Below, piece by piece: positions 1-64,000 of a stretch of DNA of 64,000 bases (position 1 is its first letter; every line of letters starts with the position of its first letter). The stretch covers positions 1 through 64,000 of the forward strand of contig NZ_JAKREW010000017.1 of the NCBI RefSeq assembly GCF_022347545.1, written 5' to 3'. The notes beneath the pieces were generated by a model, which did no database searches, was not told where the DNA came from, and saw nothing but the letters and a program-made list of their open reading frames with translations. The stretch comes from Terribium retamae (lineage in GTDB: Bacteria; Pseudomonadota; Alphaproteobacteria; Rhizobiales; Rhizobiaceae). The position numbers and the translations under genes were made by a program.

Positions 1-173
1 GTGCCGTCCTCGGCCGCCGAGACCTCGCAGGCGGCGTGATAGTGGATGCCTTCGGCGTTGCTGCAGCTCGTCGCCGGCCACGAGGCCGGGTCGAGCGACG
101 AGAGGCCCGCGACGATGTTGCCGCCCTCGATCCGCAACGCGTCAGGCGACGACCTGGAGCCGATCATGCTCAT
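1..173 (-). CDS. 5' part of an unidentified gene, cut by the window edge
   Basis: On the minus strand a frame opens at ATG 173-171 (a second in-frame ATG is at 167-165) and stays open to base 1, about 57 codons. It begins MSMIGSRSSPDALRIEGG and later contains the run CSNAEGIHYHAACEV. It overlaps the last 32 bases of the hydrolase gene in another frame, which fits the tight overlaps seen between the three genes before it and suggests it belongs to the same operon. No strong ribosome binding site is visible; translation may depend on coupling. I do not recognise the family and assign no function. Confidence 0.5.
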   Translation of the reverse strand, partial: MSMIGSRSSPDALRIEGGNIVAGLSSLDPASWPATSCSNAEGIHYHAACEVSAAEDG

Positions 174-1017
174 GTGCCCCCGCGCGTTCGTAGGACCGGG
201 CTACGCTCTCCACGAAAGCAGCTGCCTTGGCGATGACCAGCCGCCGTTGCCGGTCGAGCGTGACGAGGTGATAGCTGTCGTCCAGCACCAGCGACTCGAC
301 CGTGCCGCCGAGATTGCGCTGCAGATATTCCAGGTTGGTGAGGCTGGCGATGTCATCCTCGCGCGCATGCACCACCATCGTCGGCTGGCGTAGTTCCGGC
401 AGCTCCGGCTTGAGGGCATCGACAAGCCGCCACAACTCGCGCAGCGCCAGCGCCGGCGTCGCTTCGAGCCCGGCTGCGGTGGAGTCGCCGGAGAACATCG
501 ACTGCGCCAGCACCATGCGCAGGCGCTCGTCCTTCAGTCCGTAGGGCTCCTGTTCCACGAAACGGTATTTGCGGCCGCTCGGCGTGTTGATGAACAGCTT
601 GAGCAGGAAACGGTACCAGGGGATCGACCAGCCGTCATACCAGAGCGTCGGTGCGAACATGATGAGGCCGTGCACGCGCTGCGGCTGGCGTGCAGCCAGC
701 ATGGCTGCCAGCACCGCGCCCATCGAAAGGCCGCCGACGAGCACGACACGGCAGCGTTGCTCCAGCGTGGTCAGCGCGTCTTCGGCGCTGGCGTACCAGT
801 CCTTCCAGCCGGTGGCGACAAGGTCGGCCTCGGTGGCGCAATGGCCGGCCAGCATCGGGCACATCGCCGTATAGCCGCGCTCGGCGAAGTTGCGCGCGAC
901 GTTGTTCATCTCGATCGGCGTGCCGCCAAGGCCGTGCAGAAGCAGGATCCCGACATCGCCGCGCGGGAAGATGATGGTGCGGTCCTTGGATGTCGGCTTT
1001 GTGGATGTTTCAGCCAT
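142..1017 (-). CDS. alpha/beta hydrolase, carboxylesterase-like
   Basis: A 291-residue alpha/beta-hydrolase with an early oxyanion loop LLLHGLGG (about 26-32), nucleophile elbow GLSMG (Ser about 98), acid in HAREDD (Asp about 221-222) and His of DSYHLV (about 250), so the catalytic triad looks complete. The nearest type is the small monoacylglycerol lipase / Est30-like carboxylesterases; the substrate is unknown. There is no signal peptide, so it is probably cytosolic. The ATG at 1017 is chosen because it forms an ATGA overlap with the stop of the SMR-type gene upstream; the frame is open 19 codons further but that stretch lies inside the neighbour. It is part of the coupled minus-strand operon. 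Confidence 0.88.
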   Translation of the reverse strand: MAETSTKPTSKDRTIIFPRGDVGILLLHGLGGTPIEMNNVARNFAERGYTAMCPMLAGHCATEADLVATGWKDWYASAEDALTTLEQRCRVVLVGGLSMGAVLAAMLAARQPQRVHGLIMFAPTLWYDGWSIPWYRFLLKLFINTPSGRKYRFVEQEPYGLKDERLRMVLAQSMFSGDSTAAGLEATPALALRELWRLVDALKPELPELRQPTMVVHAREDDIASLTNLEYLQRNLGGTVESLVLDDSYHLVTLDRQRRLVIAKAAAFVESVARSYERAGAHEHDRLQVVA

Positions 1018-1385
1018 CAGATCGTACCTGCGACGAGAATGACGCCTGCCGTGATGAGCAGCGCGCCGAGCCATTGAGAGGGGCCGGTCTCCTCACCCAG
1101 CCACAGCCGCCCGACGAGCGTGATGGCGAGGATGTTGAGACTGGCGAGGGGAAAGGCGATGCCGAGCGGCGCAAGCGTCAGGATGCGCACCCAGATGATG
1201 AACTCGGCGACATAGATGATCAGCCCAAGGCCGACCCAGCGGTCAGCGATTAGAGCATGGGCGAAGGGCTGCCAGCGCTGGGAGGAAAATTCCGGCAGCG
1301 CGTCGGCACCGAATTTGAAGGCGATCTGGCCGAACACGTCGCAGACGACCGACAGCACGAACAGGACGACCAGCTCGGTGCTCAT
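1017..1385 (-). CDS. SMR/ArnE-like four-helix membrane protein
   Basis: A 122-residue hydrophobic protein with four predicted membrane helices: a first helix from MSTELVVLFVLSVVCDVFGQ, a second after the QRWQPFAHAL loop, and two at the C-terminus separated by GEETGPSQWLG. Length and layout match the small multidrug resistance / EamA half-transporter superfamily, including ArnE/ArnF-type lipid-linked sugar flippase subunits and small-molecule exporters. It starts at ATG 1385 with an ATGA overlap onto the arginase-like gene and ends with an ATGA overlap onto the hydrolase gene. The context suggests it moves the product or substrate of the neighbouring enzymes across the inner membrane; this is inference. 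Such proteins usually act as dimers. Confidence 0.8.
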   Translation of the reverse strand: MSTELVVLFVLSVVCDVFGQIAFKFGADALPEFSSQRWQPFAHALIADRWVGLGLIIYVAEFIIWVRILTLAPLGIAFPLASLNILAITLVGRLWLGEETGPSQWLGALLITAGVILVAGTI

Positions 1386-2305
1386 GCCAGCACCTGTTCG
1401 AGCCTTGCTACGATGCGGGCGTTGGTCGTGTCGTTGACGGCGGCCATCGCGGCGTCGAATTTCGGCTGACGCGGACGGTCGAGCCTGGCCAGCATGTAGC
1501 GGAACGGGTCGCGGAATTGCGGCGCCGAATAGTCGCCGCATACATCGACGCCGAGGATGCGCCGATGTGCAGCCAGGCGTTCGATGGCGTGCAACACCTG
1601 GTCGAGCCGCATGGCGCCCTGGTCCCAGTTAGTCACCGCTTCGCTGGTGGCCAGCACGTCTTTGTCGAAGGTGATCCACAGCGCTTCCGACCCGAGCTTG
1701 GAAATCAACTCGTCGAGGAAAGCCTGCCAGTCCTCGTCGGCGAGATTGCGCCAGATCAGCCGCTTGGCGAAGCCATCGCCAAAGGTTTCGGCGCCGCCTT
1801 TCTTGACCGCTTTGCCGACGAGCTGTGTCGCCGAAACGCGCCAGGCATACATCTCCAGTCGGCCGTCGCGGATGGCCTGGAGGTTGGCCGACTTGATCTG
1901 CGGCAGCACGAGGTCGGTGCTGGTCGGGCCAATGGTGATGATGCGGGCCACGTTGCGCCGTTCCAGCGTACGGTTGACCCAGCCGCCGCAGTTGGGCGTC
2001 GCCGGGAAGGTCACCCAGTCGGGATGGTTGTCGAACTGGATTACCGTCACCGGTTCCTCGACCCGGCCAAGGAACAGGTCGGCGAGGTGATGGAAGTCGC
2101 CGGAGCCGTAGAACATCAGTTCGGCTTCGCCGTTTGAGCGTAGACCGACCCGCTTGCCGAGCTCGGTTAGCGCGCGCCTGCTCGCAACGATGCGCAGCCG
2201 GGGCGCTAGGTCCCCGGCTGGCACGATATCGGCTGGTTCGGTCCGGGCGCTGTGGAAGCCCTGTCCCGTCACGGCGCCGTCGAGATCGACGATGCGCAGG
2301 TGCAT
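1382..2305 (-). CDS. arginase/deacetylase-fold protein
   Basis: A 307-residue protein with the metal-site landmarks of the arginase fold in altered form: GSGDFHH (about 67-73, where arginases have GGDH), DNHPDW (about 92-97, matching DAHxD) and FDKD (about 213-216, matching DxD). It therefore probably binds a dinuclear metal centre, but it is distant from true arginases and agmatinases, so hydrolysis of a C-N bond in a guanidine or amide is a guess. The start at ATG 2305 follows an AGAGGA ribosome binding site; the longer open frame upstream runs into a repeat element. It is the first gene of the four-gene coupled block; the aminotransferase lies upstream across the repeat. Confidence 0.75.
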   Translation of the reverse strand: MHLRIVDLDGAVTGQGFHSARTEPADIVPAGDLAPRLRIVASRRALTELGKRVGLRSNGEAELMFYGSGDFHHLADLFLGRVEEPVTVIQFDNHPDWVTFPATPNCGGWVNRTLERRNVARIITIGPTSTDLVLPQIKSANLQAIRDGRLEMYAWRVSATQLVGKAVKKGGAETFGDGFAKRLIWRNLADEDWQAFLDELISKLGSEALWITFDKDVLATSEAVTNWDQGAMRLDQVLHAIERLAAHRRILGVDVCGDYSAPQFRDPFRYMLARLDRPRQPKFDAAMAAVNDTTNARIVARLEQVLA

Positions 2306-2370
2306 ACGGTTATCCTCTGGAGTGTTGGAGCATGGTGTTTGCGTAGATCGGTATCCACCTTCTGGCGTGG

Positions 2371-2544
2371 TGCCGCCCCTCATCGCCCTGCCGGGCACTT
2401 CTCCCCGTGAACGGGGAGAAGGAGGCTGGCCGCAACGCCGGTATTCCTGTTGCAACGCTGGTGATTGGCGAAACCATCGGCGACAGCCCCCTCTCCCCGT
2501 TCACGGGGAGAGGATGGCGGCAGCCAGGTGAGGGGCGGCGCCGA
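2371..2544. repeat. composite palindromic repeat, copy 1
   Basis: Element bounded by an 11-bp inverted repeat (GCCGCCCCTCA at 2372-2382 and its complement at 2529-2539). Inside are two perfect 10-bp hairpins, one around TTCTCCCCGT (2399-2420) and one around CTCTCCCCGT (2491-2512). The middle section is also shared with the copy at 6219-6395, so the whole unit is a dispersed repeat and not just two hairpins. It fills most of the gap between the aminotransferase and arginase-like genes and could act as a transcript processing or attenuation site. Confidence 0.85.
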
Positions 2545-2583
2545 CGCTTGACACGCTTGTCCGAACAGCCGGACCTTTCGGGA

Positions 2584-4011
2584 TCATGCTCTGGTCACGC
2601 GGGTGAACAACTGGTCGAGCAGAGCGATCGCCAGGTCGATCTCGGCATGGCTGATGGTCAGCGACGGCGCCAGCGTGATGACGTTCTTGAAGTAGCCGCC
2701 GATGTCGAGCACGAGTCCGTAGGTCTGGCCGTTGTGCACGAGATCGCCCTTCAGCGACTCGTCGACCATGCGGTCGACCAGCGCCTTGGATGGCGTGTAG
2801 CTGTCATGCGGCTCGCAGATCTCGATGCGCAGCGCGAGGCCCAGACCATCGACTTCGCCAACGATCTTGTGGCGCCGCTTCAGCTCTTCGAGACCGCGCA
2901 GGAAGTAGGCGCCCTTTTCCGGCACCATCGTCTCATAGTCGTCCTCGGCCATCATTTTCATGGCTTCGAGCGCGACGGCGGTGCCGAGCGGGTTGGCGTT
3001 GAAGGTCGAGTGGGTTGAGCCGGGCGGGAAGGCGCCGGGATTGATCAGCTCCTCGCGGGCCCACACGCCGGACAGCGGGTTGAGGCCGTTGGTCAGCGCC
3101 TTGCCGAAGACGACGACGTCGGGATTGACGCCGAAATGCTCGATCGACCACAGCTTGCCGGTGCGGTAGAAGCCCATCTGGATCTCGTCCACCACCATCA
3201 GGATGTTGTGGCGGTCGAGCACCTTCTTCAGTTCAGTGAAGAAGTTCATCGGCGGTACGATGTAGCCGCCAGTGCCCTGCAGCGGCTCGACATAGAAGGC
3301 CGCATATTCGGCTTCCCCAGCCTTCGGATCCCAGACGCCCTGATACTCGCTTTCGAACAGGCGCTCGAATTGGCGCACGCAGTGCAGGCCGTATTCTTCC
3401 TTGTTCATGCCCTTCGGCGCGCGGAAATGGTAGGGGAATGGCACGAACTGCGCGCGTTCGCCGAAATGGCCGTAGCGGCGGCGATAGCGATAAGAAGATG
3501 TGATGGCCGAGGCGCCGAGCGTGCGGCCATGATAGCCACCCTCGAAGGCGAACATCAGGCTCTTGCCCTTGGATGCATTACGCACAAGCTTCAGCGAATC
3601 CTCGATCGCCTGAGCACCGCCGACGTTGAAATGCACGCGGCCCTTGTGGCCGAACTTCTGCTCGGCGTCGCGCGCGATCAGCGTGGCGAGCTCGATCTTC
3701 TCGCGGTGCAGATATTGGCTGGCCACCTGCGGCAGCTTGTCGATCTGACGCTTCAGCGCATTGTTGAGGCGCTGGTTGGCGTAGCCGAAATTGACCGCCG
3801 AATACCACATCTGCAGATCGAGGAACGGCGTACCCGCCGCATCGAACATGTAGGAGCCTTCGCAGCGGTCGAAGATCTTCGGAAAGTCGGTGTAATGCAC
3901 GGTGTCGCCATGTGAGCAGTAGATGGCTTCGAGCGCGAGCAGTTCCGTATCGCCGAGTTCCAGCCTGAAATCGTTGCTGGCTTCGAGCCGAAGGGCTGCG
4001 TTGGTGTGCAT
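2584..4011 (-). CDS. class III (PLP) aminotransferase
   Basis: A 475-residue fold-type I aminotransferase of the ornithine/GABA/putrescine (class III) group. Visible landmarks are GGAQAIE (131-137, phosphate-binding region), FEGGYHGRTLGA (156-167), the DEIQ motif (275-278, Asp to the pyridine nitrogen) and the Schiff-base lysine in VFGKALTNG (Lys304). It should move an amino group between an omega-amino or alpha-amino donor and a 2-oxo acid; the exact donor cannot be read from sequence. The ATG at 4011 lies 14 bases after the stop of the phosphatase gene, so the two are co-transcribed. The downstream arginase-like gene is 278 bp away behind a palindromic repeat. Confidence 0.88.
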   Translation of the reverse strand: MHTNAALRLEASNDFRLELGDTELLALEAIYCSHGDTVHYTDFPKIFDRCEGSYMFDAAGTPFLDLQMWYSAVNFGYANQRLNNALKRQIDKLPQVASQYLHREKIELATLIARDAEQKFGHKGRVHFNVGGAQAIEDSLKLVRNASKGKSLMFAFEGGYHGRTLGASAITSSYRYRRRYGHFGERAQFVPFPYHFRAPKGMNKEEYGLHCVRQFERLFESEYQGVWDPKAGEAEYAAFYVEPLQGTGGYIVPPMNFFTELKKVLDRHNILMVVDEIQMGFYRTGKLWSIEHFGVNPDVVVFGKALTNGLNPLSGVWAREELINPGAFPPGSTHSTFNANPLGTAVALEAMKMMAEDDYETMVPEKGAYFLRGLEELKRRHKIVGEVDGLGLALRIEICEPHDSYTPSKALVDRMVDESLKGDLVHNGQTYGLVLDIGGYFKNVITLAPSLTISHAEIDLAIALLDQLFTRVTRA

Positions 4012-4025
4012 GGATCAGGTCCTTG

Positions 4026-4727
4026 TTACAGAAGATGCGTGGATTGGACGGCCATGGCCTTGGCCAGCCAGTCGGAGAAAAGCGGCGGCAGGTCGGTGAA
4101 ATTGCCGAAGCTGCGATGGGTGATGCCGTTGGCGCGGCAATGGTCGGCGAGCTTGCCTTTCGCGAACACCATGTCGGCGATGGACGCGGCGCAGAAATCG
4201 GAACGGCCGTCGCCGATCAGCACACGCAGCGCGCTATCGGGCGCGCGGTCGAAGCTGGTGCATTTGCAGTGCGCGGAGCGGGCGCGGCAGCTTGTCGAGG
4301 CGTGCGGGCAGCCGAGTTGCCAACGGTCGCCGCCCGCATGCATGAGTTCGTTGGCGAGAACCGGCAGGACCAGTCCATAACCCTTGAGCGCGTGGGCAAT
4401 GACGCGGTCCAGCCCGTCGGAAACAATGGTAACGCTGATGTCGTTGGCCTGCAGCGTTTCGACGAAGCGCACAAAACCCGGATCGATGCGCAGGCAGTTG
4501 GCAAACAGGTCGAGCATGACCGGCTCGACCCGCAAAAGCTCCACCTGCCTGGACATGCATTCGCGTGAACCGATGACGCCACGCTCCCAGGCAGCCTCGA
4601 TTGTGCGCCATTCCGGCTCCGCGAACTGGGCAAGCAAAAGGTCGGTCGTGTCTTCCAGTGAGATCGTGCCATCGAAATCGATGAAGCACTCGACGGGAGG
4701 CAAGGGGAGGAGGTCGATCTTGTTCAT
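4026..4727 (-). CDS. HAD phosphatase, MtnX/phosphoserine-phosphatase-like
   Basis: A 233-residue HAD hydrolase with the nucleophile motif DFDGT (Asp17, Asp19), motif II in TIVSDG (about 100-105) and motif IV GDGRSD (172-177). This resembles the MtnX / phosphoserine phosphatase branch. Four cysteines cluster at 140-156 (CPHASTSCRARSAHCKC), a candidate zinc or disulfide patch in the cap. It should remove phosphate from a small metabolite; no methionine-salvage genes are near, so MtnX function itself is not supported. The start is taken at ATG 4727; an in-frame ATG ten codons upstream is also possible, and neither has a clear ribosome binding site. It is the first gene of the minus-strand cluster, divergent from the SorC-type regulator. 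Confidence 0.83.
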   Translation of the reverse strand: MNKIDLLPLPPVECFIDFDGTISLEDTTDLLLAQFAEPEWRTIEAAWERGVIGSRECMSRQVELLRVEPVMLDLFANCLRIDPGFVRFVETLQANDISVTIVSDGLDRVIAHALKGYGLVLPVLANELMHAGGDRWQLGCPHASTSCRARSAHCKCTSFDRAPDSALRVLIGDGRSDFCAASIADMVFAKGKLADHCRANGITHRSFGNFTDLPPLFSDWLAKAMAVQSTHLL

Positions 4728-5022
4728 GCTGCACCGCACTTGCATGCCGCATGCCAAGTCGGAAAATGGAAGGAAATCAGGGGAAGAGGTTTCTCACACC
4801 GGGATTTCTAGCTACAAAAAATGTAGGAATCTGCCTGGAAGAGGGGGCGCCCCGCATTTCCTGGTGGAGTTGCTGCGTCGATCTGTCAGCCGCTTTTATG
4901 GCTTCCGCGTGGGGGCGTGCCGCAGAACGAACTCCGAACAATTGTCAGGCTAGTGAGCGATTGCGCATTGTCGAAAACCCTGCGACAGTAGCGGAGAGAT
5001 AGTCACGTGAAGTGCCGACCCC
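4728..5022. promoter_or_regulatory. divergent intergenic region
   Basis: 295 bp between two divergent genes, so it must hold promoters for the minus-strand metabolic cluster and for the SorC-type regulator. The only symmetry I see is a short one, TGTCG (4969-4973) with CGACA (4983-4987). No convincing -35/-10 pair could be assigned. A frame at 4751-5002 is open but has no coding look. Confidence 0.4.
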
Positions 5023-6156
5023 ATGAGTGCCCGGTCTGAAACCAGCAATCCCAGGCTTGATGATGCCGCGCGTGCCGGCTGGCTCTATTATGTCGCCGGC
5101 AATACGCAGGACCAGATCGCAACGAAGCTCGGCATCTCGCGCCAGACCGCACAGCGGCTGGTCTCGCTGGCGATGTCGGAGGGGCTGATCAAGGTGCGGG
5201 TCGATCATCCCATCGCCAATTGCCTCGACCTTGCCGCCCGGCTGAAATCCCGCTTCGCGCTGGACCTGGTAGAGGTGACGCCGAGCGATCCAGATTCCAC
5301 GTCCTCGACCATCGGCGTAGCCCAGGCGGCGGCGGTGGAGATCGAGAAATGGCTGCGCCGGCCGGAGCCGGTCATCATGGCGATCGGCACCGGCCGCACC
5401 CTGAAGGCCGCGATCGAACAGCTGCCGCCGATGGAGTGCCCGCAGCACAAGGTGGTCTCGCTCACCGGCAACATCTCGCCGGACGGTTCGGCCGCCTTCT
5501 ACAACGTCATCTTCACCATGGCCGACACCATCAAGGCGCGCAGTTTCCCGATGCCGCTGCCGGCGATCGCCTCTTCGCCGGAAGAACGGAAAATGCTGCA
5601 CAGCCAGCAGCTTATCCAGCCAACGCTGGCCCTAGCGGCGCAGGCCGACATCACCTTTGTCGGCGTCGGCGATCTTGGTCCGCAGGCGCCGCTGCTGGAA
5701 GACGGATTCATCACCGAGGCCGATCTGAAGGCGTTGCAGAAGGCCGGCGCCGTCGGCGAGATCGTCGGCTGGGCCTTCGATCGCGACGGCCGCCTGATCG
5801 ACGGCATCACCAATGACCGCGTCGCCTCCGCGCCGCTGCCATCACGGGAACGCTCCCTGGTCGTGGGGGGGGGGCGGGGGGGCCCCCCCCCCCCCCCGGG
5901 GGCCCCCCCCCCCCCCCCCCGCGCAAGGGCAATTGGGGCGAAACCCGCCGGGCGCCCCCCCCCCCGCCCCCCCCCCCCACCCCCCCCGCGCGCCCCCCCC
6001 CCCCCGCCCCCCCCCGCCCCCCCCCCCGGGGGGGGGCCCCCCCCCCGGGGCGCGCCCAAGCTGCCCGGTATTCTCGCCGCCGTGACGCGACGTCTCGTCA
6101 ATGGCCTGATCACCGACGAGCGCACAGCCGAAAGCCTGCTGGCGGCGGCAGTCTAG
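5023..6156 (+). CDS. SorC/DeoR-type sugar-alcohol regulator, sequence damaged near the C-terminus
   Basis: The N-terminal part is a clean SorC-family regulator: helix-turn-helix around residues 27-52 (QDQIATKLGISRQTAQRLV) and a sugar-phosphate-binding domain with GTGRTLKAAI and the family C-terminal phrase LVNGLITDERTAESLL. Between SRERSLVVG and KLPGILAAV the frame runs through about 190 bp of poly-G/poly-C (5865-6056) that translates to Gly/Pro runs. Family members are near 315 residues; this reads 377. I think those bases are a sequencing or assembly fault that by chance kept the frame, and that the true protein has a short normal linker there. Position and family point to control of the smoEFGK operon that follows. 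Confidence 0.8.
   Translation: MSARSETSNPRLDDAARAGWLYYVAGNTQDQIATKLGISRQTAQRLVSLAMSEGLIKVRVDHPIANCLDLAARLKSRFALDLVEVTPSDPDSTSSTIGVAQAAAVEIEKWLRRPEPVIMAIGTGRTLKAAIEQLPPMECPQHKVVSLTGNISPDGSAAFYNVIFTMADTIKARSFPMPLPAIASSPEERKMLHSQQLIQPTLALAAQADITFVGVGDLGPQAPLLEDGFITEADLKALQKAGAVGEIVGWAFDRDGRLIDGITNDRVASAPLPSRERSLVVGGGRGGPPPPPGAPPPPPRARAIGAKPAGRPPPRPPPPPPPRAPPPPPPPAPPPGGGPPPRGAPKLPGILAAVTRRLVNGLITDERTAESLLAAAV
5865..6056. other. near-homopolymeric G/C block inside the regulator, probable artefact
   Basis: Runs of 6-18 identical G or C bases with almost no A or T, interrupted by a short normal-looking patch at 5921-5953. Nothing else in the window resembles it. It sits inside a conserved family region and adds about 60 codons. 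Best read as a base-calling or assembly error; not a proline-rich domain. Confidence 0.85.
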
Positions 6157-6181
6157 GCGTCGATTCCTTCTCCCCTTCTGG

Positions 6182-6425
6182 GCTAGCGTGCGTACACATT
6201 TTTTGACGTGAGGGCGGTGCTGCCCCTCATCGCCCTGTCGGGCACTTCTCCCCGTGAACGGGGAGAAGGAGGCTGGCCGTAACGATGGTGCTCGTCCTGC
6301 AAAGCTGGCGATTGGCGAAATCCTCGACGGGAGCGCCCTCTCCTCGTTTATGGGGAGAGGATGCCGGCAGGCAGTGAGGGGGGGCGGCACCGACGATCGG
6401 TATCCAGATGTGTGCGCACGCTAGC
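6182..6425. repeat. composite palindromic repeat, copy 2, with outer inverted repeats
   Basis: 244-bp element with 18-bp terminal inverted repeats, GCTAGCGTGCGTACACAT (6182-6199) against its complement at 6408-6425 with one mismatch; weaker symmetry extends outward through CTTCTGG / CCAGAAG. The core (6219-6395) is homologous to the repeat at 2371-2544, including the spacer between the two hairpins, though the right hairpin here is degraded. There is no open frame. It resembles a MITE-like or rhizobial intergenic mosaic element and separates the regulator gene from the smo promoter. Confidence 0.83.
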
Positions 6426-6451
6426 AGCCAGAAGAGGTTCCGGATTCCGGC

Positions 6452-6508
6452 TTGACATAAATCCCGAAGAATGAATAATTGCTCACAGCTAAGGCAAATG
6501 CTCACTTG
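6452..6508 (+). promoter_or_regulatory. candidate promoter and operator of the smo operon
   Basis: TTGACA (6452-6457), a 16-bp spacer and AATAAT (6474-6479) form a good sigma-70-type promoter 48 bp before smoE. Just downstream are two direct copies of TGCTCAC (6480-6486 and 6500-6506), spaced 20 bp, placed where a repressor could block clearance. Binding of the SorC-type regulator there is inference. Confidence 0.55.
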
Positions 6509-6527
6509 GCTCTTTGGGAGGAAATCG

Positions 6528-7838
6528 ATGAACCTGCGCACCCTCGTCCTGGGGCTGTGTTCGGCCAGCGCTTTTGCGTTCGCCGCGCATGCCGAGACGA
6601 TCACCATCGCCACCGTCAACAATGGCGACATGATCCGCATGCAGAAACTGACGGAGGACTTCACCAAGAAGAATCCCGACATCCAGCTCAACTGGGTCAC
6701 GCTGGAAGAGAACGTGCTGCGTGAACGTGTGACCACCGACATCGCCACGAAGGGTGGCCAATATGACGTGATGACCATCGGCACCTATGAAGTGCCGATC
6801 TGGGCGAAGCAGAACTGGCTGCTGCCGCTGGAAAATCTCGGCGACGACTACGACCAGAAGGACATCATCCCCGCGATCGCCGGCGGTTTGACCGTCGACG
6901 GCAAGCTTTATGCCGCGCCCTTCTACGGCGAGAGCTCCTTCGTCATGTACCGCAAGGACCTGATGGAGAAGGCCGGTCTCAAGATGCCCGATGCGCCGAC
7001 CTGGACCTTCATCAAGGAGGCCGCCGACAAAATGACTGACAAGGCCAACGGCGTGAACGGCGTGTGCCTGCGCGGCAAGGCCGGCTGGGGCGAGAACATG
7101 GCTTTCCTGACCGCCATGTCCAACTCATTCGGCGCGCGCTGGTTCGACGAGCAGTGGAACCCGCAGTTCGACCAGCCCGAATGGAAGAACACGCTGCAAT
7201 TCTATGTCGACCTGATGAAGGCCGACGGACCGGATGGCGCTTCCTCCAACGGCTTCAACGAGAACCTCGCGCTGTTCCAGCAGGGCAAGTGCGGCATGTG
7301 GATCGACGCCACCGTGGCGGCTTCCTTCGTGTCCGACCCGAAGAACTCGACGGTCGCCGACAAGGTCGGCTATGCGCTGGCGCCGGATAATGGCCTCGGC
7401 AAGCGTGGCAACTGGCTTTGGGCCTGGTCGCTCGGCATTCCGGCCGGCACGCAGAAGGCTGCGGCGGCCGAGAAGTTCGTCGCCTGGGCAACCGGCAAGG
7501 GTTATCTCGACCTCGTGGCTTCGAAGGAAGGCTGGGCCAATGTGCCGCCCGGCACGCGCAGCTCGCTTTACGCCAATCCGGAATATGAGAAGGCGGCGCC
7601 TTTCGCCAAGATGACGCTGGACTCCATCAATTCCGCCGATCCGACCAAGCCGACGGTCAAGCCGGTGCCTTATGTCGGCGTGCAGTTCGTGGCGATCCCC
7701 GAATTCCAGGGCCTCGGCACCACTGTCGGCCAGCTCTTCTCCGCAGCGCTCGCCGGGCAGATGTCGGTGGACGATGCGTTGAAGCAGGCGCAGGACGCCG
7801 CCAAGGCCGCAATGACCGAAGGCGGTTACATCCAGTAA
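6528..7838 (+). CDS. smoE: polyol ABC transporter, substrate-binding protein
   Basis: A 436-residue extracellular solute-binding protein family 1 member. The N-terminus is a signal peptide of about 22 residues ending AHA before ETITIATVNNGDM, so the mature protein is periplasmic. It captures sugar alcohols such as sorbitol and mannitol and hands them to SmoF/SmoG, judging by the SmoEFGK-SmoS-MtlK order known from Rhodobacter and Sinorhizobium. The ATG at 6528 is chosen for the GGGAGGA ribosome binding site at 6516-6522 and because the signal peptide starts there; an upstream in-frame ATG at 6471 lies inside the promoter. First gene of the smo operon. Confidence 0.9.
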   Translation: MNLRTLVLGLCSASAFAFAAHAETITIATVNNGDMIRMQKLTEDFTKKNPDIQLNWVTLEENVLRERVTTDIATKGGQYDVMTIGTYEVPIWAKQNWLLPLENLGDDYDQKDIIPAIAGGLTVDGKLYAAPFYGESSFVMYRKDLMEKAGLKMPDAPTWTFIKEAADKMTDKANGVNGVCLRGKAGWGENMAFLTAMSNSFGARWFDEQWNPQFDQPEWKNTLQFYVDLMKADGPDGASSNGFNENLALFQQGKCGMWIDATVAASFVSDPKNSTVADKVGYALAPDNGLGKRGNWLWAWSLGIPAGTQKAAAAEKFVAWATGKGYLDLVASKEGWANVPPGTRSSLYANPEYEKAAPFAKMTLDSINSADPTKPTVKPVPYVGVQFVAIPEFQGLGTTVGQLFSAALAGQMSVDDALKQAQDAAKAAMTEGGYIQ

Positions 7839-8053
7839 GGGCCTCCGGGCGCAAAGGTCCTCCTGGTGCCCGGAGCATCCTCCCGGTGCCTTGGCCGTCC
7901 GGGTCTTCCCGGTCCGGGCGGCCGCTTTGGAAAAAGAAGCGGTAATCTGTTCTCTCTCACCCGGCCGCTGGGCGGCCGGGATATCGAAAGGCTGGCCGCC
8001 GTCACGGCGGCGATAGCCAGGTTACGGCTCTTGGGCAGTGGTTGGAGGAGATC
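7839..8053 (+). promoter_or_regulatory. stem-loop-rich spacer between smoE and smoF
   Basis: 215 bp with at least three GC-rich hairpins: CCGCTT/AAGCGG (7922-7942), a 9-bp stem CCCGGCCGC (7960-7968 with 7972-7980) and GCCGCC/GGCGGC (7995-8011). Such spacers after binding-protein genes often protect the upstream mRNA and lower downstream expression; that role here is inference. There is no T-run, so it is not a standard terminator. Confidence 0.6.
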
Positions 8054-8926
8054 ATGGCAACCAAACAGACCCGTACGCTTGCGCGTTTCATGGCCGCACC
8101 TTCGGTGCTGCTCCTGCTGATCTGGATGGCCGTGCCGCTGGCGGTCACGCTGTGGTTCTCCTTCCAGCAGTACAATCCGTTGAATCCGATCCGCGACCGT
8201 TTCGTCGGTTTTGCGAACTATGCGCTGTTCTTCAACAATCCTGCCTTCTCGACGGCCATCCTCAACACGCTGATCATCGTCGCTGCAGTGCTCGCCATCA
8301 CCATCATCGGCGGCATCCTGTTGGCTCTGCTGCTCGACCAGCCGATGTGGGGGCAGGGCTTCGTGCGTATCCTGGTCATTTCGCCCTTCTTCGTCATGCC
8401 GCCGGTGGCGGCGCTTGTGTGGAAGAACATGATCATGCATCCGGGCTACGGCGTCTTTGCCGACATAGCGCGGTTCTTCGGGGCGCAACCGATCGACTGG
8501 TTCGCGCAATATCCGCTGTTTTCGATCATCATCATCGTTGCCTGGCAGTGGCTGCCTTTCGCCACGCTTATCCTGCTCACCTCGCTGCAATCGCTGGACG
8601 GCGAGCAGAAGGAAGCGGCCGAAATGGACGGAGCCGGCTTCCTCGCCCGCTTTTGGTATCTGACGCTGCCGCATCTCTCGCGCGCCATTACCGTTGTGGT
8701 GCTGATCCAGACGATCTTCCTGCTTTCGGTCTATGCCGAGATCCTCGTCACCACCAATGGCGGGCCGGGCTATGCGTCCACCAACCTGCCGTTCCTCGTC
8801 TACCAGAAGGCCCTGCTCGAATACAAAATCGGCCAGGCGTCCGCCGGCGGCATCATCGCCGTCATCCTTGCCAACATCGTTGCCTTCTTCGCGATGCGCG
8901 CCGTCGGCAAGAACCTGGACAAGTAG
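8054..8926 (+). CDS. smoF: polyol ABC transporter, permease 1
   Basis: A 290-residue MalF-type inner-membrane permease with about six membrane helices and the coupling loop EAAEMDGAGFLARFW (near 195-210) that contacts the ATPase. The ATG at 8054 follows a GGAGGAG site and matches the usual N-terminus (MATKQTRTLARF). It forms the translocation channel with SmoG. The 3' end is 9 bp from smoG. Confidence 0.9.
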   Translation: MATKQTRTLARFMAAPSVLLLLIWMAVPLAVTLWFSFQQYNPLNPIRDRFVGFANYALFFNNPAFSTAILNTLIIVAAVLAITIIGGILLALLLDQPMWGQGFVRILVISPFFVMPPVAALVWKNMIMHPGYGVFADIARFFGAQPIDWFAQYPLFSIIIIVAWQWLPFATLILLTSLQSLDGEQKEAAEMDGAGFLARFWYLTLPHLSRAITVVVLIQTIFLLSVYAEILVTTNGGPGYASTNLPFLVYQKALLEYKIGQASAGGIIAVILANIVAFFAMRAVGKNLDK

Positions 8927-8935
8927 GAGGCAACA

Positions 8936-9760
8936 ATGGCACGCGCCGTCACCAACCGGCACAAGACGATCGCAACGATTGCGGCCTGGGCTGTCGCGCT
9001 CGTGATCTTCTTTCCGATCCTCTACACCATCATCACCTCCTTCAAGTCTGAGCAGGAGGCGATCCAGGGCTTCAGCCTGATCCCGTCGGGCACGCTGGAG
9101 AGCTATGCGGAAGTCCAGTCGCAATACAATTACTTCAAGCCGTTCATGAACTCGGTGATCCTCGCGCTGGGCTCGACATTGCTGGCCCTGGTCGTCGCGA
9201 TCCCGGCCGCCTGGTCGATGGCGTTCTCGCCCACCAAGCGCACCAAGGACGTGCTGATGTGGATGCTGTCCACCAAGATGATGCCGGCCGTGGCGGTGCT
9301 GTTTCCGATCTACCTGATCTTCCGCAATCTCGGCCTGCTCGACAGCCGCATCGGCATGACCGTGATGCTGATGCTGATCAACCTGCCGATCGTCATCTGG
9401 ATGCTCTACACCTATTTCCGCGAGATTCCCGGCGAAATCCTGGAAGCCGCGCGCATGGACGGCGCCACGCTGTGGGGCGAGATCCTCTATGTGCTGACGC
9501 CGATGGCGGTGCCGGGCATCGCCTCCACAATGCTGCTCAACATCATCCTGGCCTGGAACGAGGCGTTCTGGACCATCCGTCTCACCACCACCAACGCCGC
9601 TCCGCTCACCGCCTTCATCTCGTCCTTCTCAAGTCCGCAGGGACTGTTCTGGGCGAAGCTGTCGGCTGCGTCGACGCTGGCCATCGCGCCGATCCTGATC
9701 ATGGGATGGTTCAGCCAGAAGCAGCTGGTGCGCGGCCTGACCTTCGGCGCCGTGAAGTGA
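8936..9760 (+). CDS. smoG: polyol ABC transporter, permease 2
   Basis: A 274-residue MalG-type permease: six hydrophobic segments and the EAA loop EAARMDGATLWGEI (near 178-192) followed by VLTPMAVPG. The ATG at 8936 has a TAGGAGG site directly after the smoF stop. Partner of SmoF in the membrane; ATP drive comes from SmoK. Confidence 0.9.
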   Translation: MARAVTNRHKTIATIAAWAVALVIFFPILYTIITSFKSEQEAIQGFSLIPSGTLESYAEVQSQYNYFKPFMNSVILALGSTLLALVVAIPAAWSMAFSPTKRTKDVLMWMLSTKMMPAVAVLFPIYLIFRNLGLLDSRIGMTVMLMLINLPIVIWMLYTYFREIPGEILEAARMDGATLWGEILYVLTPMAVPGIASTMLLNIILAWNEAFWTIRLTTTNAAPLTAFISSFSSPQGLFWAKLSAASTLAIAPILIMGWFSQKQLVRGLTFGAVK

Positions 9761-9787
9761 TGGCCGGGAAGCATAAGGGAGGACAAA

Positions 9788-10786
9788 ATGGGTAAGATCG
9801 CTCTCAGGAATGTCTCCAAGTCCTTCGGGACGACGTCGATCATTCCCAACATCGACCTCGACATCGAGGACGGCGAGTTCGTCGTGTTCGTCGGGCCGTC
9901 CGGCTGCGGCAAGTCCACGCTGCTACGCCTCATCGCCGGGCTGGAGGACACCAGCGGCGGCACCATCTCCATCGATGGCCGCGACGTCACCAACGAGGCG
10001 CCGGCCAAGCGCAAGCTCGCCATGGTGTTCCAGTCCTATGCGCTCTACCCGCATATGACGGTGGCCAAGAACATCGCCTTCCCGCTCAAGATGGCCGGCG
10101 AAAGCCAGGAGGTCATCGACAAGAAGGTCGGTGATGCCGCCCGTGTACTGAACCTGACCAACTATCTCGACCGCCGCCCCGGCCAGCTTTCCGGCGGCCA
10201 ACGCCAGCGCGTCGCCATCGGCCGCGCCATCGTACGCCAACCCTCGGCCTTCCTGTTCGACGAACCGCTGTCGAACCTCGACGCGGCGCTGCGCGGCACC
10301 ATGCGCCTCGAGATCTCGGAGCTGCACAACCAACTGAAGACCACCATGATCTATGTCACCCACGACCAGGTCGAGGCGATGACCATGGCCGACAAGATCG
10401 TGGTGCTGAATGCCGGCAACATCGAACAGGTCGGTTCGCCACTGGATCTCTACCGCAGCCCGAAGAACCTGTTCGTCGCCGGCTTCATCGGCTCTCCGAA
10501 GATGAACTTCGTCAACGGCGCGGCTGCTGCCAAACACGATGCCGCCACCGTCGGTATCCGCCCCGAACATCTCAGGATCACCTCCAACAGCGGCGAATGG
10601 CGCGGCAAGGTCGGTGTCGCCGAACATCTTGGCGCCGACACCTTCCTGCATGTGCATACCGACGATGTCGGCACCATCAATGTGCGTGCCGACGGCGAGA
10701 TCGGCGTTCGCCATGGCGACATCGTCTACCTGACGCCGGACCCGGCAAAGCTGCATCGCTTCGATGCCGACGGAAAGGCGCTGTGA
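9788..10786 (+). CDS. smoK: polyol ABC transporter, ATPase
   Basis: A 332-residue MalK/UgpC-type ATPase. Walker [10 protein letters not shown] is at 36-44, signature LSGGQRQR near 134-141, Walker B FLFDEP near 154-159, H-loop in [11 protein letters not shown], and a C-terminal OB/TOBE domain (PEHLRIT onward). The ATG at 9788 follows GGGAGGA. It powers SmoFG and could be shared with other sugar transporters, as UgpC-type ATPases can be. The stop is 7 bp before the GTG start of the VOC gene. Confidence 0.9.
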
Positions 10787-10793
10787 GGCGGCG

Positions 10794-11183
10794 GTGCGCT
10801 TCGTCAACCCGATCATCTTCGTCAGGAACGTTGGCGTTGCGACGGCTTTCTATCGCGACCTGCTTGGCCTGACGGTCAAGTCCGACCACGGCACGATCGT
10901 CATCTTCGAGCAGCGTTTCGCCATCCACGAGGCGACGGCGCTGATCGAAACCGTGTGGGGAGCGGCGGCTCCTCCAAGATCTGAACCGCTGGGGCAGCGG
11001 AACCTGCTGCTCTACTTCGAGGACGAGGACATCGACGCCTGCTTCGCGCGGCTGAGCGGCAAGGTGGAGCTCATCCATCCGATCACCGAGCAGGCGTGGG
11101 GGCAGCGCGTGTTCCGGTTCTACGATCCCGATCGCCACGCGGTCGAGATCGGCGAGCCGCTAGCTGAGGACAAGGACCCATGA
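10794..11183 (+). CDS. VOC-family (glyoxalase-like) protein
   Basis: A 129-residue protein with one pair of beta-alpha-beta-beta-beta motifs: FVNPIIFVRNVGVATAFYRDLLGL at the start and FRFYDPDRHAVEIGEPL at the end, typical of glyoxalase/bleomycin-resistance/dioxygenase proteins. Metal ligands of this fold usually include an N-terminal His and a C-terminal Glu; the C-terminal VEIGE is present, the N-terminal ligand is unclear. The start is assigned to GTG 10794 just after the smoK stop, with GAGGCGG before it; an ATG at 10764 would overlap smoK by 23 bases. It lies inside the polyol operon; its role there is unknown. Confidence 0.75.
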   Translation: MRFVNPIIFVRNVGVATAFYRDLLGLTVKSDHGTIVIFEQRFAIHEATALIETVWGAAAPPRSEPLGQRNLLLYFEDEDIDACFARLSGKVELIHPITEQAWGQRVFRFYDPDRHAVEIGEPLAEDKDP

Positions 11184-11214
11184 CGACCGTGACTTTCCCA
11201 ACAGGTGCCGCCCG

Positions 11215-11988
11215 ATGAAGCGTCTCGAAGGCAAATCCGCCATCGTAACCGGGTCGGCGCGCGGCATCGGCCGCGCCTTCGCCGAAGCCTATGCGCGCGA
11301 AGGGGCAACAGTGGCAATCGCTGACATCAACCAGCAGGCAGCCGAAAAGACGGCAGCCGAAATCGGGCCGGCAGCCTATGCTGTGCGGCTCGACGTCACC
11401 GACCAGACCTCGATCGATGCCGCGGTTGCCGCGGTGGAGAAGAGGGCAGGCGGGCTCGACATCCTCATCAACAATGCCGCTTTGTTCGATGCCGCGCCGA
11501 TCGTCGAGATCAGCCGCGCCAGCTACGACCGGCTGTTCACGGTCAATGTCGCCGGCACGCTGTTCATGCTGCAGGCGGCGGCAAAATCGATGATCGCCAG
11601 GGGCAAAGGCGGCAGGATCATCAACATGGCCAGTCAGGCCGGTCGCCGCGGCGAGGCGCTTGTCGCGGTCTATTGCGCCACCAAGGCGGCGGTCATTTCG
11701 CTGACCCAGTCGGCTGGGCTCGATCTCATCAAGCACCGCATCAACGTCAATGCGATCGCGCCGGGCGTGGTCGATGGCGAGCACTGGGATCATGTCGATT
11801 CCCTGTTCGCCAGATACGAGAACCGGCCGCTCGGCGAGAAGAAGAAGCTGGTCGGCGAGGGCGTGCCCTTTGGGCGCATGGGCCGCGCAGAAGACTTGAC
11901 CGGCATGGCGGTATTCCTGGCCAGCAGCGAAGCCGAATACATCGTCGCCCAGACCTACAACGTCGATGGCGGCCAGTGGATGAGTTGA
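11215..11988 (+). CDS. smoS: sorbitol (L-iditol 2-) dehydrogenase, SDR family
   Basis: A 257-residue classical short-chain dehydrogenase: NAD site TGSARGIGR (12-20), NNA at 86-88, catalytic Ser140, Tyr153 and Lys157 (YCATK), and C-terminal NVDGGQWMS. SmoS proteins oxidise D-glucitol to fructose and also galactitol to tagatose using NAD. The position between smoK and mtlK is the known smo order. It is 31 bp after the VOC gene and followed by a repeat element before mtlK. Confidence 0.88.
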   Translation: MKRLEGKSAIVTGSARGIGRAFAEAYAREGATVAIADINQQAAEKTAAEIGPAAYAVRLDVTDQTSIDAAVAAVEKRAGGLDILINNAALFDAAPIVEISRASYDRLFTVNVAGTLFMLQAAAKSMIARGKGGRIINMASQAGRRGEALVAVYCATKAAVISLTQSAGLDLIKHRINVNAIAPGVVDGEHWDHVDSLFARYENRPLGEKKKLVGEGVPFGRMGRAEDLTGMAVFLASSEAEYIVAQTYNVDGGQWMS

Positions 11989-11997
11989 AGACAGCGA

Positions 11998-12123
11998 TCC
12001 TCTCCCCGTTCACGGGGAGAGGATGCCGGCAGGCAGGTGAGGGGCTGCGCCGTCCTGGCAAAAGGTGGCACCGCCCCTCATCCGACCCTTCGGGCCACCT
12101 TCTCCCCGTGAACGGGGAGAAGG
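11998..12123. repeat. palindromic repeat pair, copy 3
   Basis: The same two hairpin modules as at 2371-2544 and 6182-6425 but in swapped order: CTCTCCCCGT hairpin (12000-12021) followed by TTCTCCCCGT hairpin (12100-12121), with GTGAGGGG and CCCCTCAT between them. It sits within the operon, between smoS and mtlK. The open frame of mtlK extends through it, but that is incidental. Confidence 0.8.
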
Positions 12124-12151
12124 AAACGGCCTCTACAAAAGGCGTTTTGAC

Positions 12152-13630
12152 ATGACGACCAAACTCTCGCTCGCCAATCTCGACAAGCTGCCCGCGAAAG
12201 TGGCCGCCCCCGGCTACAAGCGCGAAAGCCTCAAGGCCGGCATCCTGCATTTCGGCGTCGGCAACTTCCATCGCGCCCACCAGGCCGTCTATCTCGACGA
12301 CCTTTTCAACACGGGCGGGGGGCATGACTGGGCGCTTGTCGGCGCCGGGGTGTTCGAGGGCGAGAAGGCTGGCCGCGCCAAGCTGGCCGAACAGGACTGG
12401 TTGACCACCGTCGTCGAGCAGGACGAAGGCCATATGGTCGCCCGGGTGACGGGTGCGATGATCGATTTTCTGGTGCCGGGCGAGACGGAGGCGATCATCG
12501 ACAGGCTGGCCGATCCGGCGATCCGTATTGTCTCGCTGACCATCACCGAAGGCGGCTATTTCATCGACCCGGCCTCGGGCTACTTCAACCCGGAACATCC
12601 CGACATCATCGCCGACGCCAACGATCCCGACCACCCGAAGACGGTGTTCGGCCTGATCCTCGCCGGGCTGGTGCGGCGGCGTGATGCGCGCGTCCAGCCG
12701 TTCACGGTGATGTCCTGTGACAACATCCCCCATAATGGCCGCGTCACCTCGGACGGCGTCATCGGCCTTGCCCGCCTGTTCGACCGCGATCTCGCCGAAT
12801 GGGTCGCCGGCAATGTCGCCTTCCCGAACGGCATGGTCGACCGCATCACACCGGCCACCACCGACCGCGAGCGCAACATATTGGCCGCCGATTTCGGCGT
12901 CGACGACAACTGGCCGGTGTTCTGCGAACCGTTCCGGCAATGGGTGCTGGAGGACAATTTCACGGCCGGCCGGCCTGCGCTGGAGAAGGTCGGCGTGCAG
13001 TTCGTGCCGGATGTCTCGCCCTATGAGCTGATGAAGATCCGCATCCTCAATGGCGGCCATGCCACCATCGCTTATCCGGCCGGGCTGATGGACATCCATT
13101 TCGTCCATGAGGCGATGCAGGAGCCGCTGGTGCGCGGCTTCCTCGCCAAGCTCGAGCATGACGAGATCATTCCGACCGTGCCGCCGGTTCCGGATACCGA
13201 CCTCGAAGACTATTACCAGCTGATCGAGCGCCGCTTTTCAAACCCCAAGATCGGCGACACGGTGCGCCGGCTTTGTCTCGACGGTTCCAACCGTCAGCCG
13301 AAATTCATCATTCCCACGATCGCTGCCCGCCTGAAGGCCGGTGCTGGCGTTGCGGGTCTGGCGCTCGAATCCGCCTTCTGGTGCCGCTACTGCTTCGGCA
13401 CCACCGATTCCGGCTCTGTCATCGAACCCAACGATCCTAGCTGGGAACGCATGCAGGCGACCGCGCGTGCCGCCAAGGCAGACCCCTCGGCCTGGCTTGC
13501 CATGGAAGATATCTATGGCGAGGTCGGGCGCTCGCCAGCTTTTGTCGAGGCCTTCTCCCATGCACTGAAGACGGTCTGGGACGTTGGCGCGCGCGAGACG
13601 CTGACACGTTATCTGGCGGGGAAGCTCTGA
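12152..13630 (+). CDS. mtlK: mannitol 2-dehydrogenase, long-chain family
   Basis: A 492-residue polyol-specific long-chain dehydrogenase. It shows the N-terminal FGVGNFHRAHQAVYLD nucleotide-binding segment and the active-site motif K-x4-N-x2-H in KIRILNGGHA. MtlK oxidises mannitol to fructose (and D-arabitol to D-xylulose) with NAD. The ATG at 12152 is chosen over upstream in-frame starts because those lie in the palindromic repeat; AAAGGCG precedes it. It acts on the polyols imported by SmoEFGK; fructose would then need phosphorylation. Confidence 0.9.
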   Translation: MTTKLSLANLDKLPAKVAAPGYKRESLKAGILHFGVGNFHRAHQAVYLDDLFNTGGGHDWALVGAGVFEGEKAGRAKLAEQDWLTTVVEQDEGHMVARVTGAMIDFLVPGETEAIIDRLADPAIRIVSLTITEGGYFIDPASGYFNPEHPDIIADANDPDHPKTVFGLILAGLVRRRDARVQPFTVMSCDNIPHNGRVTSDGVIGLARLFDRDLAEWVAGNVAFPNGMVDRITPATTDRERNILAADFGVDDNWPVFCEPFRQWVLEDNFTAGRPALEKVGVQFVPDVSPYELMKIRILNGGHATIAYPAGLMDIHFVHEAMQEPLVRGFLAKLEHDEIIPTVPPVPDTDLEDYYQLIERRFSNPKIGDTVRRLCLDGSNRQPKFIIPTIAARLKAGAGVAGLALESAFWCRYCFGTTDSGSVIEPNDPSWERMQATARAAKADPSAWLAMEDIYGEVGRSPAFVEAFSHALKTVWDVGARETLTRYLAGKL

Positions 13631-13785
13631 ACCAGTCATCCATCTGGTCGAGGCGGTAGCGCCGGGCAAAACGCGCATATAGAGTGCGCACCATGCTGCG
13701 TGCCGATACCCGACTTCTACCTCTGTTGCTTCAGTCCGGATGGGCTTGGGGAACGAGCATCCTAAAGCTCGCAGATGGCGCAAGT

Positions 13786-13945
13786 GCCCCCTCTCCGTCT
13801 CGGGCTTTGCCCGAGCCACCTCTCCCCCGCTTTGCGGGGGCGAGGAACCGCTGTTGCGATGCCGGCGCTTTTCCAGCTTGGGTTCCTCGCCCCCATGGAA
13901 TGGGGGAGAGGTGGATCACCCATAGGGCGAGACGGAGAGGGGGGC
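13786..13945. repeat. 160-bp nested inverted-repeat element
   Basis: Outer arms of 16-17 bp (GCCCCCTCTCCGTCTC at 13786-13801 against 13929-13945, one indel) enclose two hairpins, CCACCTCTCCCCC...GGGGGCGAGGAAC and GTTCCTCGCCCCC...GGGGGAGAGGTGG (13816-13848 and 13882-13914), which are also complementary to each other. It lies in the 367-bp gap between mtlK and the kinase gene. No gene is seen in that gap; the other 200 bp look featureless. Confidence 0.85.
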
Positions 13946-13997
13946 TGGTGCGCGCCGGCGCATCGCTCCTGACGGCTAACCGGGCGCAGCCATACTG

Positions 13998-15563
13998 ATG
14001 GCGCCAGTGCTCGCCGCCATCGATATCGGCACTGGCAGCGCGCGCGCCGGCCTGTTCGATCCCTCTGGCCGCCTGCTTGCCCGCGCCGAGCGGCCGATCG
14101 CCATGAACCAGGCGGGCCCCGGTCATTACGAGCAGGATTCGGAAAACATCTGGGTGGCCGCCTGCGAGGCCATGCGGGCTGCGCGGCAGTCCGCCGCCGT
14201 GGCGGAGGAAGACGTCGTTGGCATCTCCTTCGATGCGACCTGTTCCACAGTGTTCCGCGGCCACAATGGCGAACAGGTCGGCGTTGCCAAGCAAGGCGGT
14301 GAGCGCTGGGACACCATCGTCTGGATGGACCATCGCGCCTTGGCCGAGGCCGACGAATGCACGGCCACCGGTCATCGTGTTCTCGGTCATGTCGGCGGCG
14401 TCATGTCGCCGGAGATGGCGACGCCGAAGCTGATGTGGGTGAAGCGACATCTGCCGGATGCCTGGGCGCGCACCGGCCAGCTTTTCGACCTTGCTGATTT
14501 CCTCACCTTCAAGGCGAGCGGATCGCTCGCCCGCTCGCAGTGCACGCTCACCGCCAAATGGACTTTCCTCGCGCATGAGGAAACCGGCTGGCAGCCGGAT
14601 TTCTTCGAAGCCGTGGGCCTCGCCGACATCTTCGAACACGGGTCCCTGCCGGACCGCGCCAGCGCGGTGGGCAGCGATCTGGGGCCGTTGACGGAAGAAG
14701 CCGCAGCTGCGCTCGGCCTCTCTACGAACTGCCGCGTCGGTGCCGGCCTCATCGATGCCTTCGCCGGTGCGCTCGGCGTCATCGGTGGCCTTGGCGACAT
14801 CGACCGGCATCTGGCGCTGATTGCCGGCACCTCGAGCTGCGTCATGGCGATGTCGGCCGAGCCCTGCGGTTTTGCCGGTGTCTGGGGCCCTTATTTCGGC
14901 GCCGCGCTGCCGGGTCTCTGGCTGAGTGAAGGCGGGCAGTCAGCCACCGGCGCGCTGCTCGACCACATCATCCGCTGGCATGGCGGCGAACCCGACGCAG
15001 CGACCCACAAGCGGATCGTCGAACGTGTCATGGCGCTGCGTGCAGAAGAGGGGCTGGATCTTGCTTCGCGGCTGCATGTCCTGCCGGATTTCCACGGCAA
15101 CCGTTCGCCGCTGGCGGACCCGCACGCGCTGGGCGTCATCAGCGGGCTGACGCTGGACTCCTCCTTCGACAGTTTGGCCCGGCTCTACTGGCGCACTGCC
15201 GTCGCCATCGCGCTCGGTGTGCGCCATGTGCTCGAAGCGCTGAATGCCAACGGCTATGTCATCGACACGTTGCATGTCACCGGCGGCCACACCCGGAACC
15301 CGCTGCTGATGGAGCTCTACGCCGACGCCACCGGCTGCGCGGTGCAGGAATCCGAAAGCGGCGATGCCGTGCTGCTCGGCACAGCGATGTCGGCTGCGGC
15401 AGCGGCCGGGCTTTATCCAAGCCTTGCCGAGGCCTGTGCTGCCATGCGCCAGCCGGGACGGGAGCGGCGGCCGAACCCAGCGGCACGCAGCCGTTTCGAC
15501 CGCGATTACCGCGTGTTCCTGGAAATGCACCGTCAGCGCCAGGCGCTGGACGCGCTGATCTGA
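13998..15563 (+). CDS. FGGY-family carbohydrate kinase
   Basis: A 521-residue sugar kinase with the phosphate-binding start AIDIGTGSARAGLFD (about 7-21), the dual FGGY N- and C-terminal domains, a catalytic-base region IVWMDHRA (about 112-119) and the C-terminal signature TGGHTRNPLLMELYAD. It resembles the ribulokinase / YpCarbK-like branch more than glycerol kinase. In this operon it would phosphorylate a ketose made by SmoS/MtlK such as ribulose, xylulose or fructose; which one cannot be told by eye. It follows mtlK on the same strand but 367 bp away across an inverted repeat, so it may have partly separate expression. No strong ribosome binding site is visible before ATG 13998. Confidence 0.85.
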   Translation: MAPVLAAIDIGTGSARAGLFDPSGRLLARAERPIAMNQAGPGHYEQDSENIWVAACEAMRAARQSAAVAEEDVVGISFDATCSTVFRGHNGEQVGVAKQGGERWDTIVWMDHRALAEADECTATGHRVLGHVGGVMSPEMATPKLMWVKRHLPDAWARTGQLFDLADFLTFKASGSLARSQCTLTAKWTFLAHEETGWQPDFFEAVGLADIFEHGSLPDRASAVGSDLGPLTEEAAAALGLSTNCRVGAGLIDAFAGALGVIGGLGDIDRHLALIAGTSSCVMAMSAEPCGFAGVWGPYFGAALPGLWLSEGGQSATGALLDHIIRWHGGEPDAATHKRIVERVMALRAEEGLDLASRLHVLPDFHGNRSPLADPHALGVISGLTLDSSFDSLARLYWRTAVAIALGVRHVLEALNANGYVIDTLHVTGGHTRNPLLMELYADATGCAVQESESGDAVLLGTAMSAAAAAGLYPSLAEACAAMRQPGRERRPNPAARSRFDRDYRVFLEMHRQRQALDALI

Positions 15564-15587
15564 GGCGGGAAGGGACGACGCAATCAG

Positions 15588-16274
15588 TCAGGTTTTCGGG
15601 GCGAGGCCATCGAGCAGGAAGTCGAGGCCCTTCCTGAAGACACCGTCCCAGTCGCTGTCGAGCAGGAGACGCGTGCTTTCGATTGTGGGGTAGTGTGCGC
15701 TGAGACGCGTAAGGGCCTGCTGCGCAGCGGCGAGGTCGTCGATCGAACGGTCGAAGCTCGCCCGCGTGATGGTGGCCCCCATCACATAGTTCCAGAGCGA
15801 CCAGATCGCCACGTTCATGTTCGCTTCGATAACTCCGGCCTTGGACAAGGTCCTGCTCAACAGTTCCAGGCGATTGAGGATGTTCGGGCCGAGCGTCCGG
15901 CGCGGCAAAAGCGATGCCGACCAGGGATGGCGCAACATGCTGGCGCGCCAGTCCTCCAGCATGTGGACCACGTCTGCGCGCCAGTCCAGGGCCTCACCCC
16001 TTGGCGCCGGCTCGCGAAATGCGAGCACCGCGTCGAGCGCCAGATCGAAGACGCGTTCCTTGTTGTCGACATGCCAATACAGGCTCATGACGCCTGAGCC
16101 GAGACGATCGGCCAGCCGGCGCATCGTCAATCCGTCGACGCCATGCGTATCCAGCAGATCCACCGCGGTCGCGATGATGCGTTCCAGCGAGAGAGGCGGT
16201 TCACTGCGCAGTTGAGGCGTGGATTCTGCTTGTTGGGATCGTTTCTTTCGGGCGCCGCTGCGTTTGCCTGCCAT
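15588..16274 (-). CDS. TetR/AcrR-family repressor
   Basis: A 228-residue TetR-type protein. The helix-turn-helix is near residues 45-67 (GLTMRRLADRLGSGVMSLYWHV), after a basic lead. The long C-terminal domain resembles the class with the tetracycline-repressor-like all-alpha ligand domain. It is convergent with the FGGY kinase and divergent from a RidA-family gene; a strong palindrome in the shared gap (16341-16389) is the likely operator, so it probably represses itself and the RidA gene. The ligand is unknown. ATG 16274 begins MAGKRSGARKK. Confidence 0.88.
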   Translation of the reverse strand: MAGKRSGARKKRSQQAESTPQLRSEPPLSLERIIATAVDLLDTHGVDGLTMRRLADRLGSGVMSLYWHVDNKERVFDLALDAVLAFREPAPRGEALDWRADVVHMLEDWRASMLRHPWSASLLPRRTLGPNILNRLELLSRTLSKAGVIEANMNVAIWSLWNYVMGATITRASFDRSIDDLAAAQQALTRLSAHYPTIESTRLLLDSDWDGVFRKGLDFLLDGLAPKT

Positions 16275-16340
16275 TCATTTCCCTCTCCGGTAAGCGTTCC
16301 GATTTTGGCAGGCGACGTCAGCAATGTCGATGCCGGACGC

Positions 16341-16389
16341 TTGACTCGTACAACGTACTACACCATGAATCGTATGGTGTACGAGTCAA
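16341..16389. promoter_or_regulatory. nested palindromic operator of the TetR/RidA pair
   Basis: Outer arms TTGACTCGTAC (16341-16351) and GTACGAGTCAA (16379-16389) are perfect 11-bp complements; inside, TACACCAT (16359-16366) and ATGGTGTA (16374-16381) form a second perfect palindrome with a 7-bp spacer. The outer arms carry TTGACT on both strands, so they may also be the two divergent -35 boxes. Assignment to the TetR protein is by position. Confidence 0.75.
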
Positions 16390-16472
16390 TCGCATCGGTG
16401 TCGGGCTGGACCGGTCGAACTGGATGCGAAGGGTCGTCGCTCAAACGTCTTCTTATCGAAGGGCTAATCCTC

Positions 16473-16910
16473 ATGACCATGGCAGCTTCCACTGCGGCGA
16501 ATGCGAATGATCTCAAGCTGACCATCGTCAATCCAAAAAACCTCTACGACCCGTCGCCGAATGGCTATAGCACGGCGGTGATCACGCCGCCGGGAGTACG
16601 GGTGGGCTACATTTCCGGGCAGGGCGGCCAGGACAATACGGGAGGGTTGTCCCCTGACTTCGCTGCGCAAGTGAAGCAGGCCTATGCAAATCTGCGGGCT
16701 GCCCTCGAAGGAATCGGCGCCAGGCCGGATCAGGTCGCCAAGCTCACAGTCTTCGTGGTCGATCACGACATGTCGAAGCTCGGGGTGTTGACGCAGAACG
16801 TGAAGGAGATGTTCGGCGATGCACTACCGGCTCAGACCCTGGTTCCGGTCCACAAGCTTGCAATCGATCCGATGCTCTTCGAGGTCGAAGCCGTCGTCAT
16901 TCTGGAATAA
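16473..16910 (+). CDS. RidA/YjgF-family protein
   Basis: A 145-residue member of the RidA (YjgF/YER057c/UK114) family: VGYISGQGG near 45, VKQAYANLRAALEGIGARPDQVAKLTV in the middle, and the C-terminal FEVEAVVILE. RidA proteins hydrolyse reactive enamine/imine intermediates; the catalytic Arg of RidA proper (usually near 105) is not obvious here, so the activity may differ. Start at ATG 16473; with a non-ATG start twelve codons upstream the N-terminus would read like a signal peptide (LKRLLIEGLILM...AANA), so export is possible. Divergent from a TetR gene and probably controlled by it. Confidence 0.78.
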   Translation: MTMAASTAANANDLKLTIVNPKNLYDPSPNGYSTAVITPPGVRVGYISGQGGQDNTGGLSPDFAAQVKQAYANLRAALEGIGARPDQVAKLTVFVVDHDMSKLGVLTQNVKEMFGDALPAQTLVPVHKLAIDPMLFEVEAVVILE

Positions 16911-16992
16911 CCCAAAGCAAATCGGCAGGGATTATCAGCTGTTCGAGAGCCATCGTTCGACATCTCGCTCGCGGTGATTTACCTCCTTGTCG

Positions 16993-17571
16993 ATGACGAT
17001 GCCTATTCCGGAACTCAGAAGCGACCGTATCGTTCTTCGCAGGCCTGTGCCTCGGGACGTGGAAACACGATTGGGGCTGGGCAGGCATAAGCAGATCGTC
17101 GAAGCCTATGGCGGGACCTTCGATCCCGTCGCCTCCTTCGAACGCGGCCATGCGGAAGCCGCCATCCGCTTCATCGAGCAGCAGGACTATGCCTGGGTGA
17201 TCGATGCAGGGCAGTTCATCGGACATATCCGCCTGCATGGCATCAGCCGGCAGGACAAGAGAGCAGCCCTGGCCATTGGCATCGATGATCCTTCCTGCCT
17301 GGGCAAGGGATATGGCACTGAGGCGATCAGGCTTGTCCTGGCCTACGCTTTTGGCGGCCTTTTCCATCGCATCGGCCTGCGGGTCTTGGCGAACAATGCG
17401 CGTGCCATCGCCTGTTATCGCAAATGCGGTTTCGTCGAAGAAGGCAGGGAGCGCGAAGCGGCATTCGTCAACGGCGGCTGGCAGGACGATGTCCATCATG
17501 GGGTTGCTCGATCGGGAGTTCAGCGTGTCGTGAATTCTGCTGCGCAACTGGATACTTCTGCCAAGCGCTGA
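16993..17571 (+). CDS. GNAT acetyltransferase with a C-terminal frameshift
   Basis: About 192 residues of RimJ/RimL-type N-acetyltransferase: LRSDRIVLRRPVPRD at the start, acetyl-CoA loop LGKGYGTEAI, then VLANNARAIACYRKCGFVEEGRERE and GGWQDDV. The family then continues I-M-G-L-L-x-R-E-F; in this frame it reads HHGVARSGVQ instead. Dropping one C at 17493-17494 restores IMGLLDREFSVS and a stop at 17531-17533. So either the C-terminal 12 residues are naturally frameshifted or there is a base error. The start is uncertain among TTG 16987, ATG 16993 and ATG 16999. The catalytic core is intact. Target unknown. Confidence 0.75.
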   Translation: MTMPIPELRSDRIVLRRPVPRDVETRLGLGRHKQIVEAYGGTFDPVASFERGHAEAAIRFIEQQDYAWVIDAGQFIGHIRLHGISRQDKRAALAIGIDDPSCLGKGYGTEAIRLVLAYAFGGLFHRIGLRVLANNARAIACYRKCGFVEEGREREAAFVNGGWQDDVHHGVARSGVQRVVNSAAQLDTSAKR

Positions 17572-17576
17572 TCTGG

Positions 17577-18569
17577 TCAGGATGTCCGAGCGCTGAACTC
17601 TGCCATATGGCGTCCGCGCACGAATGCCATTCGATCGGACGTCCTATCGCTGGCTGCAACCCGCTTGGGTTGGTCGAAATCGAATGGGAACAGAGCTGTT
17701 ATCGCGTCCTCGACAGCGCGTTCGGTTTCGGGGCTGGCAGCTGTCAGCGGCAACCGCACTTCGGGGCTCTGACCCAGCAGCCGATGGAGCGCGTATTTCA
17801 CCGGCACCGGGTTGGTTTCGCGTTCCAGCGCGGTGATCAGTGGCTCCAGCCGGTGCCGGATCGTCCTTGCCGAGAGCAGGTCGCCGTCGCGGCAGGCGCG
17901 GTGCATTTCCGCGCACAGCCGCGGCGCTACGTTGGCGACCACCGAAATCGTGCCGGCGCCGCAGATGTTGTTGAAGGCGAGCGCAGTCGCATCGTGCCCG
18001 GAAAATTGCAGGAAGTCCCGGCCCGCGAGCTTGGCCGTGCGCTCTGGCCTGTCGAGATTGCCGGTGGCGTCCTTGATGCCGATGATCCCAGGAAAGGCCG
18101 CCAGCCTGCGCACCGTATCTGGTAACAGGTCGACGCCAGTGCGCGACGGTACGTTGTATAGGATGAGCGGTATGGTCGCCGCCCCTGCGATCGCGGCAAA
18201 ATGGCGATAAAGACCTTCCTGGCTGGGTTTGTTGTAGTAAGGCGTCACAACAAGGGCGGCATCCGCGCCGCAGGCGGCCGCTGCAAGCGTCGCGGCGATC
18301 GTCTCTTCGGTGTTGTTCGAGCCGGTGCCGGCGATGACCGGAACCTGGCCGGCGATGGTTTCGACGCAGCGGCGCGTCATGGTGAGGCGTTCGTCATGCG
18401 TCAGCGTCGGCGCCTCGCCGGTGGTGCCGCAGACGACGACGCCGTCTATGCCCTGGTCGAGTTGCCAGCGGATCAGGAAATCGAAGGCTGTCATGTCGAG
18501 CGCGCCATTGCGGAAGGGAGTCGGCAGCGCCGCGATGGCGCCTTTGAAGCGGGTTCTGTCGGTGTGCAT
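17577..18569 (-). CDS. DapA-family aldolase (dihydrodipicolinate synthase-like)
   Basis: A 330-residue TIM-barrel class I aldolase/synthase. It shows GTTGE (48-52), the catalytic Tyr in YNVPSRTG (Tyr138, Arg143) and the Schiff-base Lys in GIKDATG (Lys166). These fit 4-hydroxy-tetrahydrodipicolinate synthase, but with about 35 extra C-terminal residues; paralogues of this type in rhizobia often act on other 2-oxo acids (for example in sugar-acid or hydroxyproline breakdown). The gene stands alone, tail to tail with the GNAT gene (5 bp apart), so it is probably not the housekeeping dapA. Confidence 0.85.
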   Translation of the reverse strand: MHTDRTRFKGAIAALPTPFRNGALDMTAFDFLIRWQLDQGIDGVVVCGTTGEAPTLTHDERLTMTRRCVETIAGQVPVIAGTGSNNTEETIAATLAAAACGADAALVVTPYYNKPSQEGLYRHFAAIAGAATIPLILYNVPSRTGVDLLPDTVRRLAAFPGIIGIKDATGNLDRPERTAKLAGRDFLQFSGHDATALAFNNICGAGTISVVANVAPRLCAEMHRACRDGDLLSARTIRHRLEPLITALERETNPVPVKYALHRLLGQSPEVRLPLTAASPETERAVEDAITALFPFDFDQPKRVAASDRTSDRMAFVRGRHMAEFSARTS

Positions 18570-18661
18570 GGAGGTTCTCGTTGGTGGGATTCGGAACCGC
18601 TGACACGCGCCACAGAGCTGGGCATGGCGCAGCGTTGCTAGCCGGTCCGAAACTGGTTCGG

Positions 18662-18883
18662 TCAGTTGAAGAGCGAAAGCTGTGCGCCATCCGGAGCGAG
18701 GCTGACGCAGCCGGCTTTGTGGTCGCTTTCCGTCTCGGCGAAGTGGATCGCCGATGCCTTGTCGGCGAACACGCCGCCCGTGAGGCCAAGCTCATCGCGG
18801 GCGATCCAGTGTCCCTCGCCATCGCGTCCAACCAGGAACCGGTGGCTCGCGGAGGGAGGCTCCGAAATCAGGGAGTTGCGCAT
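18662..18883 (-). CDS. small conserved-looking hypothetical protein
   Basis: A 73-residue frame with good codon use: begins MRNSLISEPPSASHRF, then LVGRDGEGHWIARD, FADKASAIHFAE and CVSLAPDG. The pattern of a short beta-rich domain with WIARDELGLTGGVFADKASAI recalls small stress- or DUF2188-like modules, but I do not identify it. Start at ATG 18883, six bases after the stop of the tiny membrane-protein gene, with GGGGTGA before it; the two form a bicistronic unit. Confidence 0.6.
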   Translation of the reverse strand: MRNSLISEPPSASHRFLVGRDGEGHWIARDELGLTGGVFADKASAIHFAETESDHKAGCVSLAPDGAQLSLFN

Positions 18884-18889
18884 CGCAGA

Positions 18890-19051
18890 TCACCCCATGA
18901 ACTGATGGAAACAGGCAATCGCGGTGAAGAAGATCGCGACCACCAGGAAGAGCCGGACGAACATCAACGGCTCGTCTGAGGGGGATTGCATGTGGCGCGC
19001 GACCGCATGAGGCATGCGGTCGTCGTCATCGGGGATATAGTAGCTGTACAT
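18890..19051 (-). CDS. 53-residue small membrane protein
   Basis: A short frame, ATG 19051 to TGA 18890, with a clear AAAGGAA ribosome binding site just upstream. It begins MYSYYIPDDDDRMPHAVARH, an acidic soluble head, and ends with one membrane helix rich in F, V, A and L (FVRLFLVVAIFFTAIACF) and FHQFMG. This tail-anchored layout is common for small membrane proteins. It is directly followed by the 73-residue gene. Function unknown. Confidence 0.6.
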   Translation of the reverse strand: MYSYYIPDDDDRMPHAVARHMQSPSDEPLMFVRLFLVVAIFFTAIACFHQFMG

Positions 19052-19211
19052 GTCTCATTCCTTTCGCACTGCGCGTTGGAGCGTGTGCAGCCGGGAAGTT
19101 AGGAGCCCCGGCATAAGGGTTCGAGACAGAAGGCATCGTCAAAAAATAAGGATTTCATCAGGAACCGGGTGTGCTCTGGACAGCGTGCAACCACTTTGCG
19201 CTGTCCGTTCC

Positions 19212-19931
19212 TTATGATGCAGCAACGATCGCCATCAGATTGTCGTTCAGTCTTTTTGCCGCCTTGCGGAAATCGGCGAGCCGCGGCGCCACCGTCGCTT
19301 CAAGAGTTGCAGCGGCGTCGACACCCATCACCCCTTCCAGGCTCTTTTTGTATTCCGGGATTGCTGCCCAGTCGGCCACAGTCGTTTCCATGGCTTCCAG
19401 ATGATACTGGAAACCATAGGCATGTTGCCCCCAGCGGATCGCCTGTGTCGTGCAGGCGGCGTTGCTGGCCAGGATCTCGGTGCCTTCGGGCAGGCGGGAA
19501 ATTTCCGCGCCGTGCCATTGCAGGCAGTCCACGCTAGGGCCCAGCCCGGCAAAGATCGGATCGTTGCGGCCGGCTGCGGTCAGCTCGACCGAGGCGAGCC
19601 CGACTTCGGGTCTGGTCATCAGGCCGACCGTTCCGCCGAGCGCGGCGCCCAGCAATTGATGGCCGAGGCAGATGCCGAGATAGGGCCGCCCGAGTTCGCT
19701 CACCCAGCGGCGGATCGCCGCCTTCTCGGGCACCAGCCAGCGATGTGCCTCTTCCTGCCACACATCCATCGGCCCGCCGAAAACCGCGAGCAGGTCAAAA
19801 TCGTCGAATGCTGGGATCGGCTCGCCGGCATCGAGTTCGACGGGCACCCACTCATGACCCTGTTCGGCCCAGAGGTCGCGGAAGATACCGGGATGTTCGA
19901 CATCGACATGCTGAAACACGAGAATGCGCAT
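19212..19931 (-). CDS. class I glutamine amidotransferase
   Basis: A 239-residue GATase1 of the stand-alone GMP-synthase-like type. Catalytic Cys in GICLGHQ (Cys88), His and Glu in GFQYHLE (His177, Glu179), and the early FGGPMDVW loop. It can hydrolyse glutamine or gamma-glutamyl compounds; PuuD-like hydrolases share the fold but carry other signatures. The start is put at ATG 19931 (GGAGCG 8 bases before) rather than five codons upstream. Neighbours give no pathway; it is divergent from an oxidoreductase gene. Confidence 0.85.
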   Translation of the reverse strand: MRILVFQHVDVEHPGIFRDLWAEQGHEWVPVELDAGEPIPAFDDFDLLAVFGGPMDVWQEEAHRWLVPEKAAIRRWVSELGRPYLGICLGHQLLGAALGGTVGLMTRPEVGLASVELTAAGRNDPIFAGLGPSVDCLQWHGAEISRLPEGTEILASNAACTTQAIRWGQHAYGFQYHLEAMETTVADWAAIPEYKKSLEGVMGVDAAATLEATVAPRLADFRKAAKRLNDNLMAIVAAS

Positions 19932-20089
19932 GTATCGCTCCGTCAAGCTCGTTCGGGATTATGCCATAGACGGTCGGCGTTGGTTTCCCAATGATCCACG
20001 CTTAAGGTTCAGTCAGCGCCATGACCGTTTGTTGACAAGGCCGCGTGGTTTCCTGCAAGAGCCGCCGATCAAGCCACAGGACCTTGTTC

Positions 20090-21400
20090 ATGACCAATGT
20101 CGCCCTGACCGGACTTGCCCGTGATCTCGCCCGGCGCGCGGAAGAGGACAGGCCGGTGCGCATCGGCGTCATCGGCTCCGGCGAAATGGGCACCGATCTC
20201 GTCACGCAAGGCATGCTGATGCCGGGCATCGAGGTCTGCGCCATCTCCACCCGGCGTCCGCACACGGCGCGCGAGGCGATCCGCATCGCCTATGGCGACG
20301 AGGCGATGGCGCGCGAAGCCGAAAACCAGGCGCAGGTCACCGCCGCGATCGAGGCGGGCAGGATCGCCATCACCTCCAACGACATGCTGGTCAGCAATCC
20401 ATTGATCGACGTGGTGATCGATGCCACCGGCAAGCCCGGCGTCGCCGCCGATTTCTGCCTGTCGGCGATGGAACACGGCAAGCACCTGGTGATGATGAAT
20501 GTCGAGGCCGACGTCACCATCGGCTGCCTGCTGAAGAAGGAGGCCGACCGGCTCGGCGTCGTCTATTCGCTCGGCGCCGGCGACGAGCCGTCTTCCTGCA
20601 TGGAACTGATCGAATTCGTGTCTGCGCTCGGTTGCACCGTCGTCGCCGCCGGCAAGGGCAAGAACAATCCGCTCAACCATGACGCCGTGCCGGACGATTA
20701 TCGTGTCGAAGCCGAACGCCGCAACATGAACCCGCGCATGTTGGTCGAGTTCGTCGACGGCTCCAAGACCATGGTCGAGATGTGCGCGATCGCCAACGCC
20801 ACCGGCCTTGTGCCGGACAGGCCGGGCATGCACGGCCCCGCCGCCAACCGCGATGAACTCGCCAAGGTGCTGGTCCCGCGCGCCGATGGCGGCGTGCTGT
20901 CGAAGAAAGGCGTGGTCGACTACACCGTCGGCAAGGGCGTGGCGCCCGGCGTCTTCGTCATCGTCGAAGCCTCGCATCCGCGCGTCATCGAGCGGCTGGA
21001 CGATCTGCATGTCGGCAAGGGGCCTTATTACGGCCTGTTCAGACCCTATCACCTGACTTCGCTGGAAGTGCCGCTGACAGCGGCCCGCATCATGCTCTAC
21101 GGCAAACCCGACATGGTGCCGCTGCCGCGGCCCGTCGCCGAGGTCTGTGCGGTGGCCAAGCGCGACCTGGCCGCAGGCGAGACTTTCGATGCCATCGGCG
21201 AGACCTGCTACCGGTCCTGGACGATGACGGTCGAGGAGGCGCGCGCGCAGCGTGCCCTGCCGGTCGGTCTGCTTGAGGGCGGCAAGGTTCTGACGGCAGT
21301 GAAGAAGGGTGAGCTGATCACCGCCGACAACGCGGCACCGGACAGTTCGACCAGGCTTTATGCCTTGCGCAAGCAGCAGGACGAGATGCTTTACGGCTGA
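20090..21400 (+). CDS. NAD(P)-dependent oxidoreductase with SAF domain
   Basis: A 436-residue protein: Rossmann motif GVIGSGEMG (26-34), a homoserine-dehydrogenase-like NAD domain with VVIDATGKPG and MMNVEADVTIG, and a C-terminal SAF domain (LAAGETFDAIGE, KKGELITADN). This family occurs near sugar-acid and polyol catabolic genes in rhizobia and is often mislabelled FlgA because of the SAF part. The reaction is probably oxidation or isomerisation of a small carbohydrate acid; the substrate is unknown. The ATG at 20090 follows CAGGA; the extra 15 residues upstream look non-coding. Confidence 0.8.
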   Translation: MTNVALTGLARDLARRAEEDRPVRIGVIGSGEMGTDLVTQGMLMPGIEVCAISTRRPHTAREAIRIAYGDEAMAREAENQAQVTAAIEAGRIAITSNDMLVSNPLIDVVIDATGKPGVAADFCLSAMEHGKHLVMMNVEADVTIGCLLKKEADRLGVVYSLGAGDEPSSCMELIEFVSALGCTVVAAGKGKNNPLNHDAVPDDYRVEAERRNMNPRMLVEFVDGSKTMVEMCAIANATGLVPDRPGMHGPAANRDELAKVLVPRADGGVLSKKGVVDYTVGKGVAPGVFVIVEASHPRVIERLDDLHVGKGPYYGLFRPYHLTSLEVPLTAARIMLYGKPDMVPLPRPVAEVCAVAKRDLAAGETFDAIGETCYRSWTMTVEEARAQRALPVGLLEGGKVLTAVKKGELITADNAAPDSSTRLYALRKQQDEMLYG

Positions 21401-21407
21401 GCGCCGC

Positions 21408-21740
21408 TCACCGTCGCGTCAGCTGTTCGCCCGGTCCGCCAAGCCGCTCCGCCCCCGGAACATCCGCGACATCCACGCGGCGCGGATGCCAGGCAACCGC
21501 ACGGGCGATCTCCTTGATCTTGGGCAGCTCGTCCGCTCCGACGTTGCGATCCAGCAGGACGAGCTGCGACCAATAGGCAGCGGAGACGTTCATCACCACG
21601 TCCAGCCATAGGCGGCCGTCAGCAGCTTGGACAAGGATCCACTGCCAGTCGGCAAGCGCCAGCACGTGTCCAGGCATTTCCGTTCCGTCGGCTTGAATCC
21701 GGACCGGATCGCCGACTTTCAGGGAGGCAGGTCCAGTCAT
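21408..21740 (-). CDS. conserved-looking hypothetical protein after proC
   Basis: A 110-residue protein starting MTGPASLKVGDPVRIQADG, with WQWILVQAADGRLWLDVVM and a proline/arginine-rich end. It begins 22 bp after the proC stop, so it is likely co-transcribed. The first half looks like a small beta-barrel (KVGDPVRI resembles SH3-like turns). No family recognised. Confidence 0.65.
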   Translation of the reverse strand: MTGPASLKVGDPVRIQADGTEMPGHVLALADWQWILVQAADGRLWLDVVMNVSAAYWSQLVLLDRNVGADELPKIKEIARAVAWHPRRVDVADVPGAERLGGPGEQLTRR

Positions 21741-21762
21741 TTCGGAAAGCTCGTTGGAGAGC

Positions 21763-22578
21763 TTATTTCCCCAGTTCCACAGATCGTGCCCGCGCGGCTT
21801 CCACGGCTTCAGCGACGAGGTTCTTCAGCCGGTCGCCGCCCATCAGCACGCCGAGCGCTGCAGCCGTCGTGCCGTTCGGGCTGGTCACCTGCTGGCGCAG
21901 CAGGCCGGGTTCTTCGCCGCTTTCCGCGGCAAGCGCGGCGGCACCATAGACGGTCTGCATGGCAAGCAGCTTCGCCGTCTGGATCGGAAGGCCAGCATGT
22001 TCGCCGGCGGCGGTCAGGCATTCGATGAAATGGAAGATGTAGGCGGGACCGGAACCGGATACCGCCGTCACCGCATCCATCAGCACTTCATCGTCGATGG
22101 CTGCGACGGCGCCGCTGGAAGAGAGCAGGTCGGCCACATCCTTCTTCGTCGTTTCGGAAACGAGGCTGTTTGAAAACATCACCATCATGCCTTTGCCGAT
22201 GGCTGCCGGCGTGTTCGGCATGCAGCGCACGATCGGCGTGCGCTCCCCCAGGATGGCGGCGAAGGTGGCCACCGGCGTGCCGGCGGCAACGCTCAGGAAG
22301 GTCGTCTCGCCATTGCCGAATTTCTTGTACGCAGCCGTCGCCTCGCGGATCACCTGGGGTTTGACGGCCAGCACGACAAGCTCGGGCTTCGTGTCTGCCG
22401 GGATGCCTGTCGCGTCGGCCACTGCCAGGCAATCCAAGGCTTCGGCCCGGCTGCGCAGTGCCTCGGCCGGTTCCACCACCAGCACTTCCGCCGCCTTCAG
22501 CTTGGTGGATTTCACCCAGCCGGCGAGCATGGCGTAACCCATATTGCCGCAGCCAGCGAGAATGAGCTTGATGGTCAT
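21763..22578 (-). CDS. proC: pyrroline-5-carboxylate reductase
   Basis: A 271-residue ProC: dinucleotide motif LAGCGNMGYAML near the start, AVKPQ at about 72-76, GxxTPxVRCMPNTPA (about 110-125) and the C-terminal signature AVSGSGPAYIFHFIECL and SPNGTTAAAL. It reduces 1-pyrroline-5-carboxylate to proline with NADPH in the cytosol, the last step of proline synthesis. The length is normal. The gene ends 22 bp before a small hypothetical gene and is divergent from folD across 229 bp. Confidence 0.95.
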   Translation of the reverse strand: MTIKLILAGCGNMGYAMLAGWVKSTKLKAAEVLVVEPAEALRSRAEALDCLAVADATGIPADTKPELVVLAVKPQVIREATAAYKKFGNGETTFLSVAAGTPVATFAAILGERTPIVRCMPNTPAAIGKGMMVMFSNSLVSETTKKDVADLLSSSGAVAAIDDEVLMDAVTAVSGSGPAYIFHFIECLTAAGEHAGLPIQTAKLLAMQTVYGAAALAAESGEEPGLLRQQVTSPNGTTAAALGVLMGGDRLKNLVAEAVEAARARSVELGK

Positions 22579-22632
22579 GAATGCCTCCCAGAAAGTCTCT
22601 CCATAGACGGTCCGACGATACGGGGGAAGTGT

Positions 22633-22653
22633 GCATAGCCGGGCCGGCTATGC
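22633..22653. promoter_or_regulatory. 21-bp perfect palindrome in the proC-folD gap
   Basis: GCATAGCCGG, one central base, then CCGGCTATGC. It lies 55 bp upstream of the proC start in the divergent gap. It could be an operator; no protein is assigned. Confidence 0.5.
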
Positions 22654-22807
22654 CGCATCGCGACTCCGGGCTTAAAAGCACTCCGTGAGGTGAGGTTTCG
22701 AGTTTACGGCATGCGACGGCGTTTTGACGGGATTGCATCGGCGGATTTTCGTGAGAATGTCGCGCCGTCTGTTTTGGCTTGAACGTGATTTGGCTACCGG
22801 GTGAAGT

Positions 22808-23698
22808 ATGGCTGATGTGATCGACGGAAAGAAAGTGGCCGAGGACGTTGTCGGCAAGGTCAAGGCGCTCACGGCAGCACTTGCCGGCACCAAGCCCGGC
22901 CTGGCGGTCGTCATCGTCGGCGAGGATCCGGCAAGCCAGGTCTATGTCGCCTCCAAGTCCCGCACTGCCAAGGAATGCGGCTTCCACTCCGTCCAGCATA
23001 CGCTGAAAGCCGAGACGAGCGAGGCCGAACTGCTCGGCATCATCGCCGACCTCAATGCGGATTCAGCCATCCACGGTATCCTGGTGCAACTGCCGCTGCC
23101 GGACCACATCGACGCCGGCAAGGTCATCCAGGCCATCGCTCCGGAAAAGGATGTCGACGGTTTTCACTTCATCAATGTCGGCAAGCTCGGTGCCGGCGAA
23201 CTCGAAACCGCCTTTGTGCCGTGCACGCCTGCCGGCTCCATGCTGTTGATTGAGCGCGTGCGCGGCAAGGACCTGTCGGGCCTGAATGCCGTGGTCGTCG
23301 GCCGTTCCAACATCGTTGGCAAGCCGATGGCAAATCTGCTGCTTGCCGCCAACTGCACCGTCACCATCGCGCACAGCCGCACGAAGGATCTGCCGGCACT
23401 GGCCCGCACGGCCGATATACTGGTGGCTGCCGTCGGCCGGCCGGAAATGGTCAAGGGTGATTGGGTCAAGCCGGGTGCCACCGTCATCGATGTCGGCATC
23501 AACCGAATTGCCGCGCCCGAAAAGGGCGAAGGCAAGACGCGCCTGGTTGGTGACGTCGCTTATGCCGAAGCTGCCGCCGTTGCCGGCGCCATCACACCGG
23601 TGCCCGGCGGCGTGGGTCCGATGACGATCGCCATGCTGATGGCCAACACGGTCATTTCCGCCTATCTTGCCGCCGGACTCGACCGACCATCCTTTTGA
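22808..23698 (+). CDS. folD: methylene-THF dehydrogenase / methenyl-THF cyclohydrolase
   Basis: A 296-residue bifunctional Fol[20 protein letters not shown] (catalytic Lys and Tyr of the YxxxK motif), [22 protein letters not shown] and [16 protein letters not shown], plus the C-terminal [15 protein letters not shown]. It interconverts 5,10-methylene-, methenyl- and 10-formyl-tetrahydrofolate with NADP. The length is normal. The GlxA-type regulator follows 60 bp downstream on the same strand. Confidence 0.95.
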
Positions 23699-23758
23699 TC
23701 GCCAGCATTTGAGAGCCCAGCTTTGCCGACGCCTCCTGTTCCCATAGAACGGCCCATC

Positions 23759-24721
23759 ATGACGGACGCCGTTCAAGGCGGCAGGCGCTTCGCATTCCTG
23801 CTGGTCGACAAGTTTCCGATGTTTTCCGTGGCGGCGGCTATCGATGTCGTGCGCTCGGCCAATCGCTTGATCGGTCATGATTTCTACAGCTGGACCACCG
23901 TTTCGCCGGACGGCGATGCGGTTACCGCTTCCAACGACCTGCCGCTGAAGGTCGACTATGCCGTGGCCGACGTGCCGCCGGTCGATATCCTGTTCGTCTG
24001 TGCTGCGCTCAACCTGGAATTCCCCGGCAAATCAAAAGTGCTCGGCGCGCTGCGTGCCTGGGGGCGGCGCGGTGGCGTGCTGGGCGCGCTTTCGGTCGGC
24101 TCCTACGTCCTGGCCGAAGCAGGCCAGCTCGAGGGGCATCGCTGCACCATCCACTGGGAAAACCGCGCCGGCTTCATGGAGCGTTTCCCGGACATCGAGT
24201 GCACCGGCAACGTCTTCGAGATCGACCGCAAGCGTTACACCAGTGCCGGCGGCACCACCTCGATCGACCTTATGCTCGAGATCGTGCGCACCGATTTCGG
24301 CGCCAACCTCGCCAATGCCGTCGCCAATCAGTTCCAGCACGAGCGCATCCGCTCGGCCGGCGACCGCCAGCGCGTCGGGCCGGAGCGCGACCTTACCGGC
24401 AAGTCAGAGAAGCTGCGCAAGATCGTAGAGCTGATGGCCGATCATCTCGACGAGCCTTTGTCGGCGGTGCAACTCGCCAAGTCGGCCGGACTTTCGGTGC
24501 GCCAGGTCGAGCGGCTGTTCCTCAGGCACCTCACCGTGACCCCGGGGCGCTACTATATGCGGCTCAGGCTCGAGCGCGCCCGTGAACTGCTGCGCCAGAC
24601 CAACATGCCGATCCTCGACGTGGCGATCGCCACCGGCTTCACCTCGCATTCCTATTTCGCGCAAAGCTACAGGCTGCAATTCGGCCGCCCGCCGAGCGAG
24701 GAGCGCCGTACCACATATTGA
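23759..24721 (+). CDS. GlxA-family (DJ-1/PfpI + AraC) transcriptional regulator
   Basis: A 320-residue regulator: an N-terminal DJ-1/PfpI-like domain (FAFLLVDKFPMFSVAAAIDVVRSANRL up to SIDLMLEIV) and a C-terminal AraC DNA-binding domain with two helix-turn-helices (LAKSAGLSVRQVERLF and DVAIATGFTSHSYFAQSYR). This architecture includes GbdR/CdhR-type activators of betaine or carnitine catabolism. The PfpI domain lacks the catalytic Cys context and should sense a ligand. ATG 23759 is chosen; a TTG twelve codons upstream is possible. The target is unknown. Confidence 0.86.
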   Translation: MTDAVQGGRRFAFLLVDKFPMFSVAAAIDVVRSANRLIGHDFYSWTTVSPDGDAVTASNDLPLKVDYAVADVPPVDILFVCAALNLEFPGKSKVLGALRAWGRRGGVLGALSVGSYVLAEAGQLEGHRCTIHWENRAGFMERFPDIECTGNVFEIDRKRYTSAGGTTSIDLMLEIVRTDFGANLANAVANQFQHERIRSAGDRQRVGPERDLTGKSEKLRKIVELMADHLDEPLSAVQLAKSAGLSVRQVERLFLRHLTVTPGRYYMRLRLERARELLRQTNMPILDVAIATGFTSHSYFAQSYRLQFGRPPSEERRTTY

Positions 24722-24738
24722 TGCGCGATGATCGCGGC

Positions 24739-25539
24739 TCAACTCGCCAGGAAACCACCATCGGCGGCGAGGACATGCCCGACAATGTAGGCAGACCGGT
24801 CGGAAGCAAGCCAGACGACTGCTTCAGCCACCTCCTCCGGTTGCCCCATCCGGCGCAGCGGCAGGCCGGCGGCCACAGCTTCCATACCCCCGACACCAGC
24901 CGCAGCCTTCATCATCATGTCGGTCACGACGCGGCCCGGCGCGACGGCATTGATTCGCACGCCGTATGGAGCATAGGCCATGGCGGCGGAGCGCATCAGG
25001 GAAATCGCCGCTGCCTTGGACGCGGAATAGAGCGCAAAGCCCGGATTGGGATTGCGGATGCCGCTGACGGAGGCGTTGATGACGATCCTTCCACTTTGCT
25101 GTGCAAGCATGACGGCAAGTTGATGTTTGAGGGACAGGAAGACCGAGCGTACATTGGTGTCGAAAACAGCATCGAAGACATTGCTGGGCTGTTGTTCGAG
25201 AGGGGCGGGGTGTTCCTGGTAGCCGGCATTGTTGAAGGCTGCGTCCAGCCTGCCGAACCGCGCGACGATCGTCCGGACGAGCTGCTCGACGTCTTCTTCC
25301 CGCGTTACATCCGTGCGCAGGAAAACCGCATCCGCGCCGGCAGCACGGCAGGCCTGGGCGACAGCCTCTCCTTCTTCGTCACGACGACCCGCAACAATGA
25401 CTGCTGCTGCTCCAGCCTCCGCCATCCGAAGTGCCGTCGCTCGACCAATACCGCTGCCGCCTCCGGTGACGAGGCAGACCAGGCCTTCCATCCGGCCCGC
25501 TTCTCTCTCGGCGCTGACATTGGAGACCTCGGCTGACAT
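24739..25539 (-). CDS. short-chain dehydrogenase/reductase
   Basis: A 266-residue classical SDR: TGGGSGIGR (25-33), NNAG at 104-107, a Ser near 158-160, Tyr172 and Lys176 (YSASK), PGRV and the C-terminal AADGGFLAS. It uses NAD(P) to oxidise or reduce an alcohol/ketone of unknown identity. Divergent from a MarR gene with a perfect palindrome between them, so it is very likely the MarR target. ATG 25539 is used; a later ATG (MEGLVCLVTG) would also give a normal SDR N-terminus. Confidence 0.86.
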   Translation of the reverse strand: MSAEVSNVSAEREAGRMEGLVCLVTGGGSGIGRATALRMAEAGAAAVIVAGRRDEEGEAVAQACRAAGADAVFLRTDVTREEDVEQLVRTIVARFGRLDAAFNNAGYQEHPAPLEQQPSNVFDAVFDTNVRSVFLSLKHQLAVMLAQQSGRIVINASVSGIRNPNPGFALYSASKAAAISLMRSAAMAYAPYGVRINAVAPGRVVTDMMMKAAAGVGGMEAVAAGLPLRRMGQPEEVAEAVVWLASDRSAYIVGHVLAADGGFLAS

Positions 25540-25576
25540 GATGATCCCGCATCGCCGGTTGGATTTAGAGGATAAA

Positions 25577-25591
25577 GTTGTATCATACAAC
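25577..25591. promoter_or_regulatory. MarR-type operator palindrome
   Basis: GTTGTATCATACAAC is a perfect 15-bp palindrome in the 74-bp gap between the divergent SDR and MarR genes, at the spot where both promoters must lie. Binding by the adjacent MarR protein is inferred from position and size. Confidence 0.7.
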
Positions 25592-25613
25592 CAATGGCGC
25601 GCAAGGATATATT

Positions 25614-26069
25614 GTGGTGAGTGAAAGCGAAACGTTCGAGATTCAGAAAGTCCGAGATGCATCGCGCAGGATCGTGCGCGAACTTGGCTTCATGAGGCCA
25701 ACCGTGGCGGGCACCGACCTGCCGCCGTCAGCTGTCCATGCGATCATCGAGATCGGTTCCAACGAAAGGCTGACCGCGGGTGAGCTGGGGGAGATTCTCA
25801 ATCTCGAGAAATCGAGCGTGAGCCGGATGCTGCGCAAATTGATCGATGCAGGAGAAGTCGAAGAGCGTGTCAGCCCGAACGACGCGCGCTCGAAGCTGCT
25901 GAAGTTGACGGCGCGGGGAGAAGCGACGCTCAAGGCGATCAATCGTTTCGGCCACGGCCAGGTCGCGGCAGCCTTCCTGCATCTGTCCGATGAAGAGCGG
26001 CGCATCGTCGTGGCCGGTCTGTCAGCCTACGCCGAGGCCCTGCATCGCGTGCGCACAGAAGAAGGCTAG
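25614..26069 (+). CDS. MarR-family transcriptional regulator
   Basis: About 151 residues with the winged helix (LTAGELGEILNLEKSSVSRMLRKLIDAGEVEERVSPNDARSK in the middle) and a long C-terminal dimerisation helix. The start is most likely GTG 25614 or 25617, with AAGGA at 25603-25607; the longer open frame from TTG 25578 begins inside the operator palindrome and is unlikely. It probably represses itself and the divergent SDR in response to a small molecule, possibly the SDR substrate. Confidence 0.85.
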   Translation: MVSESETFEIQKVRDASRRIVRELGFMRPTVAGTDLPPSAVHAIIEIGSNERLTAGELGEILNLEKSSVSRMLRKLIDAGEVEERVSPNDARSKLLKLTARGEATLKAINRFGHGQVAAAFLHLSDEERRIVVAGLSAYAEALHRVRTEEG

Positions 26070-26177
26070 GCTGGTCTCCAGGCTCCGATTTCACGGGTTA
26101 TGCGGATTCCCTTCCGCTCGCCGAACCGCTATCTTCGCCGCTTCGTCGGATCGGGCCAGGCTCGCGAGGGAGATATC

Positions 26178-27830
26178 ATGCCGATTTTTGCCAGATGGAT
26201 GGCGGCTGTCGTGACGGCATTGCTGTTCAGCGCGCCCGCGCTGGCGGCCGACCGCACCATCGTCGTCCTCGATGCTTCCGGCTCGATGTGGGGGCAGATC
26301 GACGGCAAGCCGAAGCTGGAGATCGCACGTCAGTCACTGCGCACGGTCTTGCAGTCTCTGCCTGCCGACAGGGAACTCGGCCTGATGGCCTACGGTCATC
26401 GTCAGAAGGGCAGTTGCGAGGACATCGAATTGGTCGTCCCGCCGGCCGCCGGCACGGCCGATGCCATCACCGCTGCCGCGGACTCCTTGAAATTCCTCGG
26501 CAAGACACCCCTGACAGCTGCCGTTCGCCAGGCGGCCGAGGCACTGAAATACACTGAGGAAAAGGCGACCGTCATCCTGATTACCGACGGGCTGGAGACC
26601 TGCAATGCAGACCCCTGCGCGCTGGGCAAAGAACTGAAGGCGGCGGGTGTCGACTTCACCGCTCATGTCGTCGGTTTCGGTCTGACGGCAGACGAGGGCA
26701 GGCAGGTTGCGTGCCTGGCCGAGAACACCGGAGGCAAATACATCCAGGCGACCGACGCGGCAGGTCTCGAAGAAGCGCTCAAGCAGACCGTCGTGGAGAA
26801 GCCCGCAGCCGAGCCCAAGCCTGCCCCGGCGCCGGAACCGGCAAAGGTGGAATTCAACCTGATGCCCACACTGACACTGGCGGAAGGCAGCCCGGACATC
26901 ACCACCGATATCGGCCAGTCCTGGGTGCTCTATAAGGCGAATGCCGACGGCAGCCGCGGCGACTATGTTTCGACCGAATATGGCGCGTGGAAAGGCAATG
27001 CCGAGCCGGGCAAATACATCCTCGTTGCCAAAGTCGGGCATGTCGAGCGCGATCAGGTGGTCTCGACCGAGGCCGACAAGGTTGCGGCGCCGCATTATGT
27101 GCTGGATGCAGGAACGCTGATCGTGCGTGCCCATGCCAGCGAAGGCTCGGAGATCGCCGACGGCGCCGCTATCCAGGTCAAATATCCGGGCGAGGGCACG
27201 GCCACCTATTACGGCCAGATGCAGGCTGTGTTCCCGGCCGGCGAACAGGAAATCACCGTCGAAGTCGGCGAAGGCACCGCGACCGAGAAAGTCACGCTGA
27301 AAGCCGGCGAGACGATCGAGAAGGACATCGCCGTCGGCGTCGGCAAAGTGGTGACCAACGCCTTCTATGTGGAAGGCAAGAAGGTGGATTCCGGTGGCCT
27401 CGTGGTGCGTGTCTTCAAGGCCGAGAAGAACCTGGACGGCCAGCGCGAGGACGTATCCACTTCCTATGGACCGGATCAGAAGTTCGACCTGCCGCCCGGC
27501 AACTATGTCGTCATGACCAAGATGGACGAGGCATCCGCCGAAAGCCCCTTCACCGTGAAGGTCGGCGAAAAGACCGACGTCAATGTTGTGCTCAATGCGG
27601 GCGTACTGTCTGTCGATGCGAAGGGCGCCAAGGAGATCGAAATCTACGGCGCCAAGAAGGACATCGAAGGCAAGCGACAGGCGTTCGGCAACTCCTATGG
27701 CGAGACTCACCAGTCGACCTTGCCGGCCGGCGACTATGTCGTGGTGGCGATCCGCGGCGACGACAACGTCAAGACCGAAATCCCGGTGACGGTTAAAGCC
27801 GGCGAGCGGGCCGAGGTGTCGGTGCCGTAG
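26178..27830 (+). CDS. exported VWA-domain protein with tandem beta modules
   Basis: A 550-residue protein. Residues 1-23 are a signal peptide ending ALA. A von Willebrand A domain follows with MIDAS motif DASGS (32-36), the second MIDAS Thr in the GKTPLTAAV stretch and the Asp in LITDGLET. After a Pro/Ala linker (about 215-233) come roughly three to four repeated beta-sandwich units, each with a phrase like DGxRxxVSTxYG, then LPxGxYVVxxK and VxVGExTxVxVxLNAG. It is probably periplasmic or surface-exposed and binds a partner in a metal-dependent way. GAGGGAGA precedes ATG 26178; the longer open frame upstream is not needed. The partner is not visible nearby. Confidence 0.85.
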   Translation: MPIFARWMAAVVTALLFSAPALAADRTIVVLDASGSMWGQIDGKPKLEIARQSLRTVLQSLPADRELGLMAYGHRQKGSCEDIELVVPPAAGTADAITAAADSLKFLGKTPLTAAVRQAAEALKYTEEKATVILITDGLETCNADPCALGKELKAAGVDFTAHVVGFGLTADEGRQVACLAENTGGKYIQATDAAGLEEALKQTVVEKPAAEPKPAPAPEPAKVEFNLMPTLTLAEGSPDITTDIGQSWVLYKANADGSRGDYVSTEYGAWKGNAEPGKYILVAKVGHVERDQVVSTEADKVAAPHYVLDAGTLIVRAHASEGSEIADGAAIQVKYPGEGTATYYGQMQAVFPAGEQEITVEVGEGTATEKVTLKAGETIEKDIAVGVGKVVTNAFYVEGKKVDSGGLVVRVFKAEKNLDGQREDVSTSYGPDQKFDLPPGNYVVMTKMDEASAESPFTVKVGEKTDVNVVLNAGVLSVDAKGAKEIEIYGAKKDIEGKRQAFGNSYGETHQSTLPAGDYVVVAIRGDDNVKTEIPVTVKAGERAEVSVP

Positions 27831-27884
27831 AGCGCCAGCGCCCTTATCTCTCTCACAAGGGATCAGGCGCTTCGCATGCTTAGT

Positions 27885-29702
<1,818 letters not shown>

Positions 29703-29763
29703 GGCTATCGTCCTTTCGCGAAGGCGACGGCACGCCAGGCCGTCCGGCCTTCGCCATTCACAA

Positions 29764-30459
29764 TCAGGGGGCCCAGAAGATCTCGACCGGGCTTGTTGCT
29801 GCGTCGATGACGCGGCGGATCGGCCACGTCGATCCCGGCGCCAGCGCCTTTTCGAGCGTCGCCAGCTTCTCCGCGCCTTCGATATGCAGGGCGATGAAAT
29901 GCGCCCGGCGGATCAGCGAAAGCGTCAGCGTCAGCCGCAGCTCACCGGCGCTATCGGCATGGACAGCGGCGATCTCGTCGCGCGATGCCGGGTCGAGCAG
30001 GTGCTCCAGTTCCTTCGCATCCGGGAAGAAGGAGGCGGTGTGGCCGTCATTGCCCATGCCAAGGATCGCGACGTCCGGCGGGTTGAAGAAGGACGTCAGG
30101 AAATGCTCAGCGTCCTTCAGGTCCGCATCGAGTTCGCCGCTATGGTAGAGCGGCAGGAAGCGGGCGTTGGCTGCCTTGTTCCGGGTGAGTTTGGCTTTCA
30201 CCAGCCCGGCATTGGAACGCGGCGAGGTGTCGGGCACATAGCGCTCGTCGATCAGCGTCAGGTTGACGCTGTCCCAGGCGATGTCGGTGTTCGACAGAAC
30301 CTCGAAGAAACGGGCCGGCGTCGAGCCGCCGGATACCGCAAGGCTTGCCGCCTGCGTGGCCTGGATCTCGGCCGACAGCCTGCTGGCAACCGTCTCGGCG
30401 AGCGCCGCGGCCAGGCTTTCCCGGTCTGCGAAGTCGTTGCGGCGATAATTACCAGCCAT
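29764..30459 (-). CDS. pgl: 6-phosphogluconolactonase
   Basis: A 231-residue bacterial DevB-type lactonase: [16 protein letters not shown] near residue 50, [11 protein letters not shown], and [17 protein letters not shown]. It hydrolyses 6-phosphogluconolactone made by Zwf. ATG 30459 is separated from the zwf stop by one base, so translation is coupled; the frame is open ten codons further into zwf. Confidence 0.94.
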
Positions 30460-30460
30460 C

Positions 30461-31933
30461 TTAGTTGCTTTCGTGCCAGGTGCGGCCATCCCGCTCGATC
30501 AGCGCGATCGAGGCGGATGGACCCCAGGTGCCGGCTGTATAGCCCTGCGCGTCCTGGCGGGCATTTTCCCAGGCGTTCTGGATCGGGTCGATCCACTTCC
30601 ATGCCGCCTCGACCTCGTCGCGGCGCATGAACAACGTCTGGTTGCCGCGGATCACATCCATGATCAGCCGTTCATAGGCATCCGGGGCGCGGCCCCTGAA
30701 CTGCTGCGCGAAGCTCATGTCGAGCGAGATCTGGCGCAGGCGCATGCCGCCCGGGCCAGGATCCTTGATCATGATATATTGCTTGACGCCTTCGTTCGGC
30801 TGCAGGCGGATGACCAACTGGTTGGCGAATATCGGCCCGGCATTGTCGCCGTTGAAGATCGAATGCGGGATCGGCTTGAATTCGATGACGATCTCGGAAA
30901 CGCGTGACGCCAGCCGCTTGCCGGTGCGCAGGTAGAACGGCACGCCGGCCCAGCGCCAGTTGGCGATCTCGGCCTTGATGGCGACGAAGGTCTCGGTGTT
31001 GCTCTCGGCGCCGAGTTCCTCGACATAACCCTTGACGGGGCCGCCCGCGGAAGCGCCGGCGCGATACTGTCCGCGAACGGTCTGCTTCGGCGCCTCGGTG
31101 CCGTTGATGCGCTTCAATGCGCGCAGCACTTTCAGCTTCTCGTCGCGTACGGCGTCCGCATCCATCGAGGAGGGTACTTCCATGGCGACGAGACAGAGCA
31201 GCTGCAGCATATGGTTCTGCACCATATCGCGCAGCGCGCCGGCTTTGTCGTAATAGGTGACGCGGTCTTCCAGGCCGACGGTCTCGGCCACGGTGATTTG
31301 CACGTGGTCGATATGGGCCGAGTTCCACAACGGCTCGTAGAGCGCATTGGCGAAGCGCAGCGCCATCAGGTTCTGCACCGTCTCCTTGCCGAGATAGTGG
31401 TCGATGCGGAAGATCTGGCTTTCGTCGAAATCGTCGCCGACAAGGTCGTTCAGCGCCTTGGCCGAAGCAAGGTCGCGTCCGATCGGCTTTTCCACGACAA
31501 TGCGCGAGGTTGGCGTGATCAGCTTGTGCTGCTTGAGCTGATCCGAGATAGAGCCGAACAGCGACGGCGAAACCGCCATGTAGAAGGCGCGGATTGCCTT
31601 CGAATCGCCGATCGCCTTCTTCAGCGCGTCGAAACCGGTGCCGTTGGTGGCGTCGGCCGGCACATAGGAGAGACGGGCGAGAAAGATCTCGAGCTCCTTG
31701 GCGTCGATATCGGCCGCCGCGACATGGCTCTCGATCGCCTTCTTGGCGAAGGCCCGGAAGTCGTCGTCGGTCATCTTGGTGCGCGATGTTCCGATGATCC
31801 GGGTCGGCTCGGAAAACTGATGATCGCGCTGGCGATAATAGAGTGCCGGCAATAGCTTGCGTTCCGACAAATCGCCGGTGCCGCCGAAAATGATGAAGTC
31901 GAACGGGTCGACGGGAATGATCTGGCTGGTCAT
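30461..31933 (-). CDS. zwf: glucose-6-phosphate 1-dehydrogenase
   Basis: A 490-residue G6PDH: coenzyme motif FGGTGDLSERKLLPALY at the start, KPIGRDL, the active-site RIDHYLGKETVQN and the substrate region FRTGK-like YLRTGKRL. It oxidises glucose-6-phosphate with NADP. It is the first gene of zwf-pgl-edd. ATG 31933 gives the usual MTSQIIPVDPFDFIIFGG start; an in-frame upstream start adds seven residues. The 5' gap holds an AT-rich stretch (32020-32042) with the 8-bp palindrome AATCGATT (32029-32036), a possible regulator site. Confidence 0.95.
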   Translation of the reverse strand: MTSQIIPVDPFDFIIFGGTGDLSERKLLPALYYRQRDHQFSEPTRIIGTSRTKMTDDDFRAFAKKAIESHVAAADIDAKELEIFLARLSYVPADATNGTGFDALKKAIGDSKAIRAFYMAVSPSLFGSISDQLKQHKLITPTSRIVVEKPIGRDLASAKALNDLVGDDFDESQIFRIDHYLGKETVQNLMALRFANALYEPLWNSAHIDHVQITVAETVGLEDRVTYYDKAGALRDMVQNHMLQLLCLVAMEVPSSMDADAVRDEKLKVLRALKRINGTEAPKQTVRGQYRAGASAGGPVKGYVEELGAESNTETFVAIKAEIANWRWAGVPFYLRTGKRLASRVSEIVIEFKPIPHSIFNGDNAGPIFANQLVIRLQPNEGVKQYIMIKDPGPGGMRLRQISLDMSFAQQFRGRAPDAYERLIMDVIRGNQTLFMRRDEVEAAWKWIDPIQNAWENARQDAQGYTAGTWGPSASIALIERDGRTWHESN

Positions 31934-32177
31934 GCTTCGTCCGATCTCGCGCAACCTTCGCCGGTCGTGGGCGTTGGTCGTGATGCGCTAACAACACTGC
32001 CGCAATGCGACGGATGCCGATATAATCTAATCGATTTAATTTTACCAGTGCTATGGTGTCACAGCATCGTGTTTGACACTGGTCCAGCACGGGCGCTGTT
32101 CGTTACGCGATAGTGCCGCCACTATCACGCCCTGCCGAGATAGGGCGCATTCGCCGGAAGGCCACAGGAGATTCAGC

Positions 32178-33653
32178 ATGGACCGACATCTTTCGAGCAC
32201 GGTTGCGGAAGGCCGCAGCTTTCGCCAGATCATCGGCGGCAAGGCGCTTGATGCCGTTTCCGGCCTCCGCATCGATGTCGCCTCTCCCTCGGATGGGCAG
32301 GTCTTCGCCTCCATCCCTGCTTCCGGTCAAGCTGATGTCGACCTGGCGGTGGCCAGTGCTCGCAGCGCTTTCGAGGATGGCCCGTGGGCCAGGATGTCCG
32401 CGGTGGATCGCGGCCGCTGCCTGACTCGGCTCTTCCAACTGGTGGAAAAGCACAGTGCCGAATTGGCGGCATTGGAATCGCGTGACACAGGCAAGCCTGC
32501 ACGCCAGGGCAAGGCCGATGTCACCGCCACCATGCGTTATTACGAATTCTATGGCGGCGCTGCCGACAAGATCCATGGCGCCACCATTCCTTTCCTGGAT
32601 GGTTACACCGCGCTGACCCTGCGCGAGCCGCATGGCGTGGTCGCTGGCATCATTCCGTGGAATTATCCGCTTCAGATCCTTGCGCGTGTGGCCGGTGCGG
32701 CGCTTGCCATGGGCAACACGCTGGTGGTGAAGCCGGCCGAGGACGCCTCGCTGACCGCCATCCGCATGGCGGAACTGGCACTGGAGGCAGGAATCCCAGA
32801 GGGTGTCTTCAACGTCATCACAGGCTATGGCCGCGAGGCGGGTGCACTTCTGTCCGGTCATCCGGATGTCGACTATGTCACCTTCACCGGCTCGCCTGCC
32901 ACCGGCACCGCCATCCAGCAGGCGGCGGCAATGCACAACCGCGGTGTCACCATGGAGCTCGGCGGCAAGTCGCCGCAACTGGTCTTCGCCGATGCCGACT
33001 TGGAAAAGGCAGTGCCGGTTCTGGTCAACGCCATCATCCAAAACGGTGGCCAAACCTGCTCTGCGGGCAGCCGCGTGCTGGTCGAGCGACCGGTCTATGA
33101 AGAGGTCGCCAAGGCATTGGCCGAGCGGTTCTCGGAGCTGATCGCCGGTCCGCACGATGCCGATCGCGATCTTGGCGCGCTGATCAATCCGCGCCAGCAG
33201 GCGCGTGTCGCGGGCATGGTGGCGGATGCCGAGAAGGCCGGAATTCCGCTGCTGGCACGCGGTTCGATCGACAAGGATGCACCGGCGAGCGGCTATTATT
33301 TCGCGCCGGCGCTGTTCGGCTCGGTCGACCCTGCCTCCACCATTGCACAGGAGGAGGTGTTCGGCCCGGTGCTAACCCTCTTTGCTTTCGACAGCGAGGA
33401 GGAAGCGGTCAAGCTCGCCAACGGCACCGAATTCGGCCTTGTCGCCGGCATCTGGACCAAGGACGGCGCGCGCCAGCATCGTCTGGCCAAGCGTGTTCGT
33501 TCAGGTCAGGTGTTCGTCAACGGTTACGGGGCCGGTGGCGGCATCGAGCTGCCTTTCGGCGGTTTCAAGCGCTCCGGCCATGGCCGTGAAAAGGGCTTCG
33601 AGGCGCTGTACGACATGTCGGCGACAAAGACGGTCGTGTTCAACCACGGGTGA
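32178..33653 (+). CDS. aldehyde dehydrogenase, NAD(P)-dependent
   Basis: A 491-residue ALDH-superfamily enzyme: Asn of IIPWNYPLQ (about 162), catalytic Glu260 (MELGGKSPQL) and Cys294 (NGGQTCSAGSR), and the C-terminal GGFKRSGHGREKG. It resembles the betaine-aldehyde / gamma-aminobutyraldehyde type. It oxidises an aldehyde to its acid. ATG 32178 has ACAGGAGA before it; a longer frame upstream reaches into the promoter gap. The SDR gene 164 bp downstream on the same strand could supply the aldehyde by oxidising an alcohol. Confidence 0.9.
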   Translation: MDRHLSSTVAEGRSFRQIIGGKALDAVSGLRIDVASPSDGQVFASIPASGQADVDLAVASARSAFEDGPWARMSAVDRGRCLTRLFQLVEKHSAELAALESRDTGKPARQGKADVTATMRYYEFYGGAADKIHGATIPFLDGYTALTLREPHGVVAGIIPWNYPLQILARVAGAALAMGNTLVVKPAEDASLTAIRMAELALEAGIPEGVFNVITGYGREAGALLSGHPDVDYVTFTGSPATGTAIQQAAAMHNRGVTMELGGKSPQLVFADADLEKAVPVLVNAIIQNGGQTCSAGSRVLVERPVYEEVAKALAERFSELIAGPHDADRDLGALINPRQQARVAGMVADAEKAGIPLLARGSIDKDAPASGYYFAPALFGSVDPASTIAQEEVFGPVLTLFAFDSEEEAVKLANGTEFGLVAGIWTKDGARQHRLAKRVRSGQVFVNGYGAGGGIELPFGGFKRSGHGREKGFEALYDMSATKTVVFNHG

Positions 33654-33669
33654 AGCGCTTTCTGCGCTT

Positions 33670-33762
33670 AGAGCAATTTCAGCAAAAGTGTATAGCGGTT
33701 TTGCGTCAGGAATTGCGAAAGCAAGGACTTAGAGCGTTTCCGGCAAAAGCCGGAAACGCTCG
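33670..33762. repeat. Mesorhizobium-type intergenic palindrome, copy A
   Basis: A weak hairpin beginning AGAGCAATTTCAGC and closing with CAGGAATTGC, followed by a perfect 13-bp stem with AAAA loop, GAGCGTTTCCGGC (33732-33744) and its complement (33749-33761). A related copy is at 38471-38529. The strong hairpin lacks a T-run. Confidence 0.75.
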
Positions 33763-33817
33763 GTGTTGCGGGGGCAGCCATCTCCCGCTGACGGGAATTT
33801 CTGCATAAGGACAAAAG

Positions 33818-34564
33818 ATGCGTTTGAAGGACAAGGTTGCCATCATCACCGGCGCTGCTTCCGGATTTGGCGAAGGCATGGCCAGGCGCTTTGCCGAGGA
33901 AGGGGCCAAGGTTGTGGTGGCCGATTTGAACGGCAAGGGCGCCGAGCGTGTCGCTGCCGAGATCGGTGCCGAGGCGATCGCCGTCGCCAGCGATGTCTCC
34001 AGCCGCTCGGAAGTCGACGAGATGGTCTATGCCGCCAAGAACACCTTCGGCCGCATCGATATCATGGTCAACAATGCCGGCTACACGCATCGCAATGGCG
34101 ACATGCTTGCGGTGGACGAAGCCACTTTCGACCTGATCACTGCCGTCAACATGAAGGCGATCTATCACGCCACGGTTGCGGTGGTGCCGATCATGGAGCG
34201 GCAGGGTGGCGGTGTCATCCTGACCACGGCCTCGACTGCCGGCTTGCGGCCGCGTCCGGGGCTGACCTGGTACAACGCCTCCAAGGGGTGGGCGATCACC
34301 GCCACCAAGTCGATGGCGGTGGAACTGGCGCCGAAGAACATCCGCGTCAACTGTCTCTGCCCGGTTGCCGGGGAAACCGGAATGCTGGCCCAGTTCATGG
34401 GCGAGGACACGCCTGAACTTCGCGCGAAGTTCCGCGCTTCCATCCCGCTCGGGCGCCTCTCGACACCGCTCGATATCGCCAATGCAGCGCTGTGGCTTGC
34501 CTCCGACGAAGCCGAGTTCATCACCGGCGTTGCGCTGGAGGTTGACGGGGGAAGATGCATTTGA
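33818..34564 (+). CDS. short-chain dehydrogenase/reductase
   Basis: A 248-residue classical SDR (FabG/glucose-dehydrogenase-like): TGAASGFGEG (11-20), NNAGYTHRNGD, Ser139, Tyr152 and Lys156 (YNASK), and ALEVDGGRCI at the end. Start ATG 33818. Downstream of an aldehyde dehydrogenase gene on the same strand, with a strong hairpin between; an alcohol-to-acid pathway is a fair guess but the substrate is unknown. Confidence 0.88.
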   Translation: MRLKDKVAIITGAASGFGEGMARRFAEEGAKVVVADLNGKGAERVAAEIGAEAIAVASDVSSRSEVDEMVYAAKNTFGRIDIMVNNAGYTHRNGDMLAVDEATFDLITAVNMKAIYHATVAVVPIMERQGGGVILTTASTAGLRPRPGLTWYNASKGWAITATKSMAVELAPKNIRVNCLCPVAGETGMLAQFMGEDTPELRAKFRASIPLGRLSTPLDIANAALWLASDEAEFITGVALEVDGGRCI

Positions 34565-34598
34565 AGATGCCCTTCTCCCTCGGAGAGAAGGCAGGCGC

Positions 34599-35444
34599 TT
34601 ATCCGCGGTTCAGGAAACCCTGATAGATCCAGCCGCGCTTGTTCTGGTAGACGATCTCGCACCATCTGTGCTTGCCGCAAGAGAGGACGTCGACGCTCGC
34701 CTTGGCTGGCACGGTGGTGATGACGCCGGCGCCCTTCTTCGGGCCTGAGCGCATCGTCACCGAGCGCAGGATCGTTCCATTGCCGTTTGCCTTTGCGGGT
34801 GCTGCATCCTGTTCGGGTTCTTCCGCGGCCGGGATGCCGGCAGTCGCCTCAGGCTTCGCCTGTGCTGGCTTTGCTTGCGGTACCGGCGGATCGACGATTG
34901 CGGCGTCCGCCGGCGAGCTTCCGTTTTCTGGTTCCGCATAGGCTTGTTCGGTCGTCTGGTCGTCTTCGGTGCCGCCGGGCCTGGCGACCACAACGGCCTT
35001 GGCCGCTTCCTGGATTGCGGCAGCCGTCTGCGGCTTTGGCGTGCCGTCCGGGTTGGTCCAGCGCGGATCGGTCTTGGAAAGCTCGTCGCTGGCCGCCGTT
35101 TGCGTGGCGGCCGGCTTGACTTGCGGGCCCTTCGCCGCGACGACCGTTGCTGCGGCATCGGGTGCCGGCTTTTTCTCGGTGACCTGCGCAGGTTCAGCGC
35201 TCTGCTCGGAAGCGGCGGCCTCCGAGGCGACGGGATGTTTGGCGAAGGCTTGTCGTTCGCCCGAAGGCAGCGCCAGCCAAAGCGCCGTTCCGGCCACGCT
35301 GAGCAGTGCGATGGTGCCGACAGCCGCGATCACCAGATGAGAATGGGCTCCGACTTTCTGCCAGAAGGACGGCTTTGTGTTGTAGCCGAACTGCATCGAA
35401 ATGCGGTGCGGCTTGGAAGCTCCGAAACCGAGCGGCCGTTTCAA
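34599..35444 (-). CDS. membrane-anchored SH3-domain protein
   Basis: A 281-residue protein: one membrane helix at about 36-60 (LVIAAVGTIALLSVAGTALWLAL), a long Ala/Pro/Lys/Glu-rich low-complexity middle (about 65-215), and a C-terminal bacterial SH3 domain (VTMRSGPKKGAGVITTVPAK, then GWIYQGFLNRG). Such proteins act at the cell envelope, often near peptidoglycan. I use TTG 35444 as start because a perfect GGAGG lies 5 bases before it; an ATG 16 codons later (MQFGYNTK) has no such site. Convergent with the SDR gene. Confidence 0.8.
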   Translation of the reverse strand: MKRPLGFGASKPHRISMQFGYNTKPSFWQKVGAHSHLVIAAVGTIALLSVAGTALWLALPSGERQAFAKHPVASEAAASEQSAEPAQVTEKKPAPDAAATVVAAKGPQVKPAATQTAASDELSKTDPRWTNPDGTPKPQTAAAIQEAAKAVVVARPGGTEDDQTTEQAYAEPENGSSPADAAIVDPPVPQAKPAQAKPEATAGIPAAEEPEQDAAPAKANGNGTILRSVTMRSGPKKGAGVITTVPAKASVDVLSCGKHRWCEIVYQNKRGWIYQGFLNRG

Positions 35445-35924
35445 GACGGCCTCCGTTGGGCGCTTTGGGCTGCGTAGCCTGCGGTGTCGACAGTCCCGCG
35501 GTCAGCGAAACAGAACTGAACCAACTTGAGCATCTGAGGTTCTGGTTACCCCTGAACACGGCCGACGTTCTTCGATCAAGGGCAGCGCCGTGATCAGCGT
35601 CGGTCCCGAAATCCCTCCAGGCGATGCGAAGCTCCAATTCGCAATGCCCAGCCTGGATCATCTGGCAGACGATTGTGGCATCTATGCGCCTTTCAAGCTT
35701 AAACGACAACCGTTCCGCTCAAACTTATATGCATTTTTCGTGATGAGAGCCCGTTTGGAGGCTCTTTTGCACGATGTTCGTAAGTTAGATCTTACCTTTG
35801 GGTGGTGTCTGGCCGAATCAGTGGCAGGGTCTCGCGCCCGGTCGCAGCGGGCCCTTCGGCGCAATGTCCATGTAATGTAACAAGGCTAGCAGCAGCCGGG
35901 CCGGGATACCAAACAGGACTCATC
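35445..35924. other. 480-bp region with no recognised gene
   Basis: Between the SH3 protein and the lipoprotein. A 96-codon frame at 35590-35880 has no family look, and its composition (Arg-rich at the end, AT-richer in the middle) does not resemble the genes around it. It should hold the promoters of both divergent genes. No strong hairpin was seen. Confidence 0.5.
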
Positions 35925-36308
35925 ATGCCCACGAACCCCGTTCAAGTTGCATGCATCGCTGCGGTTCTTGCCGTTGCGAGCTTTCTCGCCGGCTGCGCTT
36001 CCGACATCATGAAGAACTATGTCGGGCGATCGGTCGAAGAAGTCATCATCGATTACGGTCCGCCCTCGACCGTGCTTGAACTCGGCCGCGACGAGCGCGC
36101 CTATCAGTGGCGCAAGGTTTCGACCAATGTCGTAGCGGGTTCGACCAGCGGCGAGATCAAGGACACCAGGCGCGGCACGCGCTACGAAGAAACGGTGACG
36201 CCGGGTTATGTCGAGGAGCAGGAATGCTTCTACACATTTTACGCGCGCCGCTGGGGCAAGGGCTGGTATGTGACCAGCTTCCGCAAGCCGAAGCTCGAGT
36301 GCGAGTAG
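35925..36308 (+). CDS. small lipoprotein
   Basis: A 127-residue protein with a lipoprotein signal peptide: hydrophobic segment and lipobox LAGC (Cys24). The mature part has VGRSVEEVIIDYGPPSTVLELGRDERAYQWRKV, which resembles small outer-membrane-assembly-type lipoproteins (SmpA/OmlA-like), and CFYTFYARRWGKGWYVT. ATG 35925 follows CAGGAC; the longer open frame upstream does not encode a signal peptide. It precedes a two-component pair by 42 bp and may share its regulation. Confidence 0.78.
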   Translation: MPTNPVQVACIAAVLAVASFLAGCASDIMKNYVGRSVEEVIIDYGPPSTVLELGRDERAYQWRKVSTNVVAGSTSGEIKDTRRGTRYEETVTPGYVEEQECFYTFYARRWGKGWYVTSFRKPKLECE

Positions 36309-36350
36309 AGTTTGTACCTGTCGGGCCGGCAGGACGGGTGAGAGGGATAA

Positions 36351-37025
36351 ATGCGCATTCTGCTGCTCGAAGACGAGCCGGAAATGGCTTCCGTGCTGAA
36401 AACGGCGCTGGAGCGCCGGCATGTCATCGTCGATCATGTCTCGACCATCGCCGATGCGGAAGCAGCGGCAGCTTTTGGCCCGTACGACGCGCTTGTTCTC
36501 GATCGCCGTTTACCGGACGGCGAAGGTCTCGACCTGATCCCGAAGCTGAGGGCCAGCCGCGTCGACGCGCCTATCCTCATGCTGACGGCGCTTGGCGGGC
36601 TAGGCGATCGTGTCGCCGGCCTCGATGGCGGCGCGGACGACTACCTGGCCAAACCCTTCGCGGTCGAGGAGCTGATGGCACGGCTGCGCGCCTTGCAGCG
36701 CCGGCCGGCGACGTTGCGTTCAGAACGCATTGTTGTCGGCCGCCTTACCTACGATTTTCATCATCGCGAGGCGATGGTGGACGAACGGCCGCTGGAATTG
36801 CTGCGCCGCGAGCAATTGGCGCTGGAGGCCCTGATCCGTCGTCCCGGTCGTGCGGTGCTGCGCTCGACGCTGGAGGAATCGGTCTACGCCATGGATGACG
36901 AGATCGGTTCCAATGCCTTGGATTCTCACCTCTCACGCTTGCGGCGCAAGCTCGATGAGGTCGATGCCGGTGTCGAGATCCGGGCGATCCGCAATCTCGG
37001 CTACCTGCTGCGCGCCGTGACATGA
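36351..37025 (+). CDS. OmpR-family response regulator
   Basis: A 224-residue regulator: acidic pocket EDE (7-9), phosphoacceptor Asp51 (LVLDRRLPDGE), Lys101 (YLAKPF), and a C-terminal winged helix (SNALDSHLSRLRRKLDEV, IRNLGYLL). GAGAGGG lies before ATG 36351. Its last four bases overlap the histidine kinase start (ATGA), so the two are a cognate pair. The QseB/PmrA-like sub-type is likely; targets are unknown. Confidence 0.92.
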   Translation: MRILLLEDEPEMASVLKTALERRHVIVDHVSTIADAEAAAAFGPYDALVLDRRLPDGEGLDLIPKLRASRVDAPILMLTALGGLGDRVAGLDGGADDYLAKPFAVEELMARLRALQRRPATLRSERIVVGRLTYDFHHREAMVDERPLELLRREQLALEALIRRPGRAVLRSTLEESVYAMDDEIGSNALDSHLSRLRRKLDEVDAGVEIRAIRNLGYLLRAVT

Positions 37026-38458
37026 AGGAACCGCGTCCGCGTTCGCTGCAATGGGTGCTGGTGCGCAGGCTGATCCTGCTGCAGGCAGCGATGCTGCTCG
37101 TTTTCCTCGGTCTGCTCACTTTGGTGCTTTTCATCGCCCAGCCTCGCCTCCTGGTCGACAATGAAGAGGCTGCTGTCATCGTCGGCGAGGCGTTGAGCCG
37201 CGACGGAAACGGACAACTCGTGCTGAGGGAAACCGAAGATCTCAAGGAGTTCCGCGAGAGCTTTCCGTATCTCTGGTTCGTGGTGCGTGACCAGAACGGC
37301 CAGGAATTGCGGCAGGGCAACGTGCCTGAGGTTTATGCCGGCGGTAGCGGCGACGGCTTGCTCAACAGCGTCGATCGCGCCGCCTTGACGTTTGCGCAGA
37401 ACGACCTGCGGCCGGCGGCTTCCTTTGCCAATCTGGATACCCCGGCCGGCCGCGTCGGCGTGCTGGCCTCCACCCTGTCTTCGCGCGCCGAGAACGATGG
37501 CGTCGAAGTCAACATTGACCTTCAGATCGAACTCGCCCGCAACCCCGATGGCACCATCAACTGGCTGCGCATCGGGCCGATCCTGGTTATCCTCACCGTC
37601 GTGATGCTGTTGCCGATCGTCATCGTCATGGGTTTCACCACGCTGGTAACGACGCCGGCGGTCGTGCGCCGTTCACTCGCGGGCCTCGTTGCCACCGCTG
37701 AGGAAGCCGGTGCCATCGACATCGACAACCGCGCCGTGCAACTGCCGACCGAACGCGTGCCGCAGGAGGTTGCTCCTTTGGTTCATGCGTTCAACCGTGC
37801 GCTTGCCCGGCTTGGCGAAGGGTATGAAAAGCGTAACCGCTTTCTTACGGATGCGGCGCATGAACTGCGCACGCCTATTGCCATATTGCGCACCCGCGCC
37901 GAATTGCTTCGGGAGGATCCGGAAAGCCAGCGGTTGCTGAAGGATATCGAGCGCCTGTCGCATCTGGCGCAGCAATTGCTGGACCGTCAGGTGCTCGACC
38001 ATTCAGCCGGCTCGCGCGAGGTGGTCGACCTAGTTGATCTGGCCCGCACGCTCGCCGCCGATTTCGCGCCGCTGGCGCTGGAGGCCGGCTACGAATTGTC
38101 GTTCGAACCGGCCGAAGGCAAGGTGCCCGTCAGCATCCGGCCACAGCAGATCGAGCGCGCGGTGGCCAATCTTTTGCGCAATGCCATCGAACATGGCGGC
38201 GGCGCAGGCACCATCACCGTTCTGGTCGATGGCAAGGGCGGGCTGGAGATCCATGACGAAGGACCGGGCATTCCATCGGGCGAGCGCGAACGCGTGTTCG
38301 ACCCGTTCTACCGACTGCGCCCGCGCCCGACCGGAGCGGGATTGGGCCTGAATATCGCCCGCGAGATCGCGCGCCTGCATGGCGGTACCATCGAGATCCT
38401 CGATGGCGACTGGAGGGGCACGCATATCCGGCTGCAGCTGCCTCTGGCGCAACCGTGA
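37022..38458 (+). CDS. membrane sensor histidine kinase
   Basis: A 478-residue kinase: TM1 about 15-40, periplasmic sensor 41-182, TM2 183-207, HAMP-like linker to about 265, HisKA with His280 (TDAAHELRTPIA), then the ATPase domain with N-box NLLRNAIEHGGG, G1 DEGPGIP and G2 GAGLGLNIA. It autophosphorylates and passes phosphate to the overlapping response-regulator product. The signal is unknown. Confidence 0.92.
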   Translation: MKEPRPRSLQWVLVRRLILLQAAMLLVFLGLLTLVLFIAQPRLLVDNEEAAVIVGEALSRDGNGQLVLRETEDLKEFRESFPYLWFVVRDQNGQELRQGNVPEVYAGGSGDGLLNSVDRAALTFAQNDLRPAASFANLDTPAGRVGVLASTLSSRAENDGVEVNIDLQIELARNPDGTINWLRIGPILVILTVVMLLPIVIVMGFTTLVTTPAVVRRSLAGLVATAEEAGAIDIDNRAVQLPTERVPQEVAPLVHAFNRALARLGEGYEKRNRFLTDAAHELRTPIAILRTRAELLREDPESQRLLKDIERLSHLAQQLLDRQVLDHSAGSREVVDLVDLARTLAADFAPLALEAGYELSFEPAEGKVPVSIRPQQIERAVANLLRNAIEHGGGAGTITVLVDGKGGLEIHDEGPGIPSGERERVFDPFYRLRPRPTGAGLGLNIAREIARLHGGTIEILDGDWRGTHIRLQLPLAQP

Positions 38459-38470
38459 ACCCTGCCGCCA

Positions 38471-38529
38471 GAGCGTTTCCGTTTTGAGCGGAAACGCCTA
38501 GCTTCTTACGCTTTTCCAGGATTGCTCTA
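38471..38529. repeat. Mesorhizobium-type intergenic palindrome, copy B
   Basis: GCGTTTCCG (38473-38481) and CGGAAACGC (38489-38497), then CTTTTCCAGGATTGCTCTAG; the order is inverted relative to copy A at 33670-33762. It lies in the gap between the convergent histidine kinase and puuB genes and may stop transcription from either side. Confidence 0.7.
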
Positions 38530-39813
38530 GATCCGGTCGCGCAGCGCGAACCAGTTGAGCGCCAGAAACAGCAGCGGCGCACGGAAGCGACGTCCGCCGG
38601 GGAAGGGTGGAATCTTCAAGTCCTCGATCAGTCTGAGCCGATCGCGATTGCCGGATACGGTTTCGGCATAAAGCTTGCCGAAGAAGTTCGACAGCATGAC
38701 GCCGTGTCCGGAATAGCCGCCGACGGAGATGACGTTCGGCATGACCTCGCGCACGAATGGCTTGCGCGGCACGGTGATGCCGACATAGCCGCCCCAGCCA
38801 TGGGTGATCTCGACATCCTTCAGCGCCGGGTAGATCTCGGTGATCTGCTTGCGGATGTGGATATGGATGTCCTTGGGATCGTTGACCGCATAGACCTCGC
38901 GCCCGCCAAACAACAGCCGGTTGTCCTTGGACTTGCGGAAATAGCGCACCACGAAACGGGAATCGTCGACGGACTCGCCGCCCGGCAATACTTTCAGTTC
39001 GTCACCCAGCGGCACGGTCGCGCCGATGAAGGAGCCGATTGGCATGATGTGTGCCGCGCTAACAGGCTCGAGATTGCCGCCATAGGCGTTGGCGGCGAGC
39101 AGGCATTTGTCGGCAGTGATCGCGCCGCGTGCCGTCGTCACCTTCACCTTGCCGCCCTGCGCCGAGATGCCGGTGGCAGGGCTCTTTTCGAAGATATGCG
39201 CACCGGCAGCCGCGGCCACGCGCGCGGTGCCGATCACCAGCTTCAACGGATGGATATGGCCGGTGCCGCTGTCGCGGCTGCCGCCATGATAAAGCGTCGA
39301 GCCCAGCCGTTCTGCTGTCTCCCTGGCGTCCATGAATTGGATGTGCGGATAGTCGAAGCGCGTCGCCATGATTTCGGCATGCGCCTTGTAGTCGTCGACG
39401 TAGCGCGGCTTATGTGCCACCGATAGCTGCCCGGGCATGTAGTCGATCTCGATGCCGTTGGCGGCGGAGAAGTCGATCAGATGCGCCTTGGCCTCTTCGG
39501 CCAGGTCGAACAGCGCCTTGGCGCGCGTGAAGCCGTACTCGCTTTCCAATTCTTCCGCCCAGGCGCGCTGGCCCGTGCCCAATTGCCCGCCATTGCGGCC
39601 GGAGGCGCCATCGCCAAAGCGATGGCTTTCCAGCAGCACGACGTTGGTGCCGGCCTTGGCCAGGTGCGCGGCCGCCGAAAGACCGGTGAAGCCGCCGCCG
39701 ATGATGACGACGTCGGCCTGCCGATCGCCGTCGAGTGCCGGATATTCAGGCCGCGGCCCGGCGCTGTCTTCGTACCAGGAGCGACCGGGAGAGATGGGGG
39801 ATTGGTAGGGCAT
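38527..39813 (-). CDS. puuB: gamma-glutamylputrescine oxidase-like FAD enzyme
   Basis: A 428-residue DAO-family flavoenzyme: FAD motif VVIIGGGFTGLSAAAHLAKAG (about 35-55), RNGGQLGTGQR, and the C-terminal GYSGHGVMLSNFFGKLYAE. It is closest to PuuB / OrdL-type oxidases that oxidise gamma-glutamylputrescine to the aldehyde plus H2O2. The puuA-like glutamine synthetase gene is upstream on the same strand, separated only by a four-helix-bundle gene, which supports the pathway. The N-terminus overlaps the edge of an octamer-repeat array. Confidence 0.85.
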   Translation of the reverse strand: MPYQSPISPGRSWYEDSAGPRPEYPALDGDRQADVVIIGGGFTGLSAAAHLAKAGTNVVLLESHRFGDGASGRNGGQLGTGQRAWAEELESEYGFTRAKALFDLAEEAKAHLIDFSAANGIEIDYMPGQLSVAHKPRYVDDYKAHAEIMATRFDYPHIQFMDARETAERLGSTLYHGGSRDSGTGHIHPLKLVIGTARVAAAAGAHIFEKSPATGISAQGGKVKVTTARGAITADKCLLAANAYGGNLEPVSAAHIMPIGSFIGATVPLGDELKVLPGGESVDDSRFVVRYFRKSKDNRLLFGGREVYAVNDPKDIHIHIRKQITEIYPALKDVEITHGWGGYVGITVPRKPFVREVMPNVISVGGYSGHGVMLSNFFGKLYAETVSGNRDRLRLIEDLKIPPFPGGRRFRAPLLFLALNWFALRDRI

Positions 39814-39823
39814 GAGGGCTTTC

Positions 39824-39862
39824 GGGAATAGGGCAATAAGGGATTAGGGCAGTAAGGCAAAT
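39824..39862. repeat. octamer repeat array, left flank of four-helix gene
   Basis: Five near-identical 8-base units on the plus strand: (T)GGGAATA style units GGGCAATA, AGGGATTA, GGGCAGTA and AGGCAAAT, at exact 8-bp period. The matching array on the other side (40244-40291) runs in inverted orientation. It starts 11 bp from the puuB start codon and ends 5 bp before the stop of the four-helix gene. Confidence 0.75.
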
Positions 39863-39867
39863 GCCAG

Positions 39868-40236
39868 CTAATCCTCGGATAGTTTCCGCATCAGCAACCG
39901 CAAAAGCTTTCCGATGCTTTCACTTCCTTCAAGCAACGGGTCGATCGAAGATTGTGTTGCGAGCCCAACGCGTTGCGAGATTAAAAGATGCGTTTCCAAT
40001 TCCTTCAGCGAGCCTTGTGCAATACGCAGAAATTGCAGGTACGAGCCCCGGTTCTCGCGCCCGTAACCTTCTGCGATGTTGGCGGCGACGGACACTGCAG
40101 CCCGCCGCACCTGGCTGGTCAAACCGTAGAGTTCTTCTTTCGGCCAATCCCTCGTCGTCTCATACGACGAGACGGCCAGGTCCATCGCTTGCTGCCAGAT
40201 CAAGAGATCCCGGTATGACCGAATTTCGTTTGGCAC
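39868..40236 (-). CDS. four-helix-bundle (S23/IVP, Avd-like) protein
   Basis: A 122-residue protein of the family usually encoded in 23S rRNA intervening sequences, with conserved phrases RDLLIWQQAMDLAV, GLTSQVRRAAVSVAANIAEGYGR and FLRIAQGSLKELETHLLISQR. It folds as an antiparallel four-helix bundle, is highly basic on one face, and is thought to bind nucleic acid; the Avd accessory protein of diversity-generating retroelements is a relative. Here it stands alone between puuB and puuA with no reverse transcriptase or rRNA, flanked by inverted octamer arrays. That looks like a small inserted unit. ATG 40236 reads MPNEIRSYRDLL. Confidence 0.88.
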   Translation of the reverse strand: MPNEIRSYRDLLIWQQAMDLAVSSYETTRDWPKEELYGLTSQVRRAAVSVAANIAEGYGRENRGSYLQFLRIAQGSLKELETHLLISQRVGLATQSSIDPLLEGSESIGKLLRLLMRKLSED

Positions 40237-40243
40237 GTTCGTT

Positions 40244-40291
40244 CCCCCACTCGCGCCATTGCCCTATTCCCCTACTGCCTTACTCCCCTAG
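40244..40291. repeat. octamer repeat array, right flank of four-helix gene
   Basis: Six 8-base units at exact period, plus strand CCCCCACT, CGCGCCAT, TGCCCTAT, TCCCCTAC, TGCCTTAC, TCCCCTAG; their complement matches the unit consensus of the left array (39824-39862). The puuA stop codon (40288-40290) lies in the last unit. Confidence 0.75.
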
Positions 40292-41721
40292 ACATTTAGC
40301 AACAGATATTCCCTCTCCCACGGGCTGATCACTTCCATGAAGGTCTCGAATTCCGCGCGTTTGATCGCCGCATAGGTGGCGGCGAAGGTGCGGCCGAGCA
40401 TGGCGGCCAGTTCCTCGTCGCCTTCGAACAGATCGACGGCTTCGAGCAGGCCGCGCGGCAGGTCGATCTCGTCCTCATTGGCCGTGGTCAGCACCGGCGG
40501 TTCGGCCGGCACCTTGTTGTTGATGCCGATCAGGCCGCAGGCCAGCGAGGCCGCGAGCGCCAGATAGGGGTTGGCGTCCGACGACGGAATGCGGTTTTCC
40601 ACGCGGCGCGCATTGGGGTCGGAACGCGGCACGCGGAAGGCGGTGGTGCGGTTGTCGTAGCCCCATTTGTTGTTGACTGGGGCGGACGCTGCCTGCGTGA
40701 GGCGGCGGTAGGAGTTCACATAAGGCGCGAACATCACCAGCGCATTCGGCACATGCTTCTGCATGCCGCCGATAAAATGGAAAAAGGCTTCCGTCTCGGT
40801 GCCGTCTTCCGCCGAGAAGATGTTCCTGCCGGTCTTCTTGTCGACGATCGACTGGTGGATGTGCATGGCCGAGCCCGGCTGGCCCTGGATAGGCTTGGCC
40901 ATGAAGGTGGCATAGACGTCGTGCTTCAGCGCTGCTTCGCGCAAGGTACGCTTGAACAGGAACACCTGGTCGGCCAGTTCGATCGGGTCGCCATGGCGCA
41001 GATTGATCTCGAGCTGGCCCGCGCCTTCTTCGTGGATCAGCGTATCGATCTCGAGGCCCTGCGCCTCGGAGAAGTGATAGATGTCGTCGATCAGTTCGTC
41101 ATATTCGTTGACGCCGGCGATTGAATAACCTGAGCCGCCGGCGATCGGCCGGCCCGAGCGGCCGACCGGCGGGGTCAGCGGATAGTCGGGGTCCGGGTTC
41201 TTGCGTACCAGATAGAATTCGATTTCGGGAGCGACGACGGGTCTCAGCCCATGCCGGTCGTAGGCGGCCACCACGCGCTTCAGCACGTTGCGCGGCGTGA
41301 ACTCGACAGCGCGGCCATCCTGGTGGACAAGATCGCAGATGACGGAGGCGGTCGGGTCTTCTTCCCATGGCACGGCGGTCAGCGTCGAAAGATCGGGCAC
41401 GAGCTTCAGGTCGCCGTCGTCTTCCGGATATTCGAAACCATTGCCGTCTTCCGGATACTGGCCGGAAATCGTCATCATGAAGGGTGCCGAAGGCAGCGCC
41501 AGCGAGGTGTTGGAGGTGAATTTGGACGACGGCATCATCTTGCCGCGAGCGACTCCGGCCTGATCCGGCGTGATGCACTCGATGTCTTCGATGCCGCGCC
41601 ATTCCAGCCAGGCGCTCGCCTCCTTGAAGCTCTTCACTCCCCTGAGATTTTTCAGAAAGGCAGGCGCGCGGGTTCGTGTCCCCCGGCTCGACGGACGGAC
41701 TTCCTTCTTGGCAGGCGGCAT
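40288..41721 (-). CDS. puuA: gamma-glutamylputrescine synthetase-like glutamine synthetase
   Basis: A 477-residue glutamine-synthetase-fold ligase: PEIEFYLV, HEEGAGQLEINLRHGD, GSAMHIHQS (ATP/metal region), NSYRRLTQAASAPVNNKWGYDNRT and the ENRIPSSDANPYLALAASLACGL block. These are typical of the GlnA-like PuuA group that couples glutamate to putrescine or other amines. ATG 41721 is used; the codon before it is TTG. With puuB it forms the first two steps of gamma-glutamylated polyamine breakdown. A PotFGHI importer is 8 kb away. Confidence 0.87.
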   Translation of the reverse strand: MPPAKKEVRPSSRGTRTRAPAFLKNLRGVKSFKEASAWLEWRGIEDIECITPDQAGVARGKMMPSSKFTSNTSLALPSAPFMMTISGQYPEDGNGFEYPEDDGDLKLVPDLSTLTAVPWEEDPTASVICDLVHQDGRAVEFTPRNVLKRVVAAYDRHGLRPVVAPEIEFYLVRKNPDPDYPLTPPVGRSGRPIAGGSGYSIAGVNEYDELIDDIYHFSEAQGLEIDTLIHEEGAGQLEINLRHGDPIELADQVFLFKRTLREAALKHDVYATFMAKPIQGQPGSAMHIHQSIVDKKTGRNIFSAEDGTETEAFFHFIGGMQKHVPNALVMFAPYVNSYRRLTQAASAPVNNKWGYDNRTTAFRVPRSDPNARRVENRIPSSDANPYLALAASLACGLIGINNKVPAEPPVLTTANEDEIDLPRGLLEAVDLFEGDEELAAMLGRTFAATYAAIKRAEFETFMEVISPWEREYLLLNV

Positions 41722-41851
41722 CAATCACCAGATTGTGGTTGCAGATTACCGAGTATAGCCGTGGCCCCAGACGGAAGAAAAGGGGGGATCATGCCGGTTC
41801 TGCTGGCACACGCGTTCTAAATGGCTGGTTTTGGGCTGTTTTTCGACTTAG

Positions 41852-42583
41852 ATGCTGGTCATGACCACGCAGCCCGACACCCTTACCACCATTGGTTTCG
41901 ATGCCGACGATACACTCTGGCAGAACGAGCAGTTCTTCCGGCTGACGGAACGCCATTTCGCCGAGTTGCTTGCCGAGCATGCCGAAAGGGAGCATCTGCT
42001 GGAGCGGCTGCTGGAAGCCGAGAGACGCAATCTCGGCGCCTATGGTTTCGGCATCAAGGGTTTTACTTTGTCGATGATCGAGACCGCCATCGACGTCACC
42101 GGCGGCAAGGTGCCGAGCGAAGTCATCGGCAAGATCCTGGTGGCCGGGCGCGAGATGCTGAGCCATCCGATCGAGACGCTGCCGCATGTGCATGACACGC
42201 TGGAAGCGCTGGCCGGGCGCTACCGTCTTGTGCTGATCACCAAGGGCGACCTGTTCGACCAGGAGCGCAAGCTTGCTCAATCCGGCCTCGGCGATTTCTT
42301 CCAGGCTGTCGAGATCGTGTCCGACAAGTCGCGCCCGACCTATGAGCGTATCTTTGCGCGTCATGGCGATGGCGCCGCGCAAGCGATGATGGTCGGCAAT
42401 TCGCTGAAGTCGGATGTCGTCCCCGCAATCGAGGCAGGCAGTTGGGGTGTTTTCGTGCCGCACGAACTGACCTGGGTGATCGAACATGTGGAAGCGCCGA
42501 AAGCTGCGCCGCGGTTCCGCGAAATAAGCCATCTTGGCGAATTGCCCGGACTGCTTTCCGACATCGGCGACAGAAGGTCCTAG
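41852..42583 (+). CDS. HAD-family hydrolase
   Basis: A 243-residue HAD phosphatase: motif I FDADDTLW (nucleophile Asp17, Asp19), an all-alpha cap (about 30-95), motif II ITKGD and motif IV MMVGNSLKSDVVPA. The motif FDADDTLWQNE is shared by a group of YjjG/GS1-like phosphatases of small phosphorylated metabolites. Divergent from puuA, 130 bp apart. Start ATG 41852; ATG 41861 is equally good. Confidence 0.85.
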   Translation: MLVMTTQPDTLTTIGFDADDTLWQNEQFFRLTERHFAELLAEHAEREHLLERLLEAERRNLGAYGFGIKGFTLSMIETAIDVTGGKVPSEVIGKILVAGREMLSHPIETLPHVHDTLEALAGRYRLVLITKGDLFDQERKLAQSGLGDFFQAVEIVSDKSRPTYERIFARHGDGAAQAMMVGNSLKSDVVPAIEAGSWGVFVPHELTWVIEHVEAPKAAPRFREISHLGELPGLLSDIGDRRS

Positions 42584-42673
42584 CGCCGTTCTAGCAAGAC
42601 CGCGGTTTGGAGTCGGAATTGCGTGACAAACCGACGGAGTATTGGGGTCGGTTCCGTTTTCGCCGGAGATGCT

Positions 42674-43129
42674 CTATCGCAGGGGCGGGCGCTTCGCACT
42701 GCTCTTCAGCTTTTCGATGATCTGCTGCAGCCGGTCCGGTGTGATTGGCTTGGCCACGACGAAGTCCACACCGCCCGGCAGCGCAAGGCTCTCGGGCGTG
42801 CCCGTGCGGTTGGAAAGAAAGACGACACAGGGTGCCAATCGTCCGACTCTCCCTCGGAGCGCGGCAACGCCTGAAAGCACAGCGTCGCAATCACTGTTTT
42901 CAGGTCCGCCATCCAGGATGACCGCGCCCGGAATGACGTCTGTCAGGGCGGAGGGAGCATTCTCCGGCGATTCCGCTATGGCTTTAAGTCCGCTTTGCTC
43001 GATGATTCTGCAAACGACGATGCGGTTGATCGGAGATCGGCTGACCACCAGCACCTTGCTGAAGTCCAGCTTTGGTCCATCGCGCGCCACAGCGGAGTCG
43101 TCAGCAATCGTCATGTCGTTCCCAGCCAT
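42674..43129 (-). CDS. stand-alone, partly degenerate receiver-domain protein
   Basis: A 151-residue CheY-like protein: beta strand VLVVSRSPINRIVV (27-39), candidate phosphoacceptor Asp73 (AVILDGGPEN) and Lys127 (DFVVAKPIT). The acidic pair that normally follows strand 1 is replaced by Ser30-Arg31, so Mg-dependent phosphorylation may be lost or altered. There is no output domain. ATG 43129 is used. It could be a phosphate sink or a protein-interaction module; the partner is unknown. Confidence 0.78.
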   Translation of the reverse strand: MAGNDMTIADDSAVARDGPKLDFSKVLVVSRSPINRIVVCRIIEQSGLKAIAESPENAPSALTDVIPGAVILDGGPENSDCDAVLSGVAALRGRVGRLAPCVVFLSNRTGTPESLALPGGVDFVVAKPITPDRLQQIIEKLKSSAKRPPLR

Positions 43130-43315
43130 GCTCAAAAATCCGATCGCGCCATCTATTGCCGCGCAATGCTAGGTTGTACCCAGTGCGACAATGGGTTGAG
43201 GGCGTCGCCAGTGTCAAGAGTTGGGGTTACTAGCCGGGCTCGTTCTGGATCACAATAATATTAGTGGTATCTGTTCAACTAAAGTTGTACCTCATTGTCA
43301 AATAAAAGCATGCAC

Positions 43316-43361
43316 AAACAAAAACCCGCCCCGTGCGGATCCACGGGGCGGGTTTTTGTTT
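43316..43361. terminator. strong bidirectional rho-independent terminator
   Basis: A perfect 20-bp inverted repeat (43316-43335 and 43342-43361) with a 6-base loop; the GC part is CCCGCCCCGTG and both sides end in A/T runs, so it works on either strand. It terminates the minus-strand unit that carries aceA and the 80-residue gene. The receiver-domain gene (42674-43129) starts 190 bp further on, on the same minus strand, and so must have its own promoter. The 257-bp gap shows no gene. Confidence 0.9.
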
Positions 43362-43386
43362 CAGAATTGGTAAGTCTCGACTTTCC

Positions 43387-43629
43387 TCAGCCGTGGCTTT
43401 GCTGGGTGACGATCACCGGGATCAGAAGATCACCCCAGTTGCCGTCTCCGCCGTGGTGACGGGCGGAGCGGACCAGCTCGACCGAGACGCCGGCCTCGAC
43501 CGCTTTCATAACCGACTGGTTGAGGCGATGCAGGTCGTTTGCGACGATACGGATCACTGCCTGCTGGTCGGCGCTCATGGTGGTGGCCTGTTCCTCGGCT
43601 CTTTCCTTGACACGGGTACGCGGTGCCAT
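43387..43629 (-). CDS. small conserved-looking hypothetical protein after aceA
   Basis: An 80-residue protein: MAPRTRVKERAEEQATTMSA, then DQQAVIRIVANDLHRLNQSVMKAVEAGVSVELVRSARHH and GDLLIPVIVTQQ. GAGGAG lies before ATG 43629; a longer frame to 43683 lacks a site. It begins 92 bp after the aceA stop on the same strand and ends before the strong terminator, so it is probably the second gene of the aceA unit. No function known to me. Confidence 0.7.
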   Translation of the reverse strand: MAPRTRVKERAEEQATTMSADQQAVIRIVANDLHRLNQSVMKAVEAGVSVELVRSARHHGGDGNWGDLLIPVIVTQQSHG

Positions 43630-43721
43630 CGTTCTTCTCCTCGAATGTTCCTTCGCCTTCTGGGGCGGTTCCTCTGTTGCCACCCCGGCGCCTGAGCGCC
43701 GGGGATAATATGCAGGCCGGC

Positions 43722-45011
<1,290 letters not shown>

Positions 45012-45035
45012 TGTCTGCTCCGCTTCACAAATTAC

Positions 45036-45224
45036 GTTTCGCGAAACCGCCGCGCTTTCGTCACTCGATGGCGATCTCTCTGTGACTTGATTTACATTGC
45101 GGTGCGAAAACGGCCAGAGAATTCAGGATTATGACTGGAAAATAAGGGAAAATCTGTGTTGTGTTTGACAATAGCGCGATGTAAATTTGTAAAGTGTGTA
45201 AAAGGCGGGGAGGCTTACATCGCG
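45036..45224. promoter_or_regulatory. operator cluster between aceA and the ScfR-type gene
   Basis: Three signals: a perfect 12-bp palindrome GTTTCGCGAAAC (45036-45047); an inverted repeat CGCGATGTAA (45175-45184) with TTACATCGCG (45215-45224); and between them TTTGTAAA (45186-45193) in a series of GTAAA repeats at 45181, 45189 and 45198. RamB/PccR-type regulators bind TTTGCAAA-like sites, so the TTTGTAAA series is the best candidate for the divergent regulator. Confidence 0.6.
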
Positions 45225-45263
45225 TGTCTTTTGTGTCAATTTTTGTAAAACGGTTGCTCCTAC

Positions 45264-46706
45264 ATGGCTGAGCAGAAGATCTTCGCCGGGCCGCGCATCC
45301 GCCGCATCCGCAACCAGAAGGGGCTGACCCAGACGGCGATGGCCGAAGGACTGGGCATCTCGCCGTCCTATCTCAACCTGATCGAACGCAACCAGCGCCC
45401 GCTGACGGTCCAACTCATCCTCAAGCTGGCTTCCGTCTACAAGGTCGAGCCGGACGAATTGCAGGGCGAAGCGCGGGGTTCGATCTCGGCACTGCGCGAG
45501 GTCTTCACCGATCCGCTCCTGGCCGGCGAATTGCCGGGCGACCAGGAACTGGTCGAGATCGCCGAGGCCGCTCCCAATGCGGCAGCGGCCGTCATAAAGC
45601 TGTTCCGCGCCTATCGGGAGCAGGCAGAACGGCTGTCGGACTTGACCGAATTGCTTGCCCGCGAGGGCCATACCACAGCACTCTCCGGTGCGCGCCTGCC
45701 CATAGACGAGGTGCACGAGATCTTCGAGCGTCGGCAAAACCATTTCCCGTCGCTCGAGGAGGAGGCGGAAGCCTTCACCACATTGCTCGGTCCGGGCGAT
45801 GATCTGTTCGGTGCACTGAAGGAATGGCTGCGGCGCGAGCATGGCATCGTCGTCAAGGTGCTTCCGGTCGCCACCATGCCCAACTGGCGTCGTCGTTATG
45901 ATCGCCATTCGCAACGCCTGTTCCTCTCCGAGCGCCTGTCGCCTTTCGACCAACTGCGCGAGGTGGCGATGGAGGCGAGCCTCATCCGCATGCAGGTGGC
46001 GGTGGCGGCCGAGATCGGGGCGCTCAGACTGTCGTCCGACGAGGCGAGGCGGCTCGCCCGCTTCGAGCTAGGCCGCTATGCCGCGCACGCGCTGATGATG
46101 CCATACCAGGCCTTTCTCTCCGCCGCCCAGCGCGCTCGCTACGATGTCGACGTCCTGCGTTCGCGCTTCAGCGTCTCTTTCGAGCAAGCCGCCAATCGGC
46201 TGACGATGCTGCAGCGTCAGGGTGCGTCCGGCGTGCCGTTCTTCATGCTGGAGGTGGACAATGCCGGCAACCGCTTCCGCCGCGCCGGCGCGCAGGGCTT
46301 TCCGCACAGCCGTTTCGGCGGCGGCTGCCCCAAACTGCCGGTGCATGCCGCTTTTACCCAGCCTGGCCAGATCTTCGTCGAGGCGGTCGAAATGCCGGAT
46401 GGCGCCGAGTTCCTCACCGTCGCGCGCACGCTGGAGGGGCCGCAAGGCGCCTTTTCGGAGCGGCCGCGCCGCACCGCCATCCTGCTCGGCTGTGATATCG
46501 CCTTCCGCGACGAGATCGTCTACGGCGCTGCACTTCCTGCGCTGGCGCTGGGCGGCAAGAGCGGCGCGGTGAAAGCAACGCCGGTCGGTCCTGCCTGCCG
46601 GCTTTGCGAACGCTCCGGCTGCCTGTCGCGCGCCGAGCCGCCGGTGACACGCCCGCTGGGGCTTGACGAGATGGTCACTGGCCTAAGCGCTTTCGATTTT
46701 CAGTAG
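45264..46706 (+). CDS. ScfR/RamB-type XRE regulator
   Basis: A 480-residue regulator: N-terminal XRE helix-turn-helix (IRRIRNQKGLTQTAMAEGLGISPSYLNLIERNQRP, about 10-45), a central ImmA/IrrE-like segment with degenerate metalloprotease core (FELGRYAAHALMMP), and a C-terminal short-chain fatty acyl-CoA sensing domain with Cys-rich CRLCERSGCLSRAEPPVTRPLG. Members (RamB, PrpR, PccR) sense acetyl- or propionyl-CoA-type ligands. The divergent aceA gene is the likely target. ATG 45264. Confidence 0.9.
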   Translation: MAEQKIFAGPRIRRIRNQKGLTQTAMAEGLGISPSYLNLIERNQRPLTVQLILKLASVYKVEPDELQGEARGSISALREVFTDPLLAGELPGDQELVEIAEAAPNAAAAVIKLFRAYREQAERLSDLTELLAREGHTTALSGARLPIDEVHEIFERRQNHFPSLEEEAEAFTTLLGPGDDLFGALKEWLRREHGIVVKVLPVATMPNWRRRYDRHSQRLFLSERLSPFDQLREVAMEASLIRMQVAVAAEIGALRLSSDEARRLARFELGRYAAHALMMPYQAFLSAAQRARYDVDVLRSRFSVSFEQAANRLTMLQRQGASGVPFFMLEVDNAGNRFRRAGAQGFPHSRFGGGCPKLPVHAAFTQPGQIFVEAVEMPDGAEFLTVARTLEGPQGAFSERPRRTAILLGCDIAFRDEIVYGAALPALALGGKSGAVKATPVGPACRLCERSGCLSRAEPPVTRPLGLDEMVTGLSAFDFQ

Positions 46707-46712
46707 CTAGCG

Positions 46713-47207
46713 TTGCGGATCTTCATCCATAGATTGCAGATGCTGGTCCCGGTTGTGCCGCATAAAAAAGCTGGTTACCAGCCTGTCACCCTCATCGGCT
46801 GGGCCCAGCCGCCGAAATATGATGCTGAAAACAAGCGGCTTTACTGGGCCAAGGAGCTGAAATTCGGCAGCGATGCAAAGAACACATTGAATTATGATGT
46901 CCGCTTCCTGAATCGCGACGGTGTGCTGGTGATGAGCTATATCGCCTCGATGGATCAACTGCCGGCGGTCAACAGCAGCCTGCCGGACGTGTTGAGCAGC
47001 GTGAGCTTCGAACCAGGCAAACGGTATTCGGATTTTGTTCCTGGTGCCGACAAGGTGGCGGCGGTCGGCATCGGCGGACTGATCGCCGGCAAGGTCGCGG
47101 CAAAGACAGGCCTGTTCTTAGTCGCGCTGGCGTTCCTGAAGAAGTTCGGCATTGTTTTACTGCTGCCGCTTGCCTGGGTGTGGGGCAAGATCCGCGGTAC
47201 GGCTTGA
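46713..47207 (+). pseudogene. N-terminally truncated DUF2167 membrane protein
   Basis: The frame from about 46777 matches the C-terminal half of DUF2167 predicted membrane-anchored proteins: LIGWAQPPKYDAENKRLYWAKELKFG, LNYDVRFLNRDGVLVMSYIASMDQLP, PGADKVAAVGIGGLIAGKVAAKTGLFL and a C-terminal membrane helix. Family proteins are near 300 residues with a signal peptide and an N-terminal domain; both are missing. The ramB-type gene stops only 6 bp before this frame, so the missing half is not simply out of frame here. The first 22 codons (TTG 46713 on) look like unrelated sequence. Most likely a remnant left by a deletion. Confidence 0.75.
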
Positions 47208-47309
47208 GCACCCGCCGCCGGCGAGGATGCGGTGTTGGCACAGGCGCTGAAACTCGCGCAGTAGAGCCGTTCCGTCTGGCTCGGTAACCGCAAGACTGGC
47301 CTCACCCGG

Positions 47310-47879
47310 TCAGGTGTTAGGCAGGAGTTTGGCGAGGGCTGCCTCGATGAGTGAAGGGATCTTGGCCGGGTCATCCAGATAGCCACCCTCCAGCAAACCG
47401 TCCGACAGCGCGACGAGCAATCCGGCCGTCATCTCGGGAGACGGGTCGCCGCTGGCTGCACAGAGTTTCTGCAGGGTGTCGCGATACCACGCGCGGCGTG
47501 CATCGATGGCTTGCCGTACCGGACTGGCGCGCTCGGGATATTCTGCTGCCGCGTTGAGAAAGACGCAGCCCCGGTAGTCGGCATCGCTCGCGGCGTTGCC
47601 GATGCGTCCCAGGATCGCAGCGATCATCTCGCGCGGTGGCTGTGCCGGTAGCGCAGCGACATACGCACGTCCTGCACGATCCTGTTCTTCGATATGGGCG
47701 ACAACGAGATCATCCTTCGACGGGAAGTGCTTGTAGAACGTCGCCTTGGCCACGCCAGCCTCGGCGATGATGCGATCTATACCCACGGCATGGATGCCCT
47801 CGGCGTAGAAGAGCCGGCTTGCCGTATTCAGCAGGCGGCGGGCTGGTGGGATGTCGTTGATGTCAGCAGTCTTTTTCAT
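47310..47879 (-). CDS. TetR-family repressor
   Basis: A 189-residue TetR-type protein: helix-turn-helix GIDRIIAEAGVAKATFYKHFPSKDDLV (about 28-54) and a C-terminal dimer/ligand domain ending SLIEAALAKLLPNT. ATG 47879. Divergent from an NTF2/SnoaL-like gene; two copies of an ACAGAC-N2-GTCTGT operator lie in the 81-bp gap, which supports local autoregulation. The ligand is unknown. Confidence 0.9.
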   Translation of the reverse strand: MKKTADINDIPPARRLLNTASRLFYAEGIHAVGIDRIIAEAGVAKATFYKHFPSKDDLVVAHIEEQDRAGRAYVAALPAQPPREMIAAILGRIGNAASDADYRGCVFLNAAAEYPERASPVRQAIDARRAWYRDTLQKLCAASGDPSPEMTAGLLVALSDGLLEGGYLDDPAKIPSLIEAALAKLLPNT

Positions 47880-47883
47880 GGGA

Positions 47884-47936
47884 TTGACGCTAACAGACAG
47901 GTCTGTATATTTCAATTGGCAGACAGACCTGTCTGT
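47884..47936 (+). promoter_or_regulatory. promoter with twin TetR operators
   Basis: Plus-strand promoter TTGACG (47884-47889), 16-bp spacer, TATATT (47906-47911). Two palindromes ACAGAC-N2-GTCTGT lie at 47893-47906 and 47923-47936, centres 30 bp apart (about three helical turns). The first covers the spacer and the first base of the -10, the second lies just past the likely transcript start. This is a textbook repressor arrangement for the divergent TetR gene. Confidence 0.8.
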
Positions 47937-47960
47937 TCATGAGGTGCTTAGGAGGAAGAC

Positions 47961-48338
47961 ATGCAGTCGAACAACACACTTGAAATCATGCAGCGGTTCA
48001 ACCGGGCGTTCCAAGACCATGATCCAACGCTGCTGGACGAGCTGATCGCCGAGGACTGCGTGATGGAATCGATCCAGCCGGCGCCGAACGGTACTCGTTA
48101 CGAAGGTCGCGAAGCCTGTCTTGCCTTCTGGCAAGCCCTAGCCGCCGAGCGCGTTTCCCATTTCGATCTCGAAGATATTACGGCGATGGGTGACAGCGCA
48201 GTGATCCGTTGGCGCTTCAATTTCGGTGACGGCGGCTCGGTACGCGGCGTCAACCTGATGCGCGTGAGGGATGGCCTGATCGTGGAAGCGCTCGGCTATG
48301 CAAAATCCCCGGGACAAACGGCGCCCCTGCCGGAGTGA
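47961..48338 (+). CDS. NTF2/SnoaL-like protein
   Basis: A 125-residue single-domain protein of the NTF2-like fold: LEIMQRFNRAFQDHDPTLLDELIAEDCVMES, YEGREACLAFWQAL and VIRWRFNFGDG. Members are isomerases, hydrolases or ligand-binding proteins; no catalytic set can be named here. AGGAGGAAG precedes ATG 47961. Likely the only target of the divergent TetR repressor, so its induction should follow that ligand. Confidence 0.82.
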   Translation: MQSNNTLEIMQRFNRAFQDHDPTLLDELIAEDCVMESIQPAPNGTRYEGREACLAFWQALAAERVSHFDLEDITAMGDSAVIRWRFNFGDGGSVRGVNLMRVRDGLIVEALGYAKSPGQTAPLPE

Positions 48339-48383
48339 TCTCTCCCGGCTAGGCCGTCGCGGTCAGGCATTCATGCAGCAGCC

Positions 48384-48524
48384 TCATGAGTAGCCGCGCG
48401 TGAGATGCGCCTGTGACCGATAAGTCTCGTCGCGCATCAGTGCCGCATGCATTCTGGGCAGATTATAGGTCGGCAGCCGTTCCAACCAGTCGGCGAGCAG
48501 GTCGAAAGGCGTACGGAAGTTCTT
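48384..48524 (-). pseudogene. possible C-terminal remnant of a membrane desaturase-type gene
   Basis: A 46-codon minus-strand frame closed by TAA (48527-48525) upstream and TGA (48386-48384) at the end. It reads LLADWLERLPTYNLPRMHAALM, then RDETYRSQAHLTRGYS. The phrase P-x-YNLP-x-x-H is like the tail of membrane fatty-acid desaturases after the last His box. No start codon or other half is visible. The rest of the 365-bp gap 48339-48703 has no recognised gene. The family guess is weak. Confidence 0.3.
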
Positions 48525-48703
48525 TTATCGCAAGCGCCACCGTGTAGCTGGCAAGTGTTGCTTCAGGCTGGCTTAAGCAATCTGCCCGCCCCGGTTCTTG
48601 CGGCAAACGACGATCTTCTCCACGCTTTCGGACAATACCGAAAATCGGCAAATTCTGTCGCCTCCTACACAATGCGACAGCATCCGAAAAGCAATAGTGA
48701 TTC

Positions 48704-49642
48704 ATGAACGCCACAGTGTCCGCTCAACCATCGGCAACGCGCGAGGAACGCATCGGCTATCTGCTGGTGTTCCTGTCAGCGCTGATGTGGAGCCTCGGCG
48801 GCACCATTGCGCGCTTCATCGCGGTCGAAGACAGCTGGGCCGTGGTGTTCTGGCGCTCGATCTGGGCGGCTGCTTTCCTCATTGCCTTCATGGCATGGCG
48901 CGACGGACCACGTGGAACTCTGAAACTGTTCCGCGACATGGGATTGCCGGGTTTTGCGGTGGCTGTTTGTTTTGCCACCGCTTCGACCTGTTTCGTCGTC
49001 GCACTCGCCTACACCAAGGTCGCCAACATCCTGCTCATGCAGGCCGGTGTGCCGCTGTTGGCGGCCCTGCTGAGCTGGCTGCTGTTTCGCGAGAAAGTCT
49101 CGGTCGCGACCTGGGCGGCGATTGCGGGGGTGATTGTGGGCGTCGCCATCATGGTGTCGGAATCGCTCGGCGGTACGGTATCACCCATCGGCGATGGGTT
49201 GGCGCTGCTCATTGCCTTCATGTTCTCGGTCGCCACCGTGATCACCCGCCGCTTCGCCCAGGTGCGCATGACTCCGGCCACATGCCTCGGCACGATCTTC
49301 GCGGCTATTTTTGCGGCCTCGCAAGCCACGCAATTTGCGGTTTCGCCGCGCGACATGGGTTTCCTCTTTGCGTTCGGCGTCATCAATCTGGGTGTGGGCC
49401 TTGCCTTTTTCGCCACCGGCGCCCGGCTGATTCCGGCGGCGATCGCGGCTTTGCTCGGCACTTTCGAGCCGATACTCGGGCCGATCTGGGTCTGGCTCGT
49501 GCATGGCGAGGTGCCATCCACCCGCACTTTGGTCGGCGGCATCGTCGTCGTCGTTGCGCTGTTTGTCCATATCGGACTGGAGCTCAGGCGGCAGTCGCGT
49601 CCCGGGCGGCCCGGCACAACGGGAATCCCGTCACCCACCTGA
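48704..49642 (+). CDS. EamA/DMT-family transporter
   Basis: A 312-residue protein with ten predicted membrane helices in two EamA repeats (first repeat SALMWSLGGTIARFIA to LLFREKVSVATWAAIAGV; second from DGLALLIAFMFSVATV to WVWLVHGEVPSTRTLVGG). It is likely an exporter of amino acids or other small metabolites, with no substrate evident. ATG 48704; the ribosome binding site is weak. The neighbours are unrelated. Confidence 0.87.
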   Translation: MNATVSAQPSATREERIGYLLVFLSALMWSLGGTIARFIAVEDSWAVVFWRSIWAAAFLIAFMAWRDGPRGTLKLFRDMGLPGFAVAVCFATASTCFVVALAYTKVANILLMQAGVPLLAALLSWLLFREKVSVATWAAIAGVIVGVAIMVSESLGGTVSPIGDGLALLIAFMFSVATVITRRFAQVRMTPATCLGTIFAAIFAASQATQFAVSPRDMGFLFAFGVINLGVGLAFFATGARLIPAAIAALLGTFEPILGPIWVWLVHGEVPSTRTLVGGIVVVVALFVHIGLELRRQSRPGRPGTTGIPSPT

Positions 49643-50081
49643 CACGTTGCAAACTTATGGATTCGCCTGTCTCCGCGATCGACGTCGGTTCGACTTTTCG
49701 TGCCGAGGATCGCGGCATGGCGAGATTTGATTGTCAGGAGCGATTGGAACATCTTTGCCCATTGACAAGCCTGCTGCGCGACGGGCAGGCTGGGAATACG
49801 GCAACAACAAGACAGGCGCATCTTGCCACGTGACACAGCCGGCCAAACCAGGACCGAGCCCCGCCGCCATAGGCCGCCACTCAGGCTGCAACGGGCGGTA
49901 ATCCATCCAGGCAGTACCGCGCCTAGCAGCGCCTCTTTCTATCGCACAGATCTCCGACGTCCCGGCTTGCGCGGGTCGTTAGCGTCGTGCGTTGCGGCAA
50001 CGCCGTTCACCGATCTATGCCGTCGGATGGCCTCGATGCCATCCGTCGGCGAGGGAACACTGACAAAGGGAGTATGAAGAA
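49643..50081 (+). promoter_or_regulatory. 439-bp leader region of the pot operon
   Basis: No gene found. Near its end a 12-bp stem with one mismatch (CCGTCGGATGGC 50020-50031, GCCATCCGTCGG 50038-50049) stands 33 bases before the potF start, in the likely 5' leader, just ahead of the AAAGGGAG site. It could affect translation of potF. A hairpin GCCTGC/GCAGGC (about 49769-49793) lies after the EamA gene. Confidence 0.5.
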
Positions 50082-51182
50082 ATGATCCGCAAAGCGATTT
50101 GGCTGGCGGCTACGGCCGTGCTGTTGACGTTGCCCACGGCAGGGGCCCAGGCCCAGGAGCGCGTCGTCAACGTCTACAACTGGTCCGACTACATCGATCA
50201 GTCGATCATCGCCGACTTCACCAAGGAAACCGGCATCAAGGTCGTCTATGACGTCTACGACTCGAATGAGATCCTGGAGACCAAGCTGCTGGCTGGCGGC
50301 TCGGGTTATGACGTGGTCGTCCCGACCGCCACGCCATTCCTGGTGCGGCAGATTGCAGCCGGCGTCTACCAGAAGCTCGACAAGTCGAAGCTGCCGAACC
50401 TGAAGAACATGTGGGACGTCGTCCAGGAGCGTGTCGCGGCCTTCGATCCGGGCAACGAATATTCGGTCAACTACATGTGGGGCACCACCGGCATCGGCTA
50501 CAACACCAAGAAGATCAAGGAGGCGCTCGGCGTCGACGCGATCGATAGCTGGGATACGGTGTTCAAGCCGGAGAATCTCGCCAAGCTCAAGGATTGCGGC
50601 GTGATGATGCTGGATTCGCCCACCGACATTCTGCCGACCGCGCTCAACTATCTGAAGATCGACCCGAACTCGAACTCGGCGGAAGATCTTGCCAAGGCGG
50701 AAGAGCTGATGCTGAGCATCCGCCCGTCGGTCCGCAAATTCCACTCGTCCGAGTATATCAATGCGCTGGCCAATGGCGACATCTGCCTGGCCGTCGGCTT
50801 CTCGGGGGACCTGTTCCAGGCACGCAACCGCGCCGAGGAGGCCAAGGCGGGCGTAGAAATCGCCTATACGATCCCGAAGGAAGGCGCGGAAATGTGGTTC
50901 GACCAGATGGCAATCCCGGCGGATGCCAAGCACGTGCCGGAAGCGCTCGAATTCATCAACTACATGATGAAGCCCGAAGTGATCGCCAAGTCGACGGACT
51001 ATGTCTACTACGCCAATGGCAACAAGGCATCGCAGCCGCTGATCAACAAGGAGATCACCGGCGATCCCACGATCTACCCCGATGAAGAGACGATGAAGAA
51101 GCTCTTCACCGTCAAGCCATATGACCCCAAGACCCAGCGCACCATTACGCGCATCTGGACCAAGGTCGTCACGGGACAATAA
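50082..51182 (+). CDS. potF: polyamine ABC transporter, substrate-binding protein
   Basis: A 366-residue PotD/PotF-type periplasmic protein: signal peptide of about 24 residues ending AQA, then VVNVYNWSDYIDQSIIADFTKETGIKVVYDVYDSNE, which is the family start, and SVNYMWGTTGIGYN. The acidic/aromatic pocket residues fit putrescine or spermidine binding. AAAGGGAG lies before ATG 50082. A terminator-like hairpin after it may let it be made in excess over the membrane parts. Works with PotGHI. Confidence 0.92.
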   Translation: MIRKAIWLAATAVLLTLPTAGAQAQERVVNVYNWSDYIDQSIIADFTKETGIKVVYDVYDSNEILETKLLAGGSGYDVVVPTATPFLVRQIAAGVYQKLDKSKLPNLKNMWDVVQERVAAFDPGNEYSVNYMWGTTGIGYNTKKIKEALGVDAIDSWDTVFKPENLAKLKDCGVMMLDSPTDILPTALNYLKIDPNSNSAEDLAKAEELMLSIRPSVRKFHSSEYINALANGDICLAVGFSGDLFQARNRAEEAKAGVEIAYTIPKEGAEMWFDQMAIPADAKHVPEALEFINYMMKPEVIAKSTDYVYYANGNKASQPLINKEITGDPTIYPDEETMKKLFTVKPYDPKTQRTITRIWTKVVTGQ

Positions 51183-51193
51183 GCATGCGAGAC

Positions 51194-51223
51194 CCCGGCA
51201 GCCAGGCTGCCGGGGTTCTTTTC
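51194..51223 (+). terminator. terminator-like hairpin between potF and potG
   Basis: CCCCGGCAG (51194-51202), 5-base loop, CTGCCGGGG (51208-51216), then TTCTTTT. It fits a partial terminator or 3' stabiliser that lowers expression of potGHI relative to potF. Confidence 0.78.
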
Positions 51224-51364
51224 AGAGCGCCGCGCGTCCACCCGGATGCGCAAGGACGCCGATATTTTGATTTGACGCATGACGGGCGGCGCTGCCGCCT
51301 CGTTTCTGAAATCGATGCCGATTTCGGGAGCATGCGCCAGGGGACATGAGAACGGAGTGGGACA

Positions 51365-52504
51365 ATGAAATCGCTTGGCAGCATTCGCAGGGACTTTGCG
51401 CCATGGAACGATCCGAACGCCAAGCCCTATATCCGGTTCGAGGACGTCACCAAGCGTTTCGGTGACTTCACCGCCGTCAACAATCTGTCTCTGACCATCT
51501 ATGAACGCGAATTCTTCGCACTGCTTGGCGCGTCGGGCTGCGGCAAGTCCACGTTGCTGCGCATGCTGGCCGGTTTCGAGCAGCCGACTTCCGGCCGCAT
51601 CCTGCTCGACGGCGAGAACCTCGCCGGCATTCCGCCCTACCGGCGCCCGGTAAACATGATGTTCCAGTCCTATGCGTTGTTCCCGCACATGACTGTCGAA
51701 AAGAACATCGCCTTCGGCCTGAAGCAGGAAGGCATGCCCAAGGCCGATATCGAAAAACGCGTTACCGAGATGCTGAAGCTGGTAAAGCTCGAGCCATTCG
51801 CCAAGCGCAAGCCGCATCAGCTCTCGGGTGGCCAGCGCCAGCGCGTCGCGCTTGCGCGCTCCGTCGCCAAGCGCCCGAAGGTGCTGCTGCTCGATGAGCC
51901 GCTCGGTGCGCTCGACAAGAAGCTGCGCGAAGAGACCCAGTTCGAACTGATGGACCTGCAGCAGGAACTCGGCCTCACCTTCGTCGTCGTCACCCACGAC
52001 CAGGAGGAGGCCATGACCATGGCAGATCGCATTGCCATCATGGACAAGGGCGAGGTCATGCAGGTGGCGACGCCGGCTGAGGTTTACGAAGCGCCAAGCT
52101 CGCGCTTCGTCGCCAATTTCGTCGGCAATGTGAACATGTTCGAGGGCAAGGTCGCCGAGCGCACCGACAAGACCGCGACGATAACCGGTTCCACCGGCGC
52201 GCAGATCGTGGTCGAAAACGCCGGCGAAGCCAAGGCCGGTGCCGACGTCGCCTTTGCCATCCGACCCGAGAAGATCAAGGTGTCGTCAGCCAAGCCCGAA
52301 GGCTCGGTCAATGCACTGGAAGGCGAGGTCTACGACATCGCCTATCTCGGCGACATGACGGTCTACCATGTGCGCCTGACAGACGGCCAGATCGTGCGCG
52401 CCCAGAGCATGAACGCCGCCCGCGTCTCCGATGACCCGTTGACCTGGAACGATCGCGCCTGGGTCTCGTTCCGGCCTGATGCCGGCGTCGTGTTGATGCA
52501 ATAA
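51365..52504 (+). CDS. potG: polyamine ABC transporter, ATPase
   Basis: A 379-residue PotA/PotG-type ATPase: Walker A GASGCGKST (about 55-63), signature LSGGQRQR, Walker B LLLDEPLGALD, VTHDQEEAMTMADR, and a TOBE domain with FAIRPEKIKV. GGAGTGGG before ATG 51365. It drives PotHI. Confidence 0.92.
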   Translation: MKSLGSIRRDFAPWNDPNAKPYIRFEDVTKRFGDFTAVNNLSLTIYEREFFALLGASGCGKSTLLRMLAGFEQPTSGRILLDGENLAGIPPYRRPVNMMFQSYALFPHMTVEKNIAFGLKQEGMPKADIEKRVTEMLKLVKLEPFAKRKPHQLSGGQRQRVALARSVAKRPKVLLLDEPLGALDKKLREETQFELMDLQQELGLTFVVVTHDQEEAMTMADRIAIMDKGEVMQVATPAEVYEAPSSRFVANFVGNVNMFEGKVAERTDKTATITGSTGAQIVVENAGEAKAGADVAFAIRPEKIKVSSAKPEGSVNALEGEVYDIAYLGDMTVYHVRLTDGQIVRAQSMNAARVSDDPLTWNDRAWVSFRPDAGVVLMQ

Positions 52505-52514
52505 GGGGGCGATC

Positions 52515-53483
52515 ATGGCAGGTGCTACCCTTTCGGCTCCCACAACCGCGAACGGCGCCGCCGCGGCGCAGGCGACCCAGCAGCCCACCAGCTTCACGGG
52601 CAAGCTGGTCATCATCATTCCTTATACCTTCCTGCTGGTCTTCTTCCTCGTTCCTTTCTTCATCGTCTTCAAGATATCGCTGTCGCAGGTGGCGATCGCG
52701 ATGCCGCCCTATACGCCTGCGCTGGATTTCAGCGGCGGCATCTCCGGTGTTTTCAGCCAGCTGAAGGAGCTGAGCTTCGACAACTACGTCTTCCTCACGG
52801 AAGATCCGCTTTACTTCAATGCCTACGTCACCAGCGTCATCGTTGCGGGCATATCGACCTTGCTGACGCTGCTCGTCGGCTATCCGATCGCCTATGGCAT
52901 GTCGCGGGCACCGGCGACGCTGAGGCCGACGCTGCTGATGCTGGTCATCCTGCCGTTCTGGACGTCGTTTCTGATCCGCGTCTATGCCTGGATCGGCATC
53001 CTGAAGCCGGAAGGGTTGCTCAATCAGTTGCTGCTGAGCACCGGTATCATCAGCGAGCCGCTGATCATCCTCAACACCTATACGGCGATCTTCATCGGCA
53101 TCGTCTACTCCTACCTGCCGTTCATGGTGCTGCCGCTCTATTCGGCATTGGAGAAAATGGACTATTCGCTGATCGAGGCGGCGCAGGACCTCGGCTGCCC
53201 GCCCATCACCGCCTTCTGGAAAATCACCTTCCCGCTTTCGCTGCCGGGCGTTCTGGCTGGCTGCCTGCTGGTCTTCATTCCCGCCGTCGGCGAGTTCGTC
53301 ATTCCCGACCTGCTCGGCGGTTCGCAGACGCTGATGATCGGCCGAACGCTCTGGAACGAGTTCAACGCCAACCGGGATTGGCCGGTGTCGTCCGCGGTGG
53401 CGGTATTGCTGCTGCTGGTGTTGATCATTCCGATCGTCATCTTCCAGCACGCCCAGGCACGTGCTCAGGAACAGGGGCGCTGA
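52515..53483 (+). CDS. potH: polyamine ABC transporter, permease 1
   Basis: A 322-residue permease with six helices after an Ala/Thr-rich cytoplasmic head and the coupling motif EAAQDLGCPPITAFWKITFPLSLPG. It pairs with PotI. Start 10 bp after potG; its TGA is one base before the potI ATG. Confidence 0.92.
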   Translation: MAGATLSAPTTANGAAAAQATQQPTSFTGKLVIIIPYTFLLVFFLVPFFIVFKISLSQVAIAMPPYTPALDFSGGISGVFSQLKELSFDNYVFLTEDPLYFNAYVTSVIVAGISTLLTLLVGYPIAYGMSRAPATLRPTLLMLVILPFWTSFLIRVYAWIGILKPEGLLNQLLLSTGIISEPLIILNTYTAIFIGIVYSYLPFMVLPLYSALEKMDYSLIEAAQDLGCPPITAFWKITFPLSLPGVLAGCLLVFIPAVGEFVIPDLLGGSQTLMIGRTLWNEFNANRDWPVSSAVAVLLLLVLIIPIVIFQHAQARAQEQGR

Positions 53484-53484
53484 C

Positions 53485-54303
53485 ATGAACACGACCTGGA
53501 GCCGTTTCAACATCACTTCCGTCACCCTGGGCTTTGCGTTCCTCTACCTGCCCATCGTGCTTCTGGTGATCTTTTCCTTCAACGAATCCAAGCTGGTCAC
53601 CGTCTGGGGTGGCTTCTCGACCAAATGGTACGTGTCGCTGTTCCAGAACAAGGCACTGATCGACGCCGCCTGGGTGACCATTCGCGTCGGCCTGATCTCG
53701 GCCACGGTGGCGACGGTACTGGGCACGATGGCAGCGCTTGCACTGACCCGCTACACGCGCTTTCGCGGCCGTGTGCTGTTTTCCGGCATGGTGTTTGCGC
53801 CACTGGTCATGCCGGAAGTCATCACCGGCCTGTCGCTGCTCTTGCTGTTCGTGGCGATCGGCCTCGATCGCGGGTTCCTGACCCTGACGCTGGCGCATAT
53901 CTCCTTCACCATGTGCTTCGTCGCGGTGGTGGTGCAGTCGCGCCTCGTCACGTTCGACCGGTCGCTGGAAGAAGCCGCAATGGATCTCGGCGCAACACCG
54001 GTGGCGACCTTCTTCCAGGTGACGCTGCCGGTCATCCTGCCGGCCATCGTGTCGGGCTGGATGCTTGCCTTCACTTTGTCTCTGGACGATCTGGTGACGT
54101 CGTCCTTCACCTCGGGCCCCGGTGCAACGACGCTGCCGATGAAGATCTATAGTCAGGTCCGCCTCGGCGTCACGCCGGAGATCAACGCCGCCTGTACGAT
54201 CCTGATCGCCATCGTTGCTACCGGCGTCATCATCGCTTCGATCGTCAACAAGCGGCGCGAAGTGCAACGCCAGCGAGACGAGCAGGCAGCGCAGCGGGGA
54301 TAG
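53485..54303 (+). CDS. potI: polyamine ABC transporter, permease 2
   Basis: A 272-residue permease: six helices and coupling motif EEAAMDLGATPVATFFQVTLPVILP. ATG 53485 follows the potH stop by one base with AGGGGC before it. Last gene of the operon, ended by the terminator at 54323-54348. Confidence 0.92.
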   Translation: MNTTWSRFNITSVTLGFAFLYLPIVLLVIFSFNESKLVTVWGGFSTKWYVSLFQNKALIDAAWVTIRVGLISATVATVLGTMAALALTRYTRFRGRVLFSGMVFAPLVMPEVITGLSLLLLFVAIGLDRGFLTLTLAHISFTMCFVAVVVQSRLVTFDRSLEEAAMDLGATPVATFFQVTLPVILPAIVSGWMLAFTLSLDDLVTSSFTSGPGATTLPMKIYSQVRLGVTPEINAACTILIAIVATGVIIASIVNKRREVQRQRDEQAAQRG

Positions 54304-54322
54304 CTCTGCCGGTTTGAAAGTG

Positions 54323-54348
54323 AAAAGGCAGCCTGGGCTGCCTTTTTT
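54323..54348. terminator. terminator after potI and asmA
   Basis: AAAAGGCAGC (54323-54332), CTGG loop, GCTGCCTTTT (54337-54346) with A- and T-runs, so it serves both converging genes. The asmA stop codon lies in its edge. Confidence 0.88.
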
Positions 54349-56299
54349 ATTGGGCTGTCTTGCTTCGCGCGATCGGCGACACGAAAGGCGTGGTCCAGGT
54401 TCCCCCGACGAAGAAGGTCGCTTCGTTGCCGGCATTGCTTGGCGGAGCTGGCGTGGGAGGAGGCGGCGTCGCTGCTGTCGTCTGGCTACTCGTGGCTTGA
54501 CCATCGGGGGCGGTGCCTGGCTCGGCCGGGGCAGGCTGGGCGCCCGGTGCGGGTTGGGCCGGCTGCGTCGGCTGGACGATGCCGCCAGAAAGCGCCAGCC
54601 CGCGCCCTGCATAGGGCACGATGCCCGAGAGCCAGATCTTGGTCTGGCCCGACTTCGCCTCCGCGCGGTCGACGCGCGCGACACCCCTGGCAATGCTGGC
54701 TTTGAGTTCGGCGCCATCGATCGGCAAGGTGCCGTCGGCCACCTCATCAAGCGCGAAGAACCCGCCTTCTTCCGTACGCTTCAGGAAGGCCGGCAGGTTG
54801 AGCGCCGTCAGATTGCCCGGGCCGAAGGTGGCGGAAGCGGAGCCATCGGCATTCTGGAGGATCGAGTTCCAGGATTTACCCGGGCCTTTGAGGATCAGGG
54901 ACAGGTTCCCGGTTCCTGTCGGCATCAGCCGGGTCATGCCGGCTGCGGAGGCGAATTCGGCGCCATTGATATCGGAAGCCAGCAGCTTCATCTCGACCTG
55001 CGTTCCTTCCGGGCGCAGGTCGAAGCGCACGCCCGCCTGGATGTTGCCGCCGAAGGCCGCAGCGTCGGATATGTCGAAGACGGCAAGGCCGGTTTTCACC
55101 TGCGCCGTGGCAGCGACATCGGCAAGCTGGATCGGCCCTGCCGTCGCATGCGCCGCCGAAAGCCTGAGGTCGAGATTGAAGCGGTCCGCGAAGGAGGTGT
55201 CGATCGCGTCGAGATCTCCGGGCGTCGCCGCATTGGTGGTGAAGGCGGCCAGGAAGGCGGCAAGATTCACCGTATCGAAGGCGAGTGTGCCGGATATCAC
55301 CGGCAATCCTTCCGAGAAGGAAAGGTCGAGCGCGCCGGTTCCCGGGCTCTTGTCTACATTGATCTCGGCGTTGTCGAACTTTACCCGGTCGGTGTTGCCG
55401 CTGACCTTGCTGCTGACGGAAATGGCACCGGTGGTGGCGCCGGGTGCGATGCCGGCTCGCAGCCACCACAGCGCGCGGCGCAGCGACGGAGCCGAGAATT
55501 TTGCCTGGCCGTCGAAGAACGATTTTCCGGAGAAATTGCCGTTGCCTTCGAATGAGAGATTGGCCGGCGGTGCCTTCAGCGACACCGTGAAGGGTGCCGC
55601 GCCGCCGGCGAGCAACAGCATCGGCTGTGGCGAATTGGCCTCGACGGAGACGTTCTCGCCCCGCCAGGTGCCGCTGGCGGTCAGTGAGCCGGATGTATTG
55701 AGCGCCTCCCAGTCGACCATGCCCGACAGGCCGGTCACGACGTCCTCCTCTGCACCGTCGATGCTGGCGATGACACGGCCATCTCGGAATTCGATGCTGC
55801 CGAAGCCTTCCGTCGGCAATTTGACGGCATTGGGCTTGTCGGGATTGGCCTTCACGGTTTCCCTGGCGGCGTTGATAGCGCGGGCGACACGTCCACCCGA
55901 AGGGGCGGGAGGCAGCAGCAGCCCATGCTCGGCCGGTTGGATGCGGAAGATCGGTTTGATCAGTTGCACGCCCGAAAAGACGACATCGCCGCGCAACGCC
56001 GCCATGGCGGAAAGATCGATATCGACGCGTTCGGCTTGCATGACCGGCGGCGCCTTGTTGTCGCTCCAGTTCGAGAGCGTGACACCTGACAGGGTGGCGC
56101 GGAACTGCGGCCAGATCGCGATCTCCGGCGTGCCTTCAATGGTGACGCGAAATCCGCTCCAGGCGCTCATCTCCCAGGCGATGCGGTCACGTACGATGCG
56201 GTTGGACGCAAAATAGGGCACGGCCACGAACGCCAGGACGGCGACAATGACCGCGATCGATACAGCCCAAATGGCCCGCCAGATCAGGGGTGATGGCAT
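54347..56299 (-). CDS. AsmA-family envelope protein
   Basis: A 650-residue protein: N-terminal signal anchor (about 8-32), the AsmA N-domain (NRIVRDRIAWEMSAWSGFRVTIEGTPEIAIWPQFRATLSGVTLSNW), a long beta-rich middle, and the AsmA C-terminal domain near 470-575 (GTGNLSLILKGPGKSWNSILQNADGSASATFGPGNLTALNL). The last 80 residues are a Pro/Ala/Gln linker plus GTWTTPF. AsmA-like proteins help move phospholipid or assemble the outer membrane. Monocistronic; convergent with potI. Confidence 0.88.
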   Translation of the reverse strand: MPSPLIWRAIWAVSIAVIVAVLAFVAVPYFASNRIVRDRIAWEMSAWSGFRVTIEGTPEIAIWPQFRATLSGVTLSNWSDNKAPPVMQAERVDIDLSAMAALRGDVVFSGVQLIKPIFRIQPAEHGLLLPPAPSGGRVARAINAARETVKANPDKPNAVKLPTEGFGSIEFRDGRVIASIDGAEEDVVTGLSGMVDWEALNTSGSLTASGTWRGENVSVEANSPQPMLLLAGGAAPFTVSLKAPPANLSFEGNGNFSGKSFFDGQAKFSAPSLRRALWWLRAGIAPGATTGAISVSSKVSGNTDRVKFDNAEINVDKSPGTGALDLSFSEGLPVISGTLAFDTVNLAAFLAAFTTNAATPGDLDAIDTSFADRFNLDLRLSAAHATAGPIQLADVAATAQVKTGLAVFDISDAAAFGGNIQAGVRFDLRPEGTQVEMKLLASDINGAEFASAAGMTRLMPTGTGNLSLILKGPGKSWNSILQNADGSASATFGPGNLTALNLPAFLKRTEEGGFFALDEVADGTLPIDGAELKASIARGVARVDRAEAKSGQTKIWLSGIVPYAGRGLALSGGIVQPTQPAQPAPGAQPAPAEPGTAPDGQATSSQTTAATPPPPTPAPPSNAGNEATFFVGGTWTTPFVSPIARSKTAQ

Positions 56300-56418
56300 C
56301 TGGTCCTTAATGGTTCAATTTCACCGCAGAGAGGGTGTAAACCCTGGCGGCTGCATTTCAAGTCTTTGTGACCATGCGATGGCGAGAGCACACATGCTGT
56401 CGCAATCGCGTCAGCCTT

Positions 56419-56433
56419 GCGTTGTTGCAACGC
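56419..56433. promoter_or_regulatory. palindrome upstream of the acetoacetyl-CoA synthetase gene
   Basis: GCGTTG-TTG-CAACGC, a perfect 6-bp-arm palindrome 37 bp before the start codon. Possible operator; the regulator is unknown. Confidence 0.4.
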
Positions 56434-56470
56434 AGTATGCTTAACGGATGGCTCTACGGGAGGATCATTC

Positions 56471-58429
<1,959 letters not shown>

Positions 58430-58562
58430 ACGATCCCCAGCTAGGGAAAAACAAGGTAAACAAAGCGTTGCGCGCAAATTTACCGCGTTTTCAGGAGTGG
58501 TACACTTTCGTAAATTTTTACGGGAGCAGGTAAGGATTTGTTTACGACCCGACCCTGATAGT

Positions 58563-58665
58563 CATGGGCAACTTGAGGGAGAAATCCCATTCCCGCCCGG
58601 CGGGAACAGTATCGCTCAAGCCCGTTGTGACAAATTCTTTTCAGGCGCCCGCTGGGCGCCTTTTT
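58563..58665 (+). ncRNA. structured RNA candidate with terminator
   Basis: An outer stem GGG...CTTGAG (58566-58577) with CTCAAG-CCC (58615-58623) closes two inner hairpins: GGGA-GAAA-TCCC with a GNRA loop (58577-58588) and TTCCCGCC/GGCGGGAA (58590-58606). Then a terminator hairpin GGCGCCC-GCT-GGGCGCC (58644-58660) and five Ts. It lies 130 bp past acsA on the same strand. Could be an independent sRNA or an acsA 3'-end product. No clear promoter and no family recognised. Confidence 0.5.
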
Positions 58666-58696
58666 CTTGGAGCATGGTCCCGGCGCTATTTGTGCG

Positions 58697-58913
58697 GTGC
58701 GTCCTTCGAGGCTCGCCCGCATAATATTCGCTATAATTCCAATGTCTTGCGGGCTCGCACCTCAGGATGAGGACTGTTGCGTAAGGTCCCTTCATTCTGA
58801 CACCTTGGAGAATTGAGGAGGCCTGGCACGACCGCCCTCATCCTGAGGTGCGAGCCCGCACCTTAATCAAAACTATTGCGCTGTGTTTTGCGGGCGAGCT
58901 TCGAAGGACGCAC
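58697..58913. repeat. 217-bp nested inverted-repeat element
   Basis: Outer arms of 24 bp (58697-58720 and 58890-58913) with one mismatch, starting GTGCGTCCTTCGA; inner arms of 25 bp (58748-58772 and 58836-58860), perfect, containing GCACCTCAGGATGAGG. No gene inside. The inner arm motif is a common dispersed repeat in rhizobial genomes. The 522-bp gap 58430-58951 thus holds an RNA candidate, this element and a tandem repeat. Confidence 0.85.
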
Positions 58914-58918
58914 CAAAA

Positions 58919-58954
58919 CACCGTACGGTCGCTCAAGCACCGTACGGTCGCTCA
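58919..58954. repeat. tandem 17-bp repeat at the cbrA stop codon
   Basis: Two exact copies of CACCGTACGGTCGCTCA (58919-58935 and 58938-58954), 19 bp apart. The second copy contains the cbrA stop (TCA at 58952-58954 on the plus strand). Each carries the palindrome CCGTACGG. Confidence 0.8.
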
Positions 58955-61900
58955 GTCCGCCAATACACGTGTCGAAGGGAAGGCGATCTCCACAAGCGTG
59001 CCCTCGCCGGGCGTCGAGTTGATGGTGAACCGGGCGCGGTTGGCCTCCACCATCGCCTTGGTCAGCGGCAGGCCGAGGCCGGTGCCGTCGCTGCGGCCTC
59101 GCTTCAAGGCGTTGACCTGCTTGAACGGCTTCAGCGCATGTTCGATCTCGGCCTGGGTCATCCCGACGCCCGTATCCCGCACCCGCATCACCACGTCGCC
59201 CGATGTCTCATAGGCGGTGGAAACGATCACCTGGCCGCCTGCCTGCGTGTAGCGCACGGCATTGGACAGGATATTGAGCGCGATCTGGCGGATCGAGCGC
59301 AGGTCCGCCACCACTTCGGGTAGGCGCGAAGCGAACGATGAGCGGATGATGACGCGTTCGCGATTGGCCTGCGGTTGCATCAGCGCGACGGATTCTGCCA
59401 GCGTGTCGTTCAGCGACACCGCTTCGTAGTCCATCTCCTGCTGGCCGGCTTCAATCTTGGAAATATCGAGCAGGTCGTTGACCAGATCCAGCACGTGGTT
59501 TCCCGATCGGTTGATGTCGCGCAGATAGTCGCGGTAGCGCTCATTGGCGATCGCGCCGAACTTCTCGTCCACCATCAGTTCGGAAAAGCCGATGATGGCG
59601 TTGAGCGGCGTGCGGATCTCATGGCTGATACGTGCCAGGAAGTCGGTTTTCTGGGAAGAGGCGCGTTCGGCAACCGCGCGCGCCTGGGTGAGTTCTTCCT
59701 CAGCGCGCTTCCACTGGGTGATGTCACGCACCACCGCGCAATAGCCACTGTCGCCGGGCAGGCGGCCGATGGTCATGAACAGGGGAATGAAACGTCCTTC
59801 GGCTTCGCGGCCGATCACTTCGCGCCCGTCGTTGAGCACGCTGGCGACACCATTGTCGGAAAGCCCGGCGAGATAGTCGCGCGCCGCTTTCTGGCTTTCG
59901 ATGGCAAACAACGAGGTGAAAGGCTTGCCTGCGACATCGTCGCTGTCGAAGCCGAACAGGGCCTCGGCAGGCCGGCTGATCGAGCGGATGGCGCCGTCGC
60001 GATCCATCAGGACGACGCCGTCTGTGGCAGTATCGATGATGGTGCGCATCTCGGCGATGCGTGCCTTGAGATCCGCATTATCCGGTTGCGCCGTCTCGGC
60101 GGCGGGGAATGATATGACCCGTGCCGCCTGGCTCTCGCCAAAACCGTTCAGCACCAGCATCAGCGCCTTGCCCTTGCCCCAAGGCACAGAGCGCAGCACT
60201 GCGTCGACCGGGATTTCCTCGCCATCGGCTTTTTTCAGCCTCAGCTTGTGATCGGCATGGTCGGGTGCATCATCGCTGGCATAGGGATCGGCAAACAGCG
60301 CATCCAGTCCGCCTGCTCTTGCGAGCGCCGCAAGGTCGCCATAGCCGGTCAGAGCCAGGAATTCGCTGTTGGCGTAGTGCAGCACGTCGCCCGAATGGAT
60401 CAGCAGCGGTACCGGCAGCCGTGCCAGCAGCGAAGTGTCCGGCGCGGTTTCGCCAGTGGAGAAGGCGGCTGGCACGAAGCCGCCAGCCTGCAGCGGCGGT
60501 GCCGCATGAGGGGGGGATGGCCGCAGGGGAATCGGCTGCGTCGATCCTGCAACGGTCGGATTTTCAACCTCTTCGCCAGGCTGCGTCAGATCGCCATCAT
60601 CCTCCAGGCGGGCTAGGCCAGCTTCCTCTGCGCCGTTCTCGTCATGCTCGGTCCAGGTCTCCGCACGGAGTGCATTGCGGCGCTTTTCGGCCGCCTTCGC
60701 CGCGGCTGCCCTGACGTCGCCTGCGTCGTCCAGCGCAGGCATCGGCTTCTCGTCCTCGGCCGCCGTGTCTTCATCAGGGGGGACGAAAGCAAGGAGCGAG
60801 CGCGGTGCGGTTGGTTGGGTCTCGGGCTCTTCCTCGCCGGCAGCGTCGCCGGGGATCGCAGGCTCTATCTTGGATGCTGCCGGTACCCCGGACGCCGCGA
60901 TAATGCCCTCTGCTTCCGGAGGCTGTTCGAGATCCGCGCCGTCGAGCCGGGCGAGGTCTTCAATCTCTTCGGCCACCTGCGCTTCGATCAGAGCGGCGCT
61001 GTCGTCCTCCGCAGCCGAATCCGCGGCATTTTCGTCTTGCGCTGCCGTTGCCTCCGGCTCGATGACGGCTGCCTTGTCCGCTGGTTGCTGCGGCTCCTCG
61101 GCAGAAGTCGCGGATGGCGTCTCGATCTCAAGGCTGCGTTCAGCCGACGCTTGCACAGCGTAAGTTTCTTTTGTCGTTTCGACATCGCTGTGGGATGCCG
61201 TTTCAACCTTGTCGGTTGCCGAAGTGACGGCGGCCGCTTCTTCGGCGTCATCGGACGTCGTTGCCGCTGGTGCGTCCTTGGAAGGGCGGGTCTCTACTGC
61301 GCTGTCTCTTTTCAGCCTCTCACCGATCTCTCGGAAAGCGGTGCGCTCGACGCTGGAAAGGCCGCCTTTGTCATTGGCCGATGGCCTGTGTTCCGCCAGC
61401 CGGATCACCTTGTCGCTGAAGCGGCGCTCCGGCGTCGGCGCGATGGCCAGCGCCGGGGTCTCGCCATAGAACGGGTTGTCGGCATCGCCTGATTGAGGCC
61501 GCCTTGTCTCGGTTGCAGCCGCCTCTGACTGCGTTTCCGGTGCCGTGGTGGCCTGTGTCGCAGCAGGAACCTCCGCCGGCGTCCAGCCGGGCGTCAGCGC
61601 TTCGCCGACCTTTTCGTGATCCTCGGTAGCATCGGCAAGCCGGGCGACGCCGAAGCCACGGAAGCCTTCGAAATTGCGGTTGCGGTCGTAGACGGGCAGG
61701 GCGGCAAGGTCGACCGGCACTTTCAGGCTGCTGCCGGCGATCGGCCAGGTGACAGACCGGCCGGACCAGGTGTCGCGGCGTTCCAACAGCCCGGCTATCT
61801 CGCCGGACGGGTCGAAACCGAACGTTGTGGCGACATCCCTGAAGCGCCGGCCGATGATATCGGCTGCCGCCTCGCCGACGACAGCGGCGAACTCCGGCGA

Positions 61901-62872
61901 AATCGCACTGAAACGGCCAGCCTCATCGGTACGCCATACAAAGCGCACCGGCGCCGCCCCCCGATCGACGGCCGGCTTCGGGACCGAAAGAGGTTCGGTC
62001 GGTTTGGACGTCGTCGGCACGGGTTCGCCGCCGCTCTTGTTGGCGTCGCTGAAATACCAGCCGTCATGGTGCTGATCATTTGAGGCAGCACCGGCGGACG
62101 CGCTGTCGTCGGCCGCGCGCCAGCCCTCCGCGGCGGTTGATGCGGCGTCCGTAGGCGATAGATCGGCAGAGGCAGCAGATGCAGGCACTGTTTCAAGTTG
62201 AGGGGCTTCGCCGTCGTCGATGACCACGAGCAGGTGGCGCGCCGGATCGTCCGTCAGCTTCGCCATGCCAGCGGGCAGGGAACGCCGTTCTGCTTGCACC
62301 CGCCGCTTCAGCGTGCGGTCATGATGGCGGCCGGTTTCGGCAACCAGCGAGGCAAGCGTTTCCGTCGTGATACCCAGCCCTGAAAATCCATTCGATGCGG
62401 CTTCGATATTGCCGCTGCCGTCGACGAAGGCGAGGAACTGGCCGTCGGCGGTGAAACCGCTTATGGCACGCTCGGCGATCTCGGCGGCATCGCGCGAACC
62501 GGTTTGTTGGGCCGGCACCGAAAGCAGGACAGCCGCTTCGCCGTCAGGCATGGTGACTGCGCTTGCCTGAAAACCGATCGCTTGCGTCGCCATCCACCTG
62601 GAAAGGCGCACCAGAAGCGCACGGTTGCGGCCGATGGCCGGGAAGCCTGCGGTCGCCATGATCTGGCGTTTCGCCACCGGGGGCAGATCGGCAGGCGCGC
62701 CGATCGCGGCCTCGATATCCGACTGGCCGAGCACGGCAGCGCCCGGGCCGTTGGCCCACAGCACCTGCTCGAGGTCGGCCGATAGGATGAGGAGCGCGTC
62801 GCCGGCGGCAAAACGCGTCCGCACCTCGTCGAGGACGGCAACATCGAGGAACGAATAGTTCTCGGACGGCAT
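58952..62872 (-). CDS. cbrA: CbrA/PdhS-like PAS-domain sensor histidine kinase
   Basis: About 1306 residues, soluble. The N-terminal half has PAS-like segments and long Ala/Glu-rich low-complexity stretches (about 420-800); two clear PAS domains follow (LPVPLLIHSGDVLHYANSEFLALTGYG and MRTIIDTATDGVVLMDRDGAIRSISRPAEALFGF). HisKA has His1084 (RISHEIRTPLNAIIGFSELM); the ATPase domain shows NILSNAVRY, DTGVGM and GTGLGLPL. This is the PleC/DivJ/PdhS-type of kinase acting on DivK and thereby CtrA. Position between acsA and phasin suggests CbrA. ATG 62872 is used; TTG 62884 is possible. A CtrA-type box lies upstream. Confidence 0.85.
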   Translation of the reverse strand: MPSENYSFLDVAVLDEVRTRFAAGDALLILSADLEQVLWANGPGAAVLGQSDIEAAIGAPADLPPVAKRQIMATAGFPAIGRNRALLVRLSRWMATQAIGFQASAVTMPDGEAAVLLSVPAQQTGSRDAAEIAERAISGFTADGQFLAFVDGSGNIEAASNGFSGLGITTETLASLVAETGRHHDRTLKRRVQAERRSLPAGMAKLTDDPARHLLVVIDDGEAPQLETVPASAASADLSPTDAASTAAEGWRAADDSASAGAASNDQHHDGWYFSDANKSGGEPVPTTSKPTEPLSVPKPAVDRGAAPVRFVWRTDEAGRFSAISPEFAAVVGEAAADIIGRRFRDVATTFGFDPSGEIAGLLERRDTWSGRSVTWPIAGSSLKVPVDLAALPVYDRNRNFEGFRGFGVARLADATEDHEKVGEALTPGWTPAEVPAATQATTAPETQSEAAATETRRPQSGDADNPFYGETPALAIAPTPERRFSDKVIRLAEHRPSANDKGGLSSVERTAFREIGERLKRDSAVETRPSKDAPAATTSDDAEEAAAVTSATDKVETASHSDVETTKETYAVQASAERSLEIETPSATSAEEPQQPADKAAVIEPEATAAQDENAADSAAEDDSAALIEAQVAEEIEDLARLDGADLEQPPEAEGIIAASGVPAASKIEPAIPGDAAGEEEPETQPTAPRSLLAFVPPDEDTAAEDEKPMPALDDAGDVRAAAAKAAEKRRNALRAETWTEHDENGAEEAGLARLEDDGDLTQPGEEVENPTVAGSTQPIPLRPSPPHAAPPLQAGGFVPAAFSTGETAPDTSLLARLPVPLLIHSGDVLHYANSEFLALTGYGDLAALARAGGLDALFADPYASDDAPDHADHKLRLKKADGEEIPVDAVLRSVPWGKGKALMLVLNGFGESQAARVISFPAAETAQPDNADLKARIAEMRTIIDTATDGVVLMDRDGAIRSISRPAEALFGFDSDDVAGKPFTSLFAIESQKAARDYLAGLSDNGVASVLNDGREVIGREAEGRFIPLFMTIGRLPGDSGYCAVVRDITQWKRAEEELTQARAVAERASSQKTDFLARISHEIRTPLNAIIGFSELMVDEKFGAIANERYRDYLRDINRSGNHVLDLVNDLLDISKIEAGQQEMDYEAVSLNDTLAESVALMQPQANRERVIIRSSFASRLPEVVADLRSIRQIALNILSNAVRYTQAGGQVIVSTAYETSGDVVMRVRDTGVGMTQAEIEHALKPFKQVNALKRGRSDGTGLGLPLTKAMVEANRARFTINSTPGEGTLVEIAFPSTRVLAD

Positions 62873-62905
62873 GCGCTCTGGCAATCCTCCAGGAGATGGC
62901 CGCGG

Positions 62906-62920
62906 TTAATGCTTCGTTAA
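62906..62920. promoter_or_regulatory. CtrA-type box upstream of cbrA
   Basis: TTAA-N7-TTAA, a perfect full CtrA consensus, centred about 40 bp before the cbrA start codon. CtrA boxes in alphaproteobacteria have this form. A further GTTAAC occurs near 62985. Confidence 0.65.
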
Positions 62921-63018
62921 TAAATGGGTGACGCCGCAAGGTCCACAAGCCAGAGGACAGGCCACTTGAAAAGTAAGGTGTTTGGTTAACGCGGCATCCT
63001 CTTGTTTCTCTTCAGGAA

Positions 63019-63049
63019 TGTTGCGGCGCAACATAGATATTGCACCGCA
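63019..63049. promoter_or_regulatory. candidate PhaR operator before the phasin gene
   Basis: Two TGC-N3-GCA motifs at 63022-63030 and 63041-63049, 19 bp apart; the first is embedded in the perfect palindrome TGTTGCGGCGCAACA (63019-63033). PhaR/AniA repressors of phasin genes in alphaproteobacteria bind TGC/GCA-rich sites of this kind. About 90-120 bp before the phasin start. Confidence 0.6.
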
Positions 63050-63137
63050 CAATAAAAAATGCTAGGGTACTGACAGAAATGAACGAGACGGAACGGCGCC
63101 AGAAAGTGAACGTGTCCGTCCACCCTGAGGATGGAAA

Positions 63138-63590
63138 ATGACCAAGACGAAGACCGCTGAGACCACTGAATTCCCGACCTTCGACGCCTCGCAGGCTGCT
63201 GACCAGGTTCGCGCTTTCGCCGAGAAGGGCGTCGAGCAGTCGAAGGAGACTTTCGCCAAGCTCAAGACCGGCGCCGAGGAGGCCAAGAAGGCTTTCGAAA
63301 CCAGCTACGAGACCGCCAAGGCCACGTCGAGCGACCTGTCGCTGAAGGCGATCGCCACGCTGCGCGCCAATGCCGAAGCCAATTTCTCGCATCTCGAAGC
63401 TCTCGTCGGCGCCAAGTCGCTGTCTGAGGTCGTCGAGCTGCAGACCTCCTTCCTGCGCAAGCGCGTCGAGACCGCTGTCGAGCAGGCCAAGGAATTCCAG
63501 GCCGCTGCCGCCAAGGCCGCCGAAGAAGTTTCAAAGCCGTACAAGGCCGCTTTCGAGAAGGCCTTCAAGGATGTCTCCAAGGCTGCTTAA
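63138..63590 (+). CDS. phaP: phasin (PHB granule-coat protein)
   Basis: A 150-residue, almost all-helical, Lys/Glu/Ala-rich protein of the Phasin_2 type: FPTFDASQAADQVRAFAEKGVEQSKETFAKLKTGAEEAKKAFE and LSEVVELQTSFLRKRVE. It covers PHB granules. GAGGATGG lies before ATG 63138. Upstream TGC-N3-GCA motifs suggest PhaR control; a small RNA lies directly downstream. Context with acetoacetyl-CoA synthetase fits PHB metabolism. Confidence 0.93.
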   Translation: MTKTKTAETTEFPTFDASQAADQVRAFAEKGVEQSKETFAKLKTGAEEAKKAFETSYETAKATSSDLSLKAIATLRANAEANFSHLEALVGAKSLSEVVELQTSFLRKRVETAVEQAKEFQAAAAKAAEEVSKPYKAAFEKAFKDVSKAA

Positions 63591-63654
63591 CTGCGGCAAA
63601 ATGGCAAGGGCCGGCCGGTGGTCTTGTAAGCGTTCTACCGGCTTCCTAGCTTTA

Positions 63655-63771
63655 TGAGGCAAGAGATACCTGGGGTGGTTCCTCCTCCCTCCGCTCCAGG
63701 GAAAAGCCGGTACCTCCTCCCACCGGCTTCATATTGGAAAAAGGCCGGCTCCTCCTCCCGCCGGCCTTTTT
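63655..63771 (+). ncRNA. three-hairpin anti-Shine-Dalgarno sRNA (alpha-r14/NfeR1-like)
   Basis: Three stem-loops in a row, each with CCTCCTCCC in its loop: stem 1 CCTGGGGTGG/CCGCTCCAGG (63669-63700), stem 2 AAGCCGGT/ACCGGCTT (63704-63729), stem 3 AAAAAGGCCGGC/GCCGGCCTTTTT (63738-63771), the last a rho-independent terminator. This is the layout of the alpha-r14 sRNA family of rhizobia (NfeR1), whose loops pair with ribosome binding sites of target mRNAs. A weak promoter, TTGTAA (63624) and CTAGCTTTAT (63646-63655), would start it near 63655-63660. It could instead be cut from the phaP 3' end. The 5' end is estimated. Confidence 0.8.
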
Positions 63772-64000
63772 CTTGAGTGGATGATGCCGAAAACCGGATT
63801 TCCGGAAGGGGTCATGCACGAAATAAAAGAGAGGGAAGGACCTCTTCCGAAATCGGTATTGCGTCTCGGCGGAGGCTTAGGTTCGATTGGAATGCGTCGG
63901 CAGCCCTTAAAGCAACCCTCTGAAAGGTCGGGTTCCGGGCGCCGGGTGAATACGGATGTGGGTGAGAGCGCCTTTGCCTTCGCAAGAGCCTTGAATTACG
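63772..64000. other. right-edge region without a confident gene
   Basis: A plus-strand frame opens at ATG 63781 and is open to the window end (73 codons), but it starts in CCGAAAACCGG...TTTCCGG palindromic sequence common in rhizobial intergenic DNA and matches no family I know. No tRNA was found. Confidence 0.5.

What the first reader, a model, noticed from the sequence alone, without database searches (positions are those of the whole stretch)
39824..40291. Four-helix-bundle gene framed by inverted octamer arrays: a possible undescribed mobile micro-unit
Seen: a stand-alone S23/Avd-like gene sits between puuB and puuA. On its left are five, and on its right six, 8-bp units at exact period; the arrays are inverted relative to each other, and they reach the puuA stop codon and the edge of puuB. 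Known: the protein family is found in 23S rRNA intervening sequences and, as Avd, in diversity-generating retroelements; free-standing members have no known function. Inference: gene plus arrays may be one unit that inserts, perhaps with help from elsewhere, and uses the arrays as ends or as an RNA scaffold bound by the basic bundle.
Basis: partly seen in the sequence, partly recalled or inferred. Interest (0 to 1): 0.75.

Follow-up and report, generated by a model that had tools for sequence, protein, structure and literature searches.

The report
Hairpin-array elements carrying four-helix-bundle gene
A small bacterial gene of unknown function turns out, in many bacterial phyla, to sit inside a DNA hairpin whose two sides are stacks of a 7- or 8-letter repeat, and genomes that carry the gene with 7-letter or 8-letter sides also carry more scattered gene-less arrays of that same repeat length, which points to an undescribed kind of mobile or self-spreading element.

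Summary
The window gene (39868-40236, minus; PF05635, fold of 2GSC) lies between inverted period-8 arrays that form the closing stem of its RNA. Of 153 oriented PF05635 loci, mostly from the window's genus and phylum, 128 have flank complementarity above every neighbour-gene control. In 80 named loci from many phyla, 79% have best period 7/8/14 on both sides (controls 9.6%). One element lies inside 23S rRNA, the classical IVS site.

The genus carries many dispersed gene-less hairpins of the same arrays. At puuA|puuB, 44 species show 25 gene-bearing elements, one decayed, 12 shorter inserts (11 array-like) and 6 empty sites, often switching between sisters. Four species carry four different array families at the identical rpsM|rpsK position.

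Genomes with an 8-bp-flanked gene have more dispersed 8-bp, not 7-bp, arrays, and vice versa. This genome shows no RVT_1 or Y1 transposase.

I propose a new class of hairpin-array elements whose encoded protein helps period-matched arrays spread or persist. Movement, binding and RNase III processing are inferred. Heptamer arrays and 23S IVSs were known separately; I found no paper linking them.

The parts
40258..40290 (-). Gene-upstream (5') array, on the gene strand TAGGGGAG TAAGGCAG TAGGGGAA TAGGGCAA T; period 8, G-rich; includes the puuA stop codon
   Evidence: 19/25 matches at lag 8; TRF; puuA ORF ends at 40288
39868..40236 (-). PF05635 four-helix-bundle gene, 122 aa, GTG start, preceded by GGGGGAA
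   Evidence: Pfam 122 bits, NCBIfam TIGR02436 118 bits, AlphaFold2 pLDDT 96, best match 2GSC at TM 0.84-0.90
39824..39860 (-). Gene-downstream (3') array, reverse complement of the 5' array family, C-rich on the gene strand; ends 10 bp before the puuB start
   Evidence: 20/29 matches at lag 8; arms pair 23/28; closing stem of the predicted RNA fold
40288..41724 (-). Upstream operon neighbour, puuA-like glutamine synthetase-family gene; its stop codon lies in the array
38527..39813 (-). Downstream operon neighbour, puuB-like FAD oxidoreductase

Best explanation
This is one member of an undescribed, widespread class of hairpin-array elements. Shown here: the element is a PF05635 gene bracketed by inverted tandem arrays of a 7-bp (less often 8- or 9-bp) unit, about 460 bp in all. 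The G-rich arm comes first when read inward from either side. In this genus the arms carry stop codons in all three frames, and the element sits at the stop codon of the upstream gene inside operons. Gene-less versions with the same kinds of arms and unrelated loops are scattered through the genome. Sites are filled, emptied or refilled with a different array family between close species. Which period is abundant genome-wide follows the period around the resident gene. Inferred: the PF05635 protein, a known pentamer-forming fold, recognises the array stem or single strand as RNA or DNA and promotes insertion, copying or retention of arrays with the matching period, making it the trans-acting gene of the family. 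The inward stop codons and operon-junction location make insertion tolerable, and the transcript stem is probably cut by RNase III, as shown by others for the Coxiella 23S rRNA IVS. The enzyme that does the DNA joining is unknown and is probably a host function.
For: Arrays flank the gene generally: 128/153 loci exceed the maximum of 88 neighbour-ORF controls, and significant periods are only 7, 8 and 14 apart from one 13; in 78 scored named loci both sides have best period 7/8/14 in 79% vs 9.6% of 406 controls. 5' arm G>C in 161 of 168 elements. One element lies in 23S rRNA with a heptameric stem. Period is inherited on the protein tree: 9 changes vs 16.7 shuffled, minimum 13. Dispersed gene-less hairpins: 35-137 pattern hits per genome in four genomes vs 0 for the reversed pattern, and in 97 of 99 genus genomes. 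Site turnover: puuA|puuB in 44 species, 18 state changes, opposite states in well-supported sister pairs; different array families at identical rpsM|rpsK flanks. Trans association with the element's own arms subtracted: 7-bp gene predicts 7-bp arrays (54 vs 25, p=2.7e-7) but not 8-bp (20 vs 24, p=0.8); 8-bp gene predicts 8-bp (33 vs 16.5, p=5e-5) but not 7-bp (38.5 vs 40, p=0.55). Tree-independent pairs for the 8-bp type: same way 6.2, opposite 0, median p 0.03. Elsewhere, array units near a gene match that gene's own unit (10/30 within one mismatch vs 8/480).
Against: No binding, transposition or processing was measured. Loops of gene-less copies are unrelated, which is unusual for copies of one transposed element. 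Genomes without the gene still carry arrays, though fewer. The tree-corrected test for the 7-bp type has the right sign but is not significant (3.1 vs 0.5 pairs, p=0.375), and the unadjusted p-values ignore relatedness. No clean target-site duplication was found. About 25 gene copies are fragmentary or broken, so many are dead. Pattern hits are overlapping matches, so long arrays are counted many times.
Confidence: 0.6

Rival explanations
1. The arrays are the mobile or self-amplifying entity (replication slippage plus gene conversion between dispersed copies), and the PF05635 gene is a passenger that needs an RNA hairpin for its own stability or expression.
For: Arms expand in one arm only (e.g. 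L164, L024), as slippage does. Loops are unrelated between copies in one genome. Genomes without the gene keep arrays.
Against: Slippage does not create a paired inverted array at an empty site nor fix the polarity. Period-matched abundance depends on the resident gene type. Arms share unit order beyond chance (realigned SW 39.8 vs 37.0, p=7e-5).
Confidence: 0.25
2. Cis RNA element only: an intercistronic IVS-like stem, cut by RNase III, that tunes operon mRNA; the protein binds its own stem. Differences between species reflect loss and recombination rather than movement.
For: Closing stem in the predicted RNA; sense orientation in operons seen at the genus sites read; a 23S rRNA member; RNase III excision of the Coxiella IVS (PMC4990558).
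Against: Same sites hold entirely different array families and loops with intact flanks; many gene-less copies elsewhere; trans association.
Confidence: 0.1
3. It is a REPIN/RAYT-type or a retroelement (DGR Avd)-type system.
For: Architecture resembles a RAYT gene flanked by its REPs with dispersed REPINs; the protein fold is Avd-like (4DWL, TM 0.77-0.80).
Against: No Y1_Tnp in this genome; no RVT_1 in G000, G005, G009 or G021; Avd model only 17 bits against a cut-off of 80.
Confidence: 0.03
4. Chance or low-complexity artefact.
For: AT-rich or repeat-rich genomes do have tandem repeats (9/406 control flanks).
Against: Neighbour-ORF and shuffle controls and reversed-pattern controls near zero.
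Confidence: 0.01

Closest known systems
23S rRNA intervening sequences (IVS) with S23p/IVP ORF (Coxiella, Leptospira; PMC4990558)
   Same: PF05635 ORF inside an RNA hairpin with a terminal inverted-repeat stem (28 bp in Coxiella); similar length (428-444 nt vs median 460); one of our elements (L152) is inside 23S rRNA.
   Different: Members here are mostly at protein-gene junctions; the stem is built of tandem 7/8-bp units; gene-less dispersed relatives exist; the array unit differs between genomes and sites.
Heptameric repeats GGGAATC of Xanthomonas / GGGGAYT of Nostoc (Rehm et al. 2015, PMC4692102)
   Same: Dispersed intergenic heptamer arrays near gene ends; 70-75 inverted pairs per Xanthomonas genome; same sites with varying sequence in two species; an array of the same general type lies 2.2 kb from the PF05635 gene of Xanthomonas codiaei (L330).
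   Different: Read there as G-quadruplex-forming simple repeats with unknown role; no protein partner; not associated with mobile elements.
TAACTGA repeats of Beggiatoaceae (MacGregor 2015, PMC4679880)
   Same: Heptamer arrays with stop codons in all three frames, intergenic; the author speculated that a repeat-binding protein could be the mobile element.
   Different: Mostly direct, not inverted; no protein identified. Whether they belong here was not tested.
REPINs and RAYTs (PMC3116915)
   Same: Dispersed short extragenic hairpins plus a gene flanked by the same repeats, genome-specific repeat types.
   Different: The gene is a Y1 tyrosine transposase; the repeats are short palindromes, not tandem arrays. 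No Y1_Tnp in this genome.
DGR accessory protein Avd (4DWL, 8UB7)
   Same: Same four-helix-bundle pentamer-type fold; Avd is part of a ribonucleoprotein.
   Different: No reverse transcriptase here; sequence model far below its cut-off.

Membership tests
PF05635 / TIGR02436 (S23, 23S rRNA IVP, four helix bundle protein) | Profile score above curated cut-off | tested here: met
   122.1 bits vs 33.8; 117.8 vs 24
PF05635 / TIGR02436 (S23, 23S rRNA IVP, four helix bundle protein) | Up-down four-helix bundle fold | tested here: met
   AF2 pLDDT 96.4, four helices; 2GSC TM 0.84-0.90
PF05635 / TIGR02436 (S23, 23S rRNA IVP, four helix bundle protein) | Homopentamer | not tested
   Known for XCC0516 (as cited in PMC4990558); only a monomer was modelled here
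23S rRNA IVS | Located in 23S rRNA | tested here: not met
   The window member lies between puuA and puuB; one relative, L152, is in 23S rRNA
23S rRNA IVS | Terminal inverted repeats forming a closing stem around the ORF | tested here: met
23S rRNA IVS | Excision by RNase III | not testable with these tools
   Shown for Coxiella by others
REPIN/RAYT | Y1 tyrosine transposase in the genome, flanked by the repeats | tested here: not met
   PF01797: no match in G000; control genomes ring
Diversity-generating retroelement | Reverse transcriptase plus Avd-type accessory protein | tested here: not met
   RVT_1 absent in G000; Avd model 17.3 bits vs cut-off 80
MITE / insertion element with transposase | Target-site duplication and terminal inverted repeats matching a transposase-bearing element | tested here: inconclusive
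   Inverted arrays present; empty and filled sites seen, but flanks too diverged to read a duplication

The most novel reading that the evidence does not exclude
A four-helix-bundle protein with no known catalytic activity drives, in trans and across many bacterial phyla, the spread or rewriting of inverted 7/8-bp array hairpins at operon junctions: it reads the unit length, and a host polymerase or repair machine lays down new arms at existing sites, so that a genome's hairpins are rewritten to its current array family.
Probability: 0.3. Interest if true: 0.95.

Novelty: categorically new. Interest (0 to 1): 0.87.

Why it matters
Three old puzzles would share one answer: what the S23/IVP protein is for, why bacterial genomes hold heptamer arrays (in the literature as Calothrix, Nostoc, Xanthomonas and Beggiatoa repeats), and where 23S rRNA intervening sequences come from. 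It would add a class of transposase-less hairpin elements found in many phyla and make their mechanism testable in laboratory strains, because the gene is small, its partner repeat is written beside it, and period-matched controls exist.

Tried and rejected
REPIN/RAYT (no Y1_Tnp) and DGR/retroelement (no RVT_1 in four of six genomes; Avd model below cut-off) were rejected as membership. PADLOC gave nothing. Inward stop codons as a universal rule: overwhelming in the genus (406 vs 6), weak elsewhere (162 vs 98, 35 elements more vs 16 fewer, p=0.01), so I keep G-rich polarity as the universal feature and stop codons as a genus feature. A first unit-order test was biased by alignment choice and was replaced by one with realignment. 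An automatic test of neighbouring-gene orientation was not used, because arrays with stops in all frames end spurious ORFs too. Scanning 400 kb of one contig of this genome found no strict array hairpin, so density here is low, roughly 15-20 sites per genome by pattern. Exact target-site duplications could not be read. The plasmid search for the locus gave only 75% identical Sinorhizobium puuA-region hits.

Full report
1. The observation. The gene at 39868-40236 (-) encodes a 122-aa PF05635/TIGR02436 protein. Its predicted structure is a confident four-helix bundle (pLDDT 96) closest to 2GSC, XCC0516 of Xanthomonas campestris, and more distantly Avd. Arrays of period 8 lie on both sides (39824-39860 and 40258-40290), are inverted relative to each other (23/28 pair; no shuffle of 5000 reaches the score), include the puuA stop codon and stop 10 bp short of the puuB start. 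The RNA of the unit folds with the two arrays as its closing stem (z = -4.3).

2. It is general. This genome has three PF05635 genes; 80 of 150 relatives and 61 of 398 genomes drawn from the phylum have one. I oriented 153 loci, mostly from the genus and phylum. Complementarity between the two flanks has median score 46 against 18 (max 27) for flanks of neighbouring ORFs; 128 of 153 exceed the control maximum. Tandem arrays pass the 99% control threshold on at least one side in 138, with periods 7, 8 or 14 (two units) and a single 13. A scan of GTDB genomes gave 80 named loci from Bacteroidota, Bacillota, Planctomycetota, Patescibacteria-type lineages, Chloroflexota, Thermodesulfobacteriota, Elusimicrobiota, Xanthomonas, Bosea and one archaeal MAG. 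In 79% of those scored, both sides have best period 7, 8 or 14, against 9.6% of 406 neighbour-ORF controls, although only about half to three quarters exceed the 99% or 95% control levels for complementarity. Unit sequences differ enormously; the period hardly does.

3. Shared anatomy. Span is about 460 nt (5-95%: 426-558). In 161 of 168 elements the arm read inward is richer in G than in C (62 vs 4 outside the genus, p = 2e-14). Arms keep unit order somewhat better than permuted arms (p = 7e-5). In the window's genus the arm carries inward stop codons in all three frames in 75 of 99 elements, a consequence of TAG/TGA units with a period that is not a multiple of three; elsewhere this is weak. 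At the genus sites read by eye (puuA|puuB, acyl-CoA dehydrogenase|mmsB, nuoC|nuoD, an ATP-grasp|DUF403 pair and a fifth) the element lies in sense orientation directly at the upstream stop codon. One element (L152) is inside 23S rRNA and its stem is heptameric too. Classical 23S IVSs therefore look like one site class of the same thing.

4. Gene-less relatives. A pattern for three tandem TRGNSAR units hits 35, 137, 29 and 31 times in four genus genomes, with zero for the reversed pattern, and in 97 of 99 genus genomes; an octamer pattern behaves alike. Hits overlap, so sites are fewer: about 15 in this genome. The sites read are hairpins with two array arms and short unrelated loops between genes.

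5. Turnover at fixed sites. At puuA|puuB, 44 species have 25 gene-bearing elements, 12 shorter inserts (11 of them array hairpins; L173 is a plain hairpin), one octamer element with a decayed gene and 6 empty junctions of nine bases; the tree of puuB needs 18 changes, and well-supported sister pairs differ in state. At rpsM|rpsK, G000, G005, G038 and G021 have identical flanks but arrays of TAGCGAA, TCGGCAG, TAGTGAG and TAGGGCAG type with unrelated loops; another site is empty in G021. Independent insertion, or rewriting, at reused sites is needed; vertical decay alone does not give this.

6. The gene acts as if in trans. After subtracting each gene's own arms, genomes with a 7-bp-flanked gene have more dispersed 7-bp arrays (54 vs 25, p = 3e-7) but not 8-bp ones, and genomes with an 8-bp-flanked gene more 8-bp arrays (33 vs 16.5, p = 5e-5) but not 7-bp ones. 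These p-values ignore relatedness. On independent pairs of the puuB tree the 8-bp association goes the same way 6.2 times and never the other way (median p 0.03, range 0.008-0.125); the 7-bp one goes 3.1 to 0.5 and is not significant. In other phyla, arrays elsewhere in a gene's 20-kb neighbourhood are within one mismatch of that gene's own unit in 10 of 30 cases against 8 of 480 for other loci's units. On the protein tree the period changes 9 times against 16.7 for shuffled labels.

7. Mechanism. Shown: unit architecture, generality, dispersal, turnover, period-matched association. Inferred: the protein binds arrays and promotes their spread or retention; the transcript stem is cut by RNase III as in the Coxiella IVS (PMC4990558); joining is done by a host enzyme. 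This genome shows no RVT_1 and no Y1_Tnp domain; other transposase families were not searched for.

8. What is known. Heptamer arrays were described in Xanthomonas and Nostoc (PMC4692102; 70-75 inverted pairs per Xanthomonas genome, function open, not tied to mobile elements) and in Beggiatoaceae (PMC4679880; a repeat-binding mobile protein was speculated on). S23/IVP in 23S IVS is known, function unknown. None of the papers found in nine searches of a partial library ties the two together; subscription papers are not held, so priority cannot be certified.

Noticed in passing
window 5868-6027: Long G/C homopolymer-like tract (runs of G then C, 38 and 73 bases of mostly C), odd for a natural sequence and possibly an assembly artefact.
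   Followed up: no
window 58747-58860: Perfect 25-bp inverted repeat with a 63-nt loop, not periodic.
   Followed up: no
L373-L392 (G003 1.0-1.4 Mb): A different, abundant palindromic repeat family of about 150-180 bp (ATCTCCCCCCTCGTGGGGGAGATGGCCGGCAGG...) occurs dozens of times in 400 kb of this relative.
   Followed up: no
L289 8806-9230: A second pair of inverted heptamer arrays 360 nt apart (TAATGAA type), upstream of the PF05635 gene of this MAG; may hold another element of the same size.
   Followed up: no
literature, PMC10910872 figure legend: A large CRISPR survey lists '23S rRNA IVP' among proteins named in a figure on CRISPR adaptation-module associations; heptamer arrays could be mistaken for CRISPR-like arrays, or there is a real link.
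   Followed up: no
L012-type genus loci, e.g. L033, L110, L112, L113: Many PF05635 copies in the genus are fragmentary or frameshifted while the arrays persist.
   Followed up: partly
L255: A Muribaculaceae member has period-9 arrays, showing that unit length is not limited to 7 and 8.
   Followed up: no
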